From assembly GCF_003781945.1 (NCBI RefSeq), contig NZ_RJJW01000003.1:11459-75458 (forward strand): DNA of 64,000 bases, in the 5' to 3' direction. The position numbers and the translations under genes are program-made. Positions 1 to 64,000 of the stretch are shown here, one piece after another. The first letter of the stretch is position 1; each line of letters starts with the position of its first letter. This stretch comes from Halorubrum sp. CSM-61 (GTDB lineage: Archaea > Halobacteriota > Halobacteria > Halobacteriales > Haloferacaceae). The notes below the pieces were generated by a model that worked only from the letters and a program-made list of their open reading frames with translations, ran no database searches and had not been told where the DNA came from.

Positions 1-683
1 CAGAGGAAGCGGAAGAGACGGAGGAGGCGGAAGAGACAGAGGAAGCGGAAGAGACAGAGGAAGCGGAAGAGACGGAGGAGACGAAGGCGACCGAACCGAA
101 GCCCGATCCCGGATACGACGCCGGCCTCGCACCGAGCGACGGCGACGCGGATAGCGGCGGCGACGACCGCGACGCCGAGGGCGACGACCCGGTCGATCCC
201 GAGGCCCTCGTGGCGACGCTCGTCGACGCGGGCGTCCTCGTCGACGACGGCGAGACGCTCCTCCTCGACGAGTCGTTCCGGTCGGCGATGTCCGACCGGA
301 TCGACGCGCTCCGTCGCGGCCCCGACCGGGAGCTCGCCGAGCGCGCGGCGGCGCTCGCCGGGCCGGACATCGAGGGGCAGGTCCACGACGGCCGGATCCT
401 GCTCGCCGGCGGCCGCGACGCGTGGCTGAGCCGGCCGATCGCGTTAGCGGAGACGGCCGCCGCCGAGACGCTGCGCGAGCGCGGCGTCGACGAGGAGGTC
501 GCGCGGCGGGCGGCCCGACCGCTCCGCGCGTTCCTCGACGCGTGTCCGGTCTGTGACGGCCCGGTCCGCGAGACGACGCTGCGGAACTGCTGCGGCGGAC
601 CGGGCGGCGTCAGCGGGGACCCGGAACGCGCCGTCCGCGCCTGCGCCGACTGCGACGCGGTCGTCTTCGCCGACCGGACCTGA
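1..683 (+). CDS. C-terminal part of an acidic repeat protein with a Cys-rich tail (5' end outside window)
   Basis: The frame is open from the first bases (codons begin at position 3) to TGA at 681-683, so the start lies upstream. The visible part opens with four EEAEET hexapeptides, followed by a Pro/Asp/Gly-rich acidic linker, a roughly 100-residue Ala/Arg/Asp-rich helical region beginning near DPEALVATLVDAG, and a Cys-rich end (CPVC, then CC, then CADC) that probably binds one zinc. I do not recognise the family. The tail lies 71 bp from the convergent hisD stop. The hexapeptide repeat is likely variable in length between strains; this is an inference. Confidence 0.7.
   Translation, partial: EEAEETEEAEETEEAEETEEAEETEETKATEPKPDPGYDAGLAPSDGDADSGGDDRDAEGDDPVDPEALVATLVDAGVLVDDGETLLLDESFRSAMSDRIDALRRGPDRELAERAAALAGPDIEGQVHDGRILLAGGRDAWLSRPIALAETAAAETLRERGVDEEVARRAARPLRAFLDACPVCDGPVRETTLRNCCGGPGGVSGDPERAVRACADCDAVVFADRT
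3..83 (+). repeat. 18-bp tandem repeat encoding EEAEET
   Basis: Four 18-bp units of the form GAGGAAGCGGAAGAGACG, differing at one or two third-codon positions, followed by a partial unit. They lie in frame within the partial gene at the left edge and may continue upstream of the window. Confidence 0.85.
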
Positions 684-730
684 GAGGGAGTTCCGGCGGT
701 TTCCGCTCTCTCTCTCTCGCCGACTCGCTT

Positions 731-770
731 CCGCCTACTCGAACCGATTCCGCCTTACTCGAACCGCTTC
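731..770. repeat. Tandem duplication of the hisD 3' end
   Basis: The sequence CTACTCGAACCGATTCCGC is followed at once by TTACTCGAACCGCTTCCGG. On the minus strand the last codons and stop of hisD (CGGTTCGAGTAA) are followed by a near copy (CGGTTCGAGTAG). The second copy is outside the reading frame's end, so only the first stop is used. Confidence 0.75.
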
Positions 771-2032
771 CGGACGCTCTCGGCGTGGGCCTCCAGCCCC
801 TCGGCCTCCGCGAGCGTCGTGATCGTGTCGGAGAGCCCGTCGAGCGCGTCGCGGTCGAGCCGCTGGACCGTCGACGACCGGAGGAACGTGTCGACGGAGA
901 GCCCGCCGTAGCGCTTCGCGCCGCCGTTCGTCGGCAGCACGTGGTTGGTCCCGGTCGCGTAGTCGCCGGCGGCCACGGGCGAGTACGGCCCGAGGAACAC
1001 CGAGCCCGCGTTCGAGATCCGGTCCAAGAGCGCCTCGTCGTCGTCGGCCACGATCGAGAGGTGCTCGGCCGCGTACTCCTCGGCGAACAGCACCGCCTCC
1101 GGCATCGACCTCGCGCGGAGCACGCCTGAGGCGTCGTTGTCGAGCGCGGCCCGGATCGTCTCCTCGCGGTCGCGGCCGGCGGCCTGCTCGTCGACCGCCT
1201 CCGCGACCGCCTCGGCGAGGTCAGCGTCGTCGGTGACCGCGACCACGGAGGCGTTCGGGTCGTGCTCGGCCTGCGCGACCAGATCGGCGGCGACGAGTTC
1301 GGGGTCCGCGGTCTCGTCGGCGAGCACGAGCACCTCGCTCGGGCCGGCGAGGAAGTCGATCTCGACGTCGCCCTGCACGACCGCCTTCGCGGCGGTGACC
1401 CACTTGTTGCCGGGGCCGACCACCTTCTGGGCGTTCGTGACCGTCTCCGTGCCGTACGCGAGCGCGGCGATCGCCTGCGCGCCGCCGACCTGATACACCG
1501 CGTCGGCGCCGGCCTCGTGGACCGCCGCGAGCGTGACGGGGTTCAGCTCCTCGGCGGGCGGGGTCGCGACCGAGACGTGGTCGACGCCCGCGACGGTCGC
1601 GGGGATCACGCCCATCAGCGCGCTGGAGGGGTACGCCGCCGCGCCGCCGGGCACGTACACCCCCGCGCGGTCGAGCGGGCGGAACCGGCGCCCGAGCTCG
1701 CGGTCGCCGAACTCCTCGCGCCAGTCCTCGGGGCGCTGTCGCTCGTGGAACTCGCGGACGTTGGCCGCCGCCTCGCGGATCGCGTCGAGCACCGGGTCGT
1801 TCGCGTCGTCGAGCTCGGCGTGCGCGCGCTCCGCGTCGTCCGTCACGTCGATGTTGCCGACGGTCACGCCGTCGAACTCCTCGGAGAACTCCCGCAGCGC
1901 CACGTCCCCCTCCGTCCGGACTCGGTCGACGATCCCGCTCACGTCGTCGCGGACCGCGTCGACGCCCGCGTCGCGCTCGAAGAAGGCGCGACGCTCGGCC
2001 GGCGAGAGGTCGGCGACGGTTCGTACGTCCAT
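755..2032 (-). CDS. hisD: Histidinol dehydrogenase
   Basis: Catalyses the last two steps of histidine synthesis, L-histidinol to L-histidine with two NAD+, in the cytoplasm using one Zn2+. The protein is 425 aa from MDVRT, the usual family length. Family blocks are visible in order: AGVYVPGG, GGAQAIAALAYGT, GPGNKWVTAAK, FLAGPSE, AEHDP and, near the end, GPYSPVAAGDYATGTNHVLPT. The zinc and substrate residues lie in the FLAGPSE to AEHDP stretch. An in-frame ATG eight codons upstream exists, but MDVRT matches the normal family N-terminus. It stands alone, with no other his genes nearby, as is common in haloarchaea. Its 3' end shows a short tandem duplication. Confidence 0.96.
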   Translation of the reverse strand: MDVRTVADLSPAERRAFFERDAGVDAVRDDVSGIVDRVRTEGDVALREFSEEFDGVTVGNIDVTDDAERAHAELDDANDPVLDAIREAAANVREFHERQRPEDWREEFGDRELGRRFRPLDRAGVYVPGGAAAYPSSALMGVIPATVAGVDHVSVATPPAEELNPVTLAAVHEAGADAVYQVGGAQAIAALAYGTETVTNAQKVVGPGNKWVTAAKAVVQGDVEIDFLAGPSEVLVLADETADPELVAADLVAQAEHDPNASVVAVTDDADLAEAVAEAVDEQAAGRDREETIRAALDNDASGVLRARSMPEAVLFAEEYAAEHLSIVADDDEALLDRISNAGSVFLGPYSPVAAGDYATGTNHVLPTNGGAKRYGGLSVDTFLRSSTVQRLDRDALDGLSDTITTLAEAEGLEAHAESVRKRFE

Positions 2033-2093
2033 ACCCGTCCTCGGAGCCGGGGTCAAAAGGGCGTTCCGACTCTCAGTCCGGAAGCAAACCGGA

Positions 2094-2303
2094 TCACTCC
2101 AGCGGTCGGATCCCGGTCACGTCTAACGTCGCGAGCGCGACCAGCCAGACCAACAGCGCGGCGGCGGCGAAGAGGATCGGCGCCGACAGCGCCACGGCGA
2201 CCTCGTAGGGCGCGACGAGTCGGGTCGTGCCGCGGACGACGAACGACAGGAAGACGAGGCCGAACGCGGCGAGCGCGAGGCCGACGAACCGGGATCTGTT
2301 CAC
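2094..2303 (-). CDS. Small two-TM membrane protein downstream of phytoene synthase
   Basis: A 69-aa protein starting at GTG. It has two hydrophobic segments (about residues 7-24 and 37-58) separated by a short Arg-containing loop, and no other domain. It begins only 10 bp after the stop of the phytoene synthase gene on the same strand, so the two are very likely co-transcribed. That suggests a membrane-linked role alongside carotenoid synthesis, though the sequence does not show a function. Confidence 0.72.
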   Translation of the reverse strand: MNRSRFVGLALAAFGLVFLSFVVRGTTRLVAPYEVAVALSAPILFAAAALLVWLVALATLDVTGIRPLE

Positions 2304-2313
2304 GGCGACTCAC

Positions 2314-3279
2314 TCAGCCGGACTGGGGGATCCCAGACCCGTGCGGTCCGTGCTCGCGGGATTCACGGTGGGCGTCGAAGCCGCCGCACATCTCGTCGAA
2401 CACCGCCTCGGGATCCCTGTTCCACTGCCACTTCCAGCGGGTCCGGATCAGAAGCGAGATCTTGCGCGCGAACGACAGCTCCGGGGTCGTCGACACCGTG
2501 TCGTACCCAAGGTTCCGGATCAGTCGGTGGTGGTCCGCGTACAGCACCGCCGCGAGCAACACCGCCAGCTGGCAGTCCTCGGGGAGGTACTTGATCCCGG
2601 CGACGCCCTCCTCGTAGAGGCGTTCGGTCCGGGCGAGCTCCTCGCGGACCGCGGCCGCCACGTCGGCGTCGAACGAGAGGTTCAGGATCTGCTCCTCGCT
2701 CACGCCGTGCCGTCGGAGCGTCTCCACCGGGAGGTACACGCGGTCGCGCTCGATCACGTCCTCGCGTACGTCCCGGATGAAGTTCGTCATCTGGAACGCC
2801 TCGCCGAGCTTCGTCGCGTGGGGGAGCGCCCTCGCCTCGGCCTCCCCGTCGAGGTCCATGATCGCCGTCATCATCCGGCCGACGGCGGACGCGGAGCCGT
2901 CCATGTACGACTCGAGTTCGTCGTAGGTCTGGTACCGGTCGGTGTCGACGTCGCTCGCCATCGCGTCGACGAACGCGTGCACGTCCCCGTCCGGGATGTC
3001 GTGCTCGTCGCACACCGCGGCGAACGCCTCCAACACCGGGTCGTCGGTCTCCGCCTCGCCCAGCGCGGCCCGGCGGAGCCGGTCGAGCTCCGCCCGCTGC
3101 TCGTCCGGCGGCGCGGTCTCCTCGGCGTCGACGACCTCGTCAGCGATCCGGAAGAAGCCGTACAGCACGTAGGTCGGGTGGCGGATGCGCTCCGGGAGCA
3201 GCCGGGTCGCGACGTGGAACGTCTTCCCGGTCCGGCGCTGGATACGCTTCCCTCGGGCAACCTGCGTTTTCTCTACCAT
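2314..3279 (-). CDS. crtB: Phytoene/squalene synthase family protein (phytoene synthase)
   Basis: Condenses two geranylgeranyl diphosphates to phytoene, the first committed step to C40/C50 carotenoids such as bacterioruberin; it acts at the membrane surface. The protein is 321 aa from MVEKTQ. Both Mg-diphosphate binding Asp-rich motifs are present: DEVVD at 47-51, and NFIRDVREDV at 166-175 followed by R-VYLP. A longer open frame extends upstream by 91 codons, but that stretch has shadow-frame composition and the ATG at 3279 gives the normal N-terminus. It heads a probable two-gene operon with a small membrane protein. Squalene synthase is the alternative; phytoene synthase fits the local motif spacing better. 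Confidence 0.9.
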   Translation of the reverse strand: MVEKTQVARGKRIQRRTGKTFHVATRLLPERIRHPTYVLYGFFRIADEVVDAEETAPPDEQRAELDRLRRAALGEAETDDPVLEAFAAVCDEHDIPDGDVHAFVDAMASDVDTDRYQTYDELESYMDGSASAVGRMMTAIMDLDGEAEARALPHATKLGEAFQMTNFIRDVREDVIERDRVYLPVETLRRHGVSEEQILNLSFDADVAAAVREELARTERLYEEGVAGIKYLPEDCQLAVLLAAVLYADHHRLIRNLGYDTVSTTPELSFARKISLLIRTRWKWQWNRDPEAVFDEMCGGFDAHRESREHGPHGSGIPQSG

Positions 3280-3466
3280 GCTGACCTCTGACAGTCGGCA
3301 AGGAGGGTCGAGAGCGGGTCGCCGATCATAACATACGGGTCGGACCGCAAGAACATAACAGTTCGCACGGCACCGATCGCTCTCCGGTAGGCGGGCTCGC
3401 GGGTCGCCCGCGAGGCGGACGGACGAGGCGAATTCGCGGGTCGCTATCGGCGACGTATCGCCGGCC

Positions 3467-3628
3467 TCAGTAGAACGTGTCCGAGCAGTCGTAGACGACC
3501 CCGTGCTCCGGGCAGACGTACTTGCAGTGACGGTGGTACATCGGCGTCTCACAGAGCGGACAGGGCCGACCGCCGGCGTCGGTCGTCACCCCCTCCGCGT
3601 CGTTCGCGCCCCCGTCGCCGTCGCTCAT
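3467..3628 (-). CDS. Small zinc-finger protein (53 aa)
   Basis: MSDGDGG..., with an acidic disordered N-terminus of about 20 residues and then CPLC-ETPMYHRHCKYVCPEHGVVYDC. The Cys/His spacing fits one or two small zinc knuckles. Haloarchaeal genomes encode many such one-domain zinc microproteins, and one of this type (the HVO_2523-like family, named from memory) lies near crtB in Haloferax. The start was chosen because the upstream extension of the frame is Arg-rich and shadow-like. Confidence 0.78.
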   Translation of the reverse strand: MSDGDGGANDAEGVTTDAGGRPCPLCETPMYHRHCKYVCPEHGVVYDCSDTFY

Positions 3629-3702
3629 ACCTCCCCGAACGGGGGCCGCCGCCATAACCGCTGCCCTCGACGGGGAGGGGTGCAGATCGAGAGGCGTCCC
3701 GG

Positions 3703-4269
3703 TCAGGCGTCGGCCAGCGAGTCGTACACCGACTCCGCGACCGACGCCTGACCGAACGGGAGCGTCACCACGCCGCCCCACTCCTCGTCGGTCAGCGCGG
3801 AGACCGTCGCCTCGTCGAGCTCGACCCGTCGGACCTCGGTCCCGTCCAGCGTCATCGACACGACGAACCCCGCCGGGTCGTCGGTGGCGCCGGCGTCCGC
3901 CAGCCCCGACCGCAGCGCGTCGATCCCGGCCTCGCCGAGCGAGACGTACACGAGGTGCTCGTCGCCCTCGGCGATCACGCCCTGGACGCGGTCCAAGTCG
4001 CCGGCGTCGAAGAGCCGCCGGTCGTCGTCGCCGTCGCGGAGCAGCCGCGCCTCGAACGGGGCGTCGGGATCGACCGGGACGGACCCGGACTCGCCGCCCT
4101 CGTCGCTGCCCGCGCCCTCAGGGCCCGCGCCGACCGCGTCTCCGCCGGGCCCGCCCGCGTCGCCGACCGCGTCGCCGTCCGTCACCGAGGCGGCGCCGGC
4201 GAAGCCGACGGCGCCGACCGCGAGCGCCGCCCCGACCCCGCCGAGCATGCCGCGTCGAGAGAGTTCCAT
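3703..4269 (-). CDS. Tat-exported hypothetical protein
   Basis: 188 aa. The N-terminus has a twin-arginine motif (SRRGMLGG) and a hydrophobic Ala/Gly stretch to about residue 27, so export by the Tat pathway is expected; no lipobox Cys is seen. A Gly/Asp-rich low-complexity linker follows, then a compact domain from about residue 68 (DPDAPFEARLLRDGDDDRRLFDAGDL). I do not recognise the family. It is the last gene before a repeat-filled intergenic stretch and reads towards the small zinc-finger gene, 74 bp away. Confidence 0.72.
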   Translation of the reverse strand: MELSRRGMLGGVGAALAVGAVGFAGAASVTDGDAVGDAGGPGGDAVGAGPEGAGSDEGGESGSVPVDPDAPFEARLLRDGDDDRRLFDAGDLDRVQGVIAEGDEHLVYVSLGEAGIDALRSGLADAGATDDPAGFVVSMTLDGTEVRRVELDEATVSALTDEEWGGVVTLPFGQASVAESVYDSLADA

Positions 4270-4496
4270 ACGCGACCGTCCCCGTCGCCGGTAAAAAGGG
4301 TTACACGCCGATTCACGCGGCTGATAACGGGTCGGAACCTGGGAGAGGGCCGTCTCAGATCCGAGCCGGTATCCCCGTCTCTCCCCGCTGAGCCGTCCGG
4401 CAACTGAAGCGGACTTCTGATCGACGGCGGGAGTACGTCTCTCAGTGTGATGGTGTGGCCATTTATAAGTCGTATCGGGATGTTGCTGTTGGTGAT

Positions 4497-4897
4497 TTAT
4501 AAGTGATCGACGCTGTGTTGACGACCTCCAAAGCCCCGGCCGCGAGGACTCGCGCGGCTCGCTGCGCGCCTCACTCGGTCGCTACCGCTCCCTCGTTGCG
4601 GTGCTTGCGTCGCCGTGCTTCGTCCTCGCGGCCGCCCCTTTGAGTCCCACCCACACCGCAACCGCACAGCCTCACACCCCCCCAGCCTCGCGGCTCACGG
4701 CTCGCGGCTTCGCCGCTCGCGTTCGCCGCGTCCAGCGAGGGACCTTCGGTCCCTCTGGCAGTCGGGCTTCGCCCGGCGACCTCGCGCGACGCTCCTCGCG
4801 CCCTACGGACGCTCGGAGGCACGCGCCACCGCACTTATAAGCGATCGTCGCTGTCACTCACAGTCGTTTAAATACTCACTCGTCGCCCCCGATCTGC
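4497..4897 (+). repeat. Hairpin-rich dispersed repeat, copy A
   Basis: This element fills most of the non-coding gap 4270-4954. It begins at TTATAAGTGATCGACG (4497-4512). Then come ACCTCCAAAGCCCC, a CCGCGAG/CTCGCG hairpin, CCCCTTTGAGTCCCAC and CAGCCTCGCGGCTC. A perfect hairpin (GAGGGACC, loop TTC, GGTCCCTC) and a second hairpin CGGGC/GCCCG follow, then the tail GGAGGCACGCGCCACCGC and a second TTATAAGCGATCGTCG (4835-4850). A further conserved tail with TTTAAATAC ends near 4897. Copies B and C share this order of blocks, except for one moved module in B. There is no credible ORF. It could be a structured RNA or a palindromic mobile element. Confidence 0.85.
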
Positions 4898-4954
4898 AAC
4901 ACTCGCTCCCCCTCCCAACCGTCGCCGGTGCTCCCGTCGGCGCGCGTTTCGCGC

Positions 4955-5533
4955 TCAGGCGCCCTCGAACGCGATCGACTCGCGGGTCGCCGTTTCGCCG
5001 AACAGCCAGTCGGCGTGGTCGACCGCGTACTCGCGGTGCTCCTCGGTGATGTAGCCGAGCGCGTCCTCGACGACGACGGGCCGGTAGTCGCGGAGCCCGG
5101 CGCTGCCGGCGGTGTGGAGCACGCAGACGTTCGCGAGCGTCCCGCAGATCAGCAGGTCCTTGACGCCGTGTACGTCGAGGTACCCCTCCAGATCCGTCTG
5201 ATAGAACGCGTCGTACGTGTGCTTCTCGACGACGTGGTCCTCGTCGCGCACGTCGAGGTCGTCGACGAGCTCGGCGTCCCACGACCCCTCGACGACGTGT
5301 TCGCCCCACCGATCGAACTCGTCGTAGTAGTGGGTGTCGTCGAACTGGTCGGGGGGGTGGACGTCCCGGGTGTACACGATCGCCGCGCCGGCGTCGCGGG
5401 CGCGGTCGACGAGGGAGGTCACCGGCTCGACGGCCGCCTCGCTCGGCGCGGCGTAGAGGCTCCCCTCGGGGTGACAGAAGCCGTTCTGCATGTCGACGAC
5501 GATCACCGCGGTCTGGGTCGGATCGTAGGGCAT
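4955..5533 (-). CDS. pncA: Cysteine hydrolase of the isochorismatase family, probable nicotinamidase
   Basis: 192 aa from MPYDPTQT. The family's catalytic triad is visible: Asp14 in VVDMQNGF, Lys104 in VEKHTYDAF and Cys137 in CGTLANVCV. Nicotinamidase would convert nicotinamide to nicotinate, the first step of the NAD+ salvage route. The nicotinate phosphoribosyltransferase gene 2 kb away supports that substrate, but isochorismatase-family members also act on other amides, so the assignment rests partly on context. An upstream in-frame ATG nine codons earlier gives a Pro-rich tail and was not chosen. Confidence 0.85.
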   Translation of the reverse strand: MPYDPTQTAVIVVDMQNGFCHPEGSLYAAPSEAAVEPVTSLVDRARDAGAAIVYTRDVHPPDQFDDTHYYDEFDRWGEHVVEGSWDAELVDDLDVRDEDHVVEKHTYDAFYQTDLEGYLDVHGVKDLLICGTLANVCVLHTAGSAGLRDYRPVVVEDALGYITEEHREYAVDHADWLFGETATRESIAFEGA

Positions 5534-5695
5534 GGGCGGGGGTTGGGCGTCCGAGTGCAAAAACCACGGCGTCGCCCGCGGTCCGGTCGCCGCGACGCCA
5601 CCGCCCGCGGTCAGGTCGATCCGACGCCGCCCGGACCCGGCGTCGATGCAGCGACCACCGACAAACTACTTACCGGGTCGGCCGTAATCGAACCT

Positions 5696-7462
5696 ATGCG
5701 ACGGGTTCTCACCCTCTCCGTTATCGCCGCCGCGATGGCCCTCCTCTCGTTCGGCGTCGGCGGGGTCGTCGCCGCGGGGCCGGCGGCCGCGGGACCGGCC
5801 GACGCGGGACCGACCGACGCGATCTCGGGGGAGGCCCACGCCAGCGCGACCGCCGCCGAGTGCGACGCCGGCGACGGGACCGACCTCGTCGGCTGCTGGA
5901 ACGGGACCCACTACGAGGACGGCCTCTCGTTCAACCAGACGGACGGGCTGACCGAGTCGGAGCTGGAGGAGCTGACCGACCTGACGATGGCCCGCGTCGA
6001 GCACGTCCGCGAGCGCCCCTTCCGCGAGGACGTGCCGGTCGAGACCGTCACGCGCTCCGAGTTCGTGAACGACTCCGCGGGCGGGGGAGCGGGCGGGACC
6101 GACGCCGAGTTCCAGCGCTGGAACGACCAGGTGTGGAAGGCGCTGTTCGTCGTCGGCGAGGACGAGAACGCGTCCGACGCGATCGACGAGGTGTTCGGCG
6201 GCGCAGTCACCGGGTTCTACTCGCCGGCGGAGGACCGGATCGTCCTCGTCGTCCCGGAGGGCGAGGACCCGCAGGTCGACCCGTCGACGCTGGCGCACGA
6301 GCTCGTCCACGCGATGCAGGACCAGTACCACGACCTCGCGCGGCCACGCTACGTCGGCGCCACGCAGGACGCCGACCTCGCGGTCGACGGGATCGTCGAG
6401 GGCGAGGCGGTCCACGTCGAGGAGCTGTACGACGCGCGCTGCGCCGCCGAGTGGAGCTGTCTCGCTCCGCCCGACTCCGGCGGTGGCGGCGGGGGATCGG
6501 CGTCCGACTACAACTTCGGGATCCTGCAGACCGTACTCCAGCCGTACGCCGACGGCGCGTTCTACGTCGAGGCGCTCGTCGACGAGGGCGGCTGGAGCGC
6601 CGTCAACGAGACGATGAATCAGCCGCCGAACGCGACCTCGGAGGTGATCCACCGCGACCCCGACTACGAGACCGGCGAGGTCGCCTTCGAGGACGCGGCG
6701 ACAGGCGGGTGGGAGACGTATCCGGGGCAGGGGGTCAACGGTTCGGAGACGGCCGGCGAGGCGTCGATGTTCGTGATGTTCTGGTACCAGAGCTACGAGT
6801 ACCGCCACGCGGTGTTGGACCCGGACGCGACGGTTCAGGAGAACGTCCGGATCCACACGCGGCCGGACGAGGAGCTCCGGACCCGCGTGAACTACAACTA
6901 CGCCCACGAGTCGACCGACGGCTGGGCGGGCGACAGGCTGTACCCCTACCGGAACGGGAGCGGCGAGGACGGGACCGACGGCGAGGACGGCTACGTCTGG
7001 GTGACCGAGTGGCAGACGACCGCGGACGCGACCGAGTTCCGCGAGACGTACCTGCGCATGCTGACCGCTCACGGCGACGGCGAGTACGCCGACGGCGAGG
7101 TGTACGAGATCGCCGACGGCGACTTCCGCGGGGCCTACGGCGTCGAGCGGAACGGGACGACCGTGACGGTCGCACACGGCCCGGAGCCGGTCGACGTGCT
7201 CGACCTCCGACCCGACTCGGATCTCGACCTGCCCTCGACCGACGGGACCGACGACGGGGTCGGCGTCGACGGGCCCGGGACGGACGGGACCGACGACGGG
7301 AACGACACCGACGGGACCGACACCGGCTCCGACGGGAGCGACGGCGGTTCCGGCGCCCCCGACGCCAGCACCGACGACCGCGTGCCCGGGTTCGGCGTCC
7401 CGGTCGCGGTCGCCGGCCTCCTCGCGGCGATGGGCCTCTTCGCGCGTCGCGTGCGGCCCTGA
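5696..7462 (+). CDS. Hvo_1808-type secreted surface protein with HExxH-like motif
   Basis: 588 aa. It has a Sec-type signal peptide (MRRVLTLSVIAAAMALLSFG...). The ectodomain is rich in NxT/S sequons, and near residue 200 there is a HELVHAMQDQ motif resembling an HExxH zinc site. A Thr/Asp/Gly-rich stalk of GTDGTDD repeats follows, then VPGFGVPVAVAGLLAAMGLFARRVRP, which looks like a PGF-CTERM sorting tail (PGF motif, hydrophobic helix, basic end). Such proteins are thought to be cut and lipid-anchored by an archaeosortase; whether it is proteolytically active is unknown. It lies between two NAD-salvage genes with no obvious link. Confidence 0.85.
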   Translation: MRRVLTLSVIAAAMALLSFGVGGVVAAGPAAAGPADAGPTDAISGEAHASATAAECDAGDGTDLVGCWNGTHYEDGLSFNQTDGLTESELEELTDLTMARVEHVRERPFREDVPVETVTRSEFVNDSAGGGAGGTDAEFQRWNDQVWKALFVVGEDENASDAIDEVFGGAVTGFYSPAEDRIVLVVPEGEDPQVDPSTLAHELVHAMQDQYHDLARPRYVGATQDADLAVDGIVEGEAVHVEELYDARCAAEWSCLAPPDSGGGGGGSASDYNFGILQTVLQPYADGAFYVEALVDEGGWSAVNETMNQPPNATSEVIHRDPDYETGEVAFEDAATGGWETYPGQGVNGSETAGEASMFVMFWYQSYEYRHAVLDPDATVQENVRIHTRPDEELRTRVNYNYAHESTDGWAGDRLYPYRNGSGEDGTDGEDGYVWVTEWQTTADATEFRETYLRMLTAHGDGEYADGEVYEIADGDFRGAYGVERNGTTVTVAHGPEPVDVLDLRPDSDLDLPSTDGTDDGVGVDGPGTDGTDDGNDTDGTDTGSDGSDGGSGAPDASTDDRVPGFGVPVAVAGLLAAMGLFARRVRP

Positions 7463-7525
7463 TCGCTACCGCCGAGTCCGCTCGACCCGGGTGGCTTTTC
7501 CTCCCCGGCGGCCGAACCGTCGGGC

Positions 7526-8695
7526 ATGACCGATTTCGACATCGTCGACGCGGCCGCGATCCGCGACGGCCGGGCGACGGACGCGTACTTCGAGCGGACC
7601 GAGGACGCCTTGGATCACGCGGGACGGAACCCCCGCGTCGTCGCCGAGGTCACCGCCGACCAGTTCCCCGACGGCGACTTCGAGCTGTTCGCCGGGCTGA
7701 AGGACGCGATCGCGCTCTTGGAGGGTCGGGAGATCGACGTCGACGCGATCCCCGAGGGTCGCCTGTTCGACGGCGGCCCGGTGATGCGGATCGAGGGGCC
7801 CTATCTGGCGTTCGCGCGGCTGGAGACCTCGCTTTTGGGCTTCCTCTCGCACGCCTCCGGGATGGCGACCGCCGCGCTCGACTGCCGGGTCGCGGCGCCG
7901 GACTCGTCGGTGCTCTCCTTCGGCGCGCGCCACGTCCACCCGTCGATGACGGCGGCGGTCGAGCGCTCCGCGCTGGTGGGCGGGTTCGACGGGTTCTCGC
8001 ACGTCGCCGCCGGCGATCTGCTCGGTCGGGAGGCGTCGGGGACGATGCCACACGCCCTCTCGATCTGCTTCGGTCGGGGCGAACAGGAGGCGGCGTGGCG
8101 CGCCTTCGACGAGGCCGTCGACGAGTCGGTCCCGCGGATCGCCCTCTGTGACACCTACTCCGACGAGGTCGACGAGACGCTCCGCGCGGTCGAGACGCTC
8201 GGCGACCGGCTCGACGGCGTCCGGCTCGACACCACCGGATCGCGGCGCGGCGACTTCCGACACATCATTCGGGAGGTGCAGTGGGAGTTGGACGCCCGGG
8301 GGCACGGGAACGTCGACGTGTACGTCTCCGGCGGACTCGGTCCCGACGACCTCCGGGGGCTCCGCGACGCGGTCGACGGTTTCGGCGTGGGCGGGTACGT
8401 CTCGAACGCCGACCCGGTCGACTTCGCGCTCGACATCGTCGACGTCGACGGGGAGCCGGCCGCCAAGCGCGGCAAGCTCTCCGGCGCGAAGGCCGTCTAC
8501 CGCACCGACGACGGCGTCCACGCGGTGGGACTGGCGGAGCGGGAGGGGCCGGAGGGCGCCGAGCCGCTCATGGAGCCGGTGATCCGCGACGGCGAGGTCG
8601 TCGCCGACGACGCGTTCGACCTCGACGCGGCGGCGGAGCGCGCGCTCGCGGACGCGGAGGCGGTGGGGTACGGGGCGGATCGATCGGCAGAATAG
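7526..8695 (+). CDS. pncB: Nicotinate phosphoribosyltransferase
   Basis: 389 aa. Joins nicotinate to PRPP to give nicotinate mononucleotide in NAD+ salvage. Visible family features are the N-terminal TDAYFERTEDAL block, HVHPSMTAAVERSALVGGFDG (the position of the conserved His/Ser and substrate pocket), LCDTYSDEVDE, VRLDTTGSRRGD and VYVSGGLGPDDLR (phosphate binding). This is the archaeal short form. The ATG is 63 bp after the upstream gene. Together with the nicotinamidase at 4955-5533 it would recycle nicotinamide. Nicotinate-nucleotide pyrophosphorylase (NadC) is a distant relative, but the TDAYF and SGG blocks fit NAPRTase. Confidence 0.92.
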   Translation: MTDFDIVDAAAIRDGRATDAYFERTEDALDHAGRNPRVVAEVTADQFPDGDFELFAGLKDAIALLEGREIDVDAIPEGRLFDGGPVMRIEGPYLAFARLETSLLGFLSHASGMATAALDCRVAAPDSSVLSFGARHVHPSMTAAVERSALVGGFDGFSHVAAGDLLGREASGTMPHALSICFGRGEQEAAWRAFDEAVDESVPRIALCDTYSDEVDETLRAVETLGDRLDGVRLDTTGSRRGDFRHIIREVQWELDARGHGNVDVYVSGGLGPDDLRGLRDAVDGFGVGGYVSNADPVDFALDIVDVDGEPAAKRGKLSGAKAVYRTDDGVHAVGLAEREGPEGAEPLMEPVIRDGEVVADDAFDLDAAAERALADAEAVGYGADRSAE

Positions 8696-8724
8696 GATCG
8701 GTTCGGACGGATCGATCGCGGCCG

Positions 8725-9327
8725 CTACAGCTCCTCGACCGCGCCGCCGTCGGCGCGCTCTCGGAACACCTGCCCCTCGATGAGCGTCACCATCGTCTCC
8801 TCGTCCTCCCACGCGTTCGGCGCGAGCTTGGCCTTCCGGCAGGCGCGCGAGAGGAACTCGGCGCCGGACCAGCCGTTCTCGACGGGGACCGTCGGGTAGA
8901 GCCAGCCGTGCGAGTTGCCGCCGTCGACGGCGACGCCGTGCGTGCCGACCTTCAGGTCGGCGAGCGGGTCGTTGGTGAGCACCGTGTTCGAGACGACGAA
9001 CACGGAGACGGTGATGTTTTCGAGCTCCTTCGGTTCGACCTCGGAGCCGCAGGAGTCGTCGGAGGCGGCCTTGATGGCGGCCTCGACGATGGCGTGACCG
9101 AGCTGGTCGGAGGTCTCCCACGCGCCGGCGCACCCGCGGAGCCGCCCCCGCCCCCTCGTGGACTCCAGCCGGACGAACGCCCCGGTTCGGGCGTAGAACG
9201 CCTCGCGCATGCTTCCGGGTTGTTCGCGCTGCCCGTGTCGAACGAACGACTCGACCGCCTCCCGCGCGAGTTCGACCGCTCGTGCACCGTCGTCGTACGA
9301 CAGCTGAACGGTCTGAGCCTCGGACAT
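8725..9327 (-). CDS. AMMECR1-domain protein (TIGR00296 family)
   Basis: 200 aa spanning the whole AMMECR1 fold. The hallmark LRGCAG motif is at about residues 64-69, preceded by ARTGAFVRLE and followed by GHAIVEAAIKAASDD and VSVFVVSN. The family occurs in archaea and eukaryotes; its molecular activity is not settled, though a nucleotide or RNA-related role and linkage to MEMO proteins have been suggested. It points away from the downstream NAPRTase and shares the upstream gap with the RNase P RNA gene, which runs the other way. Confidence 0.92.
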   Translation of the reverse strand: MSEAQTVQLSYDDGARAVELAREAVESFVRHGQREQPGSMREAFYARTGAFVRLESTRGRGRLRGCAGAWETSDQLGHAIVEAAIKAASDDSCGSEVEPKELENITVSVFVVSNTVLTNDPLADLKVGTHGVAVDGGNSHGWLYPTVPVENGWSGAEFLSRACRKAKLAPNAWEDEETMVTLIEGQVFRERADGGAVEEL

Positions 9328-9450
9328 GATAGTCCCTTACGTTGCTGACGACTTGAACGCTTCCCTTGGGAACCCGGCGGCTCGCCCCCGCTCTCCGGGG
9401 GGATAGGTGGCGAGCGATCGGGTCGCGAGCCGATTTCCCTCGGCGACCGA

Positions 9451-9462
9451 ACCCCTTATTCG
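9451..9462 (+). promoter_or_regulatory. TATA-like box of the RNase P RNA gene
   Basis: ACCCCTTATTCG lies 17-28 bp upstream of the proposed RNA 5' end (9479), a normal spacing for a haloarchaeal TATA box. Confidence 0.5.
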
Positions 9463-9478
9463 CGGGCGTCGGCTAGAC

Positions 9479-9801
9479 GCGGACGGACAGAGGGAGCCCG
9501 ACTCCCGTGCCTCTGGCATGAGGAAAGTCCCCCCACCGGCCGGACAGGCGACCGGGCACACGCCCGGAGTCGGAGACGGCTGGCTCTGGAACAGCAACGA
9601 CACCCCCCGCCTCGACCCGTGATTCGCGCGAACCAACCCGTAAGGGAAGGGAGTTAACCCGATGAGGATCGACGGGCGGGAACGGATGGAACGGCGAATC
9701 CTCGCCGGTGCAAGTCCGCGCCACAAGGTAGTCCGGCCACGGCGCGGACGCTCAGCCGAATGTCGGGACGAACCGAAGGGGGCTTACTCCCCTCAGTCCG
9801 C
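9479..9801 (+). ncRNA. rnpB: RNase P RNA (archaeal type A)
   Basis: Catalytic RNA that removes 5' leaders from pre-tRNA. The conserved 5' block GAGGAAAGTCC is at about 9520, followed by CACACGCCCGG, ACAGCAACGACACC near 9590-9603, and GGTGCAAGTCCG at about 9710. The 3' block reads GAACCGAAGGGGGCTTACTCCCC, the usual terminal pairing of archaeal RNase P RNA. GCGGAC at 9479-9484 can pair with GTCCGC at 9796-9801 to close P1, which sets the ends. Short frames crossing it are not genes. Its protein partner gene rnp1 is in the ribosomal operon at 34624. Exact termini are uncertain by a few bases. Confidence 0.92.
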
Positions 9802-9868
9802 TCGTACTCGGTAGTGTGAGGTGTTTCGGTCGGTCATTCCTACGTGATTAACCGCAAAGCGGCGGCGA

Positions 9869-9893
9869 CAACCTCCGAAGTCCCAGCCGCTCG
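9869..9893 (+). repeat. Degenerate head fragment of the hairpin repeat
   Basis: ACAACCTCCGAAGTCCCAGCCGC resembles the ACCTCCAAAGCCCCAGCCGC head of copies A-C but stops after about 25 bp. A degraded TTATAAG motif (TTACAGG) follows, and then full copy B. It looks like a truncated tandem head. Confidence 0.6.
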
Positions 9894-10285
9894 CTTACAG
9901 GTGATTGACGGTGGCTCGACGGTGAAGACCTCCAAAGCCCCAGCCGCGAGGACTCGCGCACCTCGTTGCGCTCCTCGCTCGTTCGCTCCGCTCACTCGCT
10001 GCGGTGCTTACGTCGGTGTGCTTCGCCCTCGCGGCAGGGCGAGAGCGAAGCTCTCGCTTGAAACCGGCGCGTAGCGCCGGTGACAGCGAGGCGCTTCGCG
10101 CCTCTGGCAGCCGGCGGCGAAGCCGCCGGCGACTGCCCCTTTGAGTCCCACCCGCCCGCACAGCACCGCAGCCTCACACCTCCCCAGCCTCGCGGCTCCC
10201 TTCGGTCGCCGCGTCCCTCGCGCGTGCTCCTCGTGGCCTATCGGCCACTCGGAGGCACGCGCCACCGCCTCGTTCATTTATATAC
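9894..10285 (+). repeat. Hairpin-rich dispersed repeat, copy B (rearranged)
   Basis: Same family as the copies at 4497 and 26795: it has the ACCTCCAAAGCCCCAGCC head, a GCGAGGACTCGCGC hairpin, CCCCTTTGAGTCCCAC, CAGCCTCGCGGCTC and the tail GGAGGCACGCGCCACCGC. The cassette CAGCGAGG...CTCTGGCAG...GCGAC lies before CCCCTTTGAGTCCCAC here, but after it in A and C. Its hairpins have different but still paired arms (GAGGCGC/GCGCCTC; GCCGGCGGC/GCCGCCGGC). An extra CCGGCGC/GCGCCGG hairpin and an AGAGCGAAGCTCTCG-type hairpin lie near 10040-10080. No coding capacity is evident. Confidence 0.85.
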
Positions 10286-10354
10286 AACGTAAGACGGTTG
10301 GGGGAGACGCCGATCGCGGAACAGTCCCTCTGACGCCGACGCCCCTCCCCCTAC

Positions 10355-11290
10355 CTACAGCCCGAACAGCGCCGCGCTCGCCTGTCCCGCGTTCTCCACC
10401 TCGGGGCCGTACGTGATGACGATGTAGCCGATCGTCAGGAGGAGGCTGTTGTACAGCCCGTGCATCACGGCGACGACGACGAGGTTCTCCGTGTACTCGT
10501 ACACCGCCCCGAAGATCAGGCTCGGGACGAAGAGGATGCTGATCGACGTCACCACCGCGCTCGCGCCGCCCGTCAGCGAGACCACGTGAGCGGGCGCGAA
10601 CACGGCGGCCGCGAGGAGGATGGCCGGGACCGCGGAGAGCGTCTCCCGCGCGCGGCTCTGGATGACGCCGCGGAACAGGATCTCCTCGCACGGCCCCACG
10701 ACGAGCAGCATGGCCGCGATCATGACCGGGATGATCGACGGGTTCTCCAGGGTCATCTGCGCGCCCTGGTTCTGGGCCGGCTCCGTCCCGAAGAACAACA
10801 CGAGCGAGCTCACGGTGAGCGCCGTGACGACCACGAGTATCGGGCCGAGCAGGGCGATCACGGACTCGACGACGCTCGGCCGCCGAACGCCGAGGTACGC
10901 GACGATCTCCCCGCGGTTCAGTCCTCGCCACCGCAGGTAGCCGAGACTGACGCCGACGAACGCGACGACTTGCCCGACGACGAACGGTACGACGAACGAG
11001 CCGAGGAGCGACGGCTCCCGCCCGGTGAACGCCGCGACGCCGAAGACGACGCCCCCGACGAGCGTGGTGACGGCGAGGAGGCCGAGGATGCCCGCGACGC
11101 CCAGTCCGAACGCGACGCCGACCGTTCGCAGCGCGGACCCCCCGCCTCTCTCCTCGGGCGGGTCGGCGGCGTCGACCGCCGTACGGGCGTCACCGGGCTC
11201 GCCGCCGTCGCGGGCGGCGGTGTTCGCCGGATCGTCGCGCTCTCGCCCGCCGTCGCCGGACTCGGCGTCGAACTCGGAGGGATCGCTCAT
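10355..11290 (-). CDS. CPBP-family (CAAX protease/Abi-type) membrane metalloprotease
   Basis: 311 aa. The first 70 or so residues are acidic and disordered; about eight transmembrane helices follow. The catalytic core is readable: motif 1 CEEILFRGVIQSR (Glu-Glu with Arg), motif 2 FAPAHVVSL and motif 3 VVAVMHGLYNS supply the Glu and His ligands. Members are intramembrane glutamic/metallo-proteases; substrates in archaea are unknown. The acidic N-terminal extension is probably cytoplasmic. It reads towards repeat copy B and is transcribed away from the NUDIX gene region. Confidence 0.9.
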   Translation of the reverse strand: MSDPSEFDAESGDGGRERDDPANTAARDGGEPGDARTAVDAADPPEERGGGSALRTVGVAFGLGVAGILGLLAVTTLVGGVVFGVAAFTGREPSLLGSFVVPFVVGQVVAFVGVSLGYLRWRGLNRGEIVAYLGVRRPSVVESVIALLGPILVVVTALTVSSLVLFFGTEPAQNQGAQMTLENPSIIPVMIAAMLLVVGPCEEILFRGVIQSRARETLSAVPAILLAAAVFAPAHVVSLTGGASAVVTSISILFVPSLIFGAVYEYTENLVVVAVMHGLYNSLLLTIGYIVITYGPEVENAGQASAALFGL

Positions 11291-11405
11291 TACCTCCCGG
11301 TACGAACCGCCGGCTCAAAGGCCTGTCCGTCGTCGCTCCGGTCATCGGATTCCGGTGACCGGTGCCCTCTCGATCCCGGCGACCGTCTCGGATCCCGGCC
11401 CCGGC

Positions 11406-11963
11406 TCACCGGTGTAAGAGCTCGTACCACAGCACGGCGGTCACGGTCCGCCCGTCCCGGAGCCCCTCGTCGACGACCGCTTCGAGCAGCTCGTCGTACG
11501 GCACCGTCTCGACCGCGATCGACTCGTTGTGGTCGAGGTCCCGCTCGGCGGTCGGCTCGCAGCCGGTCGCGAGGAAGTGGTGGTGGACCGAGTTCGCGAT
11601 CCCGTTCGTCGGTTCCACCGTCGTCAGGCGCTCGAAGGCGTCGGCCTCGTACCCGGTCTCCTCCGCGAGCTCGCGGGCCGCGGCGCGTTCGAGGTCGTCC
11701 GCGTCCTCCGGCTCCACCGACCCCGCGGGGAGCCCGCGGTTGACCCGGCCGACCGCCTGCCGCCACTCGTCGATGACGACCGCGTCACCGTCGGGGGTGA
11801 AGGGGAGCACCACGACCGCCGGCGACTCGTCGACGTAGTGGTACCCGTCGGTCTCGCCGTCGGGGAAGCGAACCTCGTCGCGGCGCACGCCGAAGCCGGG
11901 ACAGCGGTAGTCGATGTCGGTGTCGAGCGTCTCCCACGCGAGCTCGTCGGCGGAGTCGTCCAT
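11406..11963 (-). CDS. NUDIX hydrolase (ADP-ribose pyrophosphatase-like)
   Basis: 185 aa from MDDSADEL. The fold is evident from VVVLPFTPDGDAVVIDEWRQAVGR, LPAGSVEPEDADD and RAAARELAEETGY. The last matches REUxEExGU of the Nudix box; the spacing upstream of the box is slightly longer than the strict consensus. The QxVGR and AGSVEP elements are typical of ADP-sugar pyrophosphatases, so ADP-ribose or a similar nucleotide sugar is the likely substrate. The chosen start avoids an Arg/Pro-rich upstream extension. Confidence 0.87.
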   Translation of the reverse strand: MDDSADELAWETLDTDIDYRCPGFGVRRDEVRFPDGETDGYHYVDESPAVVVLPFTPDGDAVVIDEWRQAVGRVNRGLPAGSVEPEDADDLERAAARELAEETGYEADAFERLTTVEPTNGIANSVHHHFLATGCEPTAERDLDHNESIAVETVPYDELLEAVVDEGLRDGRTVTAVLWYELLHR

Positions 11964-12049
11964 GCGTCGCGGTCGGCGCTGGGGCACCTAAATCCCCGCA
12001 CTCGACGGCGGCGACGGTGAGCCGACGGGAGACCGGCCTCGATACCCCG

Positions 12050-13540
12050 CTACGACCAGTCGCCCAACGAGGCCTGCCCGTCGGCGTCGCGCGGGTCGGG
12101 CTCCGCCCCGTCGTCCGCGTCGCCCTCGCCTCGCTCTCCCGTGCTCGGCTCGTCGTCCACCCAGTCGGTGAGCTTCCCGCCGTCGCCGTCGGCGGCGACC
12201 GATCGGGGGCCGAGGTCGGTGTCGCCGTCGCCGTTGCGGCCGACGTTGCGTTCGCCGTCGCCGTCCCGGCTTCGTCCACTGCCTCCTCCCGCCCCGTTCC
12301 CGCCGTCCCCTCCCGGGTCGAACCCGCCGAGCGTCGCCTGATCGCTCTCGGCGAAGTCGAGCTTCGAGACGCGCACCCCGAGCTTGCGGACCCGGTCGCC
12401 GGCGAACTCGTCGAGGAGGTCCAGCGCCACCGACTCCACGAGGTCGGGGTCGTCGACGGGGCCGGGGAGGCTCCGGGCGCGGGTGTTCACCTCGTAGGGC
12501 GGCTCGACCGCCTTGATCCCGATGGTACGGTACAGACATCCCCGCTCTCGGGCGCGGCGGGCCACGTCGGCGGCGAGCGCGCGCACCGTCTCCCGCTTGC
12601 GCTCCTCGTCGGCCGTCGCCGACAGCGACGACTCCCGCGAGAGGCTCTTGGGGAGCCCCGTGGGCGTGACCTCCCGGTCGTCCTCGCCCCGCGCGCGCCG
12701 GTACAGCTCCCGGCCGCGGTCGCCGAGCTCCTCGCCGAGCCGGTCGGGGTCGGCGGCCGCGAGGTCGCCCGCGGTCTCGATCCCCAGATCCGCCAGCGTC
12801 CGCTCCGTCACCGGGCCGACGCCGTGGATCTCGGCGGTCGGCAGCGACGCGAGGAAGGGTTCCACTTCGCCCGGGGTGACGACGACGAGCCCGTCCGGCT
12901 TGTCGGCGTCGCTGGCGACCTTCGCGGTCGACATGTTCGGCGCGACGCCGACGCTCGCGGGCACCCCGGCCTCGCGCTCGATGCGCTGTTTGACGTGCCG
13001 GGCGTACCCCTCCGCCAGCGTCCGGACCTCGGCGGGGCCGGCCGCGGCGCTCGGCGGGGGATCGGCGGGGTCGCCGGCGGCGTCCCACGCGGTCCGGTCG
13101 GTGACGTCGAGGTACGCCTCGTCGACGCTCACCTCGCGGAGCGTGTCGGCGCAGTCGCGGAGGACGGCCTTCACGTCGCTCGCGACCTCCTTGTAGTAGT
13201 CGAGGTCGACGGGGAGATAGCGTCCGGCCTCCTCGGGATCGGGCGCGTCCGGGTCGTCGGGGTCGGCGTTCGCCCGCCGGGGGAGCAGGTCGAGCGCCTC
13301 CGATATCGGCATCGCGCTCTCGACGCCGAACGCGCGGGCCTCGTAGCTCGCGGTCGCGACCGCGCCGATCGTCTCGCCCGCCTCGTAGCCCATGCCGACG
13401 ACGAGGGGCTCGCCCGTCAGTTCGGGACGACGGAGGCGCTCGCAGGAGGCGTAAAAGCAGTCCATGTCGACGTGGAAGACGACGCGGTCGCTCCCCGCGT
13501 CGTCGTCCGCCTCGGTCCCCGGGAGCGTTCCGCCCGCCAT
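12050..13540 (-). CDS. dinB: DNA polymerase IV (Y family)
   Basis: 496 aa; translesion polymerase. The catalytic motifs are VFHVDMDCFYASCE (first metal Asp) and EVSVDEAYLDVT (second carboxylates). Motifs GVAPNMSTAKVASD and the helix-hairpin-helix VGPVTERTLADLGI follow, then the little-finger domain with TGLPKSLSRESSL. After about residue 410 there is an acidic Gly/Asp-rich tail carrying SDQATLGGF and, at the very C-terminus, GQASLGDWS, two sequences resembling PCNA-interacting peptides. The start at ATG 13540 gives MAGGTLPG; the frame continues upstream with shadow composition. It is divergent from the LOV kinase gene, starts 157 bp apart. Confidence 0.94.
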   Translation of the reverse strand: MAGGTLPGTEADDDAGSDRVVFHVDMDCFYASCERLRRPELTGEPLVVGMGYEAGETIGAVATASYEARAFGVESAMPISEALDLLPRRANADPDDPDAPDPEEAGRYLPVDLDYYKEVASDVKAVLRDCADTLREVSVDEAYLDVTDRTAWDAAGDPADPPPSAAAGPAEVRTLAEGYARHVKQRIEREAGVPASVGVAPNMSTAKVASDADKPDGLVVVTPGEVEPFLASLPTAEIHGVGPVTERTLADLGIETAGDLAAADPDRLGEELGDRGRELYRRARGEDDREVTPTGLPKSLSRESSLSATADEERKRETVRALAADVARRARERGCLYRTIGIKAVEPPYEVNTRARSLPGPVDDPDLVESVALDLLDEFAGDRVRKLGVRVSKLDFAESDQATLGGFDPGGDGGNGAGGGSGRSRDGDGERNVGRNGDGDTDLGPRSVAADGDGGKLTDWVDDEPSTGERGEGDADDGAEPDPRDADGQASLGDWS

Positions 13541-13697
13541 CGCCGGAGGCTCCGCGCCGCGCGCCCTTAAGAATCCGCCACGCGGGGCGGTAGTGGAACG
13601 GTACCACAGCGGTAGTGAAACCGGCGGGAACACCCGCGTCCTCACGACTGATATCCGGGCCGACATTCGTTTACCCGGAGGGCCCGAAGACCGCGCC

Positions 13698-15479
13698 ATG
13701 TCCGAACGGATCGACGTGTTACACGTCGACGACGACCCGTCCGTGCTGGACCTCACGGAGGCGTACCTCGAACGCGAGCTGGAGTCCGTCGCGGTGACGA
13801 GCGTCGCGGAGCCGTCGGCCGTACTCGAACGGCTCGACGAGGCGGAGTTCGACTGCGTCGTCAGCGACTACGACATGCCCGGCACCGACGGGCTGGAGCT
13901 CTTCGAGGCGATCCACGCCGACCACAGCCGGCTCCCGTTCGTCCTCTACACCGGGAAGGGGTCGGAGGAGATCGCCAGTCAGGCGCTCAACGCGGGCGTC
14001 ACCGGCTACTTCCAGAAGGGCGGCCCCGAGCAGCTCCGCCGGCTCGCGAACCGGGTCGAGCAGGCGGTCGAGGAGCACCGGACCCGCGAGATCGCCGACC
14101 GCTACTCGACGGTCATCGACGCGCTGGGCTACCCCGTCTACGTCGTCGACGAGACCGGCGTCTTCCGGTTCGTCAACGAGCCGTTCGCGGCGCTGACCGG
14201 CTACGACCGCGAGGAGATCGTCGGAAGCAAGCCGGGCCTGATCAAAGACGAGACGGCGGTTGCGGAGGCGGAAGACCGGCTCGGTCGGGTCCTCTCCAGT
14301 TCCGGGCCCGACGTGGAGCGCTTCTCGGTCGACATCGTCCCGAAGGAGGGCGGACCGATCCCCTGCCGGGACCACATGGCCGCGCTCCCGTACGAGGGCG
14401 AGTCGTTCGAGGGGAGCGTCGGCATCCTCCGGGACGTGTCCGACGAGCGCGCGCGCCGCGAGGAGCTGGAGACGAAGAACCGGGCGCTCGACGAGGCCCC
14501 CGTCGGCATCACGATCACCGACCCGGACCTGCCGGACAACCCGATGGTGTACGTCAACGACCGGTTCGTCGAGATGACCGGCTACGACCGCGAGGACGCG
14601 GTCGGCGTCAACTGCCGGTTCTTACAGGGCGCAGACACCGACGAGGAGACGGTCGCCCGGCTCCGCGAGGCGATCGACGCCGAGGAGCCGGAGAGCGTCG
14701 AGCTGTTGAACTACCGGAAGGACGGCACGCCGTTCTGGAACCGCGTCAGCGTCGCGCCGCTCCGCGACGGCGAGGGGTCGGTCTCGGAGTGGGTCGGCTT
14801 CCAGGAGGACATCACGGCGTTCAAGGAGCGCGAGGCGGCGCTCCAACGCCAGAACGAGCGGCTCGACGCCTTCGCCGGCATCGTGAGCCACGACCTCCGG
14901 AACCCGCTCAACGTCGCGCAGGGGCGCGTCGAACTGGCGCGAGAGGCGGCGGACGACCCGGAACACCTCGACGCCGCGGCCGACGCGCTCGACCGGATCG
15001 AGTCGATCGTGGAGCACACACTCACGCTCGCCCGCGAGGGCGAGACCGTCGGCGACCCGGAGCCGGTCGCGGTCGCCGGGGTCGCCGCCGACAGCTGGGA
15101 GACGGTCGACACCGGCGCGGCGTCGCTGTCGAACGAGGCGGACGGCGAGGTGTTGGCCGACCCGGACCGGCTCCGCAACCTGTTCGAGAACCTCGTTCGC
15201 AATTCGATCGAACACGCCGGCGACGACGTGCGGATCCGCGTCGGCGACCTCGAAGACGGGTTCTACGTCGAAGACGACGGGCCCGGGATCCCCGAATCCG
15301 TCCGCGACGCCCTCTTCGAGCCCGGGGAGAGCGGGGTCAACGGCAACACGGGCTTCGGGCTGGCGATCGTCCAGGAGATCGCCACCGCCCACGGGTGGAC
15401 CGTCGAGGCGGTCGACGCGGCCGACGGGGGCGCGCGCTTCGAGATCCGCGGCGTCCAGCGCCCGCCGCAGTCGGCGTAG
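13698..15479 (+). CDS. Hybrid sensor histidine kinase REC-PAS-LOV-HisKA-HATPase
   Basis: 593 aa, soluble. Receiver domain 1-125: acidic pocket Asp11-Asp13, phosphoacceptor Asp57 in SDYDMPG, Lys107. PAS at about 130-250. A second PAS at about 260-380 holds GVNCRFLQG (Cys306) and LLNYRKDGTPFWN, the signature of FMN-binding LOV photosensors whose Cys forms the light adduct. HisKA has SHDLRNPLN (His398); the HATPase has NLVRNSIEH (N box) and DDGPGIP. It probably senses blue light (or redox state via flavin) and phosphorylates an unlinked regulator; the receiver may be a phosphate sink or input. ATG chosen at the conserved receiver start. The divergent neighbour is DNA polymerase IV. Confidence 0.93.
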   Translation: MSERIDVLHVDDDPSVLDLTEAYLERELESVAVTSVAEPSAVLERLDEAEFDCVVSDYDMPGTDGLELFEAIHADHSRLPFVLYTGKGSEEIASQALNAGVTGYFQKGGPEQLRRLANRVEQAVEEHRTREIADRYSTVIDALGYPVYVVDETGVFRFVNEPFAALTGYDREEIVGSKPGLIKDETAVAEAEDRLGRVLSSSGPDVERFSVDIVPKEGGPIPCRDHMAALPYEGESFEGSVGILRDVSDERARREELETKNRALDEAPVGITITDPDLPDNPMVYVNDRFVEMTGYDREDAVGVNCRFLQGADTDEETVARLREAIDAEEPESVELLNYRKDGTPFWNRVSVAPLRDGEGSVSEWVGFQEDITAFKEREAALQRQNERLDAFAGIVSHDLRNPLNVAQGRVELAREAADDPEHLDAAADALDRIESIVEHTLTLAREGETVGDPEPVAVAGVAADSWETVDTGAASLSNEADGEVLADPDRLRNLFENLVRNSIEHAGDDVRIRVGDLEDGFYVEDDGPGIPESVRDALFEPGESGVNGNTGFGLAIVQEIATAHGWTVEAVDAADGGARFEIRGVQRPPQSA

Positions 15480-15619
15480 CGTCTCGCGTTGAACGCGAAA
15501 CCCGCCGCGGCGGGCCGGAACCGGATCGATCCACCGCGGCGGGATCGCCCCCGCCGCCGGAACCGGATCGATCCCCCCGTTCGCAAACGCCTTTGAACTC
15601 GCGGACGAACCCGTGACCG

Positions 15620-16936
15620 ATGGGAGTGCTCTCGGGCGTCGCCGACACCGACCGCCGGGTCATCGTGCTCGCGCTCGCCCGGATGGTCGGCGCCGCCGGC
15701 AACTCCTTTCTCATCGTCGTCTTACCGCTGTACATCGCGAGCGACCTCGTCGACGTCGAGTCGCTCCTCGGGACCGCGGTCGGGGTCGGCGCGGCGTCGG
15801 TGACGCTGACCGAGCCGCTGCTGATCGGGCTCGTGCTCTCGCTTTTCGGCTTCCTCAACAGCCTCTCGCAGCCCCTGACGGGTCGGCTCTCCGACCGGAC
15901 CGGCATGCGACGCCCCTTCGTGTTGGCCGGCATCCTCCTCCTGGGGACCGCGAGCGGGCTCTACACGGTCGCGGACGCCTACTGGCAGCTGATCGCGCTC
16001 CGCGCGGCGCAGGGGTTCGGCGCGGCGCTCATCATCCCCGCGACGGTCGCGCTGGTCAACGAGTACGCCGCGAGCGACGCCGACCGCGGCGGCAACTTCG
16101 GCGTGTACAACACCTTCCGGCTGATCGGGTTCGGCTTCGGGCCGGTGCTGGCCGGCGCCGTCGTCCAGCGCGGCCCGTACGACCTCTCGCCGATCGGGCT
16201 CCCGGTGATCGACGGGTTCGACGCCGCGTTCGCGGCGGCCTGCGCCGGGGCGTACCTCAGCTTCGCGCTCGTCTTCCTCCTCGTGCGCGACGCGGCCGAG
16301 TCGAGCGAGGCGAGCGACGACCTCTCGATCCGGGTCCGCGGCGAGGGGCGCCCGCTCGACCCCGTGTTCGCGCTCGGGCTGGCGACGGTCGCGATGGGGA
16401 TCTGCATCGCGCTGTTCGCGACCCTCCAGAACCAGGTGAACGTCCGGCTCGATCAGGCGCCGGTGTGGTTCGGGCTCCAGTTCGGGGCGGTCACGGTCGC
16501 GAACGTCCTGTTTCAGGTGCCGATCGGACAGGCGAGCGACCGGATCGGGCGCCGGCCCTTCCTGTTGGCCGGGTTCGCCCTGCTCGCCCCCACGACGCTC
16601 CTGCAGGGGATCGTCACCGGGCCGCTGGTGATGACGCTCGTCCGGCTGGCGCAGGGGATCGCCGTCGCGTGCGTGTTCGCGCCGTCGCTGGCGCTCGCGG
16701 GCGACCTCGCGCGGGAGGGCGAGTCCGGCACGACGCTGTCGGTGCTCACGATGGGGTTCGGCTTCGGGGTCGCGATCGGTCCGCTGGCGTCCGGCTGGCT
16801 CGTCGGCTTCGGCTTCGTCGTCCCCTTCGCGGTCGGCGCCGCGCTCGCCGTCGCCGCGCTCGCGTGCGTCGCGACGCAGGTCGAGGAGACGCTGGGGGTC
16901 GGCGACGACGCCGCGGACGCGGCCGCGGCGGACTGA
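15620..16936 (+). CDS. MFS transporter
   Basis: 438 aa with about 12 hydrophobic helices in two halves. The loop between TM2 and TM3 reads GRLSDRTGMRRPF and its counterpart in the second half reads GQASDRIGRRPF, both matching the major facilitator GxxxDRxGRR signature. A charged central loop (DAAESSEASDDLSIRVRGEGRPL) separates the halves. The substrate cannot be told from the sequence; the profile is like drug or sugar efflux-type DHA1 carriers. It stands alone on the plus strand. Confidence 0.9.
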   Translation: MGVLSGVADTDRRVIVLALARMVGAAGNSFLIVVLPLYIASDLVDVESLLGTAVGVGAASVTLTEPLLIGLVLSLFGFLNSLSQPLTGRLSDRTGMRRPFVLAGILLLGTASGLYTVADAYWQLIALRAAQGFGAALIIPATVALVNEYAASDADRGGNFGVYNTFRLIGFGFGPVLAGAVVQRGPYDLSPIGLPVIDGFDAAFAAACAGAYLSFALVFLLVRDAAESSEASDDLSIRVRGEGRPLDPVFALGLATVAMGICIALFATLQNQVNVRLDQAPVWFGLQFGAVTVANVLFQVPIGQASDRIGRRPFLLAGFALLAPTTLLQGIVTGPLVMTLVRLAQGIAVACVFAPSLALAGDLAREGESGTTLSVLTMGFGFGVAIGPLASGWLVGFGFVVPFAVGAALAVAALACVATQVEETLGVGDDAADAAAAD

Positions 16937-16965
16937 CGGCGGACGCGCTCGCCGCCGACTGATTC

Positions 16966-16973
16966 TTATAAGT
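16966..16973 (+). promoter_or_regulatory. TATA box of leaderless gene at 16997
   Basis: TTCTTATAAG centred near 16969 lies about 27 bp upstream of the GTG at 16997, so transcription should begin at or next to the start codon (leaderless mRNA). Confidence 0.55.
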
Positions 16974-16996
16974 GCCCGACGGCCGAACCGACGGCC

Positions 16997-17275
16997 GTGT
17001 CCCGCGATCGCGTCCACTGCGTCGACTGTCGGGAGCCAATCCCGAGCGACGCCCGGATCTGTCCCCACTGCGAGGCCGTCCAGCCGTCGCCGCTCCTCGA
17101 CGTCGGCGTCGCCGTCGCCGGCGTGTTCGCGTTCGTCTTCGGGGGTATTCTCGCGTTAATGACGCTGGGAACGACCCGCATGCTCGGGTTCGCGCTGATC
17201 GTGGTCGGGTTCGGCCTCGCCGTCGGCGGGTACACTCGCCATATCGACCGACAGGCCGGGCGTCGGGGGCGGTGA
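16997..17275 (+). CDS. Zinc-ribbon membrane protein
   Basis: 92 aa starting at GTG. The N-terminus has a zinc ribbon HCVDCREPIPSDARICPHCEA (CxxC...CxxC) on the cytoplasmic side. Two hydrophobic helices follow (about 33-54 and 60-80) and a basic tail ends the protein. This one-ribbon, two-helix layout is common in haloarchaea with unknown function. The start is supported by a TATA box 27 bp upstream. Confidence 0.85.
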   Translation: MSRDRVHCVDCREPIPSDARICPHCEAVQPSPLLDVGVAVAGVFAFVFGGILALMTLGTTRMLGFALIVVGFGLAVGGYTRHIDRQAGRRGR

Positions 17276-17315
17276 GCGTCGGACAGTTCCGATCCGAGGA
17301 CATTCACGTCTCTCG

Positions 17316-17324
17316 ACCTTTTAA
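17316..17324 (+). promoter_or_regulatory. TATA box of the 17350 gene
   Basis: CCTTTTAAG lies about 27-30 bp upstream of the ATG at 17350, the usual haloarchaeal promoter position for a leaderless or near-leaderless mRNA. Confidence 0.5.
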
Positions 17325-17349
17325 GTTAGGTGAGGACCCACGTGATACC

Positions 17350-18033
17350 ATGATCACGCCACTCGCCGCCGGGCTCGTCGTCGCGGGGCTGCTCCTCGCG
17401 TTCGTCGGGGCCGCGGTCTCCGTCTACGCCGTCACGCTGACCGGGGTCCTCGTCGGCGCCGGCGCGGGCTACCTCGCCGCGCCGAACCTCGCCGGACTGA
17501 TCGCGGTCGACGGGCTGGTGCTCTCCGCCGCGGCCGCCGCGCTCGGCGCCGCGGTCGGCGGCTTCCTCGCGTACGCCGGGCTCTCCTTCGCGGTCGTCGC
17601 CATCGGCGGGCTCGTCGGCGGCTTCGCCGGGCGGTTCGCGGTCGGCCCGCTGTACGCGGCCGACGCGGCCGGGATCGAGGGGACGCTCCTCCTCGTCGGC
17701 GCGACGCTGGCCGGCGTCGCGGTCGGCGCGCTGTTCGGATTCGTGATGAGCCGGACGACGCTCGTCGTCTCGACGGCCTTCATCGGCGCGGCGTTCGCGA
17801 GCCGGTCGATCACCCCAGCGACGCTGGACGCGGCCGCCGCGCAGACGACGGTTCAACCGCTCCTGTTCGACGTGACCGCGCCCGCGTTCCTCGCCGTGTT
17901 CGCGCTCGGCGCGCTCTCCCAGCTCGGGCTGTTCAAGTTCGGCTACGTGACGAAGCTGGTCGGTCTGCTCCCCGGCGCGCGCCGGTGGACCGCCGGCGAC
18001 GACACGGACGCCGAGAGCGCGCAGGGCGCCTAA
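17350..18033 (+). CDS. Polytopic membrane protein (Gly/Ala-rich, about seven helices)
   Basis: 227 aa. Almost all of it is hydrophobic, with repeated glycine-rich helices such as GVLVGAGAGYLAAP and GGLVGGFAGRFAVGP, and a short polar acidic C-terminus. The pattern resembles TMEM198/DUF4203-type membrane proteins, but this is a loose similarity and I assign no function. The start is fixed by ATG 17350 with a TATA box 27 bp upstream; extending the frame further upstream runs through the previous gene. Confidence 0.78.
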   Translation: MITPLAAGLVVAGLLLAFVGAAVSVYAVTLTGVLVGAGAGYLAAPNLAGLIAVDGLVLSAAAAALGAAVGGFLAYAGLSFAVVAIGGLVGGFAGRFAVGPLYAADAAGIEGTLLLVGATLAGVAVGALFGFVMSRTTLVVSTAFIGAAFASRSITPATLDAAAAQTTVQPLLFDVTAPAFLAVFALGALSQLGLFKFGYVTKLVGLLPGARRWTAGDDTDAESAQGA

Positions 18034-18061
18034 TCGCGCGCTCGACGCCTCCCGCCGACCC

Positions 18062-18919
18062 CTACTCGTACTCGTAAAAGCCCTTCCCGGTCTTCTTCCC
18101 GAGGTCGCCGGCCTCGACCTTGCGCTTCACGAGGTACGCCGGCTTGTAGCGGTCGCCGAGCTCGTCGTGGAGCGTCTCGCTGGCGTCGAGGACCACGTCG
18201 AGCCCGATGTGGTCGGCGAGTTCGAGCGGGCCCATCGGGACGTTCGTCCCGAGCGTCATCCCGCGGTCGATGTCTTCCCTGTCGGCGACGCCCTCGTCGT
18301 ACGCGCGGACCCCCTCGTTGATCCACGGCATCAAAATTCGGTTCGTCACGAACCCGGGCTTGTCGTCGGACTCCCACGTCTCCTTGCCGAGGTCCTCCGC
18401 GAACGCGTGGGCGAACTCGACCACCTCGCCGGCTGTGCGCTCCCCGACGACGACCTCCACGCCGTCCATGATCGGGACCGGGTTCATGAAGTGGAGCCCG
18501 ACCACGTCGCTCGCGCGGTCGGTGGCGCTCGCGATGCTCGTGATCGACAGCGTCGAGGTGTTGGTCGCGAGGACCACGTCGTCGTCGGTCACCCGATCGA
18601 GGTCGGCGAAGATCTCCTTTTTTACGTCGAGGTCCTCGACGGCGGCCTCGACGACCACGTCCGCGGCGGCGAGCGGATCGAGGTCGGTCGTGCCCTCGAT
18701 CCGCTCGCGGATCGCCTCCGGCTCCTCGTCGAGTCGGTCTTTCCGGTCGAGCCGAGCGAGGCTGTCGTCGATGCCGTCGAGCCCGCGCTCGACGTACTCC
18801 CGTTCGACGTCGCGCATCACGACCTCGTAGCCGGCGGTCGCCGCGACCTGCGCGATCCCGTTGCCCATCGTGCCGGCCCCCACCACGCCGACGACGTCGA
18901 TGTCGGATAGCTCCCGCAT
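18062..18919 (-). CDS. 3-hydroxyacyl-CoA dehydrogenase (3-hydroxybutyryl-CoA type)
   Basis: 285 aa from MRELSD. Oxidises (S)-3-hydroxyacyl-CoA with NAD+ in fatty acid or PHB-related beta-oxidation. The Rossmann motif GVVGAGTMGNGIAQVAA is at about 9-25. The catalytic His is in GLHFMNPVPIMDGVEVV, and KPGFVTNRILMPWINEGV starts the C-terminal domain, with the terminal KTGKGFYEYE typical of this short single-function form. The upstream extension to 18988 lacks family similarity and was not used. No other beta-oxidation gene is adjacent; the carboxyltransferase gene lies 3.4 kb away. Confidence 0.93.
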   Translation of the reverse strand: MRELSDIDVVGVVGAGTMGNGIAQVAATAGYEVVMRDVEREYVERGLDGIDDSLARLDRKDRLDEEPEAIRERIEGTTDLDPLAAADVVVEAAVEDLDVKKEIFADLDRVTDDDVVLATNTSTLSITSIASATDRASDVVGLHFMNPVPIMDGVEVVVGERTAGEVVEFAHAFAEDLGKETWESDDKPGFVTNRILMPWINEGVRAYDEGVADREDIDRGMTLGTNVPMGPLELADHIGLDVVLDASETLHDELGDRYKPAYLVKRKVEAGDLGKKTGKGFYEYE

Positions 18920-19108
18920 GCGGGACGCTGTCGCGGCGGCGGTGGTAAGTATTGCGACTCCCGGGTCGGCGGTCCGCGATCCGCTCACGGGAACCAGAAT
19001 TAACTATTTGAGTAGTAATTTAGAGAGCAGCGGATCACTCGATATCGGCGTCGATAAGGGATGTATATACGGTCTCTAACTCGACGCGACGGATTGAATG
19101 ACCATAGT

Positions 19109-19117
19109 GTTTTTTAC
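19109..19117 (+). promoter_or_regulatory. TATA box of the aldolase-FBPase operon
   Basis: A T-rich box (GTTTTTTAC) sits about 25-30 bp upstream of the aldolase ATG at 19141, consistent with a leaderless transcript. Confidence 0.5.
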
Positions 19118-19140
19118 CGATGTAACGGGAGTACGAACTG

Positions 19141-19938
19141 ATGCTTCCCCACGCCGACGACGCCATCTCGCGGGACGGCAAGTCTCTCATCCTCGCGTAC
19201 GACCACGGGCTCGAACACGGCCCGGTCGACTTCGATCCGAACCCGGAGACGTCCGACCCGGAGCGACTGTTCGAGCTCGCCACCCACGACGCGGTCACCG
19301 CGCTGGCCGTACAGAAGGGGATCGCGGAGGCGTACTACCCCGACTACGAGGACGACGTGAACCTCCTGTTGAAGCTGAACGGGACCTCGAACCTCTGGAT
19401 GGGCGAGCCCGACAGCCCCGTCAACTGCTCGGCCGAGTACGCCGCCGACCTCGGCGCCGACGCGGTCGGCTTCACCCTCTACGGCGGCTCGAACTGCGAG
19501 GTCGAGATGGCCGAGGAGTTCAAGGCGGCCCACGAGGGCGCCCGCGAACACGACATGGGCGTCGTCATGTGGTCGTACCCCCGCGGACAGGGCGTGAAAA
19601 ACGACACGAGCACCGAGACCATCTCGTACGCGGCCCGGCTCGGATTGGAGCTCGGCGCCGACGTGGTGAAGGTGAAGTACCCCGGCTCCGCCGAGGCGAT
19701 GGGTGAGGCGGTCCGCATGGCCGGCCCCACGAAGGTCGTGATGTCCGGCGGCACGATGCGCGACGACGAGGCGTTCCTCCGGAACGTCGCCGACGCCATC
19801 GACGCCGGCGCGACCGGGCTCGCGGTCGGGCGGAACGTCTTCCAGCGCGACGACCCCGAGCGCATCCTCGACGCCCTCGAGGCCGTGGTCTTCGAGGAGG
19901 TCGAGCCGGACGAGGCACTCGCCATCGCCGACGACTGA
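19141..19938 (+). CDS. Class I fructose-bisphosphate aldolase (archaeal DhnA type)
   Basis: 265 aa. Cleaves or forms fructose 1,6-bisphosphate through a Schiff base. Blocks seen: ILAYDHGLEHGP at 17-28, MGVVMWSYPRGQG, ADVVKVKYPG with the Schiff-base Lys, VVMSGGT, and GATGLAVGRNVFQR for phosphate binding. The stop overlaps the next start (TGATG), so it is translationally coupled to fructose-1,6-bisphosphatase, arguing for a gluconeogenic role. The related ADTH synthase of aromatic amino acid synthesis is an alternative for this fold, but the FBPase neighbour favours the aldolase. Confidence 0.88.
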   Translation: MLPHADDAISRDGKSLILAYDHGLEHGPVDFDPNPETSDPERLFELATHDAVTALAVQKGIAEAYYPDYEDDVNLLLKLNGTSNLWMGEPDSPVNCSAEYAADLGADAVGFTLYGGSNCEVEMAEEFKAAHEGAREHDMGVVMWSYPRGQGVKNDTSTETISYAARLGLELGADVVKVKYPGSAEAMGEAVRMAGPTKVVMSGGTMRDDEAFLRNVADAIDAGATGLAVGRNVFQRDDPERILDALEAVVFEEVEPDEALAIADD

Positions 19939-20834
19939 TGACGGAGACTGACCCGATCGTCGAGGCGATCTTCGACGCGGTCGCGGCCACGGCGCCAGAG
20001 ATCCGCGCCGCGCTCCCCGGCCGGCGGGTCGAGAGCGGGACCGACAACCCCTCGGGGGAGTCGGTGTTGGCCGGCGACCTCTACGCCGACGAGCTGCTCG
20101 CGGACGCGCTGACCGCGGTCGACGGCGTCGGCTCGTTCGTCAGCGAGGAGCGCGCGGCCGCCGTCGACGCGGGCGCGGCGGTCGGAAGCGACGGCGAGGG
20201 GGCGTACGCGGTCGCGATCGATCCCCTCGACGGCTCCTCGAACCTCCGGTCGAACAACGCGATGGGGACCGTCGTCGGGGTGTACGACGCCCCCCTCCCC
20301 GCGACCGGCCGCGACCTCGTCGCCGCCGGATACGTGCTCTACGGTCCGATCACGACGATGATCGTCGCCGACGCCGACGGCGTGCGCGAGGAGGTGGTGA
20401 CGGAGGCCGAGGGGGGATCGGTCGACCGCTCGGTCGTCGAAGAGGACCTGACGCTCCCCGACGACCCTCTCGTCTACGGGTTCGGCGGGCGGGTCCCGGA
20501 CTGGCCCGACGCGTTCACCGCCTTCGCCCGCGAGATCGAAGACGAGCTGAAGCTCCGGTACGGCGGGGCCATGGTCGGCGACGTGAACCAGGTGCTCACC
20601 TACGGCGGGGTGTTCGCGTACCCCGCCCTGAACAGCGCGCCCGAGGGGAAGCTCCGACTCTCCTTCGAGGCGAACCCGATCGCCTACATCGTCGAGCGCG
20701 CGGGCGGGGCGGCGACCGACGGCGACACCGACATCCTCGACGTCGAGCCCGAGGGCGTCCACGACCGCGTGCCCCTCTACGTCGGCAACGAGGGGCTGAT
20801 CGAGCGGCTGGAAGACGCGCTCGCCGGCGACTGA
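19938..20834 (+). CDS. fbp: Class 1 fructose-1,6-bisphosphatase
   Basis: 298 aa. Hydrolyses fructose 1,6-bisphosphate to fructose 6-phosphate, the irreversible step of gluconeogenesis. Metal-site motif AIDPLDGSSNL at about 94-104, then GTVVGVYDAPLP, AGYVLYGPITTM and the C-terminal LRLSFEANPIAYIVERAGG substrate block are typical of FBPase class 1 rather than of inositol-phosphatase-type FBPase IV. It overlaps the aldolase stop by one base, so the pair runs triose phosphate to F6P as one unit. Confidence 0.92.
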   Translation: MTETDPIVEAIFDAVAATAPEIRAALPGRRVESGTDNPSGESVLAGDLYADELLADALTAVDGVGSFVSEERAAAVDAGAAVGSDGEGAYAVAIDPLDGSSNLRSNNAMGTVVGVYDAPLPATGRDLVAAGYVLYGPITTMIVADADGVREEVVTEAEGGSVDRSVVEEDLTLPDDPLVYGFGGRVPDWPDAFTAFAREIEDELKLRYGGAMVGDVNQVLTYGGVFAYPALNSAPEGKLRLSFEANPIAYIVERAGGAATDGDTDILDVEPEGVHDRVPLYVGNEGLIERLEDALAGD

Positions 20835-20978
20835 CCCGCTACCAGTCGTTCAGTGCGGGACTTGCCCGCGGAGCACAACGGCTATCGCCGGTTTCGATCG
20901 CTCTAACCCCGGTTTATTGGGGCTTATGCTCGACTACAGGACTAATTACAATCCCGCTATCGGCGAAATGTCTGGTGC

Positions 20979-20984
20979 GGAGGT
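20979..20984 (+). promoter_or_regulatory. Shine-Dalgarno site of the PRC-barrel gene
   Basis: GGAGGT ends 8 bp before ATG 20993. It decides this start over the in-frame ATG at 20975 and is notable because most genes here look leaderless. Confidence 0.6.
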
Positions 20985-20992
20985 ACCCACAG

Positions 20993-21223
20993 ATGAAACT
21001 CTCAAACGAAGAGGAAGGCAAGTCCGTCGTCAACAAGGAGGGAACGAAGCTCGGGATGGTGACCCAAGTCGAGGGCGATCGCGCGCACGTCGACCCGGAC
21101 CCGGGGGTCAGCGACACGATCAAATCGAAGCTCGGCTGGTCCGACGCCGACGGGGACACGTATCCCATCCAGGAGTCGGACATCGAGTCGATCGACGACG
21201 ACAAGGTCAGACTCAATCGGTAG
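20993..21223 (+). CDS. PRC-barrel domain protein
   Basis: 76 aa, a single PRC-barrel: MKLSNEEEGKSVVNKEGTKLG..., VTQVEGDRAHVDPDPG, and a closing DIESIDDDKVRLN strand. Such stand-alone barrels are frequent in haloarchaea; related domains bind RNA or partner proteins (for example RimM) or take part in cell-division factors. It is monocistronic with its own Shine-Dalgarno. The AT-rich gap after it separates it from the TraB-like gene. Confidence 0.85.
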   Translation: MKLSNEEEGKSVVNKEGTKLGMVTQVEGDRAHVDPDPGVSDTIKSKLGWSDADGDTYPIQESDIESIDDDKVRLNR

Positions 21224-21385
21224 GCCCCGTTTCGGCCGTCAGCCTGCTCTTTTTGCACGATACGCGACTCCCGAAGCCGTTCGCTCCCGTGAGACGGGGG
21301 ATCGGATTCGAAACGATCGCACGGAGATGCCTCTTTCAGCGTCTATTTAACTTTGAATTCATTCGTTGAGAATTCATATAACGTG

Positions 21386-21400
21386 TTGTTAATATAACAA
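21386..21400. promoter_or_regulatory. AT-rich inverted repeat upstream of the TraB-like gene
   Basis: TTGTTA-ATA-TAACAA (6-bp arms) lies in a low-GC island (about 21340-21425) that also holds two GAATTCAT repeats and TATA-like stretches. It may be a promoter/operator region for the gene at 21469. Confidence 0.4.
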
Positions 21401-21468
21401 TAATTCTTATGTTAAGAGTGTTCTAACGGTCGGTACACACCGGATAAGCGGTGATTACCGGCCGACAC

Positions 21469-22206
21469 ATGGACGCGAACTACGACGACCCGCGGATCAC
21501 GGGTGAGCACCTCCGTACGATCGACGCCCCGACGGGCACCGTCACGCTCGTCGGCGTCGTCCACGATCACCCCGCCAGCGTCTTCCGGGTTCGAAGCGTG
21601 ATCGCGGACCGAGACCCCCACGCCCTCGCGCTCGAACTGCCGCCGCTCTCGCTTCCGATTTTCGAGCGGTACGCCGAGGACACCCGCACTCCGCCGGTGT
21701 TCGGCGGGGAGATGAGCGCCGCGATCCAGGCGTCGACCGCCGACCGCGTCGTCGGGATCGACGGGCCGACCCTGCCGTTCCTCCGCCGCCTCGCCGCGAC
21801 GCTGTGTCGCGAGGCCGGCTCCCTCGGAACGGTCCGCGGCGTCTTCGACGGCCTGGCGTCGGTGACGAAGAACGCCCTCCGGTGCCGCCTCGCGGGATCG
21901 CTCGCCGCGGTCACATCGATCCGAATGGAGGTCGACTCGCCGGTCACGTACGCGACCGACCGGACCGACAGCCCCGAGCGGCAGGCCGAGAACGAACGTC
22001 ACCAGATCGAGCGCGCTCGCGCCGTGATGGACGCGTTCGAGCCCTCTCGGGCGAGCTCGTTCGACGACGAGGTGCGCGAGACGCACATGGCCGACCGCCT
22101 CGCCGAGCTCCGCGGCGACGGCGACGTCGTCGCCGTCGTCGGCCGCCACCACCTCGACCGGGTCGCCGAGCGGCTCGACGCGGAGCTTGGCGGGGCGGAC
22201 CGCTGA
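21469..22206 (+). CDS. TraB/PrgY-like domain protein
   Basis: 245 aa from MDANYDD. Begins with GTVTLVGVVHDHPASVFRVRSVI and LALELPPLSLPIFERY, the GxxHx...E-type opening of the TraB/PrgY/GumN (EreA/ChaN-related) superfamily. It closes with RETHMADRLAEL and VVAVVGRHHLDRVAERL, the typical RdxxMa...vvAvvG..H pattern. Members are putative metal-dependent hydrolases or pheromone-shutdown-like factors; no substrate is known. Many archaeal relatives carry C-terminal membrane helices, which this one lacks. A GTG start at 21451 is also possible. Confidence 0.78.
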   Translation: MDANYDDPRITGEHLRTIDAPTGTVTLVGVVHDHPASVFRVRSVIADRDPHALALELPPLSLPIFERYAEDTRTPPVFGGEMSAAIQASTADRVVGIDGPTLPFLRRLAATLCREAGSLGTVRGVFDGLASVTKNALRCRLAGSLAAVTSIRMEVDSPVTYATDRTDSPERQAENERHQIERARAVMDAFEPSRASSFDDEVRETHMADRLAELRGDGDVVAVVGRHHLDRVAERLDAELGGADR

Positions 22207-22302
22207 CGCGGGCCTTTTTCGGGCCCGCCTCCGGACTGATGCTCGACCCGCGCCGGAACCCGCATGGAAAACTGTTTAGGATCTACCGCAAATCTTGCGC
22301 CC

Positions 22303-24147
22303 ATGAACGTCCACGTCGGCGCGGCGGCGACGCCGGAGGAGGCCGAGGCGATCGCGAAATCCCTCGCCGAGCACCTCGGCGTCGACGTCGACGTCCACGT
22401 CGGGGGACGCGACGAGCCCGCGGCGAGCGCGTCCCCGCCCGCGGTCGAGTACCCCCTCGACGACGACCTCGGCCCCACGGACCGCGAGCGCGACCTCCGG
22501 GCCGAGATCGACGACATCCTGGAGGGCGGCCCCGAGAAGTACCGCGACCGCCTCCCCGAGCAGGGGAAGCTGTTCGTCCGCGACCGCCTCGACCTCTGGT
22601 TCGGCGGGGAGGGCGGCACGCGCGGCGCGGGCGACGCGAGCGCGGCGGACGGCGACCCGGCCGGGGTCCACTTCGAGGACGGGAAGTTCGCCGCGTTCGA
22701 CGACTGGCACCCGAACGCGCCCGGGCGGGCCGGTCGGGGCGACGAGGATAGCGGAGAGGACGACGACACCGAGGATGACGACTCGGGCGGCGACCGCCTC
22801 CCCGGCGACGGGCTCCTCACCGGCGCGGCCGAGTTCGAGGGGCGCGACGTGCACTTCATGGCCAACGACTTCACCGTGAAGGCGGGGTCGATGGCGGCGA
22901 AGGGCGTCGAGAAGTTCCTCCGGATGCAGCGGCGCGCGCTGAAGACGGGCAACCCCGTGCTCTACCTGATGGACTCCTCGGGCGGCCGGATCGACCAGCA
23001 GACCGGCTTCTTCGCCAACCGCGAGGGGATCGGGAAGTACTACTACAACCACTCGATGCTCTCCGGCGCGGTGCCGCAGATCTGCGTGCTGTACGGCCCC
23101 TGTATCGCCGGCGCCGCCTACACCCCGATCTTCGCCGACTTCACGGTGATGGTCGAGGGGATGTCCGCGATGGCGATCGCCTCCCCGCGGATGGTGAAGA
23201 TGGTCACCGGCGAGGAGATCGAGCTGGACGAGCTCGGCGGCCCCCGCGTCCACGCCGAGGAGTCGGGTTCGGCCGATCTGGTCGCCCGCGACGAGGAGCA
23301 CGCACGGGAGCTCGTCGCCGACCTGATCGGCTACCTCCCCGACCGAGCGGGCGAGAAGCCCCCGCAACGCGAGACGAAACCCCCCAAATACTCGCCCGAC
23401 GGGATCGACGAGCTGATCCCGAAGTCGCCGAACCGCCCCTACGACGTGCGCGACCTCCTCGACCGGATCGCCGACGCGGAGTCCGTCTTCGAGCTGAAGG
23501 AGGGGTACGGCGAGGAGATCGTCACGGCGTTCTGCCGGATCGACGGCCGGCCCGTCGGCGTCGTCGCCAACGACCCCGCGGTCCGGTCCGGCGCCATCTT
23601 CCCGGACGCGGCCGAGAAGGCCGCCGAGTTCATCTGGACCTGCGACGCCTACGAGGTCCCCCTGCTGTACCTCTGTGACACGCCCGGCTTCATGGCCGGC
23701 TCGCAGGTCGAGAAGGACGCGATCTTAGAGAAGGGCAAGAAGATGATCTACGCCACCTCCTCCGCGACGGTGCCGAAACAGACCGTCGTCGTCCGGAAGG
23801 CGTACGGCGCGGGGATCTACGCGATGGGCGGCCCCGCCTACGACCCCGAGAGCGTTATCGGGCTCCCCTCCGGCGAGATCGCGATCATGGGCCCGGAGGC
23901 CGCGATCAACGCGGTGTACGCCCGGAAGCTCGCCGAGATCGACGACCCCGAGGAGCGCGCGGCCGAGGAGGAGCGCCTGCGCGAGGAGTACCGCGAGGAC
24001 ATCGATATCCACCGGATGGCCAGCGAGGTCGTCATCGACGAGATCGTCCCGCCCTCGACGCTTCGGGAGGAGCTGGCCGCCCGCTTCGCGTTCTACGAGG
24101 ACGTGGAGAAGGACCTGCCGGACAAGAAGCACGGGACGGTGTTGTAA
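22303..24147 (+). CDS. pccB: Acyl-CoA (propionyl/acetyl) carboxylase carboxyltransferase with epsilon-like N-terminus
   Basis: 614 aa. Transfers CO2 from carboxybiotin to acyl-CoA. Residues 1-40 (VGAAATPEEAEAIAKSLAEHLG) resemble the small epsilon/PccX subunits that activate actinobacterial and haloarchaeal acyl-CoA carboxylases. An acidic linker follows, then the carboxyltransferase: MANDFTVKAGSMAAKGVEKFLRMQ, MDSSGGRIDQQ, GPCIAGAAYTPIFADF, and the C-terminal half with NDPAVRSGAIFPDAAEKAAEF, DTPGFMAGS and YGAGIYAMGGPAYDP. The biotin carboxylase subunit is not in the window. The stop is 2 bp before the redoxin GTG, so the two are co-transcribed. Confidence 0.92.
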   Translation: MNVHVGAAATPEEAEAIAKSLAEHLGVDVDVHVGGRDEPAASASPPAVEYPLDDDLGPTDRERDLRAEIDDILEGGPEKYRDRLPEQGKLFVRDRLDLWFGGEGGTRGAGDASAADGDPAGVHFEDGKFAAFDDWHPNAPGRAGRGDEDSGEDDDTEDDDSGGDRLPGDGLLTGAAEFEGRDVHFMANDFTVKAGSMAAKGVEKFLRMQRRALKTGNPVLYLMDSSGGRIDQQTGFFANREGIGKYYYNHSMLSGAVPQICVLYGPCIAGAAYTPIFADFTVMVEGMSAMAIASPRMVKMVTGEEIELDELGGPRVHAEESGSADLVARDEEHARELVADLIGYLPDRAGEKPPQRETKPPKYSPDGIDELIPKSPNRPYDVRDLLDRIADAESVFELKEGYGEEIVTAFCRIDGRPVGVVANDPAVRSGAIFPDAAEKAAEFIWTCDAYEVPLLYLCDTPGFMAGSQVEKDAILEKGKKMIYATSSATVPKQTVVVRKAYGAGIYAMGGPAYDPESVIGLPSGEIAIMGPEAAINAVYARKLAEIDDPEERAAEEERLREEYREDIDIHRMASEVVIDEIVPPSTLREELAARFAFYEDVEKDLPDKKHGTVL

Positions 24148-24149
24148 CC

Positions 24150-24677
24150 GTGATCGACATCGGCGTCAAGGCCCCCGACTTCATCGCCCCCGCGGTCGCC
24201 GGCGGGACGGCGACCGAACTGGAGCTGTTCCGGCTCGTCGACCGACACGCGGCCGTCGTCTGCTGTTTCGGGCCCGCGAACTTCGTCCCGACCTGCACCG
24301 CCGCGTTCGCCGCGGTCCGCGATGCCGGCTGGCACGACCGCGACGACCTCGCCGTCGTCGCGCTCACCGGCGACTCGCTGTACGCGGGGTTCGCGTACGC
24401 CGATCGGTTCGATCTCCCCTTCCCGATCGTCTCCGACTTCCACGGGGGCGTCGCCGACTCGTACGACCTGCTCGCCGACTCGTGGGAGGGCCACTCGGAC
24501 ATCCCGCGTCGGGCGGTCGTCGCGATCGACGGCGACTGGACGGTGCGGTTCGCCGAGGCGACGACCGACGCGCTCGACCGCCCGGCGCCCTCTCCGGTCC
24601 AGAACGCGACCGCCGCGCTGCGCGAGCTCGGGGTCGACGTCGACCGGCCGCGGGTAAACTACGACGGGCCGTGGTGA
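24150..24677 (+). CDS. Peroxiredoxin/redoxin-fold protein
   Basis: 175 aa from GTG 24150, two bases after the carboxyltransferase stop. AhpC/TSA-like fold: APDFIAPAV start, VVCCFGPANFVPTCTAAF with the candidate peroxidatic Cys in the PTC position, LTGDSLYAGFAYADRFDLPFPIVSDFHGGVADSYD, and RRAVVAIDGDWTVRF. Likely reduces peroxides or acts as a thiol oxidoreductase; the active-site context is not the textbook PxxxTxxC spacing, so activity is uncertain. Its link to the carboxylase may be co-regulation only. Confidence 0.82.
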   Translation: MIDIGVKAPDFIAPAVAGGTATELELFRLVDRHAAVVCCFGPANFVPTCTAAFAAVRDAGWHDRDDLAVVALTGDSLYAGFAYADRFDLPFPIVSDFHGGVADSYDLLADSWEGHSDIPRRAVVAIDGDWTVRFAEATTDALDRPAPSPVQNATAALRELGVDVDRPRVNYDGPW

Positions 24678-24760
24678 GGGCGGGTGGCGGATCGGCCCGC
24701 CGAGGCGCCCCGGCCTCCACGTCGCCGGGGTTATTCGACGGCCCCCGCAGAGGGTCCGAC

Positions 24761-25864
24761 ATGGAAGCCGCCCTCGCGGAGTACCTCGACGAGTTCACGC
24801 GCCGGGACTGGGAGACGCTCGACCCGGAGGCCGTCACCGACCCCGTCCGGGTCGCCGTCGTCGGCCTCGGGTGGTTCGCCCGCGACTGGGCGCTGCCGGG
24901 GATCGCGCGGTCGCCGTACACCGAGGCGACCGTCGTCACCGACGTCGACGCCGACGCGGTGGAGGCGGTCGCGGCCGAGCGCGACGTGACCGGCGTCACC
25001 CCCGAGGAGCTCCGATCGGGCGCCGTCGCGGACGCGTACGACGCGGTGTACGTCGCGACGCCGAACGCGACTCACCTGGAGTACGTCGAGGCCGCGGCGG
25101 AGCAGGGGAAGGCGGTCCTCTGTGAGAAGCCACTCGAAGCTACCCTCGACCGCGCTCGCCGGCTCGTGGCCGCGTGTCGGGAGGCCGACGCACCCCTGAT
25201 GGTCGGCTACCGGATGCAGACCGACCCCGCCGTCCGGCGGCTCCGCGAGCTCATCGACGCCGGCGTCGCCGGCGACGTGATCCACGTCCACGCGACGATG
25301 TCGCAGACGATGCTCGGCGAACTCGACGGCGACGGCGACCAGTGGCGGCTCGACCCGGAGCTGTCGGGCGGCGGCGCGCTCATGGATCTCGGCGTCTACC
25401 CGCTCAACACGACGCGGTTCGCGCTCGGCGCCGACCCGATCCGCGTGTCGGGTCGGACCCGAACGGAGCACGAGGCGTTCGCCGGCGTCGACGAGCACGC
25501 CACGTTCCGGCTGGAGTTCCCCGGCGCCGTCGACGCGCTGTGCTCGGTGAGCCAGAACGCCCAGCACGCGAGCCGGCTGGAGGTCACCGGCACCGAGGCC
25601 CGACTGATCTTAGACCCGGCCTTCTACGAGCGCGAGGACCGCGGGTTCGCCGTCGTCCGCGACGGCACCCGCGTCGACGTCGACTTCGATCAGGTCCACC
25701 AGATCGAAGAGGAGTTCGCGTACTTCGGCCACCAACTCCTGGCGGACGAGCCGTTCCACCCGGACGGCGAGCACGCCCTCGCGGACATGCGCGCGCTCGG
25801 GGGGATCTACGAATCGGCCGAGACCGGCCGGCCGGTCGATCTCGAGGACAGCAACGCAGTCTGA
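24761..25864 (+). CDS. gfo6: Gfo/Idh/MocA oxidoreductase, D-xylose 1-dehydrogenase (NADP+)-like
   Basis: 367 aa. N-terminal Rossmann fold VRVAVVGLGWFARDWALPGI at about 29-48; then YVATPNATHLEYVEAAAEQGKAVLCEKPLE, which carries the family's EKP motif; then the C-terminal alpha/beta domain with GGGALMDLGVYPLNTTRFALG. The overall sequence pattern is that of the haloarchaeal xylose/glucose-fructose-oxidoreductase subgroup. A role in pentose oxidation is inferred from family resemblance; no other xylose genes are adjacent. It converges on the aldo/keto reductase, whose frameshifted reading frame overlaps its 3' end. Confidence 0.87.
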   Translation: MEAALAEYLDEFTRRDWETLDPEAVTDPVRVAVVGLGWFARDWALPGIARSPYTEATVVTDVDADAVEAVAAERDVTGVTPEELRSGAVADAYDAVYVATPNATHLEYVEAAAEQGKAVLCEKPLEATLDRARRLVAACREADAPLMVGYRMQTDPAVRRLRELIDAGVAGDVIHVHATMSQTMLGELDGDGDQWRLDPELSGGGALMDLGVYPLNTTRFALGADPIRVSGRTRTEHEAFAGVDEHATFRLEFPGAVDALCSVSQNAQHASRLEVTGTEARLILDPAFYEREDRGFAVVRDGTRVDVDFDQVHQIEEEFAYFGHQLLADEPFHPDGEHALADMRALGGIYESAETGRPVDLEDSNAV

Positions 25865-26727
25865 GACTGAAAACCCGTCAGAGCGTCACTGCTCGATCCC
25901 GTACACGTCGTCCGTCCAGTCGCGGGCCGGGTGTCGTACACCGGTCGATTGCGGTCCCGATCGTCGAGCCGCCGGCGGTCGGCCTCGTCGAGCTCCCAGT
26001 CGAGGTCGGCGTTGGCCCGGACGTGGTCGGGGGTCGACGACCGCGGCAGCGCGACCGCGTCGTTGTCGAGCGCCCACCGGAGCACGACCTGCGCGGGGTG
26101 TTTGTCGTATTCCTCGGCCAGCTCGGCGACGACGTCGTCGTCGAACACGTCCGTCCGCGCGAGCGGCGCCGCCGCCTCGATCACGGTGTCGGACTCGCGG
26201 CAGTAGTCGACCAGATCGGGGCGCTGGAACCACGGGTGGTACTCGATCTGGTTGACCGCGATCGGTACGTCAGAGACGTGGTGGGCGCAGCTCAGCTGGT
26301 ACGCGCTAAAATTCGAGACGCCGACGTCGCGGACGAGCCCCCGATCGCGGAGCTCGGCCATCGCCCGGAGCGTCTCGCGCAGCGAGATCGCGGGGTTGGG
26401 CCAGTGGACGAGGTACAGATCGAGGTAGTCGGTGCCGAGGCGGTCGAGCGACGCCTCGCACGACGCGATCACCGACTCGTAGTCGAGGTGCTTCGCGAGC
26501 ACCTTCGAGGTGAGGAACACGTCGTCGCGGTCGACGTCGCTCGCCGCGAGCGCGTCCCCGATGACCGCCTCGTTGCGGTATCCCTCGGCGGTGTCGATGT
26601 GCGCGTAGCCGGCGTCGAGCGCCGCGCGCACGCTGTCGGCGGTCTCGCCGTCGTTGAGGTCGTACGTGCCCAGCCCGAGCGCCGGTAGCTCCGCGCCGCT
26701 CGGCAGCGTCTTCGTTGGTACGGTCAC
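25807..26727 (-). CDS. Aldo/keto reductase with a 3' frameshift (expected stop at 25886)
   Basis: NAD(P)H-dependent reductase of the AKR fold. From GTG 26727: VTVPTKTLPSGAELPALGLGTYDL, then AGYAHIDTAEGYRNE (catalytic Asp and Tyr), FLTSKV (Lys), YLVHWP (His), VGVSNFSAYQL, VNQIEYHPWF and PRSSTPDHVRANA for cofactor phosphate. In the frame that encodes all this, the end runs on to 25807 as unrelated sequence. In another frame the expected tail (PARDWTDDVYGIEQ, stop 25886) is intact from about 25933. So a 1-2 base indel near 25933-25940 has replaced the last dozen or so residues. Sequencing error is possible. The readthrough overlaps gfo6 antisense by 58 bp. Confidence 0.8.
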   Translation of the reverse strand: MTVPTKTLPSGAELPALGLGTYDLNDGETADSVRAALDAGYAHIDTAEGYRNEAVIGDALAASDVDRDDVFLTSKVLAKHLDYESVIASCEASLDRLGTDYLDLYLVHWPNPAISLRETLRAMAELRDRGLVRDVGVSNFSAYQLSCAHHVSDVPIAVNQIEYHPWFQRPDLVDYCRESDTVIEAAAPLARTDVFDDDVVAELAEEYDKHPAQVVLRWALDNDAVALPRSSTPDHVRANADLDWELDEADRRRLDDRDRNRPVYDTRPATGRTTCTGSSSDALTGFQSQTALLSSRSTGRPVSADS

Positions 26728-26794
26728 GCGAACGCCTTCGGCGGATCGCCGATTGAAACTACCGGTCGGGGAACCCGCCTCGGTCGCGGTTCTC

Positions 26795-27193
26795 GGGGGC
26801 CGCGTAGAGGTATTTAAACTGTAGGCGCAGTTCCTCCACCGCTTATAAACGGTCGGCGGTGGCGCGTGCCTGCGAGCGGCCGAACGGCCGCGAGCAGCAC
26901 CGCGCGAGGTCGCCGGCGCGACGCGCCGGCTGCCAGAGGGACCGAAGGTCCCTCGCTGGAGTCGGTCGCCGAGCGAAGCGACGGCGACCGACGAGGCTGG
27001 GGAGGCGTGAGGCGCGGGGCGGTGCTGTGCGGCGTGGGACTCAAAGGGGCAGCCGCGAGGGCGAAGCACGGCGCAGCAAGTACCGCAGCGAGGGAGCGTA
27101 GCGACCGAGTGAGGAACGCAGCAAGCCGCGCGAGTCCTCGCGGCTGGGGCTTTGGAGGTGTTCGTCGTAGACACCGAGTCAACTATTTATAAG
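26795..27193 (-). repeat. Hairpin-rich dispersed repeat, copy C
   Basis: Read on the minus strand it starts at CTTATAAATAGTTGACTC, then ACCTCCAAAGCCCCAGCC, the CGCGAG/CTCGCG hairpin, CCCCTTTGAGTCCCAC and a CAGCCTCG block. Next come GAGGGACC/GGTCCCTC with a TTC loop, GCCGGCGCG/CGCGCCGGC, GCGGCC/GGCCGC, GGCACGCGCCACCGC, TTATAAGCGG and finally ACAGTTTAAATACCTC. Order of blocks equals copy A. Together with the cloverleaf-like element it fills the gap between the reductase gene and tRNA-Gly. Confidence 0.85.
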
Positions 27194-27251
27194 AGAACAG
27201 CAGGGATTCGGAGCCATTCGCCGCCGCTCCGTTGTCCGTTTATAAATAACT

Positions 27252-27327
27252 GTTAGCGTTCAAATCTCGCGGAGATTTCTCTCACTACGTTCGAGAGTTC
27301 GCTGAACGAAGTGAAGCGAACGCTAAC
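27252..27327. repeat. 76-nt cloverleaf-like palindromic element
   Basis: Outer arms GTTAGCGTTC (27252-27261) and GAACGCTAAC (27318-27327) pair over 10 bp. Inside are AAATCTC/GAGATTT with a GCG loop, CTCTC/GAGAG with a 9-base loop, and GTTC/GAAC with a GCT loop. It lies 20 bp from the 3' end of tRNA-Gly and shares the 12-mer GTTCAAATCTCG with that tRNA's T arm, on the opposite strand. No anticodon arm or CCA-like end is seen, so it is not called a tRNA. Confidence 0.6.
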
Positions 27328-27339
27328 TGTCGAAGTCAG

Positions 27340-27347
27340 TTAGAAAA
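27340..27347 (-). terminator. T-rich terminator of tRNA-Gly
   Basis: On the minus strand, the tRNA 3' end is followed directly by TTTTCTAAC, a short T run as commonly used for archaeal termination. Confidence 0.4.
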
Positions 27348-27418
27348 TGCACCGGCCGAGATTTGAACTCGGGTTGCAACCATGGCAAGGTTGCGTGATA
27401 CCACTACACTACCGGTGC
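27348..27418 (-). tRNA. tRNA-Gly (anticodon GCC)
   Basis: 71 nt. Acceptor GCACCGG pairs with CCGGTGC, discriminator A. The D arm is GTGTAGTGGTATCAC; anticodon stem CAACC/GGTTG holds the loop TTGCCAT with anticodon GCC; the T arm ends GAGTTCAAATCTC. CCA is not encoded. No intron is present. Confidence 0.96.
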
Positions 27419-27448
27419 GTGCTTCGCATTCGATCGTAGCCCGGGTCG

Positions 27449-27459
27449 GAGATATAAGG
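27449..27459. promoter_or_regulatory. Shared TATA region between tRNA-Gly and the sugar dehydrogenase gene
   Basis: GAGATATAAGGG reads as CCCTTATATC on the minus strand, about 35 bp upstream of the tRNA 5' end. In the plus direction it lies about 60 bp upstream of the ATG at 27516. Confidence 0.5.
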
Positions 27460-27515
27460 GTTCCGAACGACGGTCGGCGGAAGGGTCATCGGTGGCGCGT
27501 CCTCACTCGTGAACG

Positions 27516-28778
27516 ATGACCGATCTCCCCGAGCGAATCCACAGACGCACCGCCCTCCGCGCGGCCGGCGGTCTCGCCGGAGCGACCGCCCTTCCCGCGC
27601 TCTCGGGTTGTCTCGGCGACGACGGGAGCGACGGAGCGGACGGATCCGACGACGATACCCCACCGGACGACGGCGCGGACGTCGCGTACGACGTCGAGAC
27701 CGTCGCGGAGGGGTTCGAGAACCCGTGGGGGCTCGCGTTCCTGCCCGGCGAGGGCAGCCTGCTGGTCACCGAGCGGCCGGGGCGGCTCTCGCTCGTCGAC
27801 CCCGCGGACGGGAGCGTCGAGCCGGTCGCGGGCGCGCCCGAGGTGTTCGCCGAGGGGCAAGGCGGCCTGCTCGACGTCGCGGTCCACCCCGACCACCCGG
27901 ACGATCTGCGCGTGTACCTCACGTACTCCGCGGCCAACGACGCGGGCGAGGCGGCGACGCACGTCGGGTCCGGGCGGCTCTCGCTCGACGCCGACGGCGC
28001 GCCGGTGCTCGACGGCTTCGCCCCGATCCGAGTCGCGCAACCGTTCCGCGACACCGCCCTCCACTTCGGATCGCGGGCGACGTTCGGGCCGGACGGCGCG
28101 CTGTTCGTCACGGTCGGCGACCGGCGCGACACCGAGTTCGGGCCCGACCACGTCTCGCAGGACCGGTCGAACGAGCTCGGCTCGACGCTCCGGCTGACGC
28201 CCGAGGGCGACGCCCACCCGGACAACCCGTTCGTCGACGAGGAGGAAGCGGCGGACGCGATCTACAGCTACGGGCATCGGAACCCGCAGGCGATGGCGGT
28301 GCGCCCGGAGACGGGGGCGGTCTGGCAGTGCGAGCACGGCGAGGAGGACGGCGACGAGATCAACGTCGTCGAACGCGGCGGCAACTACGGCTGGCCGATC
28401 GCGAGCGAGGCGTGTCGGTACGGGACCGACGAGCCCCTCGCGCCCGCCCACGACGAGCGCGACGGCGTGACCCCGCCGGTCCACTTCTGGCCGTGCGGCT
28501 CCGGCGGGTTCCCGCCGAGCGGCGCCGTCTTCTACGACGGGGACGCCTTCCCCGCGTGGCGCGGCGACCTGTTCGCGGGGACGCTCGCCGGGCGGTACCT
28601 CGGGCGGTTCACGGTCGAGGGCGAAGGCGCCGCCGACGCCGCGGCCACCGAGCGCGATCCCTTACTCGCCGACCGCGACTGGCGGGTCCGGGCGCTCGCG
28701 GTCGAGCCGGCCACAGGGCACCTCTACGTCGCCGTCGACGACGGCGACGCGCCGATCGCGCGGATCGTCCCGGCCTGA
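27516..28778 (+). CDS. PQQ-dependent sugar dehydrogenase (soluble GDH-type beta-propeller), Tat lipoprotein
   Basis: 420 aa. The Tat signal HRRTALRAAGG (Arg10-Arg11) is followed by a lipobox LSGC with Cys32, so the mature protein is probably lipid-anchored outside the cell. After an acidic linker comes the six-bladed propeller: AEGFENPWGLAFLPGEGSLLVTERPGRL, GLLDVAVHPDHPDD, ALFVTVGDRRD, GHRNPQAMAVRPETGAVWQCEHGEEDGDEIN and GGNYGWPIASE. These match the GSDH/YliI-type aldose sugar dehydrogenases. It likely oxidises aldoses at the cell surface; PQQ is assumed from the family. Confidence 0.9.
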   Translation: MTDLPERIHRRTALRAAGGLAGATALPALSGCLGDDGSDGADGSDDDTPPDDGADVAYDVETVAEGFENPWGLAFLPGEGSLLVTERPGRLSLVDPADGSVEPVAGAPEVFAEGQGGLLDVAVHPDHPDDLRVYLTYSAANDAGEAATHVGSGRLSLDADGAPVLDGFAPIRVAQPFRDTALHFGSRATFGPDGALFVTVGDRRDTEFGPDHVSQDRSNELGSTLRLTPEGDAHPDNPFVDEEEAADAIYSYGHRNPQAMAVRPETGAVWQCEHGEEDGDEINVVERGGNYGWPIASEACRYGTDEPLAPAHDERDGVTPPVHFWPCGSGGFPPSGAVFYDGDAFPAWRGDLFAGTLAGRYLGRFTVEGEGAADAAATERDPLLADRDWRVRALAVEPATGHLYVAVDDGDAPIARIVPA

Positions 28779-28923
28779 GCGGATCACCGGCCCGGCCCGA
28801 TCGCTGGAGCGGTCGGCGATCGGCGCCCACTCCCGATCGTGTGAACCCGTCCCTCGATCCGGGGACGAAAACCGCCGCCACACCCCGTGTGAACGCTCCG
28901 CAGGCCGAAATCGGTACCGCTAC

Positions 28924-28933
28924 CCTTTTAGGC
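28924..28933 (+). promoter_or_regulatory. Candidate TATA box of the ribosomal operon
   Basis: CCCTTTTAGG lies about 35-45 bp upstream of ATG 28969, the first gene before uL3. No other obvious box is seen upstream of 29840. Confidence 0.45.
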
Positions 28934-28968
28934 CGCCGTCCGAAATCGAGGAGTACAGTCTCGCCACG

Positions 28969-29835
28969 ATGCGTACCGAAGACGGACTCACGATATGTAT
29001 TCCGTCTTCGGTCGTCCGGGAGGCCGAGGACGATCGCGAGGCGACTCGCAAACTCGGCTACGTCGCCCGCGCGGCGGCGGTGTTCCGGGCGGATCGACTG
29101 GTCGTCTTCCCCGACAGGGAAGGCGAGCGGCGACGGGGCGGCGAGTACGTTCGGACCGTGCTGGGGTACGCCGCGACCCCTCCGGGGCTCCGCAAGGACC
29201 TCTGGGGGGAGCGCGACGAACTCCGGTACGTCGGCGTGCTCCCGCCGCTCCGCGTGCCGTGGCGGACCGGCTCGACCCCTAGCGGGGAAGAGTCGAAAAC
29301 ACAGGGACTCGTGACCGAGGTCGGACCTGAAGGCCGCGTCCGGGTCAATTCCCCGCTGCGGGAACACCCGATCTCCCTGCTCGTTCCCTCCGGAATGGAG
29401 GTCGAGCAGGGGGAGCGCGTCACCATCAGGGTCTCTTCGAGAGAACCGGTCCGCGCCCGCATCACCGGGAAGCCCGAGGAGGGCTTCCAGGTCGTGGAAG
29501 CGGACCTGTCGGAAGCGCTCGCCGGCGACGGCTTGGCCGTCGCGACGTCGCGACACGGGGAGGAACTCTCCGTCTCGCGGCTCGGTGACATCGTCTCGGA
29601 CGCGCGGGAGGCCGGCGGGTACACCGTCGCCTTCGGCTCGCCCGAGCGAGGGCTTCCGGAGATGCTCGGGCTCTCGCCCGACGACATTCGGGCGACCGTC
29701 GCCGACGGTCGTCCGGTCGAACCCGATCCGGGGTTCGACCTCTGGCTGAATACGATCCCGGCACAGGCGAGCGAGGTCGTCCGGACGGAGGAGGCTCTGT
29801 TCGTGACTCTCGGCTCGCTCACACTCACGGAGTAA
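28969..29835 (+). CDS. SPOUT-class RNA methyltransferase (DUF171/Methyltrn_RNA_3 family)
   Basis: 288 aa. This family (putative RNA uridine N3-methyltransferase) sits directly upstream of uL3 in many archaea. N-terminal RTEDGLTICIPSSVVREAED and LGYVARAAAVFRADRLVVFPD; a central OB-like insertion of about 90 residues (VTEVGPEGRVRVNSPLREHPISLLVPSGMEVEQGERVTIRV); C-terminal SPOUT part with VAFGSPERGLPEML and FDLWLNTIPAQASEVVRTEEALFVTL, which forms the knot and SAM pocket. It ends 4 bp before uL3 and probably modifies rRNA during ribosome assembly. Confidence 0.9.
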   Translation: MRTEDGLTICIPSSVVREAEDDREATRKLGYVARAAAVFRADRLVVFPDREGERRRGGEYVRTVLGYAATPPGLRKDLWGERDELRYVGVLPPLRVPWRTGSTPSGEESKTQGLVTEVGPEGRVRVNSPLREHPISLLVPSGMEVEQGERVTIRVSSREPVRARITGKPEEGFQVVEADLSEALAGDGLAVATSRHGEELSVSRLGDIVSDAREAGGYTVAFGSPERGLPEMLGLSPDDIRATVADGRPVEPDPGFDLWLNTIPAQASEVVRTEEALFVTLGSLTLTE

Positions 29836-29839
29836 ACAC

Positions 29840-30856
29840 ATGCCACAACCAAGCCGACCACGAAAAGGCTCGCTGGGCTACGGCCCGCGTACCCGCGCAG
29901 ACCGAGAGGTCCCGCGCATTCGATCGTGGCCAGACGACGACGGAGCCCCCGCACTGCAGGGGTTCGCCGGCTACAAGGCCGGAATGACGCACGTCGTTAT
30001 GGTCAACGACGAGGCCAACTCGCCGCGTGAGGGGATGGAAACGTCCGTTCCCGTCACCGTCGTCGAGACGCCGCCGATGTACGCGGTGGCCCTGCGCGCC
30101 TACGAACAGACGCCGTACGGAAAGAAGCCGGTCGAAGAGGTCTGGGCGACCGAGTTCCACGAGGAGCTCGACCGCGCGCTCGACCTGCCGGCGGAAGACA
30201 CCTTCGAGGAGGACGCCGAGGAGCTCCGTTCGCTGCTCGACGAGGACGCGGTCGACGACGTCCGCGTCATCACCCACACCGTCCCCTCGGAGCTCGCGAA
30301 CGTTCCCAAGAAGAAGCCCGACATCATGGAGACCCGAGTCGGCGGCGGCTCCCTCGAGGAGCGCGTCGACTTCGGTCTCGACCTCGTTGCTGAGGGCGGC
30401 GCCCACGAGTTCGGCGACGTCTTCCGCGCGGGTCAGTACACCGACGTGTCGGGCATCACGAAGGGGAAGGGGACCCAGGGTCCCGTCAAGCGCTGGGGCG
30501 TCCAGAAGCGGAAGGGCAAACACGCCCGCCAGGGATGGCGGCGCCGGATCGGTAACCTCGGTCCGTGGAACCCCTCCCGCGTTCGCTCCACCGTTCCCCA
30601 GCAGGGGCAGACCGGCTACCACCAGCGCACCGAGCTCAACAAGCGCCTCATCGACTTCGGCGAGGGCGACGACGCCTCCGTCGACGGCGGCTTCGTCAAC
30701 TACGGCGAGGTCGACGGCGACTACGCGCTCATCAAGGGCTCGCTGCCCGGTCCGGACAAGCGCCTGCTTCGGTTCCGCCCGGCCATCCGGCCGAACGACC
30801 AGCCGCGCCTCGATCCCGAGGTCCGGTACGTATCCACCGCATCCAACCAGGGATAA
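29840..30856 (+). CDS. rpl3p: Ribosomal protein uL3
   Basis: 338 aa, archaeal/eukaryotic-type L3 of the large subunit near the peptidyl-transferase centre. Typical blocks: SRPRKGSLGYGPRTRA at the N-terminus, GFAGYKAGMTHV, VSGITKGKGTQGPVKRWGVQKRKGKH and the W-loop region NLGPWNPSRVRSTVPQQGQTGYHQRTELNKR. First true ribosomal gene of the S10-type operon here, 3 bp before uL4. Confidence 0.98.
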   Translation: MPQPSRPRKGSLGYGPRTRADREVPRIRSWPDDDGAPALQGFAGYKAGMTHVVMVNDEANSPREGMETSVPVTVVETPPMYAVALRAYEQTPYGKKPVEEVWATEFHEELDRALDLPAEDTFEEDAEELRSLLDEDAVDDVRVITHTVPSELANVPKKKPDIMETRVGGGSLEERVDFGLDLVAEGGAHEFGDVFRAGQYTDVSGITKGKGTQGPVKRWGVQKRKGKHARQGWRRRIGNLGPWNPSRVRSTVPQQGQTGYHQRTELNKRLIDFGEGDDASVDGGFVNYGEVDGDYALIKGSLPGPDKRLLRFRPAIRPNDQPRLDPEVRYVSTASNQG

Positions 30857-30859
30857 TCC

Positions 30860-31606
30860 ATGAACGCAACAGTACACGACCTGGACGGCGGGGACGCGGG
30901 CAGCGTCGAGCTGCCGGCGATCTTCGAGACCGCGTTCCGACCGGACCTCATCGGTCGGGCGGTCTCCGCCGCACAGGCTAACCGGAAACAGGCCTACGGT
31001 GCCGACGAGTTCGCCGGGCTGCGAACCCCCGCGGAGTCGTTCGGCTCCGGTCGCGGGCTCGCACACGTCCCGCGCTCCGAGAACGTCGCCCGCCGCGTCC
31101 CGCACGCCGTGTCGGGCCGCGCCGCGCACCCGCCGAAGGCCGAGAAAGACCAGTCGAAGAGCCTGAACGACAAGGAGCGACAGCTCGCGATCCGGTCGGC
31201 CATCGCGGCCACCGCCGACGCCGAGCTCGTCGCCGAGCGCGGTCACGCGTTCGACGAGGATCTCGACCTCCCGCTCGTCGTGAGCGACGAGTTCGAGGAC
31301 CTCGAGAAGACCCAGGAGGCCCTGGGCGTGCTCGAAGCCGTCGGCGTCGACGCCGACATCGAGCGCGCCGAGGAGGGTCGCTCCGTCCGAGCCGGCCGCG
31401 GGAAGACCCGCGGTCGCAAGTACAGCCAGCCGAAGTCCGTCCTCGTCGTCACCAGCGAGGAGCCGTCCCGCGCCGCCCGGAACCTCTCGGGCGTCGACGT
31501 CGCGACCGCGCGAGAGGTCAACGCGGAGGACCTCGCGCCGGGCGCGCACCCGGGGCGACTCACGCTGTGGACCGAAAGCGCCGTCGAGGAGGTGGCCGAC
31601 CGATGA
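30860..31606 (+). CDS. rpl4p: Ribosomal protein uL4
   Basis: 248 aa, large-subunit protein whose loop lines the exit tunnel. Seen: VELPAIFETAFRPDLIGRAV, AYGADEFAG, the tunnel loop SFGSGRGLAHVPR...RRVPHAVSGRAAHPPKAEK, and RAGRGKTRGRKYSQPKSVLVV. Its stop overlaps the uL23 start (ATGA), implying coupled translation. Confidence 0.98.
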   Translation: MNATVHDLDGGDAGSVELPAIFETAFRPDLIGRAVSAAQANRKQAYGADEFAGLRTPAESFGSGRGLAHVPRSENVARRVPHAVSGRAAHPPKAEKDQSKSLNDKERQLAIRSAIAATADAELVAERGHAFDEDLDLPLVVSDEFEDLEKTQEALGVLEAVGVDADIERAEEGRSVRAGRGKTRGRKYSQPKSVLVVTSEEPSRAARNLSGVDVATAREVNAEDLAPGAHPGRLTLWTESAVEEVADR

Positions 31607-31857
31607 ACTCCATCATCGAGCACCCGATCGTCACCGAGCAGGCGATGAACGAGATGGACTTCAAGAACAAGCTGCTGTTCCTCGTCGACGTCGACGCGAC
31701 CAAGCCCGAGGTCCGCGAGGAAGTGCAGGAGCGATACGACGTCTCCGTCGTCGACGTGAACACGCAGGTGACCCCGCAGGGCGACAAGAAGGCCACCGTC
31801 ACGCTCTCCGAGGACGACGACGCGACCGAGATCGCATCTCGCATCGGGGTGTTCTGA
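31603..31857 (+). CDS. rpl23p: Ribosomal protein uL23
   Basis: 84 aa from MNSIIEHPIVTEQAMNEM; binds 23S rRNA at the exit tunnel and docks SRP and translocon. Core LLFLVDVDATKPEVREEVQERYDVSVVDVNTQVTPQGDKKATVTL is complete. The start was set at the ATGA overlap with uL4; an upstream in-frame start gives an Arg-rich extension that is antisense-like. Confidence 0.97.
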   Translation: MNSIIEHPIVTEQAMNEMDFKNKLLFLVDVDATKPEVREEVQERYDVSVVDVNTQVTPQGDKKATVTLSEDDDATEIASRIGVF

Positions 31858-31858
31858 T

Positions 31859-32581
31859 ATGGGACGACGAATCCAAGGACAGCGGCGTGGACGCGGCGGC
31901 CCGACGTTCCGGGCCCCGTCCCACCGCTACAAGGCGGAACTGTCGCACAAGAAGCTCGAAGACGTGGACACGATCACCGGTGAGATCGTCGGGATCGAAC
32001 ACGACCCCGCCCGCTCGGCTCCGCTCGCGGAGATCGAGTTCGAGGACGACGACCGTCGGCTCGTGCTCGCGCCGGAAGGCGTGCGCGTGGGAGAGACGAT
32101 TCAGGTCGGCGTCTCCGCGGAGATCAAGCCCGGGAACACGCTCCCGCTGGCGGAGATCCCCGAGGGCGTCCCGGTCTGTAACGTCGAGAGCAACCGCGGG
32201 GACGGCGGGAAGTTCGCGCGCGCATCCGGCGTGTCCGCGACGCTTCTCACCCACGACCGCGACGTCGCGGTCGTCCAGCTCCCCAGCGGCGAAGTGAAGC
32301 GGCTCGACCCGCAGTGCCGCGCCACGATCGGCGTGGTCGCCGGCGGCGGTCGGACGGAGAAACCCTTCGTCAAGGCCGGTAACAAACACCACAAGATGAA
32401 AGCGCGCGGGACCAAGTACCCGCGCGTGCGCGGCGTCGCGATGAACGCCGTCGACCACCCCTTCGGCGGGGGCGGTCGCCAACACCCCGGCCAGCCGAAG
32501 TCCGTCTCGCGGGACGCCCCGCCGGGACGCAAGGTCGGTGACATCGCATCCAAGCGCACCGGACGAGGTGGCAACAAATGA
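31859..32581 (+). CDS. rpl2p: Ribosomal protein uL2
   Basis: 240 aa, core large-subunit protein needed for subunit joining and peptidyl transfer. N-terminal [29 protein letters not shown]3-like barrel [21 protein letters not shown], and C-terminal [21 protein letters not shown] with the conserved His of the active centre. Its stop overlaps the uS19 start. Confidence 0.98.
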
Positions 32582-33003
32582 GTTCTGACTACCGCACCGG
32601 CCGCGAGGGCAAGGAGTTCGCCTACCGCGGTCACTCGCTCGACGAGCTGCAGGAGATGGACGTAGAGGAAGTCGCGGAACTGCTCCCCGCACGCCAGCGG
32701 CGAAGCATCGTTCGCGGCCTCGGGACCGAACAGCAGAAGCTGCTGGAGACGGTCCGGAGCCGCGACAAGGAGACGACGGCGGACAATCCGATCCGGACGC
32801 ATCTGCGCGACATGCCGATCCTGCCGGAGTTCGTCGGCGTCACCTTCTCCGTGTACAACGGACACAGCTTCGAGCGCGTGCAGGTCGAACCCGAGATGAT
32901 CGGTCACTACCTCGGCGAGTTCCACCTGACTCGAAGCACCGTCGAACACGGTCAGGCCGGCATCGGCGCGACCCGGTCCTCGAAGTTCGTGCCCCTCAAG
33001 TAA
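32578..33003 (+). CDS. rps19p: Ribosomal protein uS19
   Basis: 141 aa, head of the small subunit. The archaeal N-terminal extension ([31 protein letters not shown]) precedes the core [45 protein letters not shown] and the [14 protein letters not shown] end. ATGA overlap with uL2. Confidence 0.97.
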
Positions 33004-33006
33004 CCC

Positions 33007-33471
33007 ATGGGAATCAACTACAGCGTCGAGGCCGACCCGGAGACCACCGCCAAGGGGATGCTCCGCGAGCGGCCCATCAGCGTGAAGGACAGCAAGGAGA
33101 TCTCCCGGGAGATCAAAGGCGAGACGGTCGCCGACGCCGAGGAGTTCTTACAGGAGGTCATCGACGAGGAGACCTCGGTGCCGATGCGCCAGCACAACGC
33201 CGGCGCGGGCCACCGCTCCGACATCGACGGCTGGGACGCGGGACGGTACCCCGAGAAGGCCGCCAAGGACTTCCTCAAGCTCTTAGAGAACGTCAAGAAC
33301 AACGCGGACGAACAGGGCTTCGACGGCGACGAGATGGTCATCAAACACGTCGCTCCCCACAAGGTGGGCGAGCGACCCGGCCGGAACCCGCGCGCCGCGG
33401 GCGCCACCGGGTGGAACACCACCCTCGCCGACGTCGAGCTCATCATCGAGGAGCCGGAGGCTGACGAATAA
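33007..33471 (+). CDS. rpl22p: Ribosomal protein uL22
   Basis: 154 aa, lines the exit tunnel. Archaeal signature [72 protein letters not shown] and [21 protein letters not shown] (tunnel hairpin). It joins uS3 at a TAATG. Confidence 0.97.
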
Positions 33472-34409
33472 TGGCTGACGAACACCAATTCATCGAGGAC
33501 GGCCTGCGCCGTTCACAGATCAACGAGTTCTTCGCGGACGAGCTCGGCCGCGCCGGCTACGGCGGCATGGACGTCGCTCAGACGCCGATGGGCACGCAGA
33601 TCGTCCTGAAGGCCGAAAAGCCCGGGATGGTGATCGGGAAGGGCGGGAAGAACATCCGCAAGATCACCACCGAACTCGAGGACCGCTTCGACATGGACGA
33701 CCCGCAGATCGACGTTCAGGAGGTCGACGAGCCCGACCTGAACGCCCAGATCGTCGCGGACCGTCTCGCGAACGCCTTAGAGCGCGGCTGGTACTTCCGG
33801 AAGGCCGGGCACACGACGATCGACCGGATCATGGACGCGGGCGCGCTGGGCGCCGAGATCGTTCTGTCCGGGAAGGTCACCGGCGCGCGTTCGCGCGTCG
33901 AGAAGTTCAACCGCGGCTACATCAAGCACAACGGCGAGCCCGCGGAGGAGGTCGTCGACCACGGCCAGGGCGTCGCGGTGATGAAGCTCGGGACGATCGG
34001 CGTCAACGTGAAGATCATCCCGCCGGGCGCGCAGCTCCCGGACGACTTCGACATCCGCGAGGACGCCGAGGTCCCGGAGGTCGAGCAGGCGGCCGTCGAC
34101 GTCGACGCCGACGAGGGCGTCGAGTCGCTGCTCGAGGAAGAGCCCGAGGAGGTGCCCGACGTGGGCGCCGACGAGGACGTCGAGGTCCCCGACGACGACC
34201 CCGCTGAGGTCATCGACGAGGAGGTCGTCGAGGAGGTCGTCGAGGAGACGCAGGACACGGCCACGGAGGCGACCGACGTCGCCGCCGAGGAGCCGGTCGG
34301 CGACGCCGAGGCCGACGAGGTCGAAGAGCTCGACGAGGAGATCGAAGAGGAGGCCGCGGACCTCGTCGCCGAGATGGAGGCCGCGGACGAAGACGAGGAG
34401 GACGAATAA
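33471..34409 (+). CDS. rps3p: Ribosomal protein uS3 with long acidic C-terminus
   Basis: 312 aa. KH domain with [21 protein letters not shown] and the C-terminal domain [39 protein letters not shown] end by about residue 195. The last 110 residues are an almost uninterrupted Glu/Asp/Val tail ([10 protein letters not shown]-type), far longer and more acidic than in non-halophiles. It overlaps uL29 at TAATG. Confidence 0.97.
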
Positions 34410-34621
34410 TGGCGATCCTCTACACGGACGAGATCCGCGACATGACCGCGGCAGAGCGCCAGGTCGAACTGGAAGAGCTCGAGACCGAACTGCTCAACTC
34501 GAAGGCGCAGCGCGCCGCCGGCGGCATGCCGGAGAGCCCGGGCCGCGTCAACGAGCTGAAGAAGACGATCGCGCGGATCAAGACGATCCAGGCGGAAGAA
34601 GGCGACTTCGACGACGAATAA
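34409..34621 (+). CDS. rpl29p: Ribosomal protein uL29
   Basis: 70 aa, helical protein at the exit tunnel. Contains the core [51 protein letters not shown] with a short acidic tail. Ends 2 bp before rnp1. Confidence 0.96.
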
Positions 34622-34623
34622 CG

Positions 34624-35082
34624 ATGATCTCCCCCGACACGCTCGTACGGCACGAACTCGTCGGCCTCCCGGTTCGGGTGGTCGACGCCGACAGCGACGC
34701 CCACGCGGGCATCGCCGGTCGCGTGCTGTCAGAGACGTTCGGCACCCTCGTGGTGCGAACGGATTCGGGGGACAAACGCGTGCCCAAGTCGGGCGCGACG
34801 TTCGAGTTCGCGGTCGTCGATCGACCGACTGCCCGCACAGATGAAGCCGCCGACGACGGTCAGTCGTCGGGGTCCGCGTCCCAACTCGGGTCGGATACTA
34901 CGGGGGTCCGCCCCCGTCAGTCTGGCCCGTCCGGATCCGCAAGCGTCGTCACCGGTGACGGCGCGGATCCGGCGAGCCACCGCGGCGAGTGCAAAGACGC
35001 GGTCTACGCGACGGTGGATGGCGAGCGGTTACGGCATCGACCCGCCGAACGCACCGAACAAGGTGTCACACAATGGCGATAG
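34624..35082 (+). CDS. rnp1: RNase P protein component 1 (Rpp29/Pop4) with a disordered insertion
   Basis: 152 aa. Binds the RNase P RNA (gene at 9479). The Sm-like barrel begins TLVRHELVGLPVRVVDADSDAHAGIAGRVLSETFGTLVVRTDSGDKRVPKSGATFEF. The final strand and motif DGERLRHRPAERTE appear only near the end, because about 50 residues of Ser/Gly/Asp-rich sequence (about 68-118) are inserted between them. The DNA of that insertion is rich in palindromes (34850-34972). The gene overlaps the uS17 start by 10 bp, as usual for this operon in haloarchaea. Confidence 0.93.
   Translation: MISPDTLVRHELVGLPVRVVDADSDAHAGIAGRVLSETFGTLVVRTDSGDKRVPKSGATFEFAVVDRPTARTDEAADDGQSSGSASQLGSDTTGVRPRQSGPSGSASVVTGDGADPASHRGECKDAVYATVDGERLRHRPAERTEQGVTQWR
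34850..34972. repeat. Cluster of palindromes inside rnp1
   Basis: CCGACGAC/GTCGTCGG (34850-34870), ACGGGGG/CCCCCGT (about 34899-34916), and an outer CCGGATCCGC/GCGGATCCGG pair (34931-34972) enclosing the perfect 12-mer GTCACCGGTGAC (34948-34959). All fall within the disordered insertion of the protein. Confidence 0.7.
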
Positions 35083-35417
35083 GAATCGACGTACCCACGC
35101 CTCCGGAGCCAGACAACCCGGAGGATTACGACTACGAGAAGTGCCCGTTCTACGGGCAGCTCTCCGTCCGCGGCCAGACCCGCGAGGGAACGGTCGTGTC
35201 GACGGACATGGCAAAGACCGTCATCGTCGAGCGAGAATACGACGTGTTCGTACCGAAATACGACCGGTACATGAAGCGTCGCTCGCGCATCCCGGCTCAC
35301 GTGCCGGGCGTGCTCGACTCGCTCGAAGTCGGTGACGAAGTGAAAATCGCGGAGACGCGACCGCTCTCGAAGACGAAGTCCCACGTCGTCGTCGAGAACC
35401 TGTCGGGTGATCAGTGA
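35073..35417 (+). CDS. rps17p: Ribosomal protein uS17
   Basis: 114 aa from [13 protein letters not shown]-fold protein of the 30[33 protein letters not shown] and [37 protein letters not shown]. The start lies inside the rnp1 3' end; an upstream in-frame start exists, but its residues are Arg-rich and non-family. Stop and uL14 start overlap (TGATG). Confidence 0.96.
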
Positions 35418-35815
35418 TGGAGGCGCTCAAGGCCGACGTCACGCAGGGGCTCTCGAAGGGCTCGCTCATCACGTGCGCCGACAACACCGGCGCCCGTGAG
35501 CTGAAGGTGATCTCCGTGTCGGGCTACTCCGGCACGAAGAACCGCCACCCGAAGGCAGGTATCGGCGACAAGGTGACCGTCTCGGTCACCAAAGGGACCC
35601 CGGAGATGCGGCGGCAGGTGCTGGAGGCGGTCGTCGTCCGCCAGCGCAAGCCGATCCGTCGTCCGGACGGCACGCGCGTGAAGTTCGAGGACAACGCGGC
35701 CGTCATCATCGACGACCTCGACGAGCCGCGGGGCACGGAGATCAAAGGCCCCGTCGCCCGCGAGGTCGCCGAGCGCTTCGGGAGCATCGCCTCGACCGCG
35801 ACGATGATCGTCTAA
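35417..35815 (+). CDS. rpl14p: Ribosomal protein uL14
   Basis: 132 aa, at the subunit interface. [90 protein letters not shown] is the complete L14 barrel. The start is at the ATG overlapping the uS17 stop rather than the GTG one codon earlier. Confidence 0.97.
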
Positions 35816-35817
35816 TC

Positions 35818-36174
35818 ATGACGAAACAGCCACGCAAACAGCGAAAACGGTCGGAGACCGCGCCGCTCCACGAGCGGCAGAACCAGGTCCGGGCCACCCT
35901 CACGGAGGATCTCCGCGAGGAGTACGGCCAGCGGAACGTCCGCGTCAACGCCGGCGACACCGTCGAGGTGCTTCGCGGCGACGCGGCCGGCACGGAGGCC
36001 GAGGTCGTCTCGGTCGACCTGTCCGCGGAACGGATCACCGTCGAGGACGTCACCGTCGAGAAGGCGGACGGGGAGGAGGTTCCCCGCCCCATCCCGGCGA
36101 GCAACGTCCGGGTGACCGAACTGGACCTGGAAGACGAGCGCCGGGAGGCGCGGCTCCAGGAGGATAACGAATGA
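35818..36174 (+). CDS. rpl24p: Ribosomal protein uL24
   Basis: 118 aa, archaeal/eukaryotic L26-type. N-terminal [66 protein letters not shown] shows the KOW motif. ATGA overlap with S4e. Confidence 0.97.
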
Positions 36175-36884
36175 CGCGACATCAGAAGCGACTGGCAGTA
36201 CCGAACTCCTGGCCGGTCGAGCGAAAGACGAACACGTTCACCGTCAAGGCCGGCGCCGGCCCGCACGGTGAGGCGGGCGTTCCGCTCGTCGTCCTGCTGC
36301 GGGACGTGCTCGGCTACGTCGACTCGACGAAGGAGGCGCGCTACGCGCTGAACAACGACTCGGTCCTCGTCAACGGGGACGCAATTTCGGACGAGCAGCG
36401 TCCGATCGGGATGTTCGACATCCTGGCGTTCCCCGAGCGCGGGGAGTACTTCCGCGTCTTCCCCGACGAGGGCGGTCGGCTCGCGCTGACCTCCGTCGAC
36501 GAGGAGGCCGCCGGAAGCCGGCTCGGGAAGATTACGAACAAGTCCGTCGTCCCCGGTGGCGACGCGCAGCTGACGCTGCACGACGGGACGAACGTCCTCG
36601 TGGACGCCGACACCGAGTACGACACGAAGGACTCGATCGTCGTCGACAACGAGTCGAAGGAGATCGTCGCCCACTTCGAGTACGAGGAGGGCGCCCTGGT
36701 CACCGCCGTCGCCGGCCAGCACGCCGGCCGAATCGGCGAAGTGACCGACATCGACGTGACGCTCGGCTCCGGCTCGAACACGGTCTTCGTCGGCGACGAC
36801 GAGGACGGCTACGAGACGGTCGAGGAGTACCTCGTCGTCATCGACGAGAACTTCACCGACGAGACGGGTGATTCGGATGAGTGA
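36171..36884 (+). CDS. rps4e: Ribosomal protein eS4
   Basis: 237 aa; archaeal/eukaryal-specific small-subunit protein. N-terminal [33 protein letters not shown]4-like RNA-binding segment [25 protein letters not shown], and a KOW motif [14 protein letters not shown]. Overlaps uL5 by 8 bp. Confidence 0.97.
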
Positions 36885-37401
36885 AGCCGACAGCGCCGCT
36901 CACGAGATGCGCGAACCGTACCTCGAGAAGGTCGTCGTCCACATGGGCGTCGGGCAGGGCGGTGAGCCGCTCGCGGACGCGGAGGAGATCATCGAGGAGA
37001 TCACGGACCAGCAGTCGGTTCGGACCACCTCGAAGCGCACCATCGCCGAGTTCGGGATCCGCAAGGGCGACCCGATCGGCGTCAAGGTGACGCTGCGGGG
37101 CGAGGACGCACACGAGTTCCTCGCGACCGCGCTCGACGTCGTCGACGTCTCGCGGAGCCAGTTCGACGACACGGGCAACCTGAGCTTCGGGGTCGAGGAC
37201 CACACCGACTTCCCGAGCCAGGAGTACGACCCGAGCATCGGCATCTACGGCCTCGACGTGACGACGACGATCGTCCGTCCCGGCTACCGCGTGTCGAAGC
37301 GGGACAAGGCGACCGCCTCGATCCCCTCGAAACACCGGATGACCGCCGAGGACGCGGCCGCGTTCCTCGAAACGAACTTCGACGTTGAGGTAACGGAATG
37401 A
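36877..37401 (+). CDS. rpl5p: Ribosomal protein uL5
   Basis: 174 aa from [32 protein letters not shown]; contacts 5S rRNA. Core [67 protein letters not shown] overlap with uS14. Confidence 0.97.
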
Positions 37402-37571
37402 GCGAAGCGAACAACGACACGGGCGAGCACGCGGCGAAGCGCACCGACTCCCGGCACACGTGCCGGCGGTGCGACCGCGAGCAGGGACTCGTCGGCAAGT
37501 ACGACATCAACCTCTGCCGGCAGTGTTTCCGCGAGGTCGCTCGAGACATGGGATTCGAGAAGTACAGCTGA
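37398..37571 (+). CDS. rps14p: Ribosomal protein uS14, zinc-binding type
   Basis: 57 aa, very short. [29 protein letters not shown] then [18 protein letters not shown]: the CxxC...CxxC zinc site and the R-x-A-x-x-x-GF(E/K)KY(S) end are diagnostic. It starts in the uL5 stop (ATGA) and ends 2 bp before uS8. It fills an otherwise unexplained 170-bp slot in the operon. Confidence 0.95.
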
Positions 37572-37573
37572 TC

Positions 37574-37966
37574 ATGACGGGAAACGATCCATTCACCAAC
37601 GCGCTGGCCGGCATGGACAACGCCGAGAGCGTTGGCCACCTGTCGTACACGGTTGAGCCCGCCTCCAACATCATCGGCTCCGTCCTCGAGGTCCTCTACG
37701 ACCGCGGGTACGTCGACGGCTTCGAGTACGTCGACGACGGGAAGGCCGGAAAGTTCGAGGTCGAACTGAAAGGAGCGATCAACGAGTGTGGCGCCGTCAA
37801 GCCCCGCTACTCCGCGGGTGCCGACGAGTTCGAGAAGTGGGAGAAGCGGTACCTCCCCGCCCGTGACTACGGGACGCTCATCGTCACGACGAGCCACGGC
37901 GTCATGAGCCACTACGAGGCCCGCGAAGAGGGTATCGGCGGCCAAGTGATCGCATACGTCTACTAA
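37574..37966 (+). CDS. rps8p: Ribosomal protein uS8
   Basis: 130 aa from MTGNDPFTNALAGMDNAESVGHLSYTVEPASNIIGSVLEVLYDRGYVDGFE; binds the 16S central domain. Ends DYGTLIVTTSHGVMSHYEAREEGIGGQVIAYVY, the canonical S8 C-terminus. Two bases separate it from uL6. Confidence 0.97.
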   Translation: MTGNDPFTNALAGMDNAESVGHLSYTVEPASNIIGSVLEVLYDRGYVDGFEYVDDGKAGKFEVELKGAINECGAVKPRYSAGADEFEKWEKRYLPARDYGTLIVTTSHGVMSHYEAREEGIGGQVIAYVY

Positions 37967-37968
37967 CA

Positions 37969-38502
37969 ATGAACAGAGTCGAAATCGAGATTCCGGACGA
38001 CGTCTCCGCCGAGACCGATCACCTCGAACTCACCGTCGAGGGTCCCAACGGGAGCGTCACGCGACGCCTCTGGTACCCCGACGTCGAGGTCACGGTCGAG
38101 GACGGTGTCGTCGCGATCGCTTCCGAGAACGAGGACGCGAAGACGAACGCCACGGTCGGCACCTTCGAGAGCCACGTCGCCAACATGATCCACGGCGTCA
38201 CCGACGGATGGGAGTACACGATGGAAGTGTACTACGCCCACTTCCCGATGCAGGTGACCGTGGAGGGCGACGAGGTCGTCATCGAGAACTTCCTCGGCGA
38301 GCGAGCGCAGCGACGCACTCCGATCCGCGGAGACACGGACGTACAGATCGACGGCGAGACGGTCACGCTCACGGGCTCCGACAAGGAGGCCGTCGGGCAG
38401 ACCGCCGCCGACATCGAACAGCTGACGAAGGTGACCGACAAGGACACGCGCGTCTTCCAGGACGGCGTGTACATCGTCGAGAAGCCCACCGGAGGTGCCT
38501 AA
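37969..38502 (+). CDS. rpl6p: Ribosomal protein uL6
   Basis: 177 aa. Duplicated L6 fold: VEIEIPDDVSAETDHLELTVEGPNGSVTR, HVANMIHGVTDGWEYTMEVYYAHFPMQVTVEGDEVVIENFLGERAQRRTPI, and VTDKDTRVFQDGVYIVEKP. Located near the sarcin-ricin loop. Ends 3 bp before eL32. Confidence 0.97.
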   Translation: MNRVEIEIPDDVSAETDHLELTVEGPNGSVTRRLWYPDVEVTVEDGVVAIASENEDAKTNATVGTFESHVANMIHGVTDGWEYTMEVYYAHFPMQVTVEGDEVVIENFLGERAQRRTPIRGDTDVQIDGETVTLTGSDKEAVGQTAADIEQLTKVTDKDTRVFQDGVYIVEKPTGGA

Positions 38503-38505
38503 CCA

Positions 38506-39216
38506 ATGGCCGAAGAACTGGAAGACATCAGCGGTGTCGGTCCCTCGAAGGCGGACGCCCTTCGCGAGGCCGGCTACGAGACGGTCGAGGACGTGAAGGC
38601 CGCCTCCCAGTCGGAGCTCTCCGAGGTCGACGGCGTCGGCAACGCGCTCGCAGCGCGTATCAAGGCCGACGTCGGCGGGCTGGAGGTCGACGAGGAGGCG
38701 GACGCGGAGATCGAAGACGAGACGGACGAGGAGGAGGAGGCCGACGAGGCCGACGCCGACGAGGACGTCGAGACGGAGCTTCGCCCCCGCGGTCACGCCG
38801 ACAAGACGCCGGAACTGGACGACGAGACCGCTCGCGCGCTCGCACAGAAGCACCGCGAGGGGAAACCGCAGTTCAACCGGCAGGACTACCACAAGAAAAA
38901 GCGGATCCCGACGTCGTGGCGCAAGCCGCGCGGCGGGCTCTCCAAGCAGCGCCGTCGCATGAAGGCGAAGGGCCCCGTCGTCGAGGCGGGCTTCCGATCG
39001 CCGAAGGCGTCGCGCGACCTGCACCCGAGCGGCTTCGAGGAGGTCCGCGTGCACAACACGGACGACCTCGAGGGCGTCGACGGCGATACGCAGGCGGTAC
39101 GGATCGCCTCGAAGGTCGGCGGTCGCAAGCGCGAACTGATCGAAGACGAGGCGGAGGAGCGGGGAATTCGCGTGCTGAACCCGACCTACGTCGAAGTGGA
39201 GGTCAACGATGAGTGA
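38506..39216 (+). CDS. rpl32e: Ribosomal protein eL32 with N-terminal helix-hairpin-helix domain
   Basis: 236 aa, about 100 longer than the eL32 core. Residues 1-55 contain two HhH motifs ([17 protein letters not shown] and [18 protein letters not shown]), followed by an acidic linker to about 88. The core then reads [50 protein letters not shown]. The HhH fusion is known in haloarchaeal L32e. Overlaps eL19 by 8 bp. Confidence 0.96.
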
Positions 39217-39670
39217 TCTGAAGGCGCAGAAACGGCTCGCAGCGGACGAGCTGGACGTCGGCAAGGGCCGCGTCTGGCTCGACCCCGAGGCACAGGAGGA
39301 GATCGAGGACGCCATCACGCGAGAGGACGTCCGCGAGCTCATCGAACAGGGCACCATCCGCGCGAAGGACGCGAAGACGAACTCCCGCGGTCGGGCCCGC
39401 GAGCGCGCGGAGAAGCGCTCGTACGGTCATCAGTCGGGGGCCGGGACCCGGAAGGGGAAGTCCGGTGCGCGACAGAACACGAAGGACGACTGGAAGGCGC
39501 GGATCCGCGCGCAGCGCGCCCGCCTGAAGGAACTCCGAGACGACGAGAACGTGCTCGACGCCAGCGAGTACCGCACGCTCTACAACAAGGCGAGCGGTGG
39601 CGAGTTCGAGGACGTCGCGCGGCTGGAGGCGTACATCCAGACGCAGTACGGTTACGAGGTGACGGACTAA
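39209..39670 (+). CDS. rpl19e: Ribosomal protein eL19
   Basis: 153 aa. [85 protein letters not shown] is the standard eL19 helix-loop region; no eukaryotic-type tail. TAATG junction with uL18. Confidence 0.97.
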
Positions 39671-40227
39671 TGGCGACAGGACCACGATACAAGGTGCCGA
39701 TGCGGCGCCGCCGCGAGGTCCGGACGGATTACCATCAGAGGTTGCGCCTGCTGAAATCGGGCAAGCCTCGCCTGGTCGCCCGGGTGAGCAACGCTCACGT
39801 CAGGGCGCAGCTGGTGACTCCCGGATCCGACGGCGACGAGACCCACGCGGCCGCCTCCAGCGAGGAGCTCGCTGAGTACGGCTGGGACGCCCCCACGGGC
39901 AACCTCCCCAGCGCGTACCTCACCGGCTTCCTCGCGGGCGCCCGCGCCGTCGACGCCGGCCTCGACGAGGCCGTCCTCGACATCGGGCTCAACACGGCGA
40001 CGCCCGGCAACAAGACGTTCGCAGTACAGGAAGGAGCGATCGACGCCGGCCTCGAGATCCCGCACAACGACGACGTGCTGGCCGAGTGGTCGCGCACGCG
40101 CGGCGAGCATATCGCCGCGTACGCCGACCAGCTCGACGAGCCGCTCTACAGCGGCGATTTCGACGCCGCAGACGTACCCGAGCACTTCGACGACGTGCTC
40201 GCGACAATCCAGGAGGACCATGAGTAG
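39670..40227 (+). CDS. rpl18p: Ribosomal protein uL18
   Basis: 185 aa; 5S rRNA binding. [63 protein letters not shown], then [26 protein letters not shown] and a C-terminal archaeal extension. Overlaps uS5 by 8 bp. Confidence 0.97.
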
Positions 40228-40867
40228 ACACAACGACGGCTGGGAACCGCGGACGCGACTCGGCCGCAAGGTACAGGACGGCGACATCTCGTCGATGGAA
40301 CAGGCGCTCGACTCCGGCCTCCCGCTGAAGGAGGCCGAGATCGTCGACCAGCTCCTTCCGGGGCTGGAAGACGAGGTGCTGGACATCAACATGGTCCAGC
40401 GCATGACCGACTCCGGCCGCCGCGTGAAGTTCCGCTGCGTGGTCGCCGTGGGCAACCGCGACGGCTACCTCGGCTACGCACAGGCCCGAGACGATCAGGT
40501 CGGCGGCGCCATCCAGAAGGCGATCGACGTCGCGAAGCTGAACATCATCGAGGTCGACCGCGGATCCGGGTCCTGGGAGGACCAGCCCGGCGGCACGAAC
40601 TCCCTCACCCGCAAGGCAGAGGGGAAGGCCGGCTCCGTCACCGTCGAGATCCAGCCCGCCCCGCAGGGGCTCGGGCTGGCCGCGGCGGAGACGGTCCGGA
40701 ACATCTTGGAGCTCGCCGGCGTCGAGGACGCCTGGACGAACTCCGACGGTAACACCCGCACGACCGTGAACCTCGCGAAGGCGACGTTCAACGCCTTAGA
40801 GAACGCGGCGCAGTCCCGCACTCCGCAGCACGCGCGCGAGGTCCACTACGACGAGGTGAGCGAGTGA
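40220..40867 (+). CDS. rps5p: Ribosomal protein uS5
   Basis: 215 aa. Double-stranded-RNA-binding-like N domain [52 protein letters not shown], and the C domain [48 protein letters not shown]. Stop overlaps the uL30 ATG. Confidence 0.97.
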
Positions 40868-41331
40868 TGCAAGCGATCGTGCAGCTCCGCGGCGACGTGA
40901 ACCTGGAGTACGGCGTCGAGGACACCCTCGACATGCTGAACATCGGGCGCGTCAACCACGCGACGTTCGTCCCCGAGACGGACTCGTACCGCGGCATGAT
41001 CACCAAGGTGAACGACGTCGTCGCGTTCGGGGAACCGAGCGCCGACGCGGTCGCGACCACCATCGCGCGACGCGGCGAGCCCCTCGAGGGCTCGGCCGAC
41101 ATCGACGACGAGTGGATCGATGACAACACCGATTACGCCGATCTCGAGGCGCTGGCCGAGGCGCTCGTCGACGAGGAGACGACCCTGCGCGAGCAGGGCC
41201 TCTCGCCGACGCTCCGGCTCCACGCCCCCCGCGGCGGTCACGAGGGAATTAAACACCCCGTGATCGAGGGCGGCGAGCTCGGGAAACACAGCACCGAGGA
41301 GATCGACGGTCTCCTGGAGGCGATGCGATGA
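40867..41331 (+). CDS. rpl30p: Ribosomal protein uL30
   Basis: 154 aa, archaeal/eukaryal L7-type. [71 protein letters not shown], and C-terminal RLHAPRGGHEGIKHPVIEGGELG. ATG chosen over a GTG one codon upstream. ATGA overlap with uL15. Confidence 0.96.
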   Translation: MQAIVQLRGDVNLEYGVEDTLDMLNIGRVNHATFVPETDSYRGMITKVNDVVAFGEPSADAVATTIARRGEPLEGSADIDDEWIDDNTDYADLEALAEALVDEETTLREQGLSPTLRLHAPRGGHEGIKHPVIEGGELGKHSTEEIDGLLEAMR

Positions 41332-41825
41332 CGAGCAAGAAACGTCGACAGCGCGGGTCTCGGACGCACGGCGGCGGAACGCACAAGAACCGGCGCGGCG
41401 CCGGTCACCGCGGCGGTCGCGGCGCGGCCGGCCGCGCGAAACACGAGTACCACAACTACCCGCCGCTCGGGAAGTACGGCTTCAAGCGACCCGAGAGCGC
41501 GCAGGTCGAGGTCCTCGAAGTGAAGGTCCAGAAGCTCGACGAGGACGCGGCGCTGTACGCCGCGGAGGACCTCGCCGAGGAGGACGGCGACGCGTACGTC
41601 GTCGACGCGCGCGACGTCGTCGAGGACGGCCACGAGGCCGACGTCGTGAAGGTGCTCGGCGGCGGACAGGTCCGCCGCGAGCTCCGCGTTACCGCGGACG
41701 CGTTCACCGCCGGCGCGGTCGAACTCATCGAGGAGGCCGGCGGCGAGGCGACGCTCTCCGAGCGCGCCGAAGCGGCCGCTGACGAACCGGAAAGCACTTC
41801 CGACGACGAGGACCACGAGGCGTAA
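41328..41825 (+). CDS. rpl15p: Ribosomal protein uL15
   Basis: 165 aa. Gly/Arg/His-rich N-terminus RGSRTHGGGTHKNRRGAGHRGGRGAAGRAKHEYHNYPPLGKYGF typical of L15/L27a, a fold domain with VEVLEVKVQKLDEDAA, and an acidic tail. Three bases separate it from secY. Confidence 0.97.
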   Translation: MTSKKRRQRGSRTHGGGTHKNRRGAGHRGGRGAAGRAKHEYHNYPPLGKYGFKRPESAQVEVLEVKVQKLDEDAALYAAEDLAEEDGDAYVVDARDVVEDGHEADVVKVLGGGQVRRELRVTADAFTAGAVELIEEAGGEATLSERAEAAADEPESTSDDEDHEA

Positions 41826-41828
41826 CCA

Positions 41829-43307
41829 ATGAGTTGGAAGGAGGTCGCCGAACCGGTGCTCACGCGGATGCCCGTCGTGGAGCGACCCGCGGGTCACGTT
41901 CCGTTCAAGCGGAAGCTCATGTGGACGGCCGGCATCCTGATCGTCTACTTCTTCCTGACCAACATCAACCCGTTCGGGTTGGCCGCGAGTCAGGGGACGG
42001 ACTTCTTCGGGCAGTTCCGGTCGGTCCTCGCCGGGGAGTCCGGATCGCTGCTGCAGGTCGGTATCGGACCGATCGTCACGGCGTCCATCGTCCTACAGCT
42101 GCTGGGCGGTGCGAACCTGCTGGGGCTCGACACCGACGACCCGCGTGACCAGGTCCTGTACCAGGGCCTCCAGAAGCTGCTGGTGATCATCGTCACCGCC
42201 CTGACGGCGGCCCCGATGGTGTTCACCGGCGAGTTCCTTCCAGCGGACGAGGCGGTCGCGGGAGCGCTCGGAATTAGCACGTTCGGCGTCGAGGTGCTGA
42301 TCTTCGCACAGGTGTTCGTCGGCGGTGTCCTCCTCCTGTTCATGGACGAGATCGTGAGCAAGTGGGGGGTCGGCTCCGGCGTCGGCCTGTTCATCATCGC
42401 GGCCGTGAGCCAGCAGATCGTCGGCGGGTTCTTCAGCTTCTCGGCGCTCGGCGCGTCGGGGTTCTTCGCCAGCTGGTACGGCATCATCGTCGGTGACGTG
42501 CCGGTGTCGCTGTCGCCGTTCACGGCGGAGGGGCTCCAGAACCTACTCTTCGATCCCGGGAACATCTTGGCGCTTTTCACCACGCTGTTCATCTTCGGGA
42601 TCGTCGTGTACGCGGAGTCGGTCCGCGTCGAGATCCCGCTGTCGCACGCGCGGGTCAAGGGCGCTCGCGGACGCTTCCCGGTGAAGCTCATCTACGCGTC
42701 CGTCCTGCCGATGATCCTCGTTCGCGCGCTGCAGGCGAACATCCAGTTCCTCGGGCAGCTCCTCTCCTCGCAGTGGGCGGGGATGCCCGAATGGCTCGGC
42801 GTCTACAACGACGCCGGACAGCCCATCTCCGGGTTCTTCTACTACCTGAACCCGATCCAGGCCCGCACGGACTGGATGTGGTTCCTCGGTGAGATCCCGG
42901 CGTCGGTCGAACCGTGGATGATCGCGGTTCGGCTGCTTATCGACCTCACGTTCATGGTCGTCGGCGGCGCGATCTTCGCCATCTTCTGGGTCGAGACCAC
43001 CGGGATGGGCCCGGAGGCGACGGCCAAGCAGATCCAGAACTCCGGGATGCAGATCCCCGGGTTCCGCCGGAATCCGCAGGTCGTCGAGAAGGTCATGGAG
43101 CGGTACATCCCGCAGGTGACCGTCATCGGCGGCGCCCTCGTCGGGCTGCTCGCCGTCATGGCGAACCTGCTCGGCACCATCGGTCAGGTCTCCGGAACCG
43201 GGCTGCTGCTCGCGGTCTCCATCACGTACAAGCTGTACGAGGAGATCGCGGAAGAGCAGCTGATGGAGATGCACCCGATGATGCGCCAGATGTTCGGCAA
43301 CGAGTGA
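41829..43307 (+). CDS. secY: Preprotein translocase subunit SecY
   Basis: 492 aa; central pore of the Sec translocon in the cytoplasmic membrane, partner of SecE and Sec-beta. Ten membrane helices. MSWKEVAEPVLTRMPVVERPAGHVPFKRKLMWTAGILIVYFFLTNI is the N-terminus with TM1. GIGPIVTASIVLQLL matches the region of the conserved lateral-gate helix. VKGARGRFPVKLIYASVLPMILVRALQANIQ is the large C5-type loop, and PGFRRNPQVVEKVMERYIPQVTVIGG the last segment. The archaeal plug insertion (about 90-130) is present. Last gene of the ribosomal operon; adk does not follow here. Confidence 0.97.
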   Translation: MSWKEVAEPVLTRMPVVERPAGHVPFKRKLMWTAGILIVYFFLTNINPFGLAASQGTDFFGQFRSVLAGESGSLLQVGIGPIVTASIVLQLLGGANLLGLDTDDPRDQVLYQGLQKLLVIIVTALTAAPMVFTGEFLPADEAVAGALGISTFGVEVLIFAQVFVGGVLLLFMDEIVSKWGVGSGVGLFIIAAVSQQIVGGFFSFSALGASGFFASWYGIIVGDVPVSLSPFTAEGLQNLLFDPGNILALFTTLFIFGIVVYAESVRVEIPLSHARVKGARGRFPVKLIYASVLPMILVRALQANIQFLGQLLSSQWAGMPEWLGVYNDAGQPISGFFYYLNPIQARTDWMWFLGEIPASVEPWMIAVRLLIDLTFMVVGGAIFAIFWVETTGMGPEATAKQIQNSGMQIPGFRRNPQVVEKVMERYIPQVTVIGGALVGLLAVMANLLGTIGQVSGTGLLLAVSITYKLYEEIAEEQLMEMHPMMRQMFGNE

Positions 43308-43314
43308 GAACAGT

Positions 43315-43360
43315 TCTAGAACGTAAACGGGCGTTCTAGACGTTCTTACGCTGTTTTATT
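43315..43360 (+). terminator. Hairpin plus T-rich tail after secY
   Basis: TCTAGAACG (43315-43323) pairs perfectly with CGTTCTAGA (43332-43340) around an 8-base loop; CTGTTTTATT follows. It starts 8 bp after the secY stop and probably ends the ribosomal transcript. Archaea mostly rely on T runs, so the stem may not be essential. Confidence 0.55.
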
Positions 43361-43436
43361 GGAACAGATTAGCTGACTCCGAAGCTAGTTTTGTCTTGAG
43401 CACCGGCTATCGAATCTCTCTGGCCTTGACTGCTCC

Positions 43437-44819
43437 CTACGCGTGTTTCGTGACATCTTCGAGGTCGAACAGCCGTACGTCACCGCGCTTGGACACGGCT
43501 TCCTGAACGGACTGTGTCACACCATTCCGGGTGAATAAGGCGTACTTGGTGCTTCTCTCATCGCCGTCCGGCGTCCAGCGTATCTCGGCGGCATGGTCTT
43601 CGAGGGAGGCGAGAGCTCCGTAGTCAAGCGGTGCGTTCGTGAACTTGCATTCCCCCACGACCATCGTGCCGTCCGTGGTGAACCCGACGACGTTAACCTC
43701 GTGTTCCTTGTACCACCAGCGACCGATATCGAGGAACGTCTCTGCGGGATAGAGTCCCGGGAGTGCGTCTTGGCATAGTCTCTCGAATTCGCGACTCACG
43801 AAGTCCGGGAGCTCCGGTTCGATGACGGCGTCGTACGCGTTCTCTCCGAGCCGTTCGTATCGATCCTCCTTGCCGTAGACGAAGCGGAACCAGAACCGGA
43901 ACAGCGGATCCAAGATTCGATAGCGTCCCCGGCGTGACTTCGCCTTCTCTTCGGTGATCGGGACCTCCCGCTCGATGAGCCGCAACCGTTCCAACTTCTG
44001 TGTGTATGTCGATATCTGCTTCCCATCGATTCCTATCGCTTGAGCGATCTCGTTCGACGTCGTCTTTCCGGCGGCGATGGCGGTGAGGATCGCAAAGTAT
44101 CGGTTCGGGTCCGTGAGTTCGGTGCGGAGCACGTACTCCGGTTCGTTATGGAGATATCCCTTCTGAGAGAGGACTTCCTCGGTGAGAACCGCTCCGAGGT
44201 CTCGTCTGAGATCGACGCCATCGAGATAGTGCGGGACGCCTCCGAAGATTCCCCACGTGAAGATCCGCTCTTCGGGCGAATACTCGTCCGGAACGAACTC
44301 CTGTGCAGCAGCGAAACTGAGGGGCCGGAGGTCAAGTCGCTCCGTGAATCGTCCGTACAGGGGACTGTTCCCGAGAAGCGTCGCTTCCTCCATCATACTG
44401 ATCGACGATCCGACGAGGATGAACGTTCCCGAGGTGTTCTGGAGCCGCTGGTCCCACAGTCGCTGAATGACCGAAGGGAGACTCTCGTCGGCGTCGATGA
44501 GGTAGGGGAATTCGTCCAGAACCACGATTCCGTCTTGGTCGCCGAGATACCCGAGCAACGCTTCCCAGTTCTGCTTGATCTGCGTGATGCCGGGGAAGTT
44601 CTCGGAGGCGACATCGACGAACTCGTCAAGTTGTATCTGGGAGGTGGTCTCCGTGGCCTGATAGACGACTGCGCCGTCACGGTCGGAGAGCGAGTGCTGG
44701 ACGAGCTGTGTCTTCCCGAGGCGTCGCCGACCGAAAATCACGACCATCTCTGCGTCATCGGATTCGTAGCATCCATGTAGTCGTGAGAGCTCATCGTCCC
44801 GATTCACGAAGTGATCCAT
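43437..44819 (-). CDS. AAA ATPase with winged helix and PD-(D/E)xK-like domain (DUF234 family)
   Basis: 460 aa. Archaeal-type STAND/AAA ATPase: N-terminal FVNRDDELSRL, Walker A FGRRRLGKTQLVQ at about 29-41, Walker B GIVVLDEFPYLI and sensor FILVGSSISMM. A winged helix follows (TSNEIAQAIGIDGKQISTYTQKLERLRLIER), then a DUF234-like C-terminus with FRFWFRFVYG and VVGFTTDGTMVVGECKF, which fits a PD-(D/E)xK nuclease core. Function is unknown; such genes are widespread in archaea and often spread horizontally. GC looks lower than in its neighbours and it is inserted right after the ribosomal operon. Confidence 0.88.
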   Translation of the reverse strand: MDHFVNRDDELSRLHGCYESDDAEMVVIFGRRRLGKTQLVQHSLSDRDGAVVYQATETTSQIQLDEFVDVASENFPGITQIKQNWEALLGYLGDQDGIVVLDEFPYLIDADESLPSVIQRLWDQRLQNTSGTFILVGSSISMMEEATLLGNSPLYGRFTERLDLRPLSFAAAQEFVPDEYSPEERIFTWGIFGGVPHYLDGVDLRRDLGAVLTEEVLSQKGYLHNEPEYVLRTELTDPNRYFAILTAIAAGKTTSNEIAQAIGIDGKQISTYTQKLERLRLIEREVPITEEKAKSRRGRYRILDPLFRFWFRFVYGKEDRYERLGENAYDAVIEPELPDFVSREFERLCQDALPGLYPAETFLDIGRWWYKEHEVNVVGFTTDGTMVVGECKFTNAPLDYGALASLEDHAAEIRWTPDGDERSTKYALFTRNGVTQSVQEAVSKRGDVRLFDLEDVTKHA

Positions 44820-44991
44820 AGCCCCCCTCTACTGTGACAGAGAATAATACTTCCGGATAGCCTATTTCGGAATAGGCTAACTAGAAATTGCTTATTCTCG
44901 ATCCTCGCCGGTCGCGTGATAGCCGAACTTCGTCGTCCGACACGACGACGGTTCCATCGGTTCGTCGCCACGCGTCACCGCACCGTTTCGC

Positions 44992-46377
44992 TCACTCGTT
45001 TCGTTCGGGTTCCCGCGGTTCAGAGCGTCCGCTACCGTCCCCCAGCGCCTCGAGGTCGTCGTTGATGTCCGCGCCGGAGCTCTCGCCCGGGAGAATGTCC
45101 CCGAGGGCCGCGCCGAACGACGCGACGGTCCAGACGACGCTGACGCGCGCCAACGCCACGAGGGGGTCTTCCCAGTTGTCGACCCGTCCCCACATGGTCA
45201 TAAGCGAGGCCGCGGTGAGGAACGACACCAGTGCCGTTCCGACCAGCCGGCGCGGGATGAACCCGAGGAGGGGCCGCGACACCTTGACGTCCTTCGGCCC
45301 GGCCCAGTAGACGAGCGCGAGGATCATCAGGAGGACGAACGCGACGTTGACGAGGAAGTAGACGGGGAAGAGCCCGACGCGGAACGAGAGGAAGAACTCC
45401 GCGATGTCGAAGACGCCGTCCTCCACCAGAAACGGGATCGAGAAGAACACGCTCCCGACGAACGCCTCCGCGATGTCCCGAGAGGTGTACTTCTGGATCG
45501 TGTCGTCGACGGCGTCTTCCAGCGTCGCCGCGATCGCCTCCTCTCTGATCCGGTTCACCCGTCGGCGTTCCGCGAAGTCGCCGACGATCGCTTCGAGGTC
45601 GTCGAACTCCTCGTGGAGCGCGTCCATGAGCGCGCCGTCGCTCAACCCCCGGACCGCCTCCGACCGCTCCTCGATAGCGGTCGGTTCGACGCCGTCCGTC
45701 GTTTGCGTCTGTGAGAGCCCGGGCCCGGTGGACCGCTCCGGTGAGGAAATCTCCGGTGTGGTGTCGCTGTCTGCGAGGATGTCACCGAGCGCCGCGCCCA
45801 ACGTGCCGACGGTCCAGAGAACGGTGATCCGGGAGATCGCCTCGACCGGCGACTGCCAGCCGTTCACTCGCCCCCAAGCGGTCATCAACAGCGCCGCGAC
45901 GACGAACGAGACGGTGAGCGTCATGAACAGCCGGACCGGGATCCGCCCGAAGAGGAGCGCCGTTTCGTCGGTGTTCCGCCCGGTCCACTCCAGCAACGCG
46001 TACGTCATGAACACGACGAACAGCGTGTTCATGATAAGAAACACCGGAACGCCGCGGACGGTGAACCCGAAGAGGTGGTTCGCGATGTCGAAGACGCCGT
46101 CCTCGACGAGGAGCGGCGAGGCGAAGATGACGCTCCCGACGAACGCCTCGGCGGCGTCGCGGGCCCGGAGATCGCGGGTCCCGGAGTCGATCAGTCCTCG
46201 GTCGTGCGCTTCCACGAGCAGCTGCTTGACGTCTAACACCTCGTCTCGGGTCTCGGAGACCTCGCCTTCGCTCGTCAGGTCCGACAGGTCGGCGAACAGA
46301 TCCTCGATAGTGGCGGGCGATCCGTCCTCTTCGGGGTCCGCTTCGTCGGGGTCCGTCGATGGCGATACGTCTGACAT
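44992..46377 (-). CDS. Membrane protein with two tandem copies of a DUF2391-like domain
   Basis: 461 aa. Residues about 70-205 and 305-440 are clear copies: each reads AEAFVGSV-F--P-LVEDGVFDIA, then hydrophobic helices, a (L)xGxIPxRL block, VSF--AA-LMT-WGRV--W and ends WTV---GAALGDIL. Each half should have about four membrane helices. An acidic N-terminus and a polar linker (TQTTDGVEPTAIEERSEAVRG...) are cytoplasmic. Assignment to DUF2391/COG4711 is from memory of the motif; function unknown. The gene arose by internal duplication and fusion. Confidence 0.82.
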   Translation of the reverse strand: MSDVSPSTDPDEADPEEDGSPATIEDLFADLSDLTSEGEVSETRDEVLDVKQLLVEAHDRGLIDSGTRDLRARDAAEAFVGSVIFASPLLVEDGVFDIANHLFGFTVRGVPVFLIMNTLFVVFMTYALLEWTGRNTDETALLFGRIPVRLFMTLTVSFVVAALLMTAWGRVNGWQSPVEAISRITVLWTVGTLGAALGDILADSDTTPEISSPERSTGPGLSQTQTTDGVEPTAIEERSEAVRGLSDGALMDALHEEFDDLEAIVGDFAERRRVNRIREEAIAATLEDAVDDTIQKYTSRDIAEAFVGSVFFSIPFLVEDGVFDIAEFFLSFRVGLFPVYFLVNVAFVLLMILALVYWAGPKDVKVSRPLLGFIPRRLVGTALVSFLTAASLMTMWGRVDNWEDPLVALARVSVVWTVASFGAALGDILPGESSGADINDDLEALGDGSGRSEPREPERNE

Positions 46378-46443
46378 CCCGTACTGACACCCACGCTTCG
46401 TTCAGAAAAATAGATGGGTGATCGGGAGGCGTCGAGACGCGAT

Positions 46444-46683
46444 TCAGTCGTCCCCGGCGACGGGTGGCTGTTCCTCGAGACGGATTCGCGTCCGCGACGA
46501 GATGCCGCGCAGCGCCAATACGAGTGCCGTGCCGGCGATACCTCCGATTTCCCCCGCGAGTGCCGACAGCGCCGCGGAGACGCCGACCGCCTCGCCGCGG
46601 AGCTCCGCCGGAGCGATCCGGGTCACGATGGTCCCGGCGGTCCCGAGCACGCCGAACGTGAGCCGATCGGTGGGGGTTTTCAT
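46444..46683 (-). CDS. Small two-TM membrane protein
   Basis: 79 aa. MKTPTDRLTFGVLGTAGTIVTRIAPAELRGEAVGVSAALSALAGEIGGIAGTALVLALRGISS: one weak and one strong hydrophobic segment, then a charged tail. The Gly-rich helices suggest a membrane microprotein, but no family is recognised. Coding bias agrees with the minus strand. It follows, with a 127-bp gap, the zinc protein gene. Confidence 0.55.
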   Translation of the reverse strand: MKTPTDRLTFGVLGTAGTIVTRIAPAELRGEAVGVSAALSALAGEIGGIAGTALVLALRGISSRTRIRLEEQPPVAGDD

Positions 46684-46810
46684 GTCTTCCGCCGACGCGT
46701 CGGCCGATCAAAAAGTCGTGTGATTCGTCTGCGACCGTTCCCGCGTCCTCCGTTTCGATCGCGTTCGGAGCCGTGCCCAGCCGCGACGCCCGCTGCGATT
46801 TCGACTTCGG

Positions 46811-47068
46811 CTACGACTCCCGTTCCGGCTCCGGCGGTGCCGGATCGACGAGCGGGGAATCCTCGTTGACGCACTCGGGGCGACCGCAGACGCCGGCGTC
46901 GGCGCCGGCCCGCGAGACGCCGGCGTCGAGCGACTCGATGTCCCAGTCGACAACGTGGCCGGTCGCCGACTCGTGGTCGTCCACGGCGGTCCGGGCGTCG
47001 CGGAGCCGGTCGTACGTCGCCGCGAACGAGCAGTCGTCACACCGGACGGCGACGCGCGTTTCGTTCAT
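46811..47068 (-). CDS. Small Cys/His-rich protein, probable zinc finger
   Basis: 85 aa. VRCDDCSFAATYDRLRDARTAVDDHESATGHVVDW is a CxxC...H...H pattern like a C2H2-type finger, followed by a short loop with CGRPEC. Haloarchaeal proteins of this layout are common and uncharacterised. The start ATG is at 47068. Confidence 0.72.
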   Translation of the reverse strand: MNETRVAVRCDDCSFAATYDRLRDARTAVDDHESATGHVVDWDIESLDAGVSRAGADAGVCGRPECVNEDSPLVDPAPPEPERES

Positions 47069-47165
47069 GGAGCCATCTGGCGCCGCGTCGGGATAACCGC
47101 CGGGGTCGTCGGCTCCGACGAAACGAAACCGCTCCGGCCGCCGGGTCGAAACGGACCGCGGCTCG

Positions 47166-47381
47166 CTACGCCGGCTCGTCGCCCTCGGGCTCGGTCCGCC
47201 AGCCGCCCTTGAGTACGACGACCCAGACCGCGAGGCCGGCGAGGACGAGGACGCCGGCCATGTACGGGATCAGCGGCAGCTCGATCCCGACGAAGTCGAG
47301 CACCGTCCGGATCTCGTAGACGATCACTCCGAAGATCGCGAGCGTCACGAGGAGGCCGCCGCGGGTCACGTCGGCGGTCAC
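47166..47381 (-). CDS. Small membrane protein of the ba3 oxidase operon (CbaE-like)
   Basis: 71 aa from GTG 47381, overlapping the oxidase subunit I stop by 4 bp (GTGA). Two hydrophobic helices (LLVTLAIFGVIVYEIRTVLDFVG and IPYMAGVLVLAGLAVWVVVL) and an acidic tail. Its position matches the small CbaE-type gene after cbaA described in haloarchaeal oxidase operons, but the sequence alone does not prove that identity. An upstream extension of the frame lies inside cbaA and was rejected. Confidence 0.7.
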   Translation of the reverse strand: MTADVTRGGLLVTLAIFGVIVYEIRTVLDFVGIELPLIPYMAGVLVLAGLAVWVVVLKGGWRTEPEGDEPA

Positions 47382-49171
47382 CGGATCACCTCCACGAGCG
47401 AGGCCGCCGCGTCGGTGATCGCTCCGAGCGACGGCGTCGCCGCGTTCGCGAGCGCGTCGAGCGCGGGCGCGAACCACACCGGATACGTGCCGACGCCCGG
47501 CCCGAGCAACCCGCCGCGGTTGATGATCGCCGCCAGCGGGAGCGCGTACGCGAGGACGACCAACACCAGGGCGATGCCGACCCACAGCCCGAGATTATCG
47601 AGCACGCGGGGCGCATCGTCGGGTCCGGACAGCGCCGGGGGCAGCTCCTCGGCGAGTCCGGACACCTTCGGGTTCCCCATCGTGAGCACGAGGTTCCCGA
47701 CGAACAGGACCGTCGAGACGAAAAGCAGCGTTCCGCCGATCGCGATCTGGACGTTGAGCTCCTCGAACCCGCCGAACATCACCGGGTAGTCGAACCCGGA
47801 GTACTCCGGCTCCGCGGTCCGCCGCGGGACGCCAAGGATTCCCTGCGCGTGCATCGCGTTCGACATCAGCGCCATACCGACGAACCAGACGACGACCTGG
47901 ACGAGCCCGATCGACCGGCTGTAGATCGGCTTGTTGGTGATCTGCGGCCAGAGCCAGTAGGTAGCGGCCATGAAGGTGAGCGCGACCGCGGTCCCCACGG
48001 TGAGGTGGAAGTGGCCCGGGACCCAGATCGTGTTGTGGATCATGTAGTTGATGTTCATCCCGGCGTTCACCATCCCGGAGAAGCCGCCGGCGGCGAACAT
48101 CAGTCCCGCGAGCATCATCCCCGTGAACGCCGGGTCGCGCCACGGGAGGTCGGTGAGCCAGCCGAGGAGACCGGTCCCGCCGCGCTGGCGGGCGCCGTAC
48201 TCCACGCTCGCGACCACGGTGAACGCGGTGAGCAGGCTCGGCAACAGGAGGAACATCGTGTTCGTCATCGAGATGAACTTGAACCCCTCCGCGATCCCCG
48301 GGTCGAGGTACTGGTGGTGGATCCCGACCGGGGTCGAGAGCAGGAGGAACAGCACGAACACGACCCGGGCGAGGGGGTCGCTGAACAGCCGCCCGCCGGC
48401 GATCTTCGGGAGGACCGTGTACCACAGCAGGTACGCCGGCATCAGCCAGAAGTAGACGACGGGGTGGCCGAAGAACCAGAACAGCGTCCGGGTCAGCGTC
48501 GGGTTCACCTGATCGATCAGGCCGAGCGACCACGGCAGCAGGAAGACCAGGACCGACGCCGCCACCGCGGACGACGCGATGTACCACATCGCCATCGTCG
48601 TCAACACCATGAACGTCTGCAGGGGGATCCGATCGTCGGGGTGTTCCCGCTTCCACGCGAGCCACGTCCGGAAGTAGTCGGCGCCGGCGATCCACGAGCC
48701 GACGATGAACACGGCGAGCCCCGCGTAGAACATGGGGTGGGCCTGCAGCGGGGCGTAGAAGGTGAACAGCACGTCCGCGCTCATGTCGAGCGCGTCGGTG
48801 AAGCCGGCGAGGATCGAGATCCCGGTCATCGTCATCCCGGCTGCCATCAGCCCGTACCACGTCCACGTGATCCGGATGTCGATCAGCGGTCGGTCGAGGC
48901 TCCGCACGACCGCCCACGTGAACAGCCCGACGAGGAAGAACGTCGTGAAGCTGAGCGCGAGGAACACGCCGTGTGCGGTGAGCGACGTGTAGTAGTCGGT
49001 AGAGGAGATGAGCCCGCGGAACACGCCGGTCCGGTGGAGCGTCTGAATGATCCCGAATACCGCGCCCAGCGTGAGCGCGAGGAACGATCCGAGCAGGGCG
49101 GCGCGGACGACCCGCGCCTCCGCGGGGAACTCGTCGGCGAAGGTCCGGTCGCCCTCGATCGCCTCGCTCAT
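47378..49171 (-). CDS. cbaA: Cytochrome ba3-type oxidase subunit I
   Basis: 597 aa, 12 or more helices; carries low-spin heme and the heme-CuB centre that reduces O2. The family blocks are FWFFGHPVVYFWLMPAYLLWYTVLPK (CuB His), STPVGIHHQYLDPG (paired His) and WVPGHFHLTVGTAVALTFMAATYWLWP with the C-terminal heme His ligands. The absence of the A-type K/D channel Glu (normally in HPEV) and the GHPVVYFW form indicate a B-type (ba3) oxidase. The GTGA overlap with the small gene downstream and 4-bp overlap with cbaB upstream make one operon. Confidence 0.95.
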   Translation of the reverse strand: MSEAIEGDRTFADEFPAEARVVRAALLGSFLALTLGAVFGIIQTLHRTGVFRGLISSTDYYTSLTAHGVFLALSFTTFFLVGLFTWAVVRSLDRPLIDIRITWTWYGLMAAGMTMTGISILAGFTDALDMSADVLFTFYAPLQAHPMFYAGLAVFIVGSWIAGADYFRTWLAWKREHPDDRIPLQTFMVLTTMAMWYIASSAVAASVLVFLLPWSLGLIDQVNPTLTRTLFWFFGHPVVYFWLMPAYLLWYTVLPKIAGGRLFSDPLARVVFVLFLLLSTPVGIHHQYLDPGIAEGFKFISMTNTMFLLLPSLLTAFTVVASVEYGARQRGGTGLLGWLTDLPWRDPAFTGMMLAGLMFAAGGFSGMVNAGMNINYMIHNTIWVPGHFHLTVGTAVALTFMAATYWLWPQITNKPIYSRSIGLVQVVVWFVGMALMSNAMHAQGILGVPRRTAEPEYSGFDYPVMFGGFEELNVQIAIGGTLLFVSTVLFVGNLVLTMGNPKVSGLAEELPPALSGPDDAPRVLDNLGLWVGIALVLVVLAYALPLAAIINRGGLLGPGVGTYPVWFAPALDALANAATPSLGAITDAAASLVEVIR

Positions 49172-49683
49172 TCGCCGTCACCCCCGTTCCTCCCGCCGTC
49201 GAACTCGGACTGGCTCACGACCTCCAGTTTCCCTTCCATCCCGTGGTGCGCGGCGCCGCAATACTCGTTACAGACGATCCCGTATTCGGCCGGGGCGTCG
49301 GTCTCGACGGTGATCTCGGCGACCTCGCCCGGAACGACCATCGTGTTCGCGTTCGTCCCGGCCACCTCGAACCCGTGGATCACGTCCGCGGACGTGACGT
49401 AGAACGTAACCGTGCTGTTCGCCGGCACGACGATCGGGTCGGGCTGGAAGCCGAACTGGCGAGCGACGACGTACGCCTCGTACTCGGTTTCGCCCACCTG
49501 CTCGACTCGGGGCTCCGAGAACCGCTCGTCTTCGTCGATCCCGCCGGGATCGATCGCCGACTCGCCGTCGCTCACCATCGCAATGCCGGGACCGACGGCG
49601 CCGTAGGTGACGGAGCCGAGGAGGAAGAGGATCAAAAGCACCGACGCCGCCAGCCAGACCTTCTCGTAGGCGTGGATGTGCAT
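49168..49683 (-). CDS. cbaB: Cytochrome ba3-type oxidase subunit II (CuA)
   Basis: 171 aa. One N-terminal membrane helix (VWLAASVLLILFLLGSVTYGAVG), then the periplasmic cupredoxin domain. The CuA ligands are visible: HGFEVAGT (His), and CNEYCGAAHHGMEG with Cys-x3-Cys-x3-His-x2-Met. Receives electrons from halocyanin or a similar donor. A single-helix subunit II fits the ba3 class. Confidence 0.95.
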   Translation of the reverse strand: MHIHAYEKVWLAASVLLILFLLGSVTYGAVGPGIAMVSDGESAIDPGGIDEDERFSEPRVEQVGETEYEAYVVARQFGFQPDPIVVPANSTVTFYVTSADVIHGFEVAGTNANTMVVPGEVAEITVETDAPAEYGIVCNEYCGAAHHGMEGKLEVVSQSEFDGGRNGGDGE

Positions 49684-49690
49684 CCCGTGA

Positions 49691-49867
49691 TCACCCCACG
49701 ACGATCAGATCGCGACCGAGGAACTCGATGTAGTAGATGTACACCCACGAAAGCACCAGGATAACGAAGTATATCCCGATGAGGGTGAGGGTCCCGATCG
49801 GATCGAACTCCTCTGTGTCACCGCTCACGTCACTCGCTGACGCGTGTGCGGCCTCGTTTCGGCCCAT
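49691..49867 (-). CDS. cbaD: Small ba3 oxidase subunit (CbaD-like)
   Basis: 58 aa from MGRNEAAHASAS; acidic N-terminus and one helix TLIGIYFVILVLSWVYIYYIEFLG. Lies 7 bp upstream of cbaB, the place and size of CbaD in Natronomonas-type operons. An in-frame TTG seven codons upstream is possible but less likely, since the TATA box at 49888 is about 25 bp before the ATG. Confidence 0.82.
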   Translation of the reverse strand: MGRNEAAHASASDVSGDTEEFDPIGTLTLIGIYFVILVLSWVYIYYIEFLGRDLIVVG

Positions 49868-49885
49868 GGGTCGCGTTATCGACAA

Positions 49886-49960
49886 GGAACCATATAACGT
49901 CTACCCGTTCTCGGACCCTGAAAACACGGGCGTTATATATGTTCAGCCAACCGTTGGTTA
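49886..49960. promoter_or_regulatory. Divergent promoter region between cbaD and the 49965 gene
   Basis: On the minus strand CGTTATATGG (about 49888-49897) is 20-30 bp before cbaD. On the plus strand GTTATATATG (49932-49941) is about 27 bp before ATG 49965. An inverted repeat CCAAC-C-GTTGG (49947-49957) lies between that TATA and the start and may be an operator. Both transcripts look leaderless. Confidence 0.55.
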
Positions 49961-49964
49961 CGAC

Positions 49965-50168
49965 ATGAAATTCTCGCTCCAACAGGCCGTACTCCTCGTG
50001 CTCGGCGGGCTCGTCCCCGCGGCGGTGTTCATCGCGGACCGATCGGAGATCTACGTCGCGATCACGCTGGTGAACGTGCTGCTCATCTGGACGAGCCTCC
50101 GGATCGCGACCGGCGGAAGCATGCCCGGGTTCGGCGGCGGTGACGCGGCGGACTCCGAACACGCGTAG
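49965..50168 (+). CDS. Small membrane protein divergent from the oxidase operon
   Basis: 67 aa. Two helices: SLQQAVLLVLGGLVPAAVFIAD and IYVAITLVNVLLIWTSLRIATG, then a polar tail. The shape and position next to the cba genes are similar to small proteins annotated as cytochrome ba3 oxidase subunits in haloarchaea; that identity is a guess from context. TATA box at 49932 supports the start. Confidence 0.72.
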   Translation: MKFSLQQAVLLVLGGLVPAAVFIADRSEIYVAITLVNVLLIWTSLRIATGGSMPGFGGGDAADSEHA

Positions 50169-50255
50169 TCGCCCGGAACAGACGTCGAAGCAGCGGAGAA
50201 TCGCGGTTACGGCGCGCCGATTCCGACCGAGGACCGGTCCCGGAAGCGAACACAC

Positions 50256-52694
50256 ATGCCACCCTGTACACTCTGTGACCTGCCGACCGGGGACGACCCC
50301 CATACGGCCCCGGACGTCGACGGGGAGTTCTGCTGTCGGGGCTGTCTCGCCGTCGCGCGGTCGCTCGGCGACGCCCAGGGGGATGACGGGATCGATCCCG
50401 GGCTCGACGAGGTCGAGGAACGGCGGCCGGACGCGGAGCCGGGAGACGAGTTCGACGGCGAGACGGCGTTCCTTCACGTCGACGGCATGCACTGCGCGAC
50501 CTGCGAGTCGTTCCTGGAGATGACGGCGGGCGAACAGCCCGGCGTCGCGGCCGCGGAGGCGAGCTACGCCACCGACACGATCCGGGTCGACTACGACCCC
50601 GACGCGGTCGGCGCCGACGAACTCCCCGAGCGCCTCTCGGTCGCCGGGTACTCGGCGAGCCACCGCGCGGACCCGGACTCGGAGGGCGACGACGCGGTCG
50701 TCCGGTTCCTGATCGGCGGCGGCTTCTTCGGGATGATGGCGATGCTGTGGTACGCCGTCTTCCTGTACCCCACCTACTTCGGCTACGATCCGTTCCTCGA
50801 TCTGGGCGGGATCACGGGACTGTACCTGTTCACGCAGATCTGGGTGTTCGCCTCCATCGTCCTGTTTTACACGGGGTACCCCATCCTGCGGGGCGCCTAC
50901 GTGAGCCTCCGCGCGCGACAGCCGAACATGGACCTGTTGGTGTCGCTCGCGGCGGTGAGTTCGTACTCGTACAGCACTCTCGCGATGTTTCTCGGCCGGA
51001 CCGACCTCTACTTCGACGTGACGATCGCCGTCATCCTCGTGGTCACCGCCGGGAACCACTACGAGTCGCTGATCAAGCGGCGCGCGACCGGCGCCCTCTC
51101 GGAGCTGACGACCGCGACCGGCCGCGAGGTCCGGACCGAGGCGGGCGAGACGGTCGCGGCGGACGCCGTGGATCCGGGCGATCGCCTGCTCGTGCGCCCC
51201 GGCGAGCGCGTCCCGTTCGACGGGACGATCGTCGAGGGGGCCGCCGCGGTCGACGAGGCCTTGGTCACCGGCGAGTCGCTCCCGGCGACGAAACGCGAGG
51301 GCGACGCGGTCCGGGGCGGCACCGTCGTCACCGACGCCCCGGTGGTCGTCGCGGTGGGCGAGGACGCGGAGAGCACCCTCGACACGCTCGTGCGGATGCT
51401 GTGGGAGATCCAGAGCTCCCGGTCGGGGATACAGCGGCTCGTCGACAAGCTGGCGACGGTGTTCGTCCCCCTCGTCGTCGCCGTCGCGGTCCTCGCCGCC
51501 GGCGCGACGCTCGCGCTCGGCGCCCCGCCCTCGGAGGCGGCGCTGGTCGGGCTCACGGTGCTCATCGTCTCGTGTCCGTGCGCGCTCGGGCTCGCGTCCC
51601 CGCTCGCGGTCGCGGCCGGGATCCGCGACGCGGCCCGGCGGGGGATCGTGATCGTCTCCGACGCCGTCTTCGAGGAAGCCACCGACGTCGACACGGTCGT
51701 GCTCGACAAGACCGGGACCCTCACCGACGGGGAAATGCGACTGCTCGGCACCGAGACGGACGGAGCCGACCCCGAGACCGTTCGAGACCGGGCCGCGGCG
51801 TTGGAGCGCGCCTCGATCCATCCGATCGCGGAGGCGATCGTCGCGGGGGTAACGAGTCGCGGGGCGGGACGGGACCGCGAGGAGGACGCCGGTCGCCCGC
51901 CCGCGGCGACCGACGGCGGCGCGTCGGTCGCGACCCCGGCCGAACCGTCGCCAGCCGCCGCGGACGTAACGGTCACGGACAGGGGCGTCTTCGGCCGGAT
52001 AGACGGCGACGAGGTCGTCGTCGGTCACCGCTCGCTGTTCGAGGGCGACGCGTGGGCCGTGCCCGAGTCGCTCGACGGGGCCGGCACGAAGGCCCGCGAG
52101 GCGGGTCGCGTCCCCGTGTACGTCGGCTGGGACGGGGCCGTCAGGGGGATGCTCGTCGTCGGCGACGAGGTGCGCGACGGCTGGGAGGCGGTCGTCGAGG
52201 ACCTCGCGGCGGACGGGCGTCGGGTCGTCGTGCTCACCGGTGACTCGCCGGCCGCGGCCCGACAGTTCGAGGCGCATCCCGCGATCGACGAGACGTTCGC
52301 GGGGGTCCCGCCGGAGGCGAAGGCCGAGACGGTCCGCCGGCTGACCGCGACCGAACGCGTCGCCATGGTCGGCGACGGGAGCAACGACGCGCCCGCGCTC
52401 GCGGCGGCCGACATCGGCGTCTCCGTCGCCAGCGGGACCGATCTGGCGGTCGACGCCGCCGACGCCGTCCTGCTGGAGGACCGCCTGTCGGCGGTCCCGG
52501 AGCTGTTCGCGGTCACCCGCGGGACGAACCGCCGGCTCAAACAGAACCTCGGCTGGGCGCTCGTCTACAACGCGATCGCGGTTCCGATGGCCGTCTCGGG
52601 AGTCCTCAACCCGCTTTTCGCCGCGGCCGCGATGGCGACGAGCAGCCTCCTCGTGGTGTCAAACTCCGCGCGAACCGTTTATAAGGACGAGTAG
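50256..52694 (+). CDS. Copper-transporting P1B-type ATPase (FixI/CopA-like)
   Basis: 812 aa. N-terminal Cys-rich region (CTLC...CCRGC, residues 4-30) followed by one HMA domain with GMHCATC (Cys80, Cys83). Eight-helix P1B membrane part with SCPCALGLASPLAV (CPC metal site), actuator VTGESLPATK, phosphorylation DKTGTLTDG, HP motif in SIHPIAEAI, and VGDGSNDAPALAAADIG. The N-terminal Cys-rich zone plus CPC is the layout of FixI/CcoI-like exporters that supply copper to oxidases. Its place next to cbaDBA supports assembly of CuA/CuB. Confidence 0.93.
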   Translation: MPPCTLCDLPTGDDPHTAPDVDGEFCCRGCLAVARSLGDAQGDDGIDPGLDEVEERRPDAEPGDEFDGETAFLHVDGMHCATCESFLEMTAGEQPGVAAAEASYATDTIRVDYDPDAVGADELPERLSVAGYSASHRADPDSEGDDAVVRFLIGGGFFGMMAMLWYAVFLYPTYFGYDPFLDLGGITGLYLFTQIWVFASIVLFYTGYPILRGAYVSLRARQPNMDLLVSLAAVSSYSYSTLAMFLGRTDLYFDVTIAVILVVTAGNHYESLIKRRATGALSELTTATGREVRTEAGETVAADAVDPGDRLLVRPGERVPFDGTIVEGAAAVDEALVTGESLPATKREGDAVRGGTVVTDAPVVVAVGEDAESTLDTLVRMLWEIQSSRSGIQRLVDKLATVFVPLVVAVAVLAAGATLALGAPPSEAALVGLTVLIVSCPCALGLASPLAVAAGIRDAARRGIVIVSDAVFEEATDVDTVVLDKTGTLTDGEMRLLGTETDGADPETVRDRAAALERASIHPIAEAIVAGVTSRGAGRDREEDAGRPPAATDGGASVATPAEPSPAAADVTVTDRGVFGRIDGDEVVVGHRSLFEGDAWAVPESLDGAGTKAREAGRVPVYVGWDGAVRGMLVVGDEVRDGWEAVVEDLAADGRRVVVLTGDSPAAARQFEAHPAIDETFAGVPPEAKAETVRRLTATERVAMVGDGSNDAPALAAADIGVSVASGTDLAVDAADAVLLEDRLSAVPELFAVTRGTNRRLKQNLGWALVYNAIAVPMAVSGVLNPLFAAAAMATSSLLVVSNSARTVYKDE

Positions 52695-52727
52695 CGGACT
52701 TCGGGGAGACCGTGAGCGCATCTCCCG

Positions 52728-52970
52728 TTACGCCGCCGCGCCGACGTGCGGTTTGACCGCGCGCACGATGGCGTCCACGTCGTACTCGTCTTCCGTCTTG
52801 TCGAAGACGACCTCGCCGTCGGCGCGCACGACGAACACGCCGTCGTCGCCGGTCACCAGCGCGACCTCGTCGATCCCCTCGCCGAACTGCTTTAAGATCG
52901 CCTCCGAGACGTCTTGCGCGCGATTCAACATGCCGCACGGGACGCAGTACTCGACCTCGATGCGGGTCAT
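52728..52970 (-). CDS. SelT/SelW/SelH-family (Rdx) thioredoxin-like protein
   Basis: 80 aa. IEVEYCVPCGMLNRAQDVSEAILKQFGEGIDEVALVTGDDGVFVVRADGEVVFDKTED: the CxxC redox pair (Cys9, Cys12) at the first strand-helix junction and the G-x-F-x-V-x-x-(D)G-E-V-x-(F/Y) strand pair identify the Rdx fold. Probably a thiol-redox protein. It may serve the neighbouring copper/oxidase system, but only position suggests that. Confidence 0.88.
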   Translation of the reverse strand: MTRIEVEYCVPCGMLNRAQDVSEAILKQFGEGIDEVALVTGDDGVFVVRADGEVVFDKTEDEYDVDAIVRAVKPHVGAAA

Positions 52971-53029
52971 ACGTCCCCGCGTTCGTGCCGAACGAACTTA
53001 AAAACGCACCGCGTACCGATCCCCGACCG

Positions 53030-54223
53030 CTACGGTCGCCGATCGACGCCGCTGATCTCGAACCGGGTGCCGCCCTCGTTCCCGCCACCGATCCGCAGCT
53101 CCCACCCGTGGGCCTCGACGATCCGGTCGACGATCGCGAGCCCGAACCCCGTCCCGTCGGGCGACGACGTGAATCCGGTCTCGCGGACCCGATCCACGTT
53201 TTCCTCCGGGATGCCCGCGCCGTCGTCCTCGACGAAGAACCCGTCTTCCCCGTCGAGCGTGCCGACGCGAACGCTCACGTCGCTGCCGCCGTGCTCGACC
53301 GCGTCGCCGGGCTCCGCCCGGCTGCCCGTGGAATGGTTCGAAAACTCCGTTTCGGAGTTTTCGTCATCACGAGAGACGGCGTCGCCGTCTCTCGAACGAC
53401 CGTGTTCCACGCTGTTCCGGAAGAGGTTCTCGAAGACGTGCGACAGGCGGTCGCGGTCGGCCCGCACCGTCATCGACCCGTCCGCGCGGAGCGTCGCGTC
53501 GGCCGTGTCCACGCGCGACCAGCACTCGCGCGCGAACTCCGCGAGGTCGACGTCGTCGACCTCGTCGACGGTCTTCCCCTCGCGAGCGAGCGTGAGCGTC
53601 TCCTCGATGATCTCGTCCATCCGGTCGAGCGCGGGCCCGGCCGCCGCCAAGTGCTCGTCGTCCGGATGCGCCCGCCGGGCGAGGTCGACCCGCCCGCGGA
53701 CGACGTTGAGCGGGTTCCGGAGGTCGTGTGACACGACGCTCGCGAACTCCTCGAGCCGGTCCCGCTCGCGGCGGAGTTCGGCCTGTCGGACCCGACTCCG
53801 CTCCGCCGCGACCTCGCGTTCGATCGCCCTCGCCTCGAACACCCCGATGAGCAGCCCGATACCGCCGCCGAAGCCGATCGCCCAGCGAGTCCAGCCGAAC
53901 ACCTGAAACGAACTCTCCGTCGGCAGCGTCGCCATGAATCCGACGTTGACGAACAGGAACCCCGCCGCGCCGGCGATCCACCAGCGGTTGATCCGCCGGT
54001 GCCGAGTGGCGGAGAGGTCGGCCCCCGGCAGCCAGTAGACGACGTACGCGACGCCGAGCACGACCGCCATCGAGGAGAGGAATCCCACCCAGTAGCCGCC
54101 CGGGACGGTAACGAGGCCGAGCGAGAGGACCGCGGCTTCGGTGACGAGCGACAAGAGGAGTACGACGCTGAGTCCCCAAACGGGCCACAGCGAGCGGACG
54201 GCCGTGCTCGGCGTGTTGTCCAT
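53030..54223 (-). CDS. Membrane sensor histidine kinase with palindromic insertion
   Basis: 397 aa from MDNTPS. About four to six N-terminal helices and no PAS domain. A short coiled coil REVAAERSRVRQAELRRERDRLEE leads to HisKA with VVSHDLRNPLNVVRGR and HATPase with FENLFRNSVEHG, VEDDGAGIP and GTGFGLAIV. In the N-box loop, 37 residues (RSRDGDAV...GDAVEHG) are inserted compared with the LOV kinase at 13698, which goes directly from SIEHAGDDV to RIRVG. The insertion's DNA holds two perfect hairpins. No cognate regulator is adjacent. Confidence 0.9.
   Translation of the reverse strand: MDNTPSTAVRSLWPVWGLSVVLLLSLVTEAAVLSLGLVTVPGGYWVGFLSSMAVVLGVAYVVYWLPGADLSATRHRRINRWWIAGAAGFLFVNVGFMATLPTESSFQVFGWTRWAIGFGGGIGLLIGVFEARAIEREVAAERSRVRQAELRRERDRLEEFASVVSHDLRNPLNVVRGRVDLARRAHPDDEHLAAAGPALDRMDEIIEETLTLAREGKTVDEVDDVDLAEFARECWSRVDTADATLRADGSMTVRADRDRLSHVFENLFRNSVEHGRSRDGDAVSRDDENSETEFSNHSTGSRAEPGDAVEHGGSDVSVRVGTLDGEDGFFVEDDGAGIPEENVDRVRETGFTSSPDGTGFGLAIVDRIVEAHGWELRIGGGNEGGTRFEISGVDRRP
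53339..53394. repeat. Two back-to-back 11-bp hairpins inside the histidine kinase gene
   Basis: CGAAAACTCCG/CGGAGTTTTCG with TTT loop (53339-53363), then six bases, then CGAGAGACGGC/GCCGTCTCTCG with GTC loop (53370-53394). Both stems are perfect and keep the reading frame open. Confidence 0.85.
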
Positions 54224-54311
54224 TCGACTACGTTCGATTTCCCGCGAAGCCTTATAAACCACGCCGGCCGGCTATCACCGTCGATATCGCCGACGCCTCG
54301 CCGACCGCCGA

Positions 54312-55715
54312 TCAGACCACGAGCGCGTCGAAGACCACCGCGAACAGCAGGAGACCGAGGTAGGCGTTTGACGCGTGGAACGCCCGGAACGCCGCGTCCT
54401 CGGTCTGCTCGTAATGGAGCCGGACGACGGTCCAGAGGAACAGCGCGCCGACGGCGACGCCGACGACGGCGTAGAGCGCGCCGAGCGGCTCGGCGACCGC
54501 CGCGAGCGCGACCGCCGCGACGAGCGTCGCGCCGAGGTACCAGACGATGTGCCGACGCGTCGTCGTCTCCCCGCGGACCACGGGCATCATCGGGAAACCG
54601 CCGCGCTCGTAGTCGTCCTTGTAGGCCAACGCGAGGTTGTAGAAGTGCGCGGGCGTCCACAGGAAGATGACGAAGGCGAGCAGCAGCCCGCCGCCGCCGA
54701 CCTCGCCGGTCACCGCGGCCCAGCCGATGAGGGCCGGGAGCGCGCCGGCGGCCCCGCCGATCACGGTGTTCTGTACCGTGTTCGGCTTCAGGACGAGCGT
54801 GTACACGACGCTGTAGAACAGGATCGCGATCAGCCCGAGCGCCGCCGTCAGTTGGTTCACCGTCCAGAACAGACCGACCGAGACGACCGTGAGAAGGCCC
54901 CCGAACGCGAGCGCGTGGGACACCGGCACGAGGTCGGTCGCCAGCGGGCGGTCGTTGGTACGCTGCATCCGCTTGTCCACGTCGCGTTCGAGCACGTGAT
55001 TGAACGTCCCCGAGGCGCCGATCGAGAGCGCGCCGCCGACCAGCGTCGCGGCCACGACGCGGGGGGTGAACCCGGCCCCGCCGGCCAGCGCCATCGCCGC
55101 GGCGGCGACCAGACAGAGCAGCCACATCAGTCGCGGCTTCATCAGCCGGAAGTACGCCGTCGCGGTCGCCCTCAGCCGCGGGACCGTCGCGGTCGGCACG
55201 TCCGGGTCGGGGGCCTCCTCGATCGGCGGGAGGTCGTCGGTGCCGGGCTCGAAGTCGGCGGGAGCGTCGTCCGGGTCGCCGGTCTCGGCCTCCAGCCACC
55301 AGGCGAGCCCGGCGAGCACGGCCGCGAAGATGGCCACGCCGAGGAGGAGGTGAAGGGAGCCGAGCGCGGTCGGAAGGTCGCCGACCGCGACGAGCGCGCC
55401 CACGCCGGCCTGCGCGGGGTACACGAGCAGCGCGGCGGTGAGCGCGGCGCGGATCCGCCGGCTCGCGCCGTCGCGCCACGCGAGGGCGGCGGAGAGCGCG
55501 ACGAGGAGGCCGACGGCGACCGCGAGGACGCGGTGCCCGAGGGCGATCCAGCCCTCGCTCGCCGTCGGGAGCTCGGCGCCGTTCCCGCAGGCGGGCCAGC
55601 CGCCGCAGGCGGCCGCCGCCTCCGTGAGGGAGGTGGTCGCGCCGACGACGACGAGGAGGTACACGCCCATCGCCGCCGCCGCGAGCACCGCGGGGAATCG
55701 GTCGGGTATCGTCAC
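54312..55715 (-). CDS. ctaB: CtaA-like/CtaB fusion: protoheme IX farnesyltransferase (heme O synthase)
   Basis: 467 aa. Residues 1-150 have four helices with GCxxWPxC-like CGGWPACG, ALGHRVLAVAVGLLVAL and LGSLHLLLGVAIF, resembling half of CtaA/Cox15 (His in GHR and LHL). After a charged linker (EAETGDPDDAPADFEPG) comes the UbiA-type prenyltransferase: LMKPRLMWLLCLVA, NHVLERDVDKRMQRTNDRPL (Asp-rich site), LFYSVVYTLVLKPNTVQNTVIGGAAGALPALIGW and DDYERGGFPMMP. It makes heme O for the nearby ba3 oxidase; the N-terminal part may help oxidise it to heme A. Confidence 0.92.
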   Translation of the reverse strand: MTIPDRFPAVLAAAAMGVYLLVVVGATTSLTEAAAACGGWPACGNGAELPTASEGWIALGHRVLAVAVGLLVALSAALAWRDGASRRIRAALTAALLVYPAQAGVGALVAVGDLPTALGSLHLLLGVAIFAAVLAGLAWWLEAETGDPDDAPADFEPGTDDLPPIEEAPDPDVPTATVPRLRATATAYFRLMKPRLMWLLCLVAAAAMALAGGAGFTPRVVAATLVGGALSIGASGTFNHVLERDVDKRMQRTNDRPLATDLVPVSHALAFGGLLTVVSVGLFWTVNQLTAALGLIAILFYSVVYTLVLKPNTVQNTVIGGAAGALPALIGWAAVTGEVGGGGLLLAFVIFLWTPAHFYNLALAYKDDYERGGFPMMPVVRGETTTRRHIVWYLGATLVAAVALAAVAEPLGALYAVVGVAVGALFLWTVVRLHYEQTEDAAFRAFHASNAYLGLLLFAVVFDALVV

Positions 55716-55818
55716 TTGAGAGGTCTTGGGAACCGATCCATATAGGTTCCGCGCTTCGGCGTCTCACCGGCGTCCGTCGATCTCTCGCGACCGCTACGCC
55801 GGGTCGCCGCCTCGACCG

Positions 55819-56289
55819 CTACGCTCGGTCTCCGGGGTCGCCGTCGCGGTCGGCCGGTCCGGGTCCCCGCCGCTTCAAGATCCGATCGACGATGTCGCCG
55901 CTGGAGAGCAGCTCGTCCTCGTACCGGGGGTCGCGGGCCGAGGCGCGCTCGACCCGACAGTCGATCCCGCGCTCCGCGAGCGCGTCGGCGATGTCGCCCT
56001 CGTCGTGGTGCTGGTCGAACCCTAACACGATCACGTCGGGATCGATCCGCTCGATGGGGACGAACACGTCCTCCGGGTGGCCGAGGTGCGCCTCGTCGAC
56101 CGCGTCGAGCGCGGCGACCATGTCGCGGCGCTGCTCGGCACAGAGGATCGGCGCCGGCTTGTGCGTGACGTTGGTCCGGCGGGCGACGATGGCGTGGAGC
56201 TCGTCGCCGTACGCCGCCGCGTCCTCCAGATAGTGGACGTGACCGGGGTGGAGCAGATCGAAGGTCCCCTGCGCGACGACCCCCGTCAT
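55819..56289 (-). CDS. ribL: Archaeal FAD synthetase (RibL-like cytidylyltransferase family)
   Basis: 156 aa from [24 protein letters not shown]. Nucleotidyltransferase HxGH motif (HPGH) at about 14-17, [33 protein letters not shown], and [12 protein letters not shown]. This family includes archaeal RibL, which makes FAD from FMN and ATP; glycerol-3-phosphate cytidylyltransferase is the other option. ATGA overlap with the upstream JAMM gene shows they are coupled. Confidence 0.88.
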
Positions 56290-56807
56290 CGGAACCACGA
56301 GAGGAAGCCGCCGCCGTCGCGTCGCTCCTCGCCGATCTCCCGGTCGATGTCCTCCTGCGTGAAATCGAAGAAGTGCTCGTCGGGGACCTCCACGTCGAGC
56401 ACGTCGAGGGTCGTCTGGGTCCCCTCGTTGTCGAACGCCTTCCAGTCGCCCCACCCGTAGGGCGCGCCGACGATGATGTGGACCCGCCCCTGTCCGAACG
56501 TCGCGAGGTCGGCGTCGCTCGGGCGGAGCGCGCCGTTCGGGTGGGAGTGGACCGACCCGACCGCGCGCATGTCGTTCGGCTTCATGTGGGTGCGGACGCT
56601 GGCGCTCGTCGGGTTCGACTCCGTGCCCGGGATGACGAGCACGTCGGTGATCACCTGTCCGTCCCGGTCGAGGTCGAGCTTCCGGGCGTCGTCCGCGCGG
56701 AGGAACCCCATGTACTCGTCGGGGTGGCTCTCCTCGCTCGCCTCGAGGACGAACTCCATGGTCTCCCGGGCGATCCCGAGGAGCTCGTCCGAGCGGAACA
56801 GTCGCAT
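56286..56807 (-). CDS. JAMM/MPN+ metalloprotease
   Basis: 173 aa from MRLFRSD. JAB1/MPN fold with Glu31 in DEYMGFL and the zinc motif [14 protein letters not shown] (His87, His89, Asp98/Asp100 region, matching HxHPx6SxxD). Related haloarchaeal enzymes (HvJAMM1) remove ubiquitin-like SAMPs from proteins; whether this one does is not known. A C-terminal tail ([19 protein letters not shown]...) lies beyond the fold. It is coupled to the FAD synthetase gene downstream (ATGA). Confidence 0.88.
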
Positions 56808-56956
56808 ACGCGACGGGAGGGACCCTCGCCCCATATGGATTCCGGACCGCGGGGCCGGCGGCGTCGACCCGCCGCGAACGCGACCGAATCCGCGCCTCGA
56901 CGACGACGGAGACGCGAGAGAACAGGCTTAACACCGGCCGTTCCCGATGAGTGACC

Positions 56957-58903
56957 ATGAGCGAGAACACCGCCGGGGATTCCGGCACGCGGGGCGATTC
57001 GAGCCCCGAACTCGACGCCGACGCGGCGGAGGGGGCGGCCGACGACCGGCCGACCGTCTACGATCTGGCACCGGACTGCACTCTCGAAGACGCCGAGGCC
57101 GACGCGCTGTACCACGCCGAGGTCAACGGCGTCGTCGACTACGGGATCTTCGTCGACGTCTCGGACGCCCTCTCGGGGCTCGTCCACGAGTCGAACCTCG
57201 ACGGCACCTACGCGGTCGGCGACCGACTGGTCGTCCGGCTGACCGAGGTGAAGGAGAACGGCGACGTGGCGTTCGACGACGAGGACGTCGACGACTACCG
57301 CACGGAGACGGTCGCCCACGAACCGACCGTCTCCCGCGTCCGCGGGCTCGCGCCCGGTGACGAGGTCACCGTCGAAGGCGAGGTCGTGCAGGCGAAACAG
57401 ACGGGCGGCCCGACGATCTTCGCCGTCGCGGACGCCTCCGGCGTCGTCTCCTGTGCCGCCTTCGAGGAGGCGGGCGTCCGCGCGTACCCGGAGATCTCCG
57501 TCGGCGACATGGTCCACGTCAGCGGCGCGGTCGAGACCCGCGAGAACGCCCTCCAGCTCGAGGTCGACTCGCTGAAGCGGCTCCCCGAGGAGCGGGCGAC
57601 CGAGGCCCGCGAGCGCTTCGAGGCGGCCCTCGACGATCGCGCGGAGCCCGCCGACCTCGACCCCCTCGTCGAGTGGGAGGCGTTCGAGCCGATCCACGAC
57701 GACCTCCGCGAGCTGGCGCGGCTGCTCCGCCGCACCGTGCTCTCCGGCCGCCCGATCCGCGTCCGGCACCACGCCGACGGCGACGGAATGTGCGCCGCGA
57801 TCCCCGTTCAGCTCGCCCTGGAAAACTTCGTCGGCGACGTACACGAGGACCCCAGTGCGGCCCGCCACCTGTTCAAGCGGCTCCCGAGCAAGGCGCCGTA
57901 CTACGAGATGGAGGACGTGACTCGCGACCTGAACTTCGCCCTCGAGGGACGGGCCCGCCACGGCCAGAAGCTCCCCTTCCTGCTCATGCTCGACAACGGA
58001 TCGACCGAGGAGGACGTGCCCGCCTACGAGAACCTCGCGCACTACGACATTCCCATCGCGGCCGTCGACCACCATCACCCCGACCCCGAGGCGGTCGAGC
58101 CGCTGCTCGACGCCCACGTCAACCCGTACCTCCACGACGAGGACTACCGGGTCACGACGGGGATGATGTGCGTCGAGCTCGCCCGCCTGATCGACCCGTC
58201 GATCACCGAGGAGCTGGAGCACGTCCCGGCCGTCGCCGGACTCTCCGACCGCTCGAAGGCGGAGGCGATGGACGATTACATCGCGCTCGCCGAGGGCGCC
58301 GGCTACGACGAGTCCGACCTGCTCGACATCGGCGAGGCGCTCGACTACGCCGCCCACTGGCTGCGCTACTCCGAGGGGAAGACCCTCGTCAACGACGCGC
58401 TCAACGTGGGCTGTGAAGACGAAGAGCGTCACGAGGAGCTGGTCGAGTTCCTCTCCGAGCGCGCCGACCGCGACGTGCAGCGCCAGCTCGACGCGGTCGA
58501 CGACCACGTCGAACACGAGCGGCTCGCCTCCGGGGCGCACCTCTACCGCATCGACCTCGACGAGTACGCCCACCGGTTCACCTACCCCGCGCCCGGGAAG
58601 ACGACCGGCGAGCTCCACGACACCCGCGTACGGGAGACGGGCGACCCCGTCATCACCATCGGCTACGGGCCGGACTTCTGCGTGCTCCGGTCCGACGGCG
58701 TCCGTCTCGACATCCCGAACATGGTGACCGAGCTGAACGAAGAGCTCCCCGAGGCGGGCGTCTCGGGCGGCGGCCACCTCGTCGTCGGCTCCATCAAGTT
58801 CGTGAAGGGGCGGCGGAGCGCCGTCATCGAGACGCTCGTCGAGAAGATGGCCGAGGCGGAGATCGACGAGGCGCTCTCGTCGACGGCCGCGATCGACGAC
58901 TGA
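56957..58903 (+). CDS. DHH-family phosphoesterase/exonuclease with S1 and OB domains (RecJ-like)
   Basis: 648 aa from MSENTAGD. Residues about 30-100 form an S1 domain ([30 protein letters not shown]), about 115-210 an OB-fold nucleic-acid domain ([39 protein letters not shown]). The DHH catalytic part has [27 protein letters not shown] and AVDHHHPD with metal ligands, and DHHA1-like [17 protein letters not shown] closes it. It resembles archaeal RecJ/GAN homologues (single-strand nuclease linked to replication and repair). A frame extension of two codons upstream is unlikely. Confidence 0.92.
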
Positions 58904-58933
58904 CCCGGTTTCACCGCCGTTTCTCAGAGCCTG

Positions 58934-60694
58934 CTACGTGAACGCCACCTCTCTGCGAGCGACGGCGCCCGCGCCCGCGAGCGCGACTCCCAGTCCCCCG
59001 AGCAACCCGACCGGCAGGTGGACGCCGCCGCCGCGCCAGTCCGCCGCGTACGCGCGGGCGTAGAACTCGGCGACCGCCTCGTCCTCGACCGCGAGCAGTA
59101 CCTCCCTGTTCTCCGTCGCCGCGCCCTCGTTCCAGTTGAGGCTGCCGACGACGGCGGCGTCGTCGACGACGAGTCCCTTCGCGTGGACCTTCCCGTACCG
59201 GCCGCGCGGCTCCGCGACGGACACCTCGATCGGCTCGTCGGCGAGTTCCTCGACGAGCGCGCGGTTCGCCTCCCGGTCGTACCACGCGCCGGACACGAGG
59301 AGGTGCACGTCGACGCCGCGGTCCGCGGCCCGCCTGAGCGCGCGGACGATCCGGTTGTCGGGGCCGCCGGTCCGCGGGACCACGGCCAGCACGCGGTCGT
59401 CGGCGGCGTCGATCCGCGCGACGAGGCGACCGGCGGCGTTGCCCGGGGCCGTCAGGAGCTCGACGTCCGCGGTCGTCGCTCCCGGCGGTTCGAACCGCGT
59501 CGGATACGACTCGTTCGCCGCGCCTCCCTCGTGGAACTCGGTGTCCGCCCGGAACGACGACCACGCCCGGGCGTCGGGGGCCGACGCGTCCGCTCGGAAG
59601 AGGGCGGCGAGGTCGTCGGCGGTCGTCTCACCGTTCCCGGTCGACGACCTCGCCGCCCCCGTGACGACGCCCCAGCCCCGGTTGGTCCGCCCGCCCGTCC
59701 CGGACGCCTTCCAGTTCTCCGTGAGGACGACCGCGCGGTCGTCGGCCACCGCGTACTTGGCGTGGTGGAAGCGGAACCGCTCGGGGTCGCCGTCGAGCAC
59801 GCGGACCTCGACGCCGGCGGCCGCGATCCGGTTGAGGAGCCGCGCGCTCCGCGCTGAGAAGCCGCCGACCGGCGACCCCTCGACGAGGACCCGCACCTCG
59901 ACGCCGCGGTCGGCGGCGTCGACAAGCAGGTCGGCGACCCGCTCCGATCCGAGCGTGTAGCCGGCGAGCAGCAGGCGGTCGTCGGCCGCGCGGAGCGGCT
60001 CGACGGGAACGCCTGGGCTGTCCGGCAACACGAACGGTCGCACGGTCGCGTTCTCGGTTCGGGTCGCCGACCGCGAATCGTACCCCCGCGGTCGCCACTC
60101 TCCCCAGTCCGCGCGCCAGCGGTGTCCCTCGGGCGCGCGGTCGTAGTCGACCGCGGCGACCGCCGTCCCGTTTCGCCGGAGCTCGATCCGGTCGCCGGAC
60201 GCGGCGAGCGGGAAGTAGCCGTCGAGGGCGCGGAGCTCCGGATCGCCGACGCCGCCGGTACCCGCGACCGCGGTCTCGTCGTCGATCAGCGCCGTCGCGT
60301 TCTCGGGATCCATCGAGAGGGCGACGACGCCGCTCGCGTTCGTCGGAATCGACGCTTCGTGGTAGCCGTCGGCGAGCGACCAGTTCCCGCGCTCGGGGAG
60401 TCGGACGACGAGGTACTCGCCGCGGTTCCCCGCCGCCGTCGGATTCGGGAACAGCTCGAGGATCCGCGGCTGCTCCGCCACGAGCGTCCGGTTCTCCGTC
60501 CCGTCGTTCGACTGCGCGACGACGCCGTTTGGGCCCGGCCCGGCGACCGCCGCGCCGGTCCCGGTGTCACTCGCGGCCGAGACCGGTGCGGCGGCCGTCA
60601 GGACGAGCAGCGCGAGCGCGCCGGCGATGACGCTCGTAACGTCGGTGGCGCTCGCGATCGATCCACTTGCGGAACGGAGAGGTGCGGGCGACAC
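58934..60694 (-). CDS. Secreted/membrane-anchored phospholipase D-like protein with lamin-tail domain
   Basis: 586 aa. Signal peptide or anchor around residues 20-41. At about 75-190 an LTD-like domain (RILELFPNPTAAGNRGEYLVVRLPERGNWSLADGYHEA). Two PLD halves: FHHAKYAVADDRAVVLTENWKASG (first HxK) and GKVHAKGLVVDDAAVVGSLNWNEGAATENREV (second HxK with N-x-N). C-terminal helix LPVGLLGGLGVALAGAGAVARREVAFT anchors it. It probably acts outside the cell on DNA or lipids; which substrate is unknown. Confidence 0.9.
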   Translation of the reverse strand: MSPAPLRSASGSIASATDVTSVIAGALALLVLTAAAPVSAASDTGTGAAVAGPGPNGVVAQSNDGTENRTLVAEQPRILELFPNPTAAGNRGEYLVVRLPERGNWSLADGYHEASIPTNASGVVALSMDPENATALIDDETAVAGTGGVGDPELRALDGYFPLAASGDRIELRRNGTAVAAVDYDRAPEGHRWRADWGEWRPRGYDSRSATRTENATVRPFVLPDSPGVPVEPLRAADDRLLLAGYTLGSERVADLLVDAADRGVEVRVLVEGSPVGGFSARSARLLNRIAAAGVEVRVLDGDPERFRFHHAKYAVADDRAVVLTENWKASGTGGRTNRGWGVVTGAARSSTGNGETTADDLAALFRADASAPDARAWSSFRADTEFHEGGAANESYPTRFEPPGATTADVELLTAPGNAAGRLVARIDAADDRVLAVVPRTGGPDNRIVRALRRAADRGVDVHLLVSGAWYDREANRALVEELADEPIEVSVAEPRGRYGKVHAKGLVVDDAAVVGSLNWNEGAATENREVLLAVEDEAVAEFYARAYAADWRGGGVHLPVGLLGGLGVALAGAGAVARREVAFT

Positions 60695-60748
60695 GGGACG
60701 CCTACCCGCGTCATCGGATAAGAAACGTCGGCTGAAAGTCGGCCGGCG

Positions 60749-62122
60749 TCAGGCGGTCGGAGCGGACTCGTCGAGCGCGCGGTCGGCCTTCTCGGCCTCG
60801 GTGGAGACGATGAAGGAGCGTTCGTCGCCGTACTCGGCGACCGCTTCGAGCGCCTCGCGCGTGCCGATCTGGCGGAGCGCCCAGCCGGCGGCCGCGCGCA
60901 CGTCGTCGGAGTCGTCGTCGGCGAGCGCGTCGGTGAGGGGGTCGATCGCGCGGGTGTCGCCGATGAGCCCGAGCGCGCGGGCGGCGTGGGGGCGCACGAG
61001 GTCCTCGGTGTCGCCCTCGGGGTCGAGCTGGTTCGCGAGCGGCTGGACCGCCTCCGCGGCGCCGATCTCGCCGAGCGCCTTGAACACGGTCTTCTGGAGC
61101 TGCGGGTTCGAGTCCTCGGAGACGAACTCGACGAGCGTCTCGGTCGCCTCCTCGGCGGCCATTTTCCCGAGGATGCGGATGGACGGCCGGTCGCGCTTCT
61201 CCGCGCGGCCGAGCAGCTCCTCGACCGACGCCTCGGTCTTCCCGCGTTTGCCCATCCGCTCGAACGCCTCGAGGCAGTGGCGCTCCATGAAGTCGGACTG
61301 CAGCGAGTCGAGCGCGAGCAAGATCTGGTCGACGTTGCCGCGCGTCTCGTGCTCCTTCAGCGCGGCCCACTCGACCGGGAAGTCCTTGTAGTGGCCGAGC
61401 ACGTCGTAGTACCCCTGCGCGCGGAGTTGCTCGTGGGTTTCGAGGTCGTCCCACTCCTCGGCGTCGTCGAGCCCCGCTTCGAGCGCGTCGGTCGCGTCGA
61501 GCAGCGCCGCGATCGTCTCGGCGTCGTCGTCGGGGTCGAGACCGGCGTCCGCGACCGCCTCGGCCACCGCGTCGAGCGCGGCGGCCAGCTCGTCGAGGTC
61601 GTCGTGTGCGGGGTCCGCGTCGACCGCGACCGACTCGGACGCCTCCTCGACGAAGACGTCGACCGCGTCGGCGGCGTCGTCGCGCCCCTCGGCGGTCCAC
61701 TCGGTGTCTTCGAGCGTCGACTCGGCGGCCTCGATCGCCTCGATCACGTCCTCGGCGTAGGGGCCGCGGGCCTCCTCGACGCCGTCGCGGAGCTCCGCGA
61801 TCCGGTCTTCGAGGTCGCCGCGCGGGTCGTCGGCGTCCTCGTCGTCCTCGTCCGGCTCGGGGAGATCGGCCTCGGCGACTCCCTCTTCGGCGTCGTCGAG
61901 GAGCGCGTCGACGTCGTCGAGGTCCGCCTCGGTCTCGGCGTCGTCGAGGTGGGCCTCGATCTCGTCGAGGTATTCGTTCAGGGACTCCTCGGTGGCTTCG
62001 TCGGGAAGCGTGGGCGCGGCGGCCGCGTCCGTCGACTCGCCGGCGCCGCTCGCCTCTTCCGCGTCGTCCGCGGCGTCGGCCCCCTCGGAGGCGTCGGCCG
62101 GGTCGTCGTCGCCGTTGCTCAT
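60749..62122 (-). CDS. Very acidic HEAT-repeat protein
   Basis: 457 aa. The first 250 residues are almost all Ala/Asp/Glu (helical, coiled-coil-like). Residues about 265-440 carry HEAT repeats, e.g. ILGKMAAEEATETLVEFVSEDSNPQLQKTVFKALGEIGAAEAVQPLANQL and VRPHAARALGLIGDTRAIDPLTDALADDDSDDVRAAAGWALRQIGTREAL. PBS-lyase-like HEAT arrays serve as protein-binding scaffolds; function unknown. The minus-strand gene is divergent from dpsA. Confidence 0.88.
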   Translation of the reverse strand: MSNGDDDPADASEGADAADDAEEASGAGESTDAAAAPTLPDEATEESLNEYLDEIEAHLDDAETEADLDDVDALLDDAEEGVAEADLPEPDEDDEDADDPRGDLEDRIAELRDGVEEARGPYAEDVIEAIEAAESTLEDTEWTAEGRDDAADAVDVFVEEASESVAVDADPAHDDLDELAAALDAVAEAVADAGLDPDDDAETIAALLDATDALEAGLDDAEEWDDLETHEQLRAQGYYDVLGHYKDFPVEWAALKEHETRGNVDQILLALDSLQSDFMERHCLEAFERMGKRGKTEASVEELLGRAEKRDRPSIRILGKMAAEEATETLVEFVSEDSNPQLQKTVFKALGEIGAAEAVQPLANQLDPEGDTEDLVRPHAARALGLIGDTRAIDPLTDALADDDSDDVRAAAGWALRQIGTREALEAVAEYGDERSFIVSTEAEKADRALDESAPTA

Positions 62123-62244
62123 ACATCCAAACTGGACGCGTACTCCATTAAGACGTTTCCCTTCGCGGGCGGAGTCGAACGTCGGTGTCGACCGGTATCA
62201 CACACAACAGAAAAAATATCTTCAACATATGGAACTCTGATTAC

Positions 62245-62258
62245 CAAAGTGAGAACGA
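62245..62258 (+). promoter_or_regulatory. Promoter region of dpsA
   Basis: The AT-rich stretch 62205-62258 ends in AACGATTAAG, a TATA-like box roughly 35-40 bp before ATG 62291. A metal- or peroxide-responsive site is plausible here for a Dps gene, but none is identified. Confidence 0.4.
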
Positions 62259-62290
62259 TTAAGTGGGTCGCGCGCGTACGTGTAGACCGC

Positions 62291-62839
62291 ATGAGCACTC
62301 AGAAAGAGGCCCGTCAACGGTACGGCGACGTCCACGAGAGCGAAGCGCTGCGCATCCCCGAGGAGAAGGCCGAGCAGCTCGTCGACGCGCTCAACTCCGA
62401 TCTCGCGGCGACGTACGTCCTCTACCACCAGGTGAAAAAGCACCACTGGCTCGTCGAGGGCGCGGAGTTCCACGACATCCACGAGTACCTCGGCGAGGTC
62501 GCCGCGGACCTCGAGGAGGGCGCCGACGTGATCGCCGAGCGCGCGCAGGCGCTCGGCGGCGTGCCGCTCTCGGGCGGCGCGAACTACGAGGAGCACGCGC
62601 CGGTGAGCCCCGAGGACGCCGACGCCTACGACATCCGCACCTCGCTGGAGAACGACCTGGAGATCTTCGGCGACATCATCGAGCAGCTCCGCGAGCACGT
62701 CCAACTCGCCAACAACCTCGGCGACTACAACACCGAGGAGCTGCTCCGCGAGATCCTCGAAGGCGTCGAGGAACACGGCCACCACATCGAGCACTACCTG
62801 GAGGACGACACCCTCGTCACCCAGGGTTCGCTCGAATAG
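62291..62839 (+). CDS. dpsA: DpsA, iron-storing DNA-protection ferritin
   Basis: 182 aa. Ferritin-like four-helix bundle: LVDALNSDLAATYVLYHQVKKHHWLVEGAEFHDIHEYLGEVAADLEEGADVIAERAQALGGVPL. The Dps ferroxidase ligands are in KKHHWLVEGAEFHDIHEYL (H, H, D/E). This resembles Halobacterium DpsA, which stores iron and protects DNA from oxidative damage. The start was chosen at the ATG after AT-rich upstream DNA; the far longer upstream frame overlaps the HEAT gene and is spurious. Confidence 0.95.
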   Translation: MSTQKEARQRYGDVHESEALRIPEEKAEQLVDALNSDLAATYVLYHQVKKHHWLVEGAEFHDIHEYLGEVAADLEEGADVIAERAQALGGVPLSGGANYEEHAPVSPEDADAYDIRTSLENDLEIFGDIIEQLREHVQLANNLGDYNTEELLREILEGVEEHGHHIEHYLEDDTLVTQGSLE

Positions 62840-62934
62840 GCGTCGACGGTCTCGCGGTAGCCGACGATCTCCGTCTGCAGCCTCGAACTCTCCCGTTTTC
62901 TCACCTAAAAGCGACGCTGTTTCTTTATAACTGA

Positions 62935-63372
62935 CTACCGCCCGGACTCGTAGAACTCCTCGCGGTACACCCGCCCGAACGCGTTCCGGCGCAGGGTGCT
63001 GGCGGCGGCGTCGGGCTCCTCCTGATACGTCGCCGCGACCACCGTGTCGGCGAAGGGGATCGGGTGCCACACCACGTTGTCGACGTTGTCGGACCCGATC
63101 TGAACCACGTCGTCCTCCTCGAACGCGCTGTCGGCGAGCCACTCGTCGAACTCCCTCTCCTCGCCGACGTGGACCGCGAGCATCTCGGCGAACGTCGCGT
63201 CGCGCGCGGTCCGGATCACCTCGGGCGTGACCCGCTCGTCGTACTCGTCGGCGTCGAACGACATCGCCTTCGTCGCCTCGCGGACGACGACCTGCGCGAC
63301 CGGGCCGACCTCCTCGTAGCGCTCGAGCGCGTCGGCGCGGGTCTCCGGCGCGAACGTCCCTCTGGTGTGCAT
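62935..63372 (-). CDS. Haloarchaeal protein of unknown function (DUF5809-like)
   Basis: 145 aa. MHTRGTFAPETRADALERYEEVGPVAQVVVREATKAMSFDADEYDERVTPEVIRTARDATFAEMLAVHVG... a compact alpha/beta domain without membrane segments or known motifs. I link it to DUF5809 from memory, partly because it neighbours a DUF5810-like gene as in other haloarchaea. It is 36 bp downstream of that gene. Confidence 0.78.
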   Translation of the reverse strand: MHTRGTFAPETRADALERYEEVGPVAQVVVREATKAMSFDADEYDERVTPEVIRTARDATFAEMLAVHVGEEREFDEWLADSAFEEDDVVQIGSDNVDNVVWHPIPFADTVVAATYQEEPDAAASTLRRNAFGRVYREEFYESGR

Positions 63373-63408
63373 ACACGCTCTTGGCCGTCGACTGAAAAGG
63401 GCGTTCCG

Positions 63409-63930
63409 TTACGCGGACGAATCGTCGGGGGCGTCGGGGGCGTCGGAATCGCCGCTGTCGGTTGGGTCGCTCTCGGCGTTCTCTTCGCCTTTGTCGTCCC
63501 CGTCGTCGCCCGCCTCCCGCGCCATCTCGCGGGCCTCGCGGATCGCGTCGGCCACCTCCGGACTGGTCTCGCCGGTCGAGTCGACCCCGCCGGGGGCGCC
63601 GCCCGCGGCGTGACTGTGGCCGCCGTGGCCGTGATCGTGTCCGGCGTGGTCGTGACCGCCCGATCCGACGCCGTCGTGCGCTCCGAGGTCGACGTCGGGG
63701 CGTCCGCGATTGACGGTGTCCTCGAACACCTCGTGGTACTCGGCCGTCTCGGCGTGGGGCGTCACCTCGGCCGCGAGCCCCGCCGGCTCCCGGTCGCTCC
63801 AGTCGGACACGTGGTCGTCGAGCCACGCCTCGTGGTCGCCGCCGTGTAGCATCGCCGTGAACGCGAGGTGATGCGCGAGGTGTTCGCCGTCGCGCTGGGG
63901 CGTCTCGCAGACGGGGCAGGCGTATCCCAT
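63409..63930 (-). CDS. Haloarchaeal zinc-finger protein with His-rich linker (DUF5810-like)
   Basis: 173 aa from MGYACPVCETPQRDGEHLAHHLAFTAMLHGGDHEAWLDDH. The CxxC...H...H arrangement at the start resembles a C2H2-type finger. About residues 85-125 are rich in GHDHxxHDHGHGGHSH, a possible metal-binding stretch, and the last 40 residues are acidic. DUF5810 is recalled, not checked. The start was placed at the conserved MGYACPVC rather than 15 codons upstream. Confidence 0.8.
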   Translation of the reverse strand: MGYACPVCETPQRDGEHLAHHLAFTAMLHGGDHEAWLDDHVSDWSDREPAGLAAEVTPHAETAEYHEVFEDTVNRGRPDVDLGAHDGVGSGGHDHAGHDHGHGGHSHAAGGAPGGVDSTGETSPEVADAIREAREMAREAGDDGDDKGEENAESDPTDSGDSDAPDAPDDSSA

Positions 63931-64000
63931 ATCGGACGCGGGTACGGTCGTGAGGCGTAAAGCCGCGTCGAACAATTTTGACGACGCCGTTTGCTTATAA

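Follow-up and report, generated by a model that had tools for sequence, protein, structure and literature searches.

An in-frame insert in a Halorubrum sensor histidine kinase as a probable coding copy of a palindromic repeat dispersed in haloarchaea

Background

The RPEs of Rickettsia are short palindromic repeats that lie between genes and also in frame within protein genes, housekeeping genes included. The repeat described here resembles them in distribution, as a dispersed palindrome found both outside genes and in frame within them, with six orthologues free of the insert; the likeness rests on distribution, and membership of the RPEs is not claimed. RPEs are bacterial and scattered over many genes and sites, whereas the haloarchaeal element has two hairpins and recurs class-wide at one codon position of one domain.

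RPE-4 and RPE-6 have been filed as CGTC REPs (PMC3733652). REP/BIME sequences (GTAG and CGTC super-families) are likewise small hairpins, often dimers, with known intragenic copies (PMC3733652). These intragenic copies lie at varied sites, recB of two Xanthomonas being hit at about the same site (PMC3733652). In contrast to REPs, the element here has no associated RAYT, a GTAG or clear CGTC tag is not established for it, and the phyla listed in PMC3733652 are bacterial. The feet of its 45-bp unit are RRGCA and GAC, and DH1, the second repeat in the insert, terminates in CCA, as CGTC REPs do at their tail, with CGTC absent at the expected place.

The PATEs and SMRs of Haloquadratum walsbyi (PMC3119063) share several traits with the element here: they are haloarchaeal, transposase-free, short, without target duplication and mutually nested, and the PATEs are palindromic. 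However, PATEs match the ends of IS605-type transposons, which the element here did not do in the window genome, and the passages of PMC3119063 consulted contain no in-frame kinase insertion for PATEs or SMRs. In the open literature searched, neither kinase N-box inserts nor in-gene palindromic elements of haloarchaea were found described, and a class-wide single-site hotspot was not found either.

In-gene palindromes have been scattered curiosities in a few bacteria; here, one kind occurs at a single codon position in most sampled haloarchaeal genera. Such a natural system lends itself to questions about the movement of small palindromes for which no transposase is known, about the route by which selfish DNA turns into protein, and about whether an added loop affects a kinase at all. 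The insert analysed here is probably (at roughly 0.8) the coding form of a palindromic repeat that is dispersed in haloarchaea and recurs at the kinase N-box.

Anatomy of the kinase insert

The window, a stretch of 64,000 nucleotides from Halorubrum sp. CSM-61, encodes a sensor histidine kinase in which RSRDGDAVSRDDENSETEFSNHSTGSRAEPGDAVEHGG follows the N-box NSVEHG. The features of the gene and its insert, all on the minus strand, are as follows.

53033..54223, minus: host gene, membrane sensor histidine kinase with HisKA and HATPase_c, 397 aa (ORF and Pfam)
53300..53410, minus: whole in-frame insert VEHGRSRDGDAVSRDDENSETEFSNHSTGSRAEPGDA, 111 bp (alignment to the empty orthologue L048)
53400..53410, minus: first VEHG copy GTGGAACACGG, forming the 5' arm plus the loop of hairpin A in the 45-bp unit
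53334..53399, minus: DH1, a 66-bp double hairpin TCGTTCGAGA...TCTCGTGATGACGAAA...TTTCGAACCA in the loop of hairpin A (boundaries from three unrelated contexts and covariation)
53370..53394, minus: DH1 hairpin 1, CGAGAGACGGC-GAC-GCCGTCTCTCG, perfect 11-bp stem
53339..53363, minus: DH1 hairpin 2, CGAAAACTCCG-AAA-CGGAGTTTTCG, perfect 11-bp stem
53303..53333, minus: remainder of the 45-bp unit, with hairpin A 3' arm TTCCAC, linker GGGCA, hairpin B and GAC (match to covariance model R1 at 53303-53347, E 9e-6)
53306..53322, minus: hairpin B, GCCGGGC-GGA-GCCCGGC, 7 bp
53289..53299, minus: second VEHG copy GTCGAGCACGG, running on into the downstream codons of the orthologue (orthologue alignment)

Alignment with the closest orthologue, from H. 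salipaludis (L048), places exactly 111 extra bp, or 37 codons, between AACAGC and GTCGAGCACGGC, in agreement with the 37 extra residues that the preliminary description had counted after the N-box helix. That description had also reported two perfect 11-bp hairpins within 53339-53394. Both are present, with 3-nt loops, but the whole insert spans 53300-53410 and holds two hairpins that went unmentioned: a third of 7 bp (hairpin B) and a fourth (hairpin A) that is split in two. The three-hairpin score was matched by 1 of 20,000 synonymous-codon resamplings of the same peptide.

Without DH1, the remaining 45 bp of the insert are GTGGAACACGGTTCCACGGGCAGCCGGGCGGAGCCCGGCGACGCG, encoding VEHGSTGSRAEPGDA, and 42 of these 45 bases are identical to a kinase unit of another genus (L234). 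DH1 is therefore located in the hairpin A loop of a 45-bp unit, itself a double hairpin (GTGGAACACGGTTCCAC plus GCCGGGCGGAGCCCGGC) whose first hairpin encodes VEHGST. What had been taken for a single, isolated palindromic insertion is palindromic indeed, but consists of two nested repeats, with DH1 splitting the loop of hairpin A, and belongs to a class-wide phenomenon.

The VEHG codons recur at the end of the insert, as first noted, the copies GTGGAACACGG and GTCGAGCACGG being identical at 9 of 11 bases; the first copy, however, belongs to the inserted 45-bp unit. A simple target-site duplication was set aside as less likely, because other inserted units match this first copy, whereas the second runs on in the codons of the orthologue, and the two differ at 2 of 11 bases. 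The repeat is accordingly read as part of the inserted unit and not as a clear target duplication.

In six Halorubrum species the orthologues (L048-L053) have an empty site, where the loop is short and reads NSVEHGGSDVTVRVG or a close variant of it; these are the insert-free alleles that the preliminary description had proposed to seek. The LOV kinase of the window (ORF 13464-15479, motif NCRFLQ) has the short loop NSIEHAGDDVRIRVG and, as previously claimed, no insert. The roughly 40 HATPase_c matches of the window genome include only one kinase insert that is complete and two that are partial; thus, the kinase hotspot is lineage-dependent. Two further kinases of this genome (L033, G000:C7:181566, and L029, G000:C4:162399) have the first part of the same insert (NSVEHGRSRDG...), of which only a fragment is retained, as if it had been partly deleted.

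Copies between genes and in other genes

The basic intergenic element is 44-48 bp long and consists of hairpin A, the linker RRGCA, hairpin B and then GAC; in hairpin A, the variation among copies is strongly compensatory. The covariance model R1, built from 21 intergenic copies and zero kinase sequences, detects kinase units at E values down to 1e-9, and dozens of kinase inserts in all. Applied to the window, it identified the kinase insert (E 9e-6) and four non-coding double-hairpin copies.

4737..4780, plus: non-coding copy, R1 E 1e-10
10039..10084, plus: non-coding copy, R1 E 5e-8
10088..10133, plus: non-coding copy adjoining that at 10039..10084, R1 E 5e-6
26909..26954, minus: non-coding copy, R1 E 5e-11

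The window genome contains at least 36 R1 copies among the 150 of 8,953 candidates scored, genome-wide counts for it being lower bounds. In a phylum-wide sample, R1 matched 13 of 15 haloarchaeal genomes (the order of the window) versus 0 of 85 other genomes. A pattern for hairpin B only, applied to 30 one-per-genome loci and read by eye from a table, returned 13 two-hairpin copies (five at kinase N-boxes and eight non-coding), the other loci being chance matches. The DNA pattern of one long hairpin B type was found as a kinase copy only, in seven genomes, and its reverse complement is present between genes in Halorubrum. An Rfam scan of the repeats identified no family for the elements, with only sub-threshold sot0042, HgcC and one CRISPR-repeat match nearby.

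The window also carries three copies (4460-4860, 9930-10300 and 26830-27190) of a composite intergenic repeat of about 350-400 bp, CAAAGCCCCAGCC ... CTGCCCCTTTGAGTCCC ... CCCCAGCCTCG ..., with many further copies in Halorubrum. The composite comprises several hairpin elements, has TTATAA-like boxes on its flanks in most cases, and is perhaps transcribed into an RNA or else an island of nested repeats.

In other genera, in-frame copies lie in genes for PurH (AICARFT_IMPCHas), a PNP_UDP_1 phosphorylase, and DUF7097, CCG-domain and DR2241-type proteins. The element thus acts as an in-gene palindrome of a general kind, for which the kinase N-box is the favoured or best-tolerated place. Within the window genome, an in-frame copy lies in a gene that we take, from its sequence, to encode a heavy-metal P-type ATPase (L385, G000:C7:6095-6136), and tandem in-frame copies lie in a presumed CHY-zinc-finger-like protein (L388, G000:C7:54805-54891).

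Hairpins in mRNA can regulate expression, and the strong pairing of the coding strand would suit a structure kept for control of kinase translation or mRNA stability. This explanation is very improbable, however, as the insert is absent from most kinases of the same genome and from all six orthologues, and copies occur at many unrelated intergenic places.

DH1 as a dispersed repeat

The search for the hairpin pair that the preliminary description had suggested revealed a dispersed repeat: the DH1 linker TCTCGTGATGACGAAA has 37 exact matches in 20 of 52 Halorubrum genomes, and its reversed control has none. In kinase N-boxes DH1 is 63 or 66 bp long, always a multiple of three; it measures 58 bp in a larger intergenic repeat and 56 bp in another non-coding place in two genomes. 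The unrelated flanks of these three contexts fix its boundaries. An empty version of the intergenic site exists in L007 (cgctcgctg^cgctcctcg). The tips of DH1 vary with compensating changes: 99% of cells are paired, both-side changes number 42 versus 15 in shuffles, and the covariation score is 0.297 versus at most 0.094 in slid versions.

The ends of DH1 are weakly inverted (TCGTTCGA/TCGAACCA, 7/8), and target duplication is not evident at its insertion points in the three contexts. These two observations do not support a MITE. In L141 and L151, sub-threshold Rfam matches to sot0042 (sense overlapping transcript RNA) lie about 140 nt downstream of a DH1 copy and are perhaps remnants of a TnpB element.

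Conservation of pairing

Hairpin A pairs third codon positions, that of the Val codon with that of the Ser codon (V3:S3) and that of the Glu codon with that of the Gly codon (E3:G3). Watson-Crick pairs occur at V3:S3 in 89 of 110 kinase units versus 49 expected (maximum in 20,000 shuffles, 67) and at E3:G3 in 93 of 110 versus 54 expected (maximum 71), a contrast with the shuffles that relatedness of the units inflates; off-register control pairs show no excess. In hairpin B the stem is kept by compensating sets that change the peptide: CCTGAC...GTCAGG (PDSQARQ), CCTCCT...AGGAGG (PPSQAQE) and CCTCGG...CCGAGG (PRSQAPE). The conserved feature is DNA pairing, not protein.

A selected flexible acidic linker, with the palindromes as a by-product of codon use, would explain why the encoded S, T, G, D, E and R suit a halophilic surface loop and why the frame is preserved in nearly all cases seen. 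Yet the covariation is synonymous, the amino acid sets compensate so as to keep the hairpin, the element also lies between genes, orthologues lack the insert and synonymous resampling reached its score once in 20,000 attempts. This protein-level reading is largely refuted already and retains little credibility. The original view of the insert as an in-gene palindromic element is supported by the empty orthologues, the dispersed repeat and the conserved pairing; the insert is neither common to all orthologues nor conserved as amino acids in place of the palindrome.

Recurrence at the kinase N-box

Of the 145 haloarchaeal genomes, 89 have VEHGST[SG] inserts, identified by the codon pattern EHGST[SG], and the inserts extend over 37 of the 58 genera; the control matches two. 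In 83 of 90 loci inspected, the motif lies in frame at a kinase N-box; one more locus is a frame-broken kinase, and the other six are chance readings. Kinase units are often in tandem, at 45, 48 or 51 bp, with up to five per gene (L185). The kinases concerned are diverse. In a tree of 141 kinase cores, a sample enriched for inserts, insert presence switches at least 27 times; the window kinase is nested in it with strong support among insert-free kinases. The repeated VEHGSTS strings of haloarchaeal kinases are to be annotated as DNA repeats, not as protein motifs.

In L166, a kinase with a VEHG unit has its frame broken shortly downstream of the insert (ORF of 79 aa), possibly an inactivating insertion. 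Single N letters within the tandem arrays of L222 and L223 (G149) suggest that assemblies collapse or misjoin at the repeats.

In one genome (G116), six kinases are 93% identical across the unit; their identity falls to 71% over the preceding 45 bp, which hold conserved N-box codons, and to 45% further upstream. The codons AACAGCGTGGAACACGG to the left of the insert are identical in most filled Halorubrum kinases. Both patterns would be expected if the units arose once in an ancestral kinase and spread among kinase paralogues and species by homologous recombination or gene conversion and unequal crossing-over, with no continuing insertion of intergenic copies: unit identity far exceeds flank identity between paralogues, the N-box codons could serve as anchors, most filled Halorubrum kinases have their left codons in common, and arrays keep a fixed spacing of 45, 48 or 51 bp. 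Recombination alone is nevertheless somewhat unlikely, given that intergenic copies are built on the same two-hairpin plan, that a model free of kinases detects kinase units, that in-frame copies lie in unrelated genes, and that DH1 occurs both in kinases and between genes.

Consequence for the protein

Across haloarchaeal kinases, the units add a loop of 15 to 90 residues. An AlphaFold2 model of the window kinase (28 sequences) has a mean pLDDT of 75, with residues 275-314, corresponding to the insert, as the sole stretch below 50; they lie between the N-box helix (257-277) and a strand (317-322). In the model the loop is disordered and lies exposed at the surface, consistent with the position first assigned to it. 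Because this predicted loop is also distant in sequence from the H-box and G-boxes, it is plausible that the kinase tolerates the insert, which may be neutral to its function. A splicing domain with catalytic residues (intein or self-splicing) was not found in the insert, which comprises 37 disordered codons.

Origin and spread

The coding copy proposed above would have arisen as a 45-bp coding-adapted form in which hairpin A reads GTN GAR CAY GGN TCN ACN (V-E-H-G-S-T), placed in frame at the N-box codons. Since the unit itself carries VEHG, its insertion would leave the N-box helix intact and create a new VEHG site, so that further units could be added in tandem at 45, 48 or 51 bp, as the arrays suggest. 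In the window kinase, the 66-bp DH1 would have entered the loop of hairpin A afterwards. Spread between non-orthologous kinases and between species, after the original insertion, would most likely have proceeded by short-tract copying anchored on the N-box codons. Selection on the mobile structure may have kept the pairing perfect, or quasi-palindromes may have been corrected by template switching, a process known from other organisms. The protein would have gained an acidic, serine-rich, disordered surface loop that it tolerates. A bolder version, which we advance tentatively and at less than even odds, is that of a transposase-free archaeal mobile palindrome that homes to GTNGARCAYGG (VEHG), restores motif and target with each insertion and has in this way remodelled kinases throughout Halobacteria.

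Transposons and transposases

Y1 transposases are the movers of REPs and of IS605 relatives, and they are encoded in 100 of 145 haloarchaeal genomes. The two hairpins could in principle be the fused end-palindromes of an IS200/IS605-family transposon, a PATE reduced to its termini and moved in trans by a Y1 transposase. Haloquadratum PATEs can be 52 bp long, with two palindromes and no target duplication (PMC3119063), and the elements here likewise show no obvious target duplication. Such an origin is nonetheless improbable: the 17 TnpB loci of the window genome all lack a convincing R1 match at their ends, and Y1_Tnp matches are absent from four Halorubrum genomes in which copies or inserts occur (G001, G007, G015 and G029). 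Dependence on a Y1 transposase of the GTAG REP type (RAYT) is not supported by these four genomes either.

Upstream of a TnpB gene of the window genome, the region L402 (G000:C21, 290-980 of the reverse strand) packs eight perfect palindromes with arms of at least 8 bp into some 700 bp and looks like another repeat-rich element.
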